DNA of 11,787 bases from Gammaproteobacteria bacterium. GTDB taxonomy: Bacteria > Pseudomonadota > Gammaproteobacteria > SZUA-229. The notes below the pieces were generated by a model. The model was not told the DNA's origin. It worked only from the letters and a program-made list of their open reading frames with translations, and ran no database searches. Both the position numbers and the translations under genes were made by a program. Location: assembly GCA_030641945.1 (NCBI GenBank), contig DAOWLL010000020.1:1-11787 (forward strand), written 5' to 3'. Shown here piece by piece: positions 1 through 11,787 of the stretch (positions within the stretch are counted from its first letter, which is position 1; each line of letters begins with the position of its first letter).

Positions 1-24
1 ACCCATGGATGGTTGAAGTAACGG

Positions 25-46
25 CAGAACACATGGATGTGTTCTG
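25..46. repeat. Perfect hairpin with TGGA loop
   Basis: Nine-base-pair perfect inverted repeat, CAGAACACA (25-33) and TGTGTTCTG (38-46), closing a TGGA loop. The related ATGGAT core also occurs at 5-10. It belongs in style with the GGA-loop hairpins at 340-520 and may be the edge of another cluster extending out of the window. No gene is associated with it. Confidence 0.6.
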
Positions 47-82
47 TAAATCCGGGAAAATACCTCGAGTTGGACAGGGTCA

Positions 83-112
83 CCGGATTACGCTTCGCTT
101 CATCCGGGCTAC
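83..112. repeat. REP-like palindromic element
   Basis: CCGGAT (83-88) and ATCCGG (102-107) form a hairpin around a loop containing CGCTTCGCTT, followed by GCTAC. Its reverse complement reads GTAGCCCGGATGAAGCGAAG, which resembles the start of the hairpin units at 8554, 8702 and 8848 (GTAGGCC, then AAGCGAAGCGTT). The two places therefore probably carry members of one dispersed repeat family in this genome. Confidence 0.55.
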
Positions 113-143
113 CCATGGTAATCATCAAAATAATTCCAGTTTT

Positions 144-170
144 CTTTGCGTCCTTTGCGTCTTTGCGGTG
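144..170. repeat. CTTTGCG short tandem repeat
   Basis: CTTTGCG occurs three times at 144, 153 and 161 with 8-9 bp period, ending GGTG. The same word pair appears at the other end of the window (CTTTGTG at 11754, CTTTGCG at 11763). This is a dispersed intergenic repeat type; no function is visible. Confidence 0.5.
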
Positions 171-243
171 TAAACTGCCTTACAGACCTGTTTCTATGCT
201 CAGTTTGATTAAGACTGGAATAAACCTTAAGCTTCCACACCTG

Positions 244-271
244 GCAACTAGCACCTCGCCACTAGCACCTG
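244..271. repeat. 14-bp tandem duplication
   Basis: GCAACTAGCACCTC (244-257) is followed directly by GCCACTAGCACCTG (258-271), 12 of 14 identical. It lies just upstream of the broken tRNA. The rest of 1-280 shows no convincing gene; the short open frames there lack ribosome binding sites and protein-like composition. Confidence 0.5.
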
Positions 272-280
272 TTTTTCATA

Positions 281-476
281 GCGCCTGTAGCTCAGTTGGG
301 TGAGGCGGGACCGAATGTCCAGTGGACATTCGCAGCACAACGAACGACCGGCAGGACGCCGGGCCGGACTCAGGTGAATTGAAGCGAGGACAGGAGTCCG
401 AGTGCCAGATCTGTGGATGTCCACTAGAATGCCGGCACATCCCAACTGTTTGAGTATCGGCCTCCGAAGCCGAAGG
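281..476 (+). pseudogene. Broken tRNA-Arg copy split by an inserted segment
   Basis: Bases 281-299 match the first 19 bases of the intact tRNA-Arg at 581 with one change (acceptor 5' strand GCGCCTG, TA, D-stem GCTC, start of the D loop). Bases 452-476 match 603-627 of the intact gene with one change in 25 (D-stem 3' strand, anticodon arm with CTCCGAA loop, start of the variable loop). About 150 bp separate the two parts, and the T arm and acceptor 3' strand are missing, so it cannot make a tRNA. An 8-bp inverted repeat, CAGTTGGG (293-300) and CCCAACTG (441-448), flanks most of the inserted DNA. Both tRNA pieces are followed by the same junction type (GTGAG then GCGGGAC), as if related elements entered twice. 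Confidence 0.7.
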
Positions 477-545
477 GTGAGCGGCGGGACAGGAGCCGCG
501 AACGCAAGGCAGGACGCCGAGCTGGATGCCTGACACGGACGTTAC
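300..545. repeat. Cluster of short hairpins with NGGA loops (two related segments)
   Basis: Two segments, about 300-440 and 477-545, share the order GTGAG-GCGGGAC ... GAACG-GGCAGGACGCCG-GC-GGA. Visible hairpins: a 10-bp palindrome at 312-332 centred on G322; GGCAGGACGCC type near 351 and near 511; GGACAGGAGTCC near 388; GTGGATGTCCAC near 411; GCGGC/GCCGC enclosing GGGACAGGA near 482. Stems differ while AGGA or GGAT in or near the loop is kept. Loop-exposed GGA is what CsrA/RsmA proteins bind, but this is also a style of intergenic repeat, so the role is open. The reverse-strand open frames across it are composition artefacts. Confidence 0.55.
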
Positions 546-580
546 TAGCGATTGGCATTTTAAGTTGGTTTCACACCAAT

Positions 581-657
581 GCGCCTGTAGCTCAGCTGGA
601 TAGAGTGTCGGCCTCCGAAGCCGAAGGTCGCGCGTTCAAATCGCGCCAGGCGCGCCA
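581..657 (+). tRNA. tRNA-Arg (anticodon CCG)
   Basis: A 77-nt cloverleaf with encoded CCA. Acceptor GCGCCTG (581-587) pairs with CAGGCGC (647-653), discriminator G654, CCA 655-657. D stem GCTC/GAGT (590-593/603-606). Anticodon stem TCGGC/GCCGA with loop CTCCGAA (613-619), anticodon CCG at 615-617, reading CGG arginine codons. T stem GCGCG/CGCGC with loop TTCAAAT (635-641). All stems pair apart from one G-T in the D stem. A partial duplicate lies upstream at 281-476. No confident promoter was found in the repeat-rich DNA before it. Confidence 0.97.
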
Positions 658-663
658 CACAAA

Positions 664-691
664 AAAGGGGTCGACACCAATCGACCCCTTT
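664..691. terminator. Bidirectional intrinsic terminator
   Basis: Eleven-base-pair stem AAAGGGGTCGA (664-674) and TCGACCCCTTT (681-691) with a CACCAA loop. Read on the minus strand it ends in a run of six T, a strong terminator for the gene at 716-1561. On the plus strand it closes the tRNA-Arg transcript, with a shorter T run. It separates two convergent units. Confidence 0.85.
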
Positions 692-715
692 AATCACGAT
701 TATTCCATTTATTTG

Positions 716-1561
716 TCAGAGCATGATCTTGCCAGCAGAGAATAATGCCTTGCCTTTTTCCTGGATTTCATCATCGTCCATCTTTTCGCATTCAGGCATT
801 ATGAACATCTTGTCCAGCTCATCCGGCTTCATCTCTTTTATTTCTGTAACAACAGTGCGCTGCTTCTCGGTCTTGGTGCTTTTTTTCCTGACATTAGTAA
901 TATCCATAACCGATTCTGATTTTAAAATCGGTCCTGATAGTTTTAATGTGTATTCGCCGAACAGCTCGTCGATCAGGTTGTTGCCCGATTGCGTTAATGC
1001 ACTTATCCACTTCTTCCTGATCGGATGTATTTCCACGTCTGTGGTGTACCATAGATCATCAACAATTTTTACGTTGTACTCAAATTTGAAAAACAAAAAC
1101 CAGGCATAGGCCTTGGCATTAGATTCCAGCTGCACATGCGTTGTCTTGAATCCCATGATATCAGGACCTGGCTCTTCGAGTATTTGTTTAACTGTTGGCG
1201 ATTCAGCTTTAACGTTGAAAAAATCTACAGCATGCGTAACCTGGTCACCCAGGTTCTTGAAAAATTCTTCCGTATTCACTGCTGAGCAGTAAAACTTATC
1301 TTTGGGCTTATCGCCCATCACCCAGTGCTGCCCTCCATCAACAGTCATGATGTAAGGAGTTTCGTCTGCTATCTTTCTATCCTCTCCAACAAAATCAATC
1401 CTGGCTCTTTCTTCATCGAGAGTAATGATTTCGACTCTTTTTTCAACGTTGTCGCCTTTGATAATTTCTATCTCGATAACAGCCTGTTTTCCCGCCTCTA
1501 CAGTGAACACCATCAACAGCATGATCAATGTTAATAAAAACCGTGATTTAGTAATGTTCAT
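716..1561 (-). CDS. Exported protein of unknown function
   Basis: A 281-residue protein with an N-terminal signal peptide (basic MNITKSR, hydrophobic residues 8-20, likely cleavage after VEA at 23). The mature part is rich in alternating hydrophobic and charged residues (VIEIEIIK, EKRVEIITLD, YNVKIVDDLWYTTDVEIHP), suggesting a mostly beta periplasmic protein. It has a Trp-containing segment around 78-92 and two cysteines (92 and 258) that could form a disulfide. The acidic, Lys-rich C terminus is probably helical. The overall look recalls DUF4412-like or LolA-like periplasmic sheets, but no family is assigned. It lies 91 bp downstream of the sensor kinase gene on the same strand and ends at the strong terminator at 664-691, so it could be cotranscribed with the regulators or have its own promoter. 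The ribosome site is weak (GGTG). Confidence 0.8.
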   Translation of the reverse strand: MNITKSRFLLTLIMLLMVFTVEAGKQAVIEIEIIKGDNVEKRVEIITLDEERARIDFVGEDRKIADETPYIMTVDGGQHWVMGDKPKDKFYCSAVNTEEFFKNLGDQVTHAVDFFNVKAESPTVKQILEEPGPDIMGFKTTHVQLESNAKAYAWFLFFKFEYNVKIVDDLWYTTDVEIHPIRKKWISALTQSGNNLIDELFGEYTLKLSGPILKSESVMDITNVRKKSTKTEKQRTVVTEIKEMKPDELDKMFIMPECEKMDDDEIQEKGKALFSAGKIML

Positions 1562-1577
1562 GAGTTACACCAGAAGC

Positions 1578-1645
1578 AGCTAACTGAATATTTTTATTGT
1601 ACTACTAGTTAGAACAAGTGTGTAGGCGGTAGCTGACTGAATATT
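1578..1645. repeat. Direct repeat pair upstream of the 716-1561 gene
   Basis: AGCTAACTGAATATT (1578-1592) and AGCTGACTGAATATT (1631-1645) are 14 of 15 identical with starts 53 bp apart (about five helical turns). They sit in the 91-bp gap between the kinase stop and the start of the exported protein, with a TACAAT -10-like box between them on the minus strand but no good -35. This may be a regulatory site for that gene. Confidence 0.35.
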
Positions 1646-1652
1646 AATACCT

Positions 1653-3710
1653 TCATTCTGCATTAGGCAAAAACAGGCTGACACTTACACCTTTGCCATT
1701 AGCCTGATTCTCTATTTTCAATTCACCCCGATGCTGCTGGGCTATACGGTTGGCTATAAACAGGCCTATTCCCAGATGCGGCTTATCATTCTTGCCTGAT
1801 CTGCTTGATATCATGCCGGCAAACAATGCACCAAGTACTTCTTCAGGAATAACAGGGCCTTCGTTTGTCACCGATAGCTGCACTTTTTTATTATGCTGTT
1901 TTAGCTCAATTATAATTTCACTTCCCTTATCAGAGAAGTCCATCGCGTTGTCTTTTAACTTGTCAAGCAATTGCGCTATCCGAACATCACTGCCCCTGAT
2001 ATTTATACCACAGTCCTGTCCCATGTATTTAAAACGGGATTCACCATGCTTCAATTTCGAATTGGCAACATATTCATTGACCATGGCAGCAAGATCAAAG
2101 CTCTCATACACATCCTGCGTTAGCGCCTCATCAATATGCGCCGCTTCTGTAAGACCATGAACAATCACTTCAAGTTGCAGCGTCGCTTTACGCGCACTGT
2201 TCAATATCAACTCATTATCCTTGTCAACCTCAAGCTTCTGCAGAGACATGCTGATGGTATTAACCGGATTCAGTATCTCATGCCGCAAGGTGCGCGGAAC
2301 GCTTTCGAGAAAGCCGGTATAACTTTTAAGCCTCGACAGCAATGAAGAAAAGTCACGAGATAACTGCCCTATTTCATCTGCTGCATACTGGTCTGTTGTT
2401 AAATGTTCAGCGATCACACGGCCATCAGCATCGATTGCATGCGACGCTTCTTTTTGCAGTTTACGAATTCGATAGGCCAGCCAGGCCGCAAACAGCATCA
2501 AACCAGATATAGCCACAAGAAAAACGATAAATGTCGCAATAATGACGTGCAGCAGTGATTCACGTTGTAAACCCAGTATGTGGCTGCTGTTTTTTTCAAC
2601 AAGAACAGCGCCCAGCACTTCGTCATTGTCATAGACAGGGTGTGCCGCCACAATGACGGATTCACCTGCTAAATTCTGATATCTCAAAACTGATTGATTA
2701 CCTTCAAGGGCAGCATCGGCAAGTTCGCCACTGACTGTATCTTTATGCGAGCACAAAGCATTTTCTGCATCACCGCCAAATACACCGCGTACACGTCGAT
2801 ATCTATCCACAACACATATACCTGCATCTGCACTGCCAATCCCCTGCAATATCCGATCCAGCTGTGGTGAACGTGTAATCAACAGGTTGAGCTTGCCTGC
2901 ATTTTCTTTTTTCAGTGTTGCCACAATTGAGTCAATCTGGCGCTCAACCGGGCTGTCTACATTCGCTACGCTGATCATCATCTGTTGCTGCGAGCCTAGC
3001 CACGACACAGGCAGGCGCAGTTCCAGGTAATAGCCATCAGCCAGTTCTCGCCATAATCCAGACAGGGCATATATCGGCTGACCCGTTACAGGCATTTTCC
3101 AGTCAGACTTCATTTCATAAACGCTGACCTGTCCCTGTCCTTCTGTAATAAAGATAATGCGCTTGTCATCGCCTTGCGGATTTATTATTTCCAGGCGCAC
3201 ATGATCACTGTGATCGAGTCGGCGATATTTAGGATTACGGTAAACGATATTTTCATCCATTATCCGCACCAGGGCATAGATGTATTTTCCATATTCACCC
3301 AGCAGCAAACTGAACGAAAGCGCCTGCCCCGTACCACCCATGCGATCATAAATAACACTTTCGCCGCCAAAGTTCTTTGCTTGCTGCCGCAGCACGCCCC
3401 AGTCACCGGAGTAGCCGTCGACTTCTATCGGGTCCTCCAGCGGGTATACATAGAGCGCACTTTTTTCTATTGATATATCAGTGGGCTCATCGACCAGATA
3501 AAACAGTTCCGCACGTCCATGCAGCACGGTTGCCACAGCGCGAGCCGCCAGCAACTGCGCATCTTCCTGTCCTTGCAGCAAAAAATCCTTCATTTCATCG
3601 ATATAACGATAACCTAGCCACGGTAATGCAAGCAGAAACAGGGAACTGAATAACAGCATGCGCGTGCTCATGCTCATGCCGCGACGCTTGCTCTTTTTTG
3701 TTACTGGCAT
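1653..3710 (-). CDS. pdsS: Dedicated sortase system sensor histidine kinase
   Basis: A 685-residue membrane sensor kinase that should phosphorylate the regulator encoded just upstream. Numbering is from the ATG at 3710. A basic N terminus precedes TM1 (about 17-36). The long periplasmic sensor region (about 40-385) has a CBM9-like opening near 92-107 (PIEVDGYSGDWGVL, then a predicted strand-rich stretch to about 250). TM2 is about 387-413, followed by a HAMP-like linker. The dimerisation/H box is LRHEILNP with His477. The ATPase domain has the N box LLDKLKDNAMDF (Asn588) and a G box HLGIGLFIANRI (645-656). A TTG start at 3719 is possible; ATG 3710 is preferred although no strong ribosome site precedes either. 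The gene overlaps the regulator stop by 10 bp, implying translational coupling. Assignment to the Pds system rests on this layout plus adjacency to the sortase operon. Confidence 0.92.
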   Translation of the reverse strand: MPVTKKSKRRGMSMSTRMLLFSSLFLLALPWLGYRYIDEMKDFLLQGQEDAQLLAARAVATVLHGRAELFYLVDEPTDISIEKSALYVYPLEDPIEVDGYSGDWGVLRQQAKNFGGESVIYDRMGGTGQALSFSLLLGEYGKYIYALVRIMDENIVYRNPKYRRLDHSDHVRLEIINPQGDDKRIIFITEGQGQVSVYEMKSDWKMPVTGQPIYALSGLWRELADGYYLELRLPVSWLGSQQQMMISVANVDSPVERQIDSIVATLKKENAGKLNLLITRSPQLDRILQGIGSADAGICVVDRYRRVRGVFGGDAENALCSHKDTVSGELADAALEGNQSVLRYQNLAGESVIVAAHPVYDNDEVLGAVLVEKNSSHILGLQRESLLHVIIATFIVFLVAISGLMLFAAWLAYRIRKLQKEASHAIDADGRVIAEHLTTDQYAADEIGQLSRDFSSLLSRLKSYTGFLESVPRTLRHEILNPVNTISMSLQKLEVDKDNELILNSARKATLQLEVIVHGLTEAAHIDEALTQDVYESFDLAAMVNEYVANSKLKHGESRFKYMGQDCGINIRGSDVRIAQLLDKLKDNAMDFSDKGSEIIIELKQHNKKVQLSVTNEGPVIPEEVLGALFAGMISSRSGKNDKPHLGIGLFIANRIAQQHRGELKIENQANGKGVSVSLFLPNAE

Positions 3711-4387
3711 ATCCAGCAATATCCAAAACCGTAACGGGTTTTAATACAGTTAAAGTCAGCATCGACTTTCTTAAGTTTTTTTCGAATATGCAGAATGTGC
3801 GTATTGATGGTGTTGTCTTCCACCAGACCCTGTCTGGTTGCCCGTACCAGATCCTCAATGCTTGCACCTTCCGGATTGGCTAGCAGGGCAGACAAGATAT
3901 CAAATTCTGTCGGCGTAAGTTCAACAGCAGTATTCTTCCAGCTGGCACGCATAGTTACAGGATTTATCTCAATATCGCCCAACACCCTGACATCAGCCGA
4001 GTAATTCATGCTGCTTTCCTTTATTCTAAAAAGCGACTCGACGCGGGTAATTAAAAAATCCAGCGATACAGGCTTTGTTTGATAATCCCAGGCACCCAGC
4101 TGCAAGCCATAGATCTTGTCGAGCTCATCGCCGCGTGTTGTTAGAAAGATGACGGGGATTTGCGGACTGCGCTGCTTCAAGTCGCGGCATACCTCAAAAC
4201 CACCACCTACCTCACTGCCAAGAATAATATCGAGTATTGCCAGGTCCGGAATTTCATGTTCAAAGCCATGGACAGCCTGTTCCCGGCTTTCGTATTCAGC
4301 AACTATATAGCCATTACTGCGCAACGCGTCCGCATAATGCGCACGCTGCAGTTCATCATCTTCTACGATGGCAATGTTATAGCTCAT
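3701..4387 (-). CDS. pdsR: Dedicated sortase system OmpR-family response regulator
   Basis: A 228-residue two-domain response regulator. The receiver domain (about 3-120) shows the acidic pair Asp10/Asp11, the phosphoacceptor Asp53 (LAILDI), Thr83/Thr84 and Lys105 (YQTKP). The winged-helix DNA-binding domain (about 130-226) has the OmpR-type signature LTPTEFDILSALLANP, the recognition region VEDNTINTHILHIRKKL and the C-terminal IKTRYGFGYCW. Start ATG at 4387 has an AGG a few bases upstream. It is the first gene of the pair, overlapping the kinase gene. It faces the pdsO-sortase operon across 185 bp, the usual arrangement for a regulator that controls both divergent promoters and itself. The phased repeat at 4438-4470 is a candidate binding site. 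Confidence 0.94.
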   Translation of the reverse strand: MSYNIAIVEDDELQRAHYADALRSNGYIVAEYESREQAVHGFEHEIPDLAILDIILGSEVGGGFEVCRDLKQRSPQIPVIFLTTRGDELDKIYGLQLGAWDYQTKPVSLDFLITRVESLFRIKESSMNYSADVRVLGDIEINPVTMRASWKNTAVELTPTEFDILSALLANPEGASIEDLVRATRQGLVEDNTINTHILHIRKKLKKVDADFNCIKTRYGFGYCWICQ

Positions 4388-4437
4388 AGACCTAATCTAG
4401 CGGAAAACGACCGAATTGTTGAGATACAGATAGCAAG

Positions 4438-4470
4438 CTCCATTTTTTCTCCATTTTTCCTCCACGCACT
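4438..4470. promoter_or_regulatory. 11-bp-phased direct repeat, candidate PdsR operator
   Basis: CTCCATTTTTT (4438-4448), CTCCATTTTTC (4449-4459) and a partial third CTCCACGCACT (4460-4470) recur with an exact 11-bp period between the divergent pdsR and pdsO genes. OmpR/PhoB-type regulators bind direct repeats about 10-11 bp apart, and the adjacent regulator is of that family. A TATCTG -10-like box on the minus strand (4427-4432) lies directly beside it on the pdsR side. The link to PdsR is inference. Confidence 0.45.
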
Positions 4471-4518
4471 CGCAAAGATTGAAATCAGCGGCGCTGCTTT
4501 AATGGGCAGCGTAAACAC

Positions 4519-4550
4519 GGCGAAGTTCAATCACATCGTATTGAACCGCC
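4519..4550. promoter_or_regulatory. Inverted repeat in the pdsO leader
   Basis: GTTCAAT (4525-4531) and ATTGAAC (4540-4546) are perfectly inverted around an 8-bp spacer; GGCG (4519-4522) and CGCC (4547-4550) extend the stem after a two-base bulge. It ends 22 bp before the pdsO start, just upstream of the GGAGAG ribosome site. It could be an operator dyad or a 5' leader hairpin. Confidence 0.45.
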
Positions 4551-4572
4551 TGAACCAACTCTGGAGAGAATC

Positions 4573-5370
4573 ATGAAAAAACAGCTTATTACAATCGCAA
4601 TAACCTCAACCCTGCTGGCAGCGACAGCACACAACGCCTATGCAGGTGATCAGCAAGTATCAGATAACAGGCATAAACAATACATCGGCACAGGAATCGG
4701 CGCTACTGCCGGCGCTCTTGTCGCCGGTCCTGTTGGCTTCATTGTCGGCGGACTCATCGGCAACCTGGCAGGAAAACACGATGCAATGGATGACAAGGTC
4801 TCTGATCAGTCACCCGCTGTAAACGAACTGTATACAGAAGTTGTGTCGCAACCGGCTTCAGCACCATCAACAGACGAAGAAACTGTGGAAACGATTGTCA
4901 TTGCACAGGCCGGCGAAATTGATTCCGTCATCAGCAATGAGGCTATGGAACATACATCAGTAATGCAGAACATCATGCTCGCAAACATGGGCCTTGATGT
5001 CTTTTTTCTTTCAGGCAGTACTAGCGTAGAAACATTTTATCATTCACGTATTGAAGCTGTATCCAGGCTCATGCAAGAGATGCCCGATATCAACATTCAT
5101 CTCGAAGGATACTCGGATCGACGTGGCGACAAGAACGCAAACCTGGCTTTATCAAATGAACGTCTCAATGCTGTTCGTAATGAACTCGTACAGGCAGGTG
5201 TTGATCCAGCTCGAATTCACATGAGCGCTTTCGGTGAACAGAAGCTCATATCCAAACCGGGCAACCTGGAAGCCTATACCTTCGATCGCCGCGTCGTCAT
5301 TCGTATCGAACAGGTAACACCAGATTCGAAAAGCCCGCTCGCGTTAATGGATAGAAAGCCAATGCTTTGA
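4573..5370 (+). CDS. pdsO: Sortase-associated OmpA-like protein PdsO
   Basis: A 265-residue envelope protein. It has a signal peptide (1-24, AYA then GDQ), a glycine-zipper segment (about 38-68, GTGIGATAGALVAGPVGFIVGGLIG) that could insert in a membrane, and a variable acidic linker (about 70-135). A C-terminal OmpA-like domain (about 140-247) carries the peptidoglycan-binding signature EGYSDRRGDKNANLALSNERL with Asp182 and Arg197, then DRRVVIRI. The start is supported by GGAGAG seven bases upstream. It is the first gene of the operon, divergent from the regulator pair. The glycine zipper plus OmpA layout and the sortase neighbourhood match the PdsO family, found with dedicated sortases of Proteobacteria. 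Its exact role is not established; anchoring the system to peptidoglycan or the outer membrane is the likely one. Confidence 0.93.
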   Translation: MKKQLITIAITSTLLAATAHNAYAGDQQVSDNRHKQYIGTGIGATAGALVAGPVGFIVGGLIGNLAGKHDAMDDKVSDQSPAVNELYTEVVSQPASAPSTDEETVETIVIAQAGEIDSVISNEAMEHTSVMQNIMLANMGLDVFFLSGSTSVETFYHSRIEAVSRLMQEMPDINIHLEGYSDRRGDKNANLALSNERLNAVRNELVQAGVDPARIHMSAFGEQKLISKPGNLEAYTFDRRVVIRIEQVTPDSKSPLALMDRKPML

Positions 5371-5387
5371 ACATTACTTACATCCCG

Positions 5388-5413
5388 GCCCTCTCCTATG
5401 AGGAGAGGGCTTT
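5388..5413 (+). terminator. Hairpin between pdsO and the next gene
   Basis: Perfect 10-bp stem GCCCTCTCCT (5388-5397) and AGGAGAGGGC (5401-5410) with an ATG loop, then TTT. The short T run suggests partial termination or RNA-end stabilisation, so expression of pdsO may exceed that of the downstream sortase genes. Confidence 0.6.
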
Positions 5414-5464
5414 GCGCACAACATCTCCAAGACTAACAAATAACACGAGCAAAGGAGCATAACT

Positions 5465-5737
5465 ATGAACATGACAAAACATGCACGGGCACGATCACAA
5501 CAACGTGCAATACCACCACTGATCATTGAATGGCTATGCAAGTACGGTTGCCGCCTCAAAGGCATGAACGGCACCACGGTTTGTTTTTTCGACAGGGAAA
5601 GCCGCCGTTGTCTTGCGTCTGAAGTTGGTCACGTTGTCGTCAGGCGCCTGTCTGACATGATGGACGCATACCTGGTGTTGTCAGGCGACAGCATCGTGAC
5701 CATTGGCCATCGCTACAAACCGTTCAAGAGTAAATAA
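5465..5737 (+). CDS. Small DUF4258-like protein
   Basis: A 90-residue soluble basic protein without signal peptide or membrane segment. The N-terminal pattern KHARARSQQRAIPPLIIEWL and the C-terminal GDSIVTIGHRYKPFK resemble DUF4258-type small proteins, a BECR/RelE-like fold sometimes annotated as toxin-like. The middle carries a short strand pattern (TTVCFFDRESRRCLASEV, then HVVVRRL). The start has an excellent AAAGGAG seven bases upstream. It lies after the hairpin at 5388 and 15 bp before the sortase substrate gene, so it is cotranscribed with it. No antitoxin partner is seen. It is not part of the core dedicated sortase set as I know it, so it may be an insertion or an accessory regulator. 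Function unknown; the family call is from motif memory. Confidence 0.75.
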   Translation: MNMTKHARARSQQRAIPPLIIEWLCKYGCRLKGMNGTTVCFFDRESRRCLASEVGHVVVRRLSDMMDAYLVLSGDSIVTIGHRYKPFKSK

Positions 5738-5752
5738 TCAATGGAGACTGTA

Positions 5753-7840
5753 ATGACAACAATAGCAGCTGAACTATACACCGCTAAACACAGCCACAGC
5801 CGAATGCCCGCATTGTTACGTTTGCTTGGTGCACTGGCCCTGTATATCTGTTTTGGTTTATTAGCAGAATACGCCTATGCGAATAACAACGAACTTAACC
5901 CGCTAGAATCGACACACGGTTCTGTCTGGTTGCTAGCTGAAAACGGCATCTACGTTAATACCCTGTTACTGAAAACCGACGCCAGTTTCGACGTTTCCGG
6001 CATGATCGCACGCGCAACAGTCAAGCAACATTTTAAAAATAACAGCAGCTTCTGGGCCGAAGCTATTTATGTGTTTCCACTGCCTGAAAACGCTGCGGTT
6101 GATCATTTTAAACTCCGTATTGGTGAACGCTTGATCGAAGGGCAGATACAGGAAAGAGCCCAGGCCAAAAAAACCTACGAAACAGCGAAAAACGAAGGTA
6201 AACAGGCCGGCCTGGTAGAACAGCAAAGAGCCAATATCTTTACAACATCACTAGCCAATATAGCACCGGGAGAGGAAATCACTGTCGAGATCGAGTACCA
6301 GCAAACACTGGATTATAAAGACGGCAGGTATCGATTACGCTTTCCGATGGTTGTTGGGCCTCGCTTTAATGCGTCAAGTCATATCATGCCCGATGACAGC
6401 AATGACACCGATGTAAACACTGCAATTTCAAACTCAATGGTAAACCCTGTATATATACATGTATCACTGGATGCAGGTGTTCCGCTGGCAGAACTTGACA
6501 GCACTTACCATGCTATCGATATCAAGCAGACGGACCCACACCGTTACAGCATTGCGCTTGCGCCCGGAAAGGCGTTTGCAAACCGTGATTTCGAACTTGT
6601 ATGGCATCCTGAGCTAGGCCATCAGCCACAGACTGCCGTTTTCACCGAACAGCATAATGGCTATGAATATGCATTACTTTCGGTTCTTCCTCCTGACCTT
6701 CGCTCACTTGGCCAGAAACTGCTGCCTCGCGATGTTGTATTTATCCTCGATGTCTCCGGCTCAATGGGTGGAACCTCGATCGAGCAGGCCAGAGCTTCAT
6801 TAATACAGGCACTGGGTCGACTTAAAGCAGAGGATCGTTTCAACATCATCTGGTTCAATGATCGCAGCGAACGTCTTTATCCACACGCTATGCCTGCAAC
6901 CAGCCATAACATTCAATACGCGAGCGCGATCATTAACAATCTGAATGCGAGTGGCGGAACCGTTATGCTGCCGGCACTGGCACTTGCGCTCAATGAACAG
7001 CCCGATCTATACCGTGTCAGGCAGATTATCTTTCTCACCGATGGCAATGTAGACAATGAACATGAACTGTTTGCAGTAATCAATGAGCAGTTAGGCGATA
7101 ACCGCTTATTTACCGTTGGCATCGGTTCTGCACCAAACAGTTACTTTATGCGCAAGGCAGCACGTGCCGGTCGCGGCAGCTTTACCTATATTGGTGATAT
7201 TGATGAAGTTCAGCAAAAAACCGATGCGCTGCTGGAAAAACTGGAATCGCCTGCGCTGGTCAATATAGACATGAGGATTGAGGGGCTGGACGTCGAATCC
7301 TTTCCGGATCCAGTACCTGACCTGTACCTGGGCGAGCCACTGACTGTACTGATTCGTGGCAAACAGCTCGGCAACAGCATTAGCCTTTATGGAGATTATG
7401 GCGAAAGCGATTGGCAACAAAAGCTTGAATTATTCGACGGTATAGATCATTCAGGCATTCGAACCGCCTGGGCGCGCAACAAGATTGCATTCCTGCTGGA
7501 GCAACGCCATGATGCCGAAACAGAAAATCACCGTGATGCATTAAAAAATAAAATCGTACAAACATCCATCGAACACCACCTGGTGAGCCGCTTCACCAGT
7601 CTTGTTGCTGTCGATGTTACGCCTGTTAACAACAGCGGTCTGTTATACAGTGAAAAACTGAAAACTAATCTTCCACATGGCTGGACACTCGGCCAGTTAA
7701 AACAACCGGCCAGGCAGCAGATGCTCATGGCCCAACTCAACCTGCCGCAAACTGCAACCAGCGCTTCATGGCACATGATAATAGCTTCGATGCTGTTTGC
7801 ACTTGCGATGGTTTTCTATCTATGGAGAAAGCTAATATGA
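5753..7840 (+). CDS. Sortase substrate: VIT and von Willebrand A domain protein with LPQTA anchor
   Basis: A 695-residue surface or periplasmic protein, the evident substrate of the neighbouring sortase. Numbering is from ATG 5753, chosen for GGAG six bases upstream; ATG 5741 would add four residues. The signal peptide has a hydrophobic core at about 19-37 and ends AYA (about 43). A VIT domain follows (about 55-190, with FWAEAIYVFPLPENAAVDHF). The vWA domain (about 327-500) has an intact MIDAS: DVSGS with Asp333, Ser335 and Ser337, plus Thr403 and Asp430. The inter-alpha-trypsin-inhibitor-like tail has VSRFTSLVAVD. The C terminus is a sorting signal: LPQTA (664-668), a hydrophobic segment (about 675-690) and a basic RK tail. 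This matches the marine proteobacterial sortase target family, often the only substrate in its genome. The gene overlaps the sortase by ATGA. Its ligand is unknown. Confidence 0.95.
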   Translation: MTTIAAELYTAKHSHSRMPALLRLLGALALYICFGLLAEYAYANNNELNPLESTHGSVWLLAENGIYVNTLLLKTDASFDVSGMIARATVKQHFKNNSSFWAEAIYVFPLPENAAVDHFKLRIGERLIEGQIQERAQAKKTYETAKNEGKQAGLVEQQRANIFTTSLANIAPGEEITVEIEYQQTLDYKDGRYRLRFPMVVGPRFNASSHIMPDDSNDTDVNTAISNSMVNPVYIHVSLDAGVPLAELDSTYHAIDIKQTDPHRYSIALAPGKAFANRDFELVWHPELGHQPQTAVFTEQHNGYEYALLSVLPPDLRSLGQKLLPRDVVFILDVSGSMGGTSIEQARASLIQALGRLKAEDRFNIIWFNDRSERLYPHAMPATSHNIQYASAIINNLNASGGTVMLPALALALNEQPDLYRVRQIIFLTDGNVDNEHELFAVINEQLGDNRLFTVGIGSAPNSYFMRKAARAGRGSFTYIGDIDEVQQKTDALLEKLESPALVNIDMRIEGLDVESFPDPVPDLYLGEPLTVLIRGKQLGNSISLYGDYGESDWQQKLELFDGIDHSGIRTAWARNKIAFLLEQRHDAETENHRDALKNKIVQTSIEHHLVSRFTSLVAVDVTPVNNSGLLYSEKLKTNLPHGWTLGQLKQPARQQMLMAQLNLPQTATSASWHMIIASMLFALAMVFYLWRKLI

Positions 7841-8421
7841 ACACCCGGAACAGGCTGACTTTCGTATTTATAATCCTCGCTGCTGCTGCATTGTGGCAGC
7901 TGGGACTGGCAGGCTGGATACATACCAAGGCACACACAGCTCAGATACTGCTTGATCGGGCCTGGCAGCAAACACTGATCAATCAAGAGCAGAACAAACC
8001 CTGGCCCTGGGCAGATACCTGGCCTGTGGCAGAACTTATTGTGCCGAGTCTTGATATCTCACAAATCGTACTCGCCGGTGACAGCGGTGCAACGCTGGCA
8101 TTCGGGCCTGGCCATTCATTTGCCAGCGTCATGCCTGATAAACGCGGCACCGTGATGATCAGCGGACACCGCGACACCCATTTCAGGTTTCTGCAAAATC
8201 TAAAAGCAGGGCAACGGCTTATTTTGAAAACAAAGTCAGGTATTCATTATTACGTGGTTAACAGAACACAAATTGTTGATAGCCAAAGCTACACAATTGA
8301 AACAAACAACGATGAATTAGTACTTGTAACCTGTTACCCGTTCAATTCCGTCATAGTTGGCGGCGCTGAACGCTACCTGGTTTATGCACAACGCGAGCGG
8401 ATAAAGGCAGTGAATAGTTAA
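7837..8421 (+). CDS. Class GN sortase
   Basis: A 194-residue transpeptidase that should cleave the LPQTA signal of the upstream protein between Thr and Ala and join it to an unknown acceptor. A single N-terminal membrane anchor (about 7-27) places the catalytic domain in the periplasm. The catalytic triad is visible: His111 (ISGHRDTHF), Cys166 (LVTCYPF) and Arg179 (GGAERYLV). The start ATG 7837 overlaps the stop of the substrate gene (ATGA) and has GGAG upstream at 7824-7827; starts further upstream lie inside the substrate gene. The gene's last codons run into a heptamer repeat, and the stop TAA lies in its second copy. Remnants resembling its C terminus (ERYLVYAQRERI) occur downstream at 8630-8666 and 8776-8812. 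Dedicated one-substrate sortases of this type occur in Gram-negative Proteobacteria. Confidence 0.95.
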   Translation: MNTRNRLTFVFIILAAAALWQLGLAGWIHTKAHTAQILLDRAWQQTLINQEQNKPWPWADTWPVAELIVPSLDISQIVLAGDSGATLAFGPGHSFASVMPDKRGTVMISGHRDTHFRFLQNLKAGQRLILKTKSGIHYYVVNRTQIVDSQSYTIETNNDELVLVTCYPFNSVIVGGAERYLVYAQRERIKAVNS

Positions 8422-8450
8422 TAGTGAACAGTGAACAGTGAACAGTGAAT
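8409..8450. repeat. Heptamer tandem repeat overlapping the sortase stop
   Basis: Six tandem 7-bp units: AGTGAAT, AGTTAAT, three AGTGAAC, then AGTGAAT. The first two contain the last codons and the TAA stop (8419-8421) of the sortase gene, so slippage in the later copies would not change the protein. Confidence 0.85.
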
Positions 8451-8462
8451 AATAAGGATTAT

Positions 8463-8500
8463 AGCGCCGGTTATGATCGCCTTATCTCAGCCTGCAGCTC
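8463..8500. repeat. Degenerate copy of the REP-like hairpin
   Basis: GCGCCGG, then GCCTTATCTCAGCCTGCAGCTC, resembles the second half of the units further on (ACGCCGGG, then GCCTTATCCCGGCCTACAACT). It is probably an older, decayed half-unit. Between 8501 and 8552 nothing recognisable is seen. Confidence 0.45.
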
Positions 8501-8629
8501 GCCTTTAATGATCTTAAATCCACTCGATGTAAACCTATGCTATTTGTTAATCCGTGGGTCTGCCTAAGCGAAGCGTTGCAGGCTAAGTATAACGCCGGGA
8601 ACGCAAAAGCCTTATCCCGGCCTACAACT

Positions 8630-8666
8630 GAACATTACCTGCTCTACGTACAACGCAAGCGGATAA
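8630..8666 (+). pseudogene. Remnant of the sortase 3' end, copy A
   Basis: Aligned without gaps to 8368-8404 of the sortase gene, 30 of 37 bases agree. In the same frame it reads EHYLLYVQRKRI, then Ile and a TAA stop, against ERYLVYAQRERIK in the gene. It cannot be expressed alone. Whether it is a duplicated gene tail or a repeat that contributed the gene's end is unknown. Confidence 0.6.
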
Positions 8667-8775
8667 TCTAAAGCATGCATGAGCAGCGGGAATGCTTATA
8701 CGTAGGCCTTCATAAGCGAAGCGTTGCAGGCAATATATCGCCGGGAACGCAAAAGCCTTATCCCGGCCTACAACT

Positions 8776-8812
8776 GACCGCAACCTAATATATGTACAAC
8801 GTTAGCGGATAA
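8776..8812 (+). pseudogene. Remnant of the sortase 3' end, copy B
   Basis: 29 of 37 bases agree with 8368-8404. It reads DRNLIYVQR, a stop, RII, stop, so it has decayed further in coding sense. It differs from copy A at 10 positions, more than either differs from the gene, which fits the gene being the source. Confidence 0.55.
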
Positions 8813-8993
8813 TCTAAAGGATACATTAGCAGCGGGAATGCTTGTACGTAGGCCTTCATAAGCGAAGCGTTGCAGGCTATGTATAACGCCGGGACGCAAA
8901 AGCCTTATCCCGGCCTACAACTGACAGACAGAAATATGATACGGATATGTCTTCTCGCAATGACACCAGGATCGTAAAGAAAGCTTCGGCTCG

Positions 8994-9842
8994 TTAGAAA
9001 TTGTAAGTCAGCTCAAGCGCGATGCGTCTTGCCTTGGTATACAGGTCCGGTATATCGAATGCCGCATAATGAAACGAACGTTTCTCGCCAAAGATATCCG
9101 GCGCCAGGTTGTTGGAAAAATCCTTGCGAATACCGAAGCGCGCATTGGCTTCACGAGACGTTGTTGATTTTGGTTCGCCAAAGGTATAGCCGGACACCAC
9201 ACGGGTATCAATATAAAACTGACCCCAACTATCATGTTCGAGAATCAAAACACTCCAGAAACCCATTGTAGGATTGGAGACATCTGCGTATCTCGGGTCC
9301 ATGGAGCTTGCCCAGGCCCAGCCAAGTGAACCGTTAAGGCCTAATGTTATTTTAAAAGGTGAACTGTCGGGCCACTTGTAGGCCCAGAAGCGGCCGATTT
9401 TACCCGCGTTCAATTCATAGTAATAGTCGACGCCAAGGCTGTCATCGAAGCTTGCATTGACCTGCAGCAATTCAAGTTGATCACGCACCGTATTGAAATT
9501 TTTTGCAGACTTGATGTCATTCTTCTTCTGATAGGTCCAGAAAGTAAAGCCAAGTACCGCGTACTCCAGATCTGTTGATGAATCGCCTACCTGGAAGTCT
9601 GTAACATCAACTCTGTACTTCAGGATTTCCGCATCTGGCTGATCATAAACAGTCGCAGCTTCACGGTGAAAACTATAGCGACCACCCAGCAACAGTTTTG
9701 TACCATGAAACTTCGGGTCAATGGTCCAGTCAACGTCTGCGATGCCCAGGCTCAGTGAATTTTAACCAAGATCCCAGTTATCAGCCAGTACCTGTGAGGC
9801 AGTGAATAAAGCTGTAGCAGTAACTACTATAAAATACTTCAT
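8994..9842 (-). pseudogene. Outer-membrane beta-barrel gene with in-frame TAA stop
   Basis: Read from ATG 9842, a clean signal peptide (MKYFIVVTATALFTASQVLA) is followed by DNWDLG, a TAA stop at 9762-9764 (codon 27), and then an uninterrupted frame to 8994. The whole frame would be 282 residues. After the stop the protein continues NSLSLGIADVDWTIDPKFHG and alternates aromatic and polar residues as barrel strands do, ending LELTYNF with the C-terminal Phe recognised by the BAM complex. A CAA to TAA change (Gln) would explain it. The only later starts are non-ATG (TTG 9692) and would lack export. It lies 43 bp downstream of the porin gene on the same strand, so probably one operon. No named family is recognised. 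A sequencing error or stop readthrough is possible. Confidence 0.75.
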
Positions 9843-9885
9843 CTCATTAACCCGAGGTGGCTCCGGTGCAATTTATCATAAATAG

Positions 9886-11289
9886 TTAAAAATTCCAGCG
9901 TATACCGACAGTAAATATGTTTCCCAGGGCTTCACCGCTTTCAGAAACCGTGCTGTCTATCCTCCATTCCGCATATGCCAGACGGTAGAAATCATCAATC
10001 GAATAGCGCAAGCCGACAACACCGTATCTAAGCTCATAGAGGCCTACCTGAGTTTCACCTTCATCCGGATCAAGCCAGTTATAACCTGCAACCAGCCAGT
10101 AATCTTTGATCAGCCTGTAACGTGAATACAGCTCCGAACCCCATCCGATGAAGTAAGTGCCTTTAGCTGAGGTTTCATGGTTCCTCAGTCGTGCAAGGGT
10201 AAAGCCCAGGTACCATTGCTCATCAAACCACCTGGCACCCAGCAAATAAGCTTCGGCGTCACCCCTGATACCAGCAGCCTGTACAGCAGGATTGTTCAGG
10301 TCATCAATGCGGGCTCGGTTATAGGCAATGCCAAATGTAAAATTTTTCCTTGATTCCAGCACTGCGCTCAAGCCAATAGCATTTTGATAGTTCACTCCAT
10401 CAACTCGCGGGATCGGTTGATCGCTCTGTAGCTGGATATTCAGATTGAAGGGTTTCACTTTCCATGTTTCCGGCAGGAAATCGATATAGGCGCGAGTCTG
10501 TAATACATTATTAGCGCGGCCCGTACCCGTAGCACCGCCATCCGTGTTGGCGTTGAAGGTGCCGACTGCACTGCTGCCGGCGCTGTCGAACCTGTCGGTG
10601 AAATTAGCAATCCTGTAATAGGTTGACCAGCTTTTGCCGTAGCTGGCAGAGAGAACCGGTGTTTCAACACCAACGGAATATAAACGCGCAAAGACACTGT
10701 CGCCACGCTCGCCTTCACCGGAGCTTCCACCGGGGCTGAGAAACTGGTCGATCTCGTCAAGAAGATTAAAACCCGCTTCTGCGCGCGCATACACCCATGC
10801 ATCAGGTCGTGCGTTCCATTCTGCTTCGGCCCCGATACGGGAACCTGCATCACCAAATATTGATCCGGCATCTGTTGTGCGGTAATGCAGGCGAATGCTG
10901 CCATAGATATCTCCCTTGAATGGCTCTTTGACAACGGGCTTTGTTACCTCATCCTCACGTTCAAAACGTGGCTCCTGTTCTTCGGATTTCACTTTTTCCC
11001 TGGCTTTTTCCAGCTCTTTATCTTCTTCCGCTACATGTTCTGTTTTCTGTTCCTGCTCAACAAGCTCTTCAGCTTCTTCCTGTCGCTCGGATGTTTTTTG
11101 CGCCTGCGGGTCTTCCTCTTCGGAAATGACCTGTCGCCGCACTTCTTCCTGCTCTGGCGAGGCCTGCTCAGATGACTCTGCAACAACAGTAGATGCGCGA
11201 TCTATGACCGCGGAATCACGGCTAACTTCAGCCGCGGTGGCAGCCGAACTTAGACAGAGCACTATAAATAGGTGTAATCTTGGCAGCAT
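9886..11289 (-). CDS. Porin-like outer-membrane protein with acidic coiled-coil extension
   Basis: A 467-residue outer-membrane protein. The signal peptide is 1-19 or 1-20 (LSSAATAA). Residues about 36-120 are extremely Glu-rich with Lys/Arg and few hydrophobics (EEAEELVEQEQKTEHVAEED, ELEKAREKVKSEEQ), helical and possibly coiled-coil. The barrel starts at about 125 with KGDIYGSIRLHYR, typical of general Gram-negative porins, and continues with repeated strands (GSRIGAEAEW, SVGVETPVLSASYGKSW, QTRAYIDFLPETW) to the terminal FTVGIRWNF. It probably forms a trimeric diffusion channel. The extension is not normal for classical porins and may reach into the periplasm. The start is ATG 11289 with only a close AGG as ribosome site; it is the first gene before the interrupted barrel gene. 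Confidence 0.9.
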   Translation of the reverse strand: MLPRLHLFIVLCLSSAATAAEVSRDSAVIDRASTVVAESSEQASPEQEEVRRQVISEEEDPQAQKTSERQEEAEELVEQEQKTEHVAEEDKELEKAREKVKSEEQEPRFEREDEVTKPVVKEPFKGDIYGSIRLHYRTTDAGSIFGDAGSRIGAEAEWNARPDAWVYARAEAGFNLLDEIDQFLSPGGSSGEGERGDSVFARLYSVGVETPVLSASYGKSWSTYYRIANFTDRFDSAGSSAVGTFNANTDGGATGTGRANNVLQTRAYIDFLPETWKVKPFNLNIQLQSDQPIPRVDGVNYQNAIGLSAVLESRKNFTFGIAYNRARIDDLNNPAVQAAGIRGDAEAYLLGARWFDEQWYLGFTLARLRNHETSAKGTYFIGWGSELYSRYRLIKDYWLVAGYNWLDPDEGETQVGLYELRYGVVGLRYSIDDFYRLAYAEWRIDSTVSESGEALGNIFTVGIRWNF

Positions 11290-11391
11290 CCTGGAGAATC
11301 AGATAAGTTGCAGAAAGACTTACTCTTCAACATTTTATAACAACAGCCATAGATCAGTCGCGTAATAACCGGCAACGGGAGGAACATTATT

Positions 11392-11694
11392 ATGAATTTG
11401 TTTTATAAACCCATCAATCTGATACCACTTGTTTTTCTGATTAGCCTGTCGGCTTCCTGCTCTGACAATGAGAGCAAGACTGAATACACCGGCACACTGG
11501 AACACAGGCCGGAGGGTAAAGACGGCATGTGGGTAATCGATGGTAAATCATTCAGTGTCTCAGAAGAAGTCGAACTGGATGAGGATCATGGCCCCCTGAC
11601 AGTAGGCGCCTGTGTTGAACTAGAGATGGAAGACGGTGTTGTCAAAGAGATAGAATCCGAAGAAATGGAAAAGTGTCAGCCTGAACAGAAATAA
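11392..11694 (+). CDS. Small lipoprotein with DUF5666-like module
   Basis: A 100-residue protein. The hydrophobic signal (9-19) ends in a lipobox-like LSASC with Cys23, though Ser at -3 is not ideal. The mature part has one strand-rich module (about 31-92): YTGTLEH, MWVIDGKSFSV, LTVGACVELEMEDGVVKEIES. This recalls DUF5666-type OB-like repeats, in which W-x-V-x-G and VG-x-x-V-x-V patterns recur. It is strongly acidic. The start has an excellent GGGAGGAA seven bases upstream. It is divergent from the porin gene with 102 bp between them. Probably a periplasm-facing lipoprotein; function unknown. Confidence 0.8.
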   Translation: MNLFYKPINLIPLVFLISLSASCSDNESKTEYTGTLEHRPEGKDGMWVIDGKSFSVSEEVELDEDHGPLTVGACVELEMEDGVVKEIESEEMEKCQPEQK

Positions 11695-11787
11695 ACTTCA
11701 ATAGCCAGGATTGAATTTAACAGGCAGCGCCATACCTGTTCAATACATGACATCTTTGTGCACTTTGCGCCCTGGCGAGAACACAAT
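11695..11787. other. Terminal intergenic stretch
   Basis: An inverted repeat AACAGG (11719-11724) and CCTGTT (11735-11740) with a 10-nt loop lies 25 bp after the lipoprotein stop; it has no T run, so it is at best a weak terminator. CTTTGTG (11754) and CTTTGCG (11763) repeat the word seen at 144-167. No gene is visible. Confidence 0.4.

What the first reader, a model, noticed from the sequence alone, without database searches (positions are those of the whole stretch)
8368..8812. Copies of the sortase gene's 3' end embedded in the downstream tandem repeat
The last coding part of the sortase (8368-8404) aligns without gaps to 8630-8666 (30/37) and 8776-8812 (29/37). In frame the copies read EHYLLYVQRKRI and DRNLIYVQR against ERYLVYAQRERI. 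The two copies differ more from each other (10 changes) than from the gene, which points to the gene as source. So a REP-like hairpin and a gene tail have been amplified together. Possible explanations: tandem duplication spanning the gene end, or a small element that inserts at this 3' end and restores it, as integrative elements do at tRNA genes.
Basis: partly seen in the sequence, partly recalled or inferred. Interest (0 to 1): 0.72.

Follow-up and report, generated by a model that had tools for sequence, protein, structure and literature searches.

The report
REPIN array amplified with gene tail
Short hairpin repeats that are scattered through this bacterium's genome have been duplicated in a row behind a sortase gene, carrying a piece of the gene's end along, and the borders of the duplication match the two-letter cut site of the enzymes thought to move such repeats.

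Summary
The sortase tail (8366-8404) recurs at 8628-8666 and 8774-8812 (30/37 and 29/37; at most 22/37 in 40 shuffled windows). The "REP-like hairpin" is a REPIN (inverted doublet of GTAG-tagged REPs) of a family dispersed through this genome; the tail copies were found only here. So the gene end is the source, and the 146-bp unit is a tandem REPIN cluster with its flank, a known kind of array. The copies lie nearer to this gene than to relatives' genes and have decayed: local duplicates, not an element that restores the gene.

Two results go further. At other REPINs of this genome, of a congener and of another genus of the family, copies of a neighbouring gene's end or other local flank stand behind the REPIN (SDR gene, folE2, hemE and others); two of these differ mainly at third codon positions. 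And at 6 of 8 REPIN-anchored loci the copied stretch begins at C|T in the source (4.9% expected), where REP transposases (RAYTs) cut in vitro. I favour RAYT strand joining; joining at two-base homology is not excluded. The genomes showing this are fragmented drafts.

The parts
7837..8421 (+). class GN sortase gene; its tail (8366-8404) is the source of the copies
   Evidence: TIGR03784, 191.3 bits, cut-off 158.25
8366..8404 (+). sortase tail, source segment; unit border C8366|T8367
   Evidence: repeat family D4
8408..8449 (+). (CAGTGAA)n repeat that overlaps the present stop codon of the gene
   Evidence: TRF, score 63
8460..8496 (+). degenerate single REP (b type) between gene and array
   Evidence: alignment score 33, best of 300 shuffles 28
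8554..8625 (.). REPIN 1 (first tetranucleotide GTGG instead of GTAG)
8628..8666 (+). tail copy 1; border C8628|T8629
   Evidence: 82% to the gene
8667..8701 (.). spacer 1
   Evidence: unique to this contig
8702..8771 (.). REPIN 2
8774..8812 (+). tail copy 2, with an in-frame stop; border C8774|T8775
   Evidence: 79% to the gene
8813..8847 (.). spacer 2
8848..8918 (.). REPIN 3; right-hand C8921|T8922 follows

Best explanation
A REPIN (a short inverted REP doublet, non-autonomous, thought to be served by a RAYT) sat behind the sortase gene. Twice, a segment running from a C|T in the gene's tail to the C|T just outside the REPIN's right end was duplicated in tandem, so each new unit is tail + 35-nt spacer + REPIN. 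A CAGTGAA repeat and a degenerate REP now lie between gene and array and have changed the gene's last codons; the tail copies have decayed. Shown: the structure, the source, the uniqueness of the tail copies in the genome held, C|T at the borders, and REP transposase genes in this genome and a congener. Inferred: the order of events, and that the joining is RAYT strand transfer (the C at a REPIN end joined to a T in the gene tail of a sister strand) and not ordinary slippage. The same reaction with a diverged allele would give the single-REPIN loci whose second tail differs as coding DNA does.
For: Tail homology and tandem unit. REPs dispersed, tail copies only here. Copies nearer to this gene than to relatives' genes. 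Unit borders C8366|T, C8628|T, C8774|T and C8921|T. Locus-specific copies anchored at REP ends begin at C|T in source and copy at 6 of 8 loci, against a CT frequency of 0.049 (p = 3.6e-7). CT stands two bases beyond CCTAC at 18 of 63 b-type REP ends. TnpAREP of E. coli and Stenotrophomonas cut at C|T, that of Marinomonas at CT and CA (PMC8266576, passages). REP transposase model NF047646 above cut-off in G000 (L113) and in G004 (L123, with REPs on both sides). Tail copies found behind 5 of 121 ORF ends with a REP within 600 nt and 4 of 735 without (Fisher p = 0.004).
Against: Two of the eight anchored loci lack C|T: L142, a tandem cluster whose duplicated flank lies on the other side, and L122, a low-complexity flank. 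L150 has C|T in the source but T|T in the copy. In L138 and L096 the copy starts about 22 and 118 nt away from the REP. Two shared bases are also what microhomology joining would leave. No REP was found on the contig of the G000 RAYT (L113) or within 4 kb of the weaker one (L112). A 200-kb sample of E. coli K-12 showed no such copy except the paralogues yiiE and yiiF (low power). The tail part of the two units differs more than the rest (10 of 37 against 6 of 109, p = 0.0009), which simple duplication does not predict.
Confidence: 0.5

Rival explanations
1. Ordinary slippage or unequal exchange between two-base or longer chance homologies made the tandem array; RAYT has no part, and REP ends take part only because hairpins stall replication.
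For: The copied stretches share only C and T with the REP end in every case, which is also a two-base microhomology. Tandem REPIN clusters with flanks are common where known (PMC3116915, section 11). L142 has no C|T.
Against: Any shared pair of bases would serve slippage, yet 6 of 8 are CT. It does not explain the coding-like second tails of L096 and L138.
Confidence: 0.3
2. Integration-like insertion: the REPIN enters at a C|T in a gene end and the process duplicates 20 to 120 bp of target, so that the gene end is kept. The sortase array is such an insertion followed by amplification.
For: Single REPINs flanked by direct repeats of local sequence at L104, L128, L136 and L150. For L128, G000 has the unfilled site with one tail and no REPIN.
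Against: For folE2, G004 has a REPIN at the same place but no second tail within the 330 nt read. IS200/IS605-type insertion is not known to me to make target duplications (recalled). The L096 and L138 tails are too different, and in a coding-like way, for duplicates of one event.
Confidence: 0.12
3. A small element specific for the sortase 3' end inserts there and restores the gene, as integrative elements do at tRNA genes.
For: Tail copy directly beside the REPIN end.
Against: No integrase in the unit; copy 2 has a stop; no array behind the sortases of G004, G002, G006 (700 nt read) or G003 (86 nt); other REPINs of the family lie at unrelated genes.
Confidence: 0.03
4. Assembly error: the draft genome joined reads wrongly at repeats.
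For: G000 is a fragmented draft (634 contigs, 86% complete); L159 shows a near-perfect inverted repeat at a contig start that looks like such an error.
Against: A wrong join at a dispersed REPIN would not be expected to land in the tail of the same gene, and the pattern recurs in three genomes.
Confidence: 0.05

Closest known systems
Tandem REPIN clusters of Pseudomonas fluorescens SBW25 (Bertels and Rainey 2011, PMC3116915; section 11 and passages read)
   Same: Tandem repeats of near-identical REPINs including their flanking sequence; 16 such clusters reported; local amplification
   [quoted passage not shown] S7); in the parts I read, gene tails in the unit and C|T borders are not mentioned. 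The supplement was not read.
BIMEs of E. coli with TnpAREP (PMC8266576, passages read)
   Same: GTAG-tagged REP and inverted REP doublets, tandem copies; the enzyme cuts and joins single strands at C|T in vitro
   Different: How REPs spread is stated to be unresolved; natural C|T-bordered duplications are not mentioned in the passages seen. My 200-kb sample of K-12 held no tail copy behind a REP apart from the yiiE/yiiF paralogues.
Chromosomal tandem duplications with REP at the join point (Shyamala et al. 1990; only the title seen, in a reference list)
   Same: REP at the border between duplicated segments
   Different: Those are large duplications (recalled); here the units are about 146 bp and the border is the outer end of the REPIN
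Integrative elements that restore tRNA 3' ends (recalled, no paper read)
   Same: A copy of a gene's 3' end beside a mobile element
   Different: No integrase, no fixed target gene, tail copies in the window decayed

Membership tests
REPIN / BIME | REP hairpin with a GTAG tetranucleotide at its 5' side | tested here: met
   REPIN 2 and 3 begin GTAGG and end CCTAC; REPIN 1 begins GTGGG
REPIN / BIME | two REPs in inverted orientation forming one unit of about 70-100 bp | tested here: met
   70-72 bp doublets; in the sample 47 of 93 clusters are doublets and 44 single REPs
REPIN / BIME | many dispersed copies in the genome | tested here: met
   50 matches listed in G000, 4 of them in this array
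REPIN / BIME | RAYT gene in the genome, beside cognate REPs | tested here: inconclusive
   RAYT above cut-off in G000 (L113) but no REP found on its contig; in G004 the RAYT L123 has REPs on both sides
tandem REPIN cluster | REPINs repeated in tandem together with flanking sequence | tested here: met
   146-bp unit, 2.5 copies by TRF
RAYT-made rearrangement | strand joining at C|T by the RAYT itself | not testable with these tools
   only the borders can be read: C|T at 6 of 8 loci
integrative element restoring a gene 3' end | own integrase or recombinase in the unit | tested here: not met
   the 146-bp unit has no room for one; no such gene among the window proteins scanned
integrative element restoring a gene 3' end | recurrence at the same gene end in relatives | tested here: not met
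   no array behind the sortases of G004, G002 and G006 (700 nt read) and G003 (86 nt only); G001 breaks off before the gene end

The most novel reading that the evidence does not exclude
RAYTs join the C at a REPIN's outer end to a T inside a neighbouring gene tail on another DNA molecule. Between sister strands this gives tandem REPIN clusters that carry gene tails; between diverged alleles it brings in a foreign gene end together with the REPIN and leaves the other tail behind. Such C|T-bordered tails would be natural footprints of how REPs spread and would make REPINs a route of gene-end exchange between lineages.
Probability: 0.3. Interest if true: 0.75.

Novelty: new variant of a known kind. 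Interest (0 to 1): 0.52.

Why it matters
The way REPs spread is stated to be unresolved (PMC8266576, passage). Gene tails are readable markers: their codon pattern tells age and origin, and their borders show where strands were joined. If C|T borders hold in complete genomes, the test-tube chemistry of RAYTs would gain a genomic footprint that can be counted, and REPIN clusters could be traced as sites of gene-end exchange.

Tried and rejected
Dispersed repeat as source of the gene end: rejected; the tail copies match nothing else in G000 as held or in the 81 stretches sampled. Sortase-specific element: rejected (see rivals). My first impression that many REPINs have flanking duplications was partly wrong: a good part of those flanks are other dispersed repeats (CGCAGAG, CACTATTC and CAGTGGCGAGG types), and in the flank test mismatched pairs scored up to 32.5 for that reason; hence the locus-specificity check. 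The expectation column printed was faulty (it counted homologous genes between genomes) and was not used. Inverted lysS tail (L159): set aside as a probable assembly foldback, 1 difference in 162 at a contig start. In the notebook I wrote that the second SDR tail of L096 leads to the same downstream gene as in G001 and G007; a direct test found no match, so that claim is withdrawn and which side is native is unresolved. No trace of the 35-nt spacer was found between gene and REPIN 1 (321 of 500 shuffles as good). Remnant of a tandem paralogue as source of the L096 tail: less likely, since each of the four congeners with a match has one copy (capped list), but not excluded.

Rows dropped before the C|T count (15 rows): two further window rows and one further L142 row (same arrays), L157 (same sequence as L114), and L117, L123 and L106, whose segments hit 7 to 67 of 81 stretches. 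Counting the last three as misses gives 6 of 11, p = 5e-6; leaving out L114, which is short (19 nt) and weak, gives 5 of 7, p = 5e-6 (where the label reads 5 of 8). L128 was kept although its full segment hits 8 stretches, because its first 24 nt are unique. L150, L138 and L096 are outside the count; by my reading the source has C|T in all three.

Full report
What is there. The window is contig C280 of an unnamed draft genome (G000: 634 contigs, 86% complete, 3.5% contamination). The locus is a dedicated sortase system: response regulator-like and kinase-like genes (best models TIGR03787 and TIGR03785, below their cut-offs), PdsO, sortase target protein and class GN sortase (the last three above cut-off). 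Behind the sortase stands an array of three REPINs (8554-8625, 8702-8771, 8848-8918) with two intervals, and each interval begins with a copy of the sortase tail.

Is it more than chance? Yes. The two copies match the gene at 30 and 29 of 37 positions; nothing else in the window exceeds 20, and the best of 40 shuffled windows was 22. The homology begins at C8366-T8367, two bases before the stated start.

The hairpin is a dispersed REPIN; the tail is not dispersed. The 146-bp unit searched in its own genome gave 50 listed matches, 4 of them in this array; the other 46 cover only query positions 1-51 or 103-146, that is the two REP parts. The tail-and-spacer part alone matches only this array (E up to 10). 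A REPIN query had matches in 5 of 40 genomes: 26 in G000, 26 in G004 (same genus), 25 in G007 (another genus of the family), 1 each in G002 and G013; the first three are lower bounds because only 23 candidates were scored in each.

Direction and age at the window. Over the 37 nt the gene differs from G002 by 5 and from G004 by 6, copy 1 by 12 and 11, copy 2 by 13 and 12, while the copies differ from the gene by only 7 and 8. The copies therefore came from this lineage's own gene and have since decayed: by three-point arithmetic 6 to 8 changes on each copy and 0 to 1 on the gene. Codon positions of the differences are unremarkable (2/2/3 and 3/1/4), and copy 2 has a stop. The two copies share GTA where the gene, G004 and G006 have GCA (GCG in G002, GCC in G003), and share the sequence after ATA, so one copy was probably made from the other. 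Between the two units 10 of 37 tail positions differ against 6 of 109 elsewhere (Fisher p = 0.0009). I have no firm account of this beyond constraint on, or homogenisation of, the REPs.

The pattern is wider than the sortase. I took 80 contig stretches, nearly all chosen because they hold REPs of this family, from G000, G004 and G007 (with the window 81 stretches, 831 kb, 146 REPs in 93 clusters), and compared the last 75 nt of each of 856 ORF ends with the 600 nt behind it. At a score of 14 or more and within 20 nt of the stop, 5 of 121 ends with a REP in those 600 nt have a tail copy, and 4 of 735 without one (Fisher p = 0.004). Of 856 mismatched control pairs one scored 20 and the next 13. 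By eye, three of the four without a REP are other repeats or chance ORFs (a CCGCAAATGAACGC-type repeat in L114, a dispersed motif in L159, a spurious ORF at tRNA fragments in the window); the fourth is a 20-nt local repeat in L134. The five are the sortase, an SDR gene (L096, 124 nt), folE2 (L104, 30 nt), hemE (L138, 40 nt, in G007) and a PepSY_TM gene (L128, 20 nt of gene, in G004). The end of a DUF3047 gene (L150) and two noncoding flanks (L136, L143) show a similar arrangement.

Two cases are not decayed duplicates of one event. In L096 the gene and the second tail differ at 26 positions, 7/2/17 by codon position, and 14 of 19 changed codons are synonymous; in L138 the nine differences fall 1/0/8 and 7 of 8 changed codons are synonymous. 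With G004 as third sequence the L096 second tail has 10 private changes (3/1/6) and the gene 15 (3/1/11). A freely drifting copy of the same age would be expected to have about 33, by my rough estimate from third positions (p near 3e-6). In L138, gene and second tail are each 8 to 11 differences away from the two genomes of the nearest matching genus (G015, G023), about as far as from each other (9). So in both cases one of the two tails probably comes from a diverged allele. Which one is native I cannot say: the 114 bp behind the L096 gene are shared with G004 at 89%, but the gene beyond the second tail matched none of eight relatives' loci as far as they were held.

Unfilled and half-filled states. 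For L128, G000 has the gene end and the following CAGTGG-type sequence once, without a REPIN. For folE2, G004 has a REPIN remnant at the same place but no second tail in the 330 nt read, and G002, G006, G003 and G001 show neither there (read by eye). So a REPIN can be present before, or without, the tail copy.

The border is C|T. Of 139 REP ends tested, eight loci have a locus-specific copy that begins within 8 nt of the REP; in six, source and copy both read C|T at the start (window, L104, L128, L136, L143, L114) and in two they do not (L142, L122). CT makes up 4.9% of dinucleotides in the ends of six of these genes, which gives p = 3.6e-7; with the three dropped dispersed loci counted as misses, 6 of 11 and p = 5e-6. 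CT stands two bases beyond CCTAC at 18 of 63 b-type ends, against 0 to 8 at the other 13 positions counted; a-type ends favour the position four bases beyond, 15 of 68. In the passages I read, TnpAREP of E. coli and of Stenotrophomonas cut REP substrates at C|T, that of Marinomonas at CT and CA, and in the E. coli assay the incoming strand abuts the T (PMC8266576). Caution: two shared bases are also what microhomology joining would leave, and the alignments that define the borders are short.

The enzyme. G000 has a RAYT above the NCBIfam cut-off (L113, 172.4 bits, cut-off 80) and one below it (L112, 72 bits); G004 has one (L123, 177 bits) with REPs on both sides. No REP was found on the L113 contig or within 4 kb of the L112 gene.

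A control outside the group. In four 50-kb pieces of E. coli K-12 (193 ORF ends, 17 with a REP match within 600 nt) the only tail similarity above 11 was that of the adjacent paralogues yiiE and yiiF, which have a REP match behind yiiE. At the rate seen here fewer than one case was to be expected, so this neither supports nor refutes.

Known and new. REPINs, tandem REPIN clusters that include flanking sequence (PMC3116915, section 11 read), local REPIN amplification (PMC8049555, passages) and C|T cleavage are known. I saw no description of gene tails in such units, of coding-like second tails, or of C|T borders of natural clusters in the listings of six paper searches and in passages of six papers. 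The library lacks most subscription papers, one relevant paper was not held and supplements were not read, so this is weak evidence of novelty.

Judgement. The window feature itself is a tandem REPIN cluster that took a gene tail with it: a new variant of a known kind. The wider pattern, if it holds in complete genomes, would tie the test-tube chemistry of RAYTs to natural rearrangements, and that is what lifts the score.

Noticed in passing
window 281-500 and 581-657: An intact tRNA-Arg(ccg) at 581-657 is preceded by what look like pieces of the same tRNA: a 5' part near 282-300 and an anticodon-arm part near 452-480, separated by about 150 nt.
   Followed up: no
L096 / L176 (SDR gene flank in G000 and G004): The composite of REPIN and CGCAGAG-type arms behind the SDR gene lies in opposite orientation in the two species (part of it aligns inverted, the first 114 bp direct).
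   Followed up: partly
L159:1-560 (G000:C185): Near-perfect inverted copy of the lysS tail around a REPIN at a contig start, 1 difference in 162 nt; probably an assembly foldback.
   Followed up: partly
window 8404-8421: The last codons and stop of the sortase overlap a CAGTGAA repeat, so a noncoding repeat seems to have rewritten the C-terminus.
   Followed up: partly
L204:29264-29969 (E. coli K-12): The end of yiiE resembles the end of the adjacent yiiF, and a REP match lies within 600 nt behind yiiE.
   Followed up: no
L142:3930-4330 (G007:C19): Tandem REPIN pair whose duplicated flank lies downstream of each REPIN and does not start at C|T.
   Followed up: partly
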